From positions 1-10,753 of the forward strand of contig JAFGBW010000088.1 in assembly GCA_016932965.1 (NCBI GenBank): a stretch of 10,753 nucleotides of DNA, given 5' to 3'. A model generated the notes under the pieces. That model was not told the DNA's origin, searched no databases, and saw only the letters and a program-made list of their open reading frames with translations. Numbering within the stretch: the stretch's first letter is position 1; every line of letters starts with the position of its first letter. Positions 1-10,753 of the stretch are shown here, piece by piece. A program made the translations under genes and the position numbers. This DNA comes from Candidatus Auribacterota bacterium (GTDB taxonomy: Bacteria; Auribacterota; JAFGBW01).

Positions 1-71
1 CTGAAAAACTCATTGAGGATGCCAATACTCTGGCGGGATTTCTTCACGTCCCTGTCTGGAACGCGATTTAA
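1..71 (+). CDS. 3' end of an unidentified gene (partial)
   Basis: The frame starting at base 3 is open from the window edge to a TAA at 69-71. It encodes 22 residues ending in LAGFLHVPVWNAI. The codons resemble those of the other genes here, and the two other + frames look less protein-like. The fragment is too short to assign a family. It converges on yraN, which is read from the opposite strand. A chance open frame of this length cannot be excluded. Confidence 0.4.
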   Translation, partial: EKLIEDANTLAGFLHVPVWNAI

Positions 72-142
72 TTAAACCGGCAAACCACCGCCACAGAATT
101 TGGACTAGCAAAGTTTGGCAATTCCGGAAGTATCTTAAAAAT

Positions 143-281
143 AATCACCACCACGAAGGACACGAAGAGCACGAAGTTTGTCATCATGCCTTAAAGGCAT
201 GATGAATCTCAGATGACAAATTTGAGATCTCAAATTGCAGGCGTTTCGCCTGCTTCCCCCGTGTCCTTCGTGGTGGTGATT
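143..281. repeat. Nested inverted-repeat element, copy 1
   Basis: Bases 143-164 and 260-281 form a perfect 22-bp inverted repeat. The left arm runs on as units of about 9 bp, CCACGAAGGA, CACGAAGAG, CACGAAG. The inside holds a GTCAT-headed hairpin (180-210), an 18-bp palindrome AATTTGAGATCTCAAATT (219-236) and a hairpin GCAGGCG-TTT-CGCCTGC (237-253). No open frame lies inside. It sits just downstream of yraN and could act as a transcript end for that operon, but no T-run supports a classical terminator. It resembles a non-coding MITE or REP-type element. Confidence 0.75.
180..210 (+). repeat. GTCAT-headed REP-like hairpin, copy A
   Basis: GTCAT leads into a 10-bp stem TCATCATGCC (181-190) and GGCATGATGA (196-205) around the loop TTAAA, followed by ATCTC. 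The copy at 5423-5453 has the same stem and tail but the loop CATAA. Related GTCAT-headed hairpins with other stems lie on the - strand at 5331-5357 and 3285-3315. Confidence 0.7.
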
Positions 282-328
282 CATATGCCACTTTGATAAG
301 CCCGGTCTGTGGTCTTTAGAATTGGAAT

Positions 329-697
329 TTATTCTTCCGCGAGAAATGCGTTCCGGTAATGCTTGCAGATCCACTGTTCCTTTTCCATTTCAACGCCCAC
401 GACGTCAAAACGGATAAACAGGTCACGCAACTGTTTTTCCCGCAGATATACCTGGGCGGTTTTGATGATTTTTTTCTGTTTGGAAAGAGAAACCGCCAGC
501 GCCGCCGGACCAAAATAACGATTTTGTCTCAGTTTTACTTCCACAAAAACAAGAGCGTCTTTATCCCTAAAAATGAGATCGATTTCTCCCAGGGTGCACC
601 GGTAATTCTGCTCCAGGAATTTCATGCCGGATTTTTTGAGATAGTCTTTGGCGAACTGTTCCCCGAATGCGGCCAGTTCCTTGTTATCCCTGGTCAT
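329..697 (-). CDS. yraN: YraN/UPF0102 family nuclease-like protein
   Basis: A 122-residue protein, the usual length for UPF0102 (YraN). The family has a restriction-endonuclease-like PD-(D/E)XK fold and its role in the cell is not settled. It often sits next to rnhB, as here. Visible signatures are FGEQFAKDYL near residues 11-20 (Glu13), GEID at 37-40 and VFVEVK at 50-55. Asp40, Glu53 and Lys55 fill the places of the metal-binding and catalytic residues. The ATG overlaps the rnhB stop as ATGA, so the two are probably translationally coupled. It is the last gene of the rpsP operon in this window. The family call is firm; any enzymatic activity is inference. Confidence 0.9.
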   Translation of the reverse strand: MTRDNKELAAFGEQFAKDYLKKSGMKFLEQNYRCTLGEIDLIFRDKDALVFVEVKLRQNRYFGPAALAVSLSKQKKIIKTAQVYLREKQLRDLFIRFDVVGVEMEKEQWICKHYRNAFLAEE

Positions 698-1371
698 GAT
701 TTTCCGCAGAAAGAAAACAGGGTTTGCGTCAAACGTTCTTCGTCCCCGGATAAAAGCGATTTGATGGGCTCGAATGAGGTGCGGTGAAGTCTGCAGGGGC
801 CGAATTGACGGATCGCCTTCAAATGGAGCGCCGTTCCGTAGCCTTTATGCAGGGAAAAACCGTAAAGGGGCCATTTTTTATCCTGTTCTTCCATGATTCT
901 GTCCCTTGTTTCCTTGGCGATGATGGAAGCGGCCGCGATCAAAAAGCTACGCTGATCCCCTTTCACCAGGGCCCGCTGAGGAACCGGGATCATGGGACAA
1001 ATCTGATTGCCGTCCAGAAGACAAAAGTCGGGCTTGATTTTCAGATCTTCCACAGCGCGGGAAAACGCGAGCAAACTGGCATGAAGGATGTTGAGTTTTT
1101 CTATTTCTTCTACGGTTGCCTGGCCGATCCCGATAAGAAGACGGGGATGTTTGCGGATTTGCTGGTATAATTTTTTTCTCTGGAGGCGGTTGAGTTTTTT
1201 GGAGTCATATACACCGGGAATATCCACCCGGTTTTTGGCAGCGACTGCGCATGCAACGACTGGCCCTGCCAAAGGACCTCTTCCAGCCTCATCAATGCCG
1301 GCAATCCAGCTTTTCCCTTCCTCAAATATCCGTGTCTCTTCCACCCAAAGGTCTTTATCTGGATTCTTCAC
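694..1371 (-). CDS. rnhB: Ribonuclease HII
   Basis: RNase HII cuts the RNA strand of RNA-DNA hybrids and starts removal of single ribonucleotides misplaced in DNA. The protein has 225 residues. The signature GIDEAGRGPLAGPV at 25-38 supplies Asp27 and Glu28, LLDGN supplies Asp120 and TRDR supplies Asp157, so the DEDD metal site is complete. YGFSLHKGYGT (170-180) and HLKAIRQFGPCRLHRTSF (183-200) are the usual C-terminal motifs. The start is a GTG at 1371 with only a weak upstream purine stretch, so the exact start is uncertain. The gene ends in a 4-base overlap with yraN, and its 5' end overlaps a candidate small ORF upstream by 17 bases. It belongs to the operon driven from 3203-3180. Confidence 0.95.
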   Translation of the reverse strand: MKNPDKDLWVEETRIFEEGKSWIAGIDEAGRGPLAGPVVACAVAAKNRVDIPGVYDSKKLNRLQRKKLYQQIRKHPRLLIGIGQATVEEIEKLNILHASLLAFSRAVEDLKIKPDFCLLDGNQICPMIPVPQRALVKGDQRSFLIAAASIIAKETRDRIMEEQDKKWPLYGFSLHKGYGTALHLKAIRQFGPCRLHRTSFEPIKSLLSGDEERLTQTLFSFCGKS

Positions 1372-1732
1372 TGCTCTGTTTCAGACTGGATGATTTCCAG
1401 ACATGGGCGGAGGATTGGGGGAAAGACGACACTTTGCACGGGATCAAGAAAGGCTGGACTGAAATATTCAAATAACAGGGAAGAAAATGACTTTTTAATG
1501 CTTTTGTCTGTCTGGAAGAGGGATTGGAAAAAATATTTTTGGAAAAACGGGTGAAGCCTTTATATTCGGAGAAAATGAACAGTATTCCAAGCGTAAGGAG
1601 TAACGAAACAAGCCGGCTTTTTCTGAGAAAATCTTTCCTGCGTTCCTGCATTTCTGCCCTGAAACAGGAATCCACCTTGATCAGAAGCTTTTCATGGGGA
1701 TTTATGAAGATCCTGTCAGGGGATATCATCAT
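1355..1732 (-). CDS. Possible small membrane protein between rplS and rnhB
   Basis: No family is recognised. The frame from the paired ATG codons at 1732/1729 encodes 125 residues and stops at 1355, inside the rnhB start region. The first part is charged (HEKLLIKVDSCFRAEMQERRKDFLRKSR). It is followed by one likely membrane helix, LVSLLLTLGILFIF, then a Ser-rich basic tail. Codon choice resembles the neighbouring genes, and the frame fills an otherwise empty 407-base space inside a tight operon, with a 17-base overlap to rnhB. Against it, the 1732 start has no clear ribosome site. An internal ATG at 1651 follows AGGG at a good distance and would give a 98-residue protein that begins just before the helix. 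It could be a real small inner-membrane protein or a chance open frame. Confidence 0.4.
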   Translation of the reverse strand: MMISPDRIFINPHEKLLIKVDSCFRAEMQERRKDFLRKSRLVSLLLTLGILFIFSEYKGFTRFSKNIFSNPSSRQTKALKSHFLPCYLNISVQPFLIPCKVSSFPQSSAHVWKSSSLKQSSEESR

Positions 1733-1778
1733 GGTTAAAATATATACAGGATTCTTTTTATTATGGCAAGAAAAAGCT

Positions 1779-2126
1779 TCACTCGGTTTTTTCTTCAATA
1801 CGGGTCTCTTTTCCGATCTTGCCGCGCAGATAATAGAGTTTGGATTTCCGTACAATGCCTTTTCTGAGCATTTCGATTTTGATCACAGAGGGGGAATGAA
1901 TGAAAAAGACGCGTTCTAACGAAGTGTTGCCGCTCAGACGTCTGACTGTAATGGAAGAGCGGATGTTTCTTCCCTGCTTGGCTATCAAAATGCCGGTGAA
2001 GTGATGCTGGCGTTCCTTCCCTTCTTCAATGATTCTTGTGGTGACCTTGACCTGGCTGCCGATGGGCAGGGGAGGCATGGATTTTTTCAGGTTTTCCTTT
2101 TCGATTTTTTCAATGATCGGATTCAT
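1779..2126 (-). CDS. rplS: 50S ribosomal protein L19
   Basis: L19 sits at the 30S-50S interface of the ribosome. With the ATG at 2126 the protein has 115 residues, the standard family length. AGGAG lies 8 bases upstream of this ATG. A GTG at 2132 would overlap the trmD stop but leaves only 2 bases to the same site. Family features are the KVTTRIIEEGKERQHHFTG core, an IAKQGRNIRSSITVRRL segment, the ERVFFIHSP motif and the basic KSKLYYLRGKIGKETRIEE end. It directly follows trmD, the normal arrangement. No regulatory structure of its own is visible. Confidence 0.96.
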   Translation of the reverse strand: MNPIIEKIEKENLKKSMPPLPIGSQVKVTTRIIEEGKERQHHFTGILIAKQGRNIRSSITVRRLSGNTSLERVFFIHSPSVIKIEMLRKGIVRKSKLYYLRGKIGKETRIEEKTE

Positions 2127-2128
2127 GT

Positions 2129-2827
2129 TCACTGCTCCTGTTGAATTGCCATTTTTTTTACCGTTTCCTCATACTCCCGCGTTCTTTTTAACGCCTCTTC
2201 CTGACGCCATTTTTTAATTTTCAGATGATCGCCGGAAAGCAGAACATCCGGCACGTTGAGTCCCATGAATTCCCTGGGTCTGGTGTATTGAGGATATTCT
2301 ATTGTTTCTTCGTCTGTTGTTGAAAAACTTTCTTCTTCAAGAGATTGGGCATTGCCCAAGACTCCCGGTATCAGCCTCACCACCGCATCGATCACGACCG
2401 CGGCAGCCAGGGCACCGTTGGTTAAAACGTAATGTCCAATTGAGAGGCATAACGGGTTGCAAAGAAGCCGTATTCTCTCATCTACTCCCTCATAATGCCC
2501 GCAAAGGATCACCAGTTTGTCCTTTTCAGCTAAGGATGCGGCCATACGCTGGTCAAACATCCCACCGGACGGCGTCATCATGATCAGCATGGAATCCTTT
2601 TCTAAAACCGATTGGACGGCCCGGTACGCCACATCAGGCCGCATGACCATGCCAGGGCCCCCTCCGTAGGGAAGTTCATCCACTTTTTTATGTTTATCAA
2701 AAGCGAAATCGCGGATATTCACCACGTTTAAATTCAATAAACCCGATTCCTGCGAACGTTTTAAAATGGACTGGCTGGCAGGCCCAAGAATGATCTCCGG
2801 AAATAAAGTGAGAACGTCAATTTTCAT
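2129..2827 (-). CDS. trmD: tRNA (guanine37-N1)-methyltransferase
   Basis: TrmD methylates N1 of G37 in tRNAs read with CNN codons, using S-adenosylmethionine, and prevents +1 frameshifts. The protein has 232 residues from the ATG at 2827, preceded by GAGG at 5 bases. Knotted SPOUT-fold motifs are clear: PYGGGPGMVM (53-62), GHYEGVDERI (110-119), DAVVRLIPGVLGN (147-159) and PQYTRP (179-184). Glu113 and Arg151 match Glu116 and Arg154 of the E. coli enzyme. Two places differ from the textbook sequence. GDYVLxGGE reads GHYVLTNGA (131-139), and the residue matching catalytic Asp169 reads Glu166 (EEESF). The first looks like a lineage variant; the second deserves a check. The gene lies 24 bases downstream of the rpsP coding region, with no rimM between. 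Confidence 0.96.
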   Translation of the reverse strand: MKIDVLTLFPEIILGPASQSILKRSQESGLLNLNVVNIRDFAFDKHKKVDELPYGGGPGMVMRPDVAYRAVQSVLEKDSMLIMMTPSGGMFDQRMAASLAEKDKLVILCGHYEGVDERIRLLCNPLCLSIGHYVLTNGALAAAVVIDAVVRLIPGVLGNAQSLEEESFSTTDEETIEYPQYTRPREFMGLNVPDVLLSGDHLKIKKWRQEEALKRTREYEETVKKMAIQQEQ

Positions 2828-2851
2828 CAACGCCTCTTTTCAGGGTGCAAA

Positions 2852-3136
2852 TCAGGCAGCCTTTTTTTTTCTTTTTGCAGAAGCCACCGGCTTTTTGAAT
2901 CCATATTTTTTGATGATGGACCACACTGTATCACTGGGATTGGCTCCCACGGAAATCCAGTATTTGATTCTTTCCTCTTTGATGGTGGTTTGGGTATCTC
3001 CGGGAGCGCAGGGCTGGTATGTTCCCAGCAGCTCTAAAAACCGGCCGTCCCTTTTAAACCGGCTGTCCGTAGCCACAATCCTGTAGTAAGGAAATTTTTT
3101 TTTGCCTTCTCTTCTTAGTCGAATAGCAACAGCCAC
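2852..3136 (-). CDS. rpsP: 30S ribosomal protein S16
   Basis: S16 is a small-subunit assembly protein. Starting from the GTG at 3136 the product has 94 residues and begins MAVAIRLRREGKKKFPYYRI, as in the family. GRFLELLGTY (31-40) and the ERIKYWISVGANPSDTV segment are further hallmarks, and the C-terminus is a Lys-rich tail. AAGGAG lies 8 bases before the GTG. The open frame extends upstream to 3280, but that part covers the promoter and an AT-rich repeat and has no homology look, so it is not coding. It is the first gene of the operon rpsP-trmD-rplS-(small ORF)-rnhB-yraN. Confidence 0.97.
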   Translation of the reverse strand: MAVAIRLRREGKKKFPYYRIVATDSRFKRDGRFLELLGTYQPCAPGDTQTTIKEERIKYWISVGANPSDTVWSIIKKYGFKKPVASAKRKKKAA

Positions 3137-3179
3137 TCTTTCTTCTCCTTTACGTTGACTTTTTGATAAAAAGTGAAGC

Positions 3180-3208
3180 TTTATAATAAGTTTTCCATTC
3201 CTTGGCAA
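3180..3208 (-). promoter_or_regulatory. Sigma70-type promoter of the rpsP operon
   Basis: On the - strand TTGCCA (3203-3208) and TATAAA (3180-3185) are separated by 17 bases, five of six matches to each consensus box. Transcription would begin near 3173 and give a leader of about 37 bases. The leader holds a small stem ACTTTTT-ATC-AAAAAGT (3158-3174) before the rpsP ribosome site. The assignment comes from pattern and position only. Confidence 0.75.
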
Positions 3209-3284
3209 GGGAATATTTATATTAAAGTTAGAATTGAGAATTGAGAATGAAGAATTGAGACACGGATTTATATGAATCATTAAA

Positions 3285-3315
3285 CCTGGATACCGCGGTC
3301 AAGCCGCGGTATGAC
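3285..3315 (-). repeat. GTCAT-headed REP-like hairpin, copy B
   Basis: Read on the - strand it begins GTCAT and forms a 9-bp stem over 3290-3298 and 3304-3312 (core CCGCGG on both sides) with a 5-base loop. This is the same layout as copies at 180-210, 5331-5357 and 5423-5453, but with a different stem sequence. It lies between the divergent rpsP and trpS genes, upstream of the rpsP promoter. Confidence 0.6.
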
Positions 3316-3595
3316 TGCCCTTTTTCCGTGACCTCTGTGATCTCTGTGGTGAAAAATAAAAAATGTAAATATTTCACAGTTTAATTATTAAAATAAACCG
3401 CGATGAAGCGGTTCACATTCAAGCCACCGGCACAGCCTTTGGTATTTGACTATTTTTATCCCTGTAATAAGCAAGGAACAGAATGTTAAATGAAACCAAT
3501 CCAAGATGCCGGTTCCGGCTCAAGGGGAATAATAATTGATGAAATCCGGAAGTTCTTGTAAAAAAGAGGAATGATCTTGAGATAACAGGACTCCA
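3316..3595. other. Intergenic region upstream of trpS
   Basis: No gene is seen. Bases 3324-3358 hold one arm of the ACCAC-type repeat: on the - strand TTCACCACAGAGATCACAGA and onward, with units of about 9 bases. No partner arm lies nearby, so it is a fragment or a half element. A small hairpin AACCGC-GATGAA-GCGGTT lies at 3396-3413. Two weak + strand promoter candidates exist for trpS. One is TTGACT at 3446-3451, without a good -10. The other is TTGATG (3536-3541), 17 bases, TAAAAA (3559-3564), four of six matches in each box. No T-box or trp-leader peptide was recognised. Confidence 0.4.
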
Positions 3596-3610
3596 GTGAA
3601 GGGAAATAGC

Positions 3611-4576
3611 ATGCGAATTTTATCAGGCATACAGCCGTCCGGCAAACTGCACCTCGGGAATTATTTCGGCATGATGAGCCGGATGATCGAGTATCAAAAG
3701 AATCACGAACTCTTCTGCTTCATCGTGAACCTTCATGCCCTGACTTCTGTTTTTGATCCTGAAACCCTCAAACAAAACACTCTCGCTGCAACGGCGGATT
3801 TTCTGAGCCTGGGCCTGGACCCGGAAAAATCCTATTTCTGGGTCCAGTCCGATGTTACGGAAGTCACGGAATTGACCTGGTACCTCTCCAATATCACGCC
3901 GTTCGGGCTTCTTGAACGGTGCACTTCTTATAAAGACAAGGTGGATAAAGGCATCCCTGCCTCGCACGGGCTTTTTTCCTATCCTGTTTTAATGGCGGCA
4001 GACATCCTCCTTTTTCAGGCTGACAAGGTGCCTGTGGGAAAAGACCAGAAACAGCACCTGGAAATGGCGCGCGACATCGCGGAAAAATTCAACCGTGTAT
4101 ACGGTGAAACCTTCAAAATCCCGGAACCGGACATCACCAGGGATTCTGCGGTTGTTCCAGGGCTCGACGGCCAGAAAATGTCGAAATCCTATGACAATAC
4201 CATTGAAATATTCCTGCCGGAAAAAGAATTGAAAAAAAAGATCATGTCCATCAAAACCGATTCCAAAACCGTGGAAGAGCCCAAAAATCCCGATGAGAAC
4301 GTGATCCATCAGATTTATAAGCTTTTTGTGGATCCGGACCAGGCCGGAATCATGGCCGAACAATTTAGAAAAGGGAATTACGGATACGGCCAGGCCAAGC
4401 AGGAACTTTATAAAGTGGTTTCCGAACGTTTTGCCCCTTTACGGGAAAAACGGGAGAAACTTTTCTCCAATCCTTCTTATCTCAAAGACATCCTGCAAAT
4501 GGGCGCAAAAAAGGCCAGAGCCATCGCCGCAGATACCCTGGAAAAAGTCCGCGAAAAAGTCGGCGTGGTTTATTGA
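3611..4576 (+). CDS. trpS: Tryptophanyl-tRNA synthetase
   Basis: TrpS is a class I aminoacyl-tRNA synthetase that charges tRNA-Trp in the cytoplasm. From the ATG at 3611 the protein has 321 residues. The HIGH motif reads HLGN (14-17) inside GIQPSGKLHLGNYFG, and the KMSKS loop is exact at 189-193 within LDGQKMSKSYDN. LMAADILLF is the usual tryptophan-pocket segment. An in-frame GTG at 3596 would add MKGNS, but family members begin MRILSGIQPSG, and GAAGGGA sits 6 bases before the ATG, so the ATG is preferred. Length is normal and no key residue is missing. It appears to be transcribed alone and is followed by strong hairpins. Confidence 0.97.
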   Translation: MRILSGIQPSGKLHLGNYFGMMSRMIEYQKNHELFCFIVNLHALTSVFDPETLKQNTLAATADFLSLGLDPEKSYFWVQSDVTEVTELTWYLSNITPFGLLERCTSYKDKVDKGIPASHGLFSYPVLMAADILLFQADKVPVGKDQKQHLEMARDIAEKFNRVYGETFKIPEPDITRDSAVVPGLDGQKMSKSYDNTIEIFLPEKELKKKIMSIKTDSKTVEEPKNPDENVIHQIYKLFVDPDQAGIMAEQFRKGNYGYGQAKQELYKVVSERFAPLREKREKLFSNPSYLKDILQMGAKKARAIAADTLEKVREKVGVVY

Positions 4577-4600
4577 TTGTTTTTGATCAAAGGGAAAATT

Positions 4601-4638
4601 TACGGGAAAAACTTTTGTGGACAAAAGTTTTTCCCGTA
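4601..4638. repeat. Perfect long hairpin H1 downstream of trpS
   Basis: The 18-base arm TACGGGAAAAACTTTTGT (4601-4618) is followed by a GG loop and its exact reverse complement (4621-4638). AAAGGG before it and CCCTTT after it can extend the stem across a bulge. It lies 25 bases after the trpS stop and may stop transcription or protect the 3' end of the trpS message, although no T-run follows directly. Confidence 0.8.
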
Positions 4639-4661
4639 CCCTTTTCAAAAAACTTTGTTGG

Positions 4662-4706
4662 CGCTTTCATGGGAACAAAGTGTTCCCATGAAAGCGAAAT
4701 TTTTTT
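4662..4706 (+). terminator. Likely intrinsic terminator of trpS (hairpin H2)
   Basis: The 16-bp perfect stem CGCTTTCATGGGAACA (4662-4677) and TGTTCCCATGAAAGCG (4681-4696) with loop AAG is followed by AAA and a run of seven T (4700-4706). An alternative 8-bp stem ACTTTGTT (4652-4659) with AACAAAGT (4674-4681) overlaps it. Position after trpS and the T-run make termination the simplest reading. Confidence 0.6.
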
Positions 4707-4787
4707 AATTAAAACGTCTTGTTAGGACTATTCAAAAAATCAGTATTCAGTGCAGCATCTGCTGCTTTTGTATAACAAATTTTTTTC

Positions 4788-4826
4788 GCGGTTTGATTTT
4801 TCTTGTTTCAAGAAAAATCAAACCGC
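4788..4826. repeat. Perfect long hairpin H3 in the yjbQ leader
   Basis: The 18-bp stem GCGGTTTGATTTTTCTTG (4788-4805) pairs exactly with 4809-4826 around a TTT loop. Its sequence is unrelated to H1 and H2. A T-rich stretch lies just before it (4779-4786), so on the - strand it would also look like a terminator. Confidence 0.8.
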
Positions 4827-4849
4827 CCGACAAAAGTGTTTGGAAAAAG

Positions 4850-4885
4850 CGCGAAAAAACCTTTATTTATAAAGGTTTTTTCGCG
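4850..4885. repeat. Perfect long hairpin H4 next to the yjbQ ribosome site
   Basis: The 17-base arm CGCGAAAAAACCTTTAT (4850-4866) pairs exactly with 4869-4885. The nominal loop is 2 bases, so the top pair is probably open. The stem ends 4 bases before AAGGAGG (4889-4895) of the following gene, so a stable fold would sit directly beside the landing site of the ribosome. Confidence 0.8.
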
Positions 4886-4903
4886 ATTAAGGAGGAATCT
4901 TCC

Positions 4904-5323
4904 ATGCCGGTTTATCGTGAAATCATCAAACTGCAGACCCGGGGCAAAGAGGACATGACGGATCTGAGTGCTCAGGTGGAAAAGATCGTATCGCGTTCCG
5001 GGATAAAGGAGGGGCTTGTTCATATTTTTAACGTGGGTTCCACGGCGTCCATAGGCACGATTGAATTCGAACCCGGCCTGGTTGAAGATTTTCCGGCCAT
5101 GATGAATAAAATCGCGCCTCCGGGAAGAAATTACGGCCATGAGCAGGCCTGGCACGATGGGAACGGGCATTCGCATCTGCAGGCTTCCCTCATGGGGCCG
5201 GGGATCACGCTGCCGGTTGAAAAGGGGGCGCTTGTTTGCGGAACCTGGCAGCAGGTTTTTCATTATGAAGCGGATAATAAACCGCGCCACCGGGAAATCA
5301 TTGTCACCGTGATGGGAGATTAA
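4904..5323 (+). CDS. yjbQ: YjbQ/UPF0047 family protein
   Basis: A 139-residue protein of the YjbQ (UPF0047) family. E. coli YjbQ shows weak thiamine-phosphate synthase activity, but the physiological role of the family is open. Visible motifs are GSTASIGTIEFEPG (45-58), YGHEQAWHDGNGHSHLQAS (77-95), GPG near 98-100, GTWQQV (113-118) and the closing RHREIIV (128-134). The His-rich stretch matches the metal site of the fold. The GST form replaces the HTT of other members and is, from memory, typical of one subfamily. The start is the ATG at 4904, after AAGGAGG at 8 bases. The frame is open back to 4793, but that part only covers hairpins H3 and H4. No clear promoter was found. Confidence 0.9.
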   Translation: MPVYREIIKLQTRGKEDMTDLSAQVEKIVSRSGIKEGLVHIFNVGSTASIGTIEFEPGLVEDFPAMMNKIAPPGRNYGHEQAWHDGNGHSHLQASLMGPGITLPVEKGALVCGTWQQVFHYEADNKPRHREIIVTVMGD

Positions 5324-5330
5324 TTAAACA

Positions 5331-5357
5331 GGTGAATCTCCGGCTCAGCCGGATGAC
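5331..5357 (-). repeat. GTCAT-headed REP-like hairpin, copy C
   Basis: On the - strand it begins GTCAT, forms a stem TCCGGC-TGA-GCCGGA (5339-5353) and ends GATTCACC. It starts just after the yjbQ stop and may help end that transcript. Confidence 0.6.
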
Positions 5358-5396
5358 TCATAAGAGTTTGACAGATATGGAATTGAATAAAAGAAA

Positions 5397-5527
5397 ATTT
5401 CACCACGGCGGACATGGAGGAAGTCATCATGCCCATAAGGCATGATGAATCTCAAATTCCAGACATCCGCCTGTTCCCCTTCCCATTCTCAATTCCTTCC
5501 CCCCTCTGTATCCTGCGTGGTGAAAAA
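5397..5527. repeat. Nested inverted-repeat element, copy 2
   Basis: The left arm TTTCACCACGGCGGACATGG starting at 5398 and a right arm ending GCGTGGTGAAA at 5526 form an imperfect inverted repeat. The outer 10 bases TTTCACCACG are identical and about 8 of the next 13 also match. Inside lies GTCAT hairpin copy D. It has the same architecture as copy 1 (143-281) but clearly diverged arms. Confidence 0.6.
5423..5453 (+). repeat. GTCAT-headed REP-like hairpin, copy D
   Basis: The stem (5424-5433 with 5439-5448) and tail are the same as copy A at 180-210. Only the loop differs, CATAA in place of TTAAA. This is the closest repeat pair in the window. Confidence 0.7.
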
Positions 5528-5639
5528 TTATTCTAAATCAATAAAATATTATAAATGATCATGCCACTTTGAGTGGTTGATATATGAGGCTTTGAGCCGG
5601 GAATATTTTCAAGTCTCCACCTCTGGTGGGGGTAACGGA

Positions 5640-5918
5640 CTAAATCAAGACATAAGTATAGACCTGGATATCGCCAATCTGCTGCACGATGACCTGCGGG
5701 ACTTCTTTTTTATTGAATTGATTGTATGAAAAGGCAAAGGGCATGGGTTGTTCTGTATCGATCTGGATTTCAGGAGGGGCGGCCAGTTCAACTGAAGCCA
5801 TGCTTTGTATGGTGACAAAAGTGGTTCCGCCATAATGGATGTCTGGAGGAAGAGAAGCTGAAGCAACGCTCCATGATTGAAACAGGCATACTAAAAGTAC
5901 AGTCAGAACCGTTTTCAT
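5640..5918 (-). CDS. Small secreted protein of unknown function under a c-di-GMP riboswitch
   Basis: A 92-residue protein with no recognised family. Residues 1-21 form a Sec signal peptide: MK, a hydrophobic core TVLTVLLVCLF, then SVASA with a likely cut after Ala21. The mature part of about 71 residues has no cysteine and no further membrane segment. It is rich in short beta-like stretches such as TTFVTIQSMASVEL and VPQVIVQQIGDIQVYTYV. Cys11 is inside the signal core and does not make a good lipobox. GGGAGG lies 6 bases before the ATG at 5918, which supports translation. The leader reads as a cyclic di-GMP-I riboswitch with its own promoter, so expression should follow c-di-GMP level. Export to the periplasm or outside is inference. 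A role in surface attachment or matrix is only a guess from the regulator. No other gene shares this transcript. Confidence 0.8.
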   Translation of the reverse strand: MKTVLTVLLVCLFQSWSVASASLPPDIHYGGTTFVTIQSMASVELAAPPEIQIDTEQPMPFAFSYNQFNKKEVPQVIVQQIGDIQVYTYVLI

Positions 5919-5921
5919 TTT

Positions 5922-5989
5922 GATCCTCCCTTCATATTTTCTTTTCAGGTTGATCCTGAAAATCCCTAAAGGAAGGATCCAGGATCAAC
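5922..5989 (-). promoter_or_regulatory. Expression platform of the riboswitch
   Basis: On the - strand the 3' half of P1 is part of GTTGATCCTG (5980-5989). That segment pairs exactly with CAGGATCAAC (5949-5958), and its TTGATCCT also pairs with AGGATCAA of the ribosome site (5920-5927). The segment between, GATCCTTCC (5971-5979), pairs along its whole length with GGGAGGATC (5922-5930), with one G-U. There is no T-run, so control of translation is more likely than termination. The sequence does not tell whether c-di-GMP turns the gene on or off. Confidence 0.6.
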
Positions 5990-6076
5990 TTCGGTAACCT
6001 GACAACCTTTCTCAACGAGTGAAGGCTCATGGTTTTGCGTCCCGGTGTTTCCACGCGGTTTGCCTTTTCGGTTGAT
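5984..6076 (-). ncRNA. Cyclic di-GMP-I (GEMM-I) riboswitch aptamer
   Basis: On the - strand the leader carries the conserved blocks of the GEMM-I aptamer in order: GGCAAACC, a P2 hairpin closed by a GAAA tetraloop, GGGACGCAAAACC, a P3 arm, and AGGTTACCGAAG. P1 is formed by ATCAAC (6071-6076) with GTTGAT (5984-5989). In P3, ATGAGCCTT pairs with AAGGTTGTCA through TGA/TCA and CCTT/AAGG, where the common form pairs other bases. That looks like compensatory change. P2 has one bulged C. The call rests on remembered consensus and hand folding. The family binds the second messenger cyclic di-GMP, which governs the switch between motile and attached life. Confidence 0.88.
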
Positions 6077-6085
6077 TCTGATGAA

Positions 6086-6114
6086 ACTTTACCTGAAAAT
6101 ATGTAACGTGTCAA
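6086..6114 (-). promoter_or_regulatory. Promoter of the riboswitch transcript
   Basis: On the - strand a perfect TTGACA (6109-6114) is followed by 17 bases and TAAAGT (6086-6091), four of six -10 matches. The start of transcription would fall near 6079, directly before the P1 strand at 6076. That fit between promoter and aptamer supports both calls. Confidence 0.8.
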
Positions 6115-6141
6115 CAAAAAAATGATAAAATAATAAATAAT

Positions 6142-6160
6142 ATGTAATATAATATTACAT
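6142..6160. promoter_or_regulatory. AT-rich palindrome between two divergent promoters
   Basis: ATGTAATAT (6142-6150), one central A, and ATATTACAT (6152-6160) form a perfect 9+9 inverted repeat. It lies upstream of both the riboswitch promoter (6086-6114) and the rnpB promoter (6197-6226). It could be an operator for a dimeric regulator, or simply AT-rich spacer DNA that folds by chance. Confidence 0.3.
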
Positions 6161-6196
6161 TAAATGACTTTTTCGGGGACAGAATAAAAATAATGC

Positions 6197-6226
6197 TTGA
6201 AACTCGTTTCCACTTTCGTGCACAAT
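6197..6226 (+). promoter_or_regulatory. Candidate rnpB promoter
   Basis: TTGAAA (6197-6202), 18 bases, CACAAT (6221-6226). Five and four of six bases match consensus. The predicted start near 6233 agrees with the 5' end of the RNase P RNA drawn from its P1 helix. Confidence 0.55.
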
Positions 6227-6230
6227 TCAT

Positions 6231-6590
6231 GTGCGGGTGATCGGGAAGTCGCTGCAATGATTAGTATTGCAGAGGAAAGTCCGAACTCCATGGAAGAGGA
6301 TGCAGGATAACATCCTGGCTGCTCCGATAACAGGAGACAGACGGAAAGTGCCGCAGAAAATATACCGCCCATTCTTGGGTAAGGGTGAAAAGGCGAGGTA
6401 AGAGCTCACCGCAAAAGGAGTGATCCTTTTGGCAGGGAAAACCCCATCCGGAGCAAGATCAAACAGAAACGCTAAAGTCTTCCACTTTGTTTCGGGTAGA
6501 TCGCTAGAGACTGATGGTGACATCAGCCCCAGAGAAATGACTTCCGCTCCCTTAAAAGAGCACAGAATTCGGCTTACAGATCACCCGCAT
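6231..6590 (+). ncRNA. rnpB: RNase P RNA, bacterial type A
   Basis: This is the catalytic RNA that removes 5' leaders from precursor tRNAs, working with protein RnpA. P1 is formed by GCGGGTGATC (6233-6242) and GATCACCCGC (6579-6588). Universal core blocks follow in order: GAGGAAAGTCCGAACTCC near 6275, GCCGCAGAAAATATACCGCC near 6350, GGCGAGGTAAGAGCTCACCGC near 6392, GGAGCAAGATCAAACAG near 6450, AGAGAAATGACTTCCGC near 6532 and ACAGAATTCGGCTTACAG near 6562. The length of about 360 bases is normal. In the L15 loop, where most type A RNAs have GGU for binding the tRNA CCA end, the sequence reads GGGAAA (6435-6440), so the U appears to be an A. The exact ends are estimates from P1. Open frames over this stretch are not genes. 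Confidence 0.95.
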
Positions 6591-6620
6591 TTTATCACAG
6601 AATCGGGTGGTTATCTTTTT
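6580..6620 (+). terminator. Possible rnpB terminator overlapping P1
   Basis: ATCACCCG (6580-6587) can pair with CGGGTGGT (6604-6611), with one G-U, ahead of TATCTTTTT (6612-6620). The left arm is also the 3' strand of rnpB P1, so the two folds exclude each other. The loop is 16 bases and the T-run is interrupted, which weakens the case. Confidence 0.3.
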
Positions 6621-6797
6621 CATTTATTAACCGTAAAAATTCAGTAAAAGCACGGCCGTTTTATTTAGCTTCGCTTTGAACCTGAATATTTCACCACGAA
6701 TTGAAAAATTTTTGTAACTTATGACATAGATATGAGTTATGTAAAACAGAAAAAAACACAGTGTTTTTTCAAATTTATGATTTTAAGAGGAAGAATT
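6621..6797. other. Intergenic stretch between rnpB and gyrB, first half
   Basis: No gene is seen. A single ACCAC-type arm fragment TTTCACCACGAA lies near 6689-6700. AAAAAACAC (6751-6759) and GTGTTTTTT (6761-6769) form an AT-rich hairpin with T on its 3' side on both strands, so it could end transcripts in either direction. Confidence 0.35.
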
Positions 6798-6798
6798 T

Positions 6799-6935
6799 TA
6801 AACCACGAAACACACGAATTACACGAAAGGAAGAGATAAGAATATTGCGACATGTTTATTTGTAGGCAAATAAACATGTCGCAATAATTATAATTTTTTT
6901 TCTTTTTTTCGCGTGCTTAGTGTATTTCGTGGTTA
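6799..6935. repeat. Nested inverted-repeat element, copy 3, with perfect hairpin H5
   Basis: The left arm starts TTAAACCACGAAACACACGA (6799) and the right arm ends TGTATTTCGTGGTTAAG. They pair imperfectly over about 30 bases. Between them, 6843-6862 and 6867-6886 form a perfect 20-bp stem around TAGG (arm core TTGCGACATGTTTATTTG). Outer arms are of the same CACGAA-unit type as copies 1 and 2, but the inside is entirely different. Confidence 0.7.
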
Positions 6936-7003
6936 AGAAAAATCTTCATGAAAAATCCGGGCTAATGAACCCATCTTTTTTTTAAAAAAAATGGGAATCA
7001 GGC

Positions 7004-7032
7004 TTGCATTTTTCCGCCGTTTAATTTATTAT
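7004..7032 (+). promoter_or_regulatory. Candidate gyrB promoter
   Basis: TTGCAT (7004-7009), 17 bases, TATTAT (7027-7032). The -10 matches five of six bases, the -35 only three. The start would be near 7039, giving a leader of about 36 bases. A hairpin of T8/A8 flanked by CCCA and TGGG (6970-6995) lies just upstream. Confidence 0.5.
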
Positions 7033-7065
7033 ATATCAATTATTTTTTTCCGGAAAAAAGGATGA

Positions 7066-9501
<2,436 letters not shown>

Positions 9502-9590
9502 TATATGGCAATTGAGAATTCAGAATTTTTTCTCTTTTGATTTTAACTGATTGATTTTTAATTTTTGACCCTACTAGGGAGATATAAAAC

Positions 9591-10753
9591 GTGACAGAAA
9601 AGATCATACCCCTGGCTATCGAAGACGGAATGCGCAGGGCTTTTATCGATTATTCCATGAGCGTGATCATCGGGCGGGCCTTGCCTGATGCCCGTGATGG
9701 ATTGAAACCCGTGCACCGGCGTATCCTCTATGCCATGAATGAAATGGGTTTGATCCATAATCGTCCGTTTAAAAAGTCCGCCCGTGTTGTGGGCGAGGTG
9801 CTGGGAAAATACCATCCCCACGGCGACGCTTCCGTCTATGAGGCCATGGTCAGGATGAATCAGGATTTTTCCATGCGGTATCCTCTGGTGGGAGGCCAGG
9901 GCAATTTCGGGTCTGTGGACGGCGATCCGCCGGCCGCAATGCGATACACCGAAGCAAGACTGACCGCCCTTTCCGAGGAAATGCTGTCCGATATCGACAA
10001 AAATACGGTGCCGTGGAAAAACAATTTTGACGAATCTCTTATGGAACCGGAAATCCTTCCATGCAGGGTCCCGAATCTTTTGTTAAACGGCTCTTCCGGC
10101 ATCGCCGTCGGCATGGCTACGAATATTCCCCCTCATAACTTAAAAGAGATCGCTAACGGGATTGCCCGGCTGATCGATCATCCCCAGATCAGTGCTGCTG
10201 AACTCATGACTGAAATCAAGGGACCTGATTTTCCGACCGGCGGAATCCTGTGCGGACGTGAGGGAATCTTGCAGGCCTATGAAACAGGAAGAGGCGCCCT
10301 GATATTACGCTGCAGGGCAACCATTGAGGAAATGAAAGAGGGACGGGAACATATCCGTATTTCTGAAATCCCTTACCAGGTCAATAAAGCTAATCTTCTC
10401 CAGGATATTGCGAAACTCGTGAATGATAAGGAAATCACCGGCATTTCTGATTTGCGGGATGAATCCGACAAAGACGGCATGCGCATCATCATTGAATTGA
10501 AAAGGGGGGAAATAGGACAAATTGTGCTGAACCAGCTTTTCAAGCATACCAATCTGCAAATCACCTTTAACTGCAACATGCTGGCCATCAAGGGCGGACG
10601 TCCCAAAGTCATGGGATTGATCGAGCTTTTAAAGGAATGGATAGAGCATCGTAAAAAGATCATCATTGCATCCATCACATATGACCTGGAAAAGGCGCAA
10701 AAACGCGCCCATATCCTGGAAGGTTTCAAAAAGGCACTTGTCCATATAGACAG
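9591..10753 (+). CDS. gyrA: DNA gyrase subunit A, 5' part (runs off the window)
   Basis: GyrA holds the catalytic tyrosine that cuts and rejoins DNA. Translation from the GTG at 9591 gives 387 residues without a stop or frameshift, under half of a normal GyrA. It begins [20 protein letters not shown], then shows [22 protein letters not shown] (23-44), the winged-helix segment [20 protein letters not shown] (67-86), [20 protein letters not shown] with catalytic Tyr119, and the tower region beyond. Gyrase rather than topoisomerase IV is inferred from the adjacent gyrB. The positions matching E. coli Ser83 and Asp87 are Ala80 and Glu84. The ribosome site AGGGAG (9576-9581) lies 9 bases before the GTG and is partly inside a small hairpin CCCTA-C-TAGGG (9569-9579). 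Confidence 0.96.

Follow-up and report, generated by a model that had tools for sequence, protein, structure and literature searches.

The window, by which we mean the whole 10,753-nt stretch of Candidatus Auribacterota DNA analysed here, carries rnhB, rplS, trmD, rpsP, trpS, rnpB, gyrB and gyrA, the last two being named from their sequences. Amid these genes lies a single small ORF of 92 aa at positions 5640–5918 (− strand), and the initial annotation was right to describe one small gene in a housekeeping neighbourhood. The ORF shows a coding-like frame bias, is preceded by GGGAGGA at good spacing, and begins with a signal-peptide-like sequence (MKTVLTVLLVCLFQSWSVASA). Judged from its sequence, the protein is predicted to be made and exported. 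The GC contents of its three codon positions (0.53/0.34/0.45) follow those of the neighbours and, taken with the frame preference, fit a gene with weak bias. The searches revealed no credible relative of the protein in 59 genomes, Pfam, NCBIfam or a named genome collection, nor any paralog encoded in the same genome, which makes it an orphan. The sole match in relatives (genome G019, L033; 33% identity, one internal stop) was located in another ORF context and was taken as chance, and the single-sequence AlphaFold model (pLDDT 48.9) was too poor for a fold search.

Apart from the riboswitch described below, Rfam matches in the window were limited to a class A RNase P RNA at 6233–6592 (+), which is divergent from the riboswitch. 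A palindromic dispersed repeat (core TCATCATGCC...GGCATGATGA) occupies positions 5390–5540, downstream of the 92-aa gene, and has 48 matches in the genome, window positions 180–214 among them. Upstream of gyrB, a perfect 20-bp inverted repeat with a 4-nt loop is located at 6843–6886.

The GEMM-I aptamer and its putative promoter

The Rfam cmscan search revealed a c-di-GMP-I (GEMM-I, RF01051) match at positions 6074–5990 (− strand), with a score of 66.8 bits (gathering score 35 bits), an E value of 1.2e-11, coverage of model positions 1–87 of 87, and zero non-standard pairs flagged in the alignment. The family assignment of the initial annotation was thereby confirmed, and it is near certain that the aptamer is a genuine, full-length and ordinary GEMM-I. 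Its core consists, in order, of GGCAAACC, P2 with a GAAA loop, GACGCAAA, P3, and GGUUACCG. The ligand-contact residues of the Vibrio cholerae aptamer Vc2 are G20, A47 and C92 (PMC4744006), and reading of the alignment showed that the corresponding blocks are present here, with the equivalent of position 20 being G at 6064 (−), A47 lying in GACGCAAA, and C92 in GGUUACCG. The binding of cGAMP by GEMM-I RNAs was studied with a G20A change (PMC6274999). Both GEMM-I copies of the genome (2/2) carry G at position 20, where the cGAMP-binding GEMM-Ib form has A, so c-di-GMP rather than cGAMP is the ligand that the sequence predicts for the window aptamer. In the genome, 12 GGDEF domains exceed the Pfam cut-off, and all nine high-scoring ones (9/9) carry GHxxGD, the motif of canonical diguanylate cyclases.

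In P3, the pairing UGA/UCA stands in place of the Rfam-consensus cgG/Ccg, as had been noticed before, and all seven basal P3 pairs (7/7) are standard. The same place varies in several relatives, such as L012 (GGA/TCT) and L029 (AGA/TCT), showing that this variation is real, yet commonplace. The GAAA loop of P2 is retained, and the receptor side of P3 (CCUUCAC...GAGAAAGG) departs from the Rfam-consensus UAA..UAU form, which might make ligand binding weaker.

Upstream of the aptamer, a sigma-70-like promoter, TTGACA-17-TAAAGT, extends from 6114, where TTGACA begins, to 6086, where TAAAGT ends (− strand). It matches the consensus at 10 of 12 positions and is the best among four promoter-like sites in 1.2 kb; shuffled sequences contained 2.4 ± 1.7 promoter-like sites, whatever their quality, a number from which the observed count does not differ significantly by itself. 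The promoter is plausible, and it would place the transcription start at about 6080–6078, right at the P1 5′ strand. The initial annotation had called it a strong promoter of the riboswitch's own; its presence upstream of the aptamer was confirmed, but its strength amounts to a consensus match. Likewise, the span given then (5984–6114) includes the promoter, the aptamer and most of the P1 3′ strand, but the functional unit extends to the start codon at 5918. The reading as a riboswitch was supported, and the expression platform and the likely direction of control, both absent from that annotation, are described below.

Competing folds and the predicted direction of control

In the minimum free energy fold of the full leader (z −3.86), the 5′ strand of P1 (CAG-A-AUCAAC; 6071–6080, −), which is the predicted transcript 5′ end, pairs with the switching strand GUUGAUCCUG (5980–5989, −). 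In this fold, the anti-Shine-Dalgarno strand GAUCCUUCCUUUA (5967–5979, −) pairs with 5934–5922 in a helix of 13 bp including two G-U pairs, and a hairpin UUUUCAGG/CCUGAAAA (5942–5962, −) forms within the sequestered state. The helix covers the Shine-Dalgarno sequence GGGAGGAUC (5922–5930, −), located ahead of the AUG at 5918. In the competing fold, GUUGAUCCUG is no longer the 3′ strand of P1 and instead serves as the 5′ arm of an antisequestrator, pairing with its perfect 10-nt complement CAGGAUCAAC at 5958–5949; the resulting hairpin of 10 + 7 bp (5949–5989, −) breaks P1 and frees the Shine-Dalgarno sequence. Folding thus places the ribosome-binding site in a helix when the RNA adopts the ligand-compatible fold and leaves it accessible in the alternative. 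When the linker 5979–5931 was shuffled with its dinucleotides kept (n = 5000), the 10-nt complement appeared in 15/5000 shuffles, the 13-bp sequestering helix in 41/5000, and both in 0/5000, which implied that the arrangement is unlikely to have arisen by chance. No intrinsic terminator was found in the window leader, and no orthologous leader was found among the 59 relative genomes searched.

The two folds were compared by nearest-neighbour energies, which leave out tertiary contacts and the ligand. For the full leader, the P1/sequestered fold reached −59.9 kcal/mol and the antisequestrator-forced fold −52.1 kcal/mol, with the Shine-Dalgarno core being unpaired at 0 and about 0.8, respectively. 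For a transcript ending at 5948, on the other hand, the antisequestrator was favoured (−42.4 versus −38.1 kcal/mol with P1 forced), and it stayed ahead by 3.0 to 4.3 kcal/mol for transcript ends from 5948 to 5930. The order was reversed only after the Shine-Dalgarno sequence had been transcribed (P1/sequestered −51.7 versus −44.2 kcal/mol at 5924), which is the pattern expected of a kinetic switch. Since equilibrium favours the sequestered state by 7.8 kcal/mol without ligand, such a switch needs kinetic trapping or early ribosome binding.

These results led us to propose, with a probability of roughly 0.68, that the gene for the small, predicted secreted protein is controlled from its 5′ leader by a class I c-di-GMP riboswitch working as a translational OFF switch. 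Transcription would start at about 6080–6078, and the aptamer would fold first. With c-di-GMP bound, P1 (6080–6071 with 5989–5980) would be held closed, leaving 5979–5967 to form its 13 bp with 5934–5922 and thereby block the ribosome. Without ligand, the complement at 5958–5949 would capture the P1 3′ strand before the Shine-Dalgarno sequence is made, and the resulting 17-bp hairpin would consume about half of the anti-Shine-Dalgarno strand, keeping the ribosome-binding site open. The outcome would then be decided by whether the ligand holds P1 while the transcript ends lie between 5948 and 5930, with bound RNA being OFF and unbound RNA being ON. Both this direction and kinetic rather than thermodynamic control are what the secondary-structure energies predict.

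Other GEMM-I RNAs and alternative readings

Elsewhere in the genome, which comprises 3.14 Mb in 300 contigs, a second GEMM-I copy was found on contig C11 (L114) at 2429–2504 (+), scoring 33.3 bits, slightly below the cut-off of 35. Folding showed that its aptamer P2 strand GGUUCCCCUUU can pair with the Shine-Dalgarno sequence AAAGGAGGCAACC, P3 also being broken up. This masking, together with energies of −42.0 for the free fold of the leader versus −37.8 with the aptamer kept, suggests that the second copy would be ON with ligand; its direction is less clear than that of the window copy, and part of its Shine-Dalgarno sequence stays in a weak hairpin in the aptamer-kept fold. The second copy heads a gene run (C11 2584–7028, +) encoding a 260-aa secreted orphan, a weakly PapD-like (chaperone) protein, a 215-aa protein, and a FadL-family outer-membrane protein, with a fliI-like gene nearby on the opposite strand. 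The mature starts of both secreted orphans (92 aa and 260 aa) carry LPPDI; their BLASTP comparison was not significant, so the shared motif is only a lead. A tentative and rather doubtful extension is that the two switches act oppositely on these two sequence-unrelated LPPDI proteins, one OFF through competition for P1 and the other ON because its P2 strand masks the ribosome-binding site without ligand, giving a push-pull change of the cell surface from one signal.

Across the phylum, GEMM-I RNAs are common, scoring over the cut-off in 22 of the 59 relative genomes. Many precede secreted or pilin-like proteins, and many of the leaders use terminators, one group of which overlaps the aptamer 3′ end. 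In one relative (G020:C3 9255–9482; L008/L025), a single gene is preceded by two tandem GEMM-I aptamers separated by 48 nt. Position 20 is A in aptamers of G020 (L119, L121) and G027 (L122, L123, L127); these aptamers are candidate cGAMP (GEMM-Ib) riboswitches. A group of related GGDEF proteins of the phylum carries GHxxGN (L177, L178, L179, L180, L181, L182, L184). Whether A20 aptamers go together with GHxxGN domains was also examined, and the association is imperfect: such domains occur as well in genomes where G20 was the only aptamer type seen.

Among the readings that compete with an OFF switch, the opposite sign deserves most attention: the same aptamer would turn expression ON with c-di-GMP if the real ligand-bound state is unlike the predicted P1/sequestered fold. 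Many GEMM-I RNAs of the phylum have the architecture of ON switches with a terminator using the aptamer 3′ end (such as L004, L009, L011, L015 and L016), and ON is also the direction predicted for the second copy of this genome. In the window leader, however, closure of P1 is compatible with the sequestering helix, whereas P1 is destroyed by the helix that exposes the Shine-Dalgarno sequence. The ON reading is unlikely. Very improbable is that the leader is a decayed, non-regulating relic, with an intact aptamer and a downstream ORF that is not a real gene. The lack of credible relatives of the ORF in the collections searched and its weak codon score (0.03 bits per codon versus 0.27–0.46 for six neighbours) would fit a relic, but the listed rpsP ORF scores about as low (0.05), the codon-position GC tracks the neighbours, the Shine-Dalgarno sequence and its spacing are good, the ORF has a signal-peptide-like start, and the two-state platform is intact. 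We give still less credence to another cyclic dinucleotide, for example 3′,3′-cGAMP, as the ligand: the fold is common to cGAMP-sensing members (PMC9262584, PMC6456294) and A20 occurs in the phylum relatives named above, but the window copy has G at this position, and the published study of how GEMM-I RNAs bind cGAMP employed G20A.

Relation to known GEMM-I switches

A translational OFF switch of this kind has its closest counterpart in Vc2, which is reported to be a GEMM-I OFF switch acting on translation, with P1 stability as the key (PMC9262584), and whose mechanism on its own gene was called unknown at the time of an earlier report (PMC4744006). The window copy shares with Vc2 the full-length RF01051 aptamer, the G20/A47/C92 blocks and the GAAA-capped P2, as well as control via P1 stability and translation, the latter being predicted here from folding. 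It differs from RF01051 and Vc2 in the divergent tetraloop-receptor side of P3, in its target, an orphan 92-aa protein predicted to be secreted, and in a two-state platform read from the sequence. Clostridioides difficile Cd1 is a transcriptional OFF switch, and the Geobacter metallireducens pilM RNA is a transcriptional ON switch responding to cGAMP (PMC9262584). The aptamer fold, the competing downstream strands and the cotranscriptional choice, predicted for the window copy, are alike in these RNAs and the window copy, but the latter has no intrinsic terminator and would act through the ribosome-binding site. In V. cholerae, Vc1 precedes gbpA and raises expression (PMC4744006); like it, the window copy would control a secreted surface protein, but is predicted to lower expression.

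As a sensor, the aptamer belongs to a well-known type and adds little; the novelty lies in the target protein and in the coexistence with a second switch that probably acts in the opposite direction. The translational platform of the window copy is unusually legible, and offers a compact, testable translational example in a class for which several of the well-described platforms are terminators. Moreover, it points to c-di-GMP control of uncharacterised secreted proteins in a poorly known phylum.
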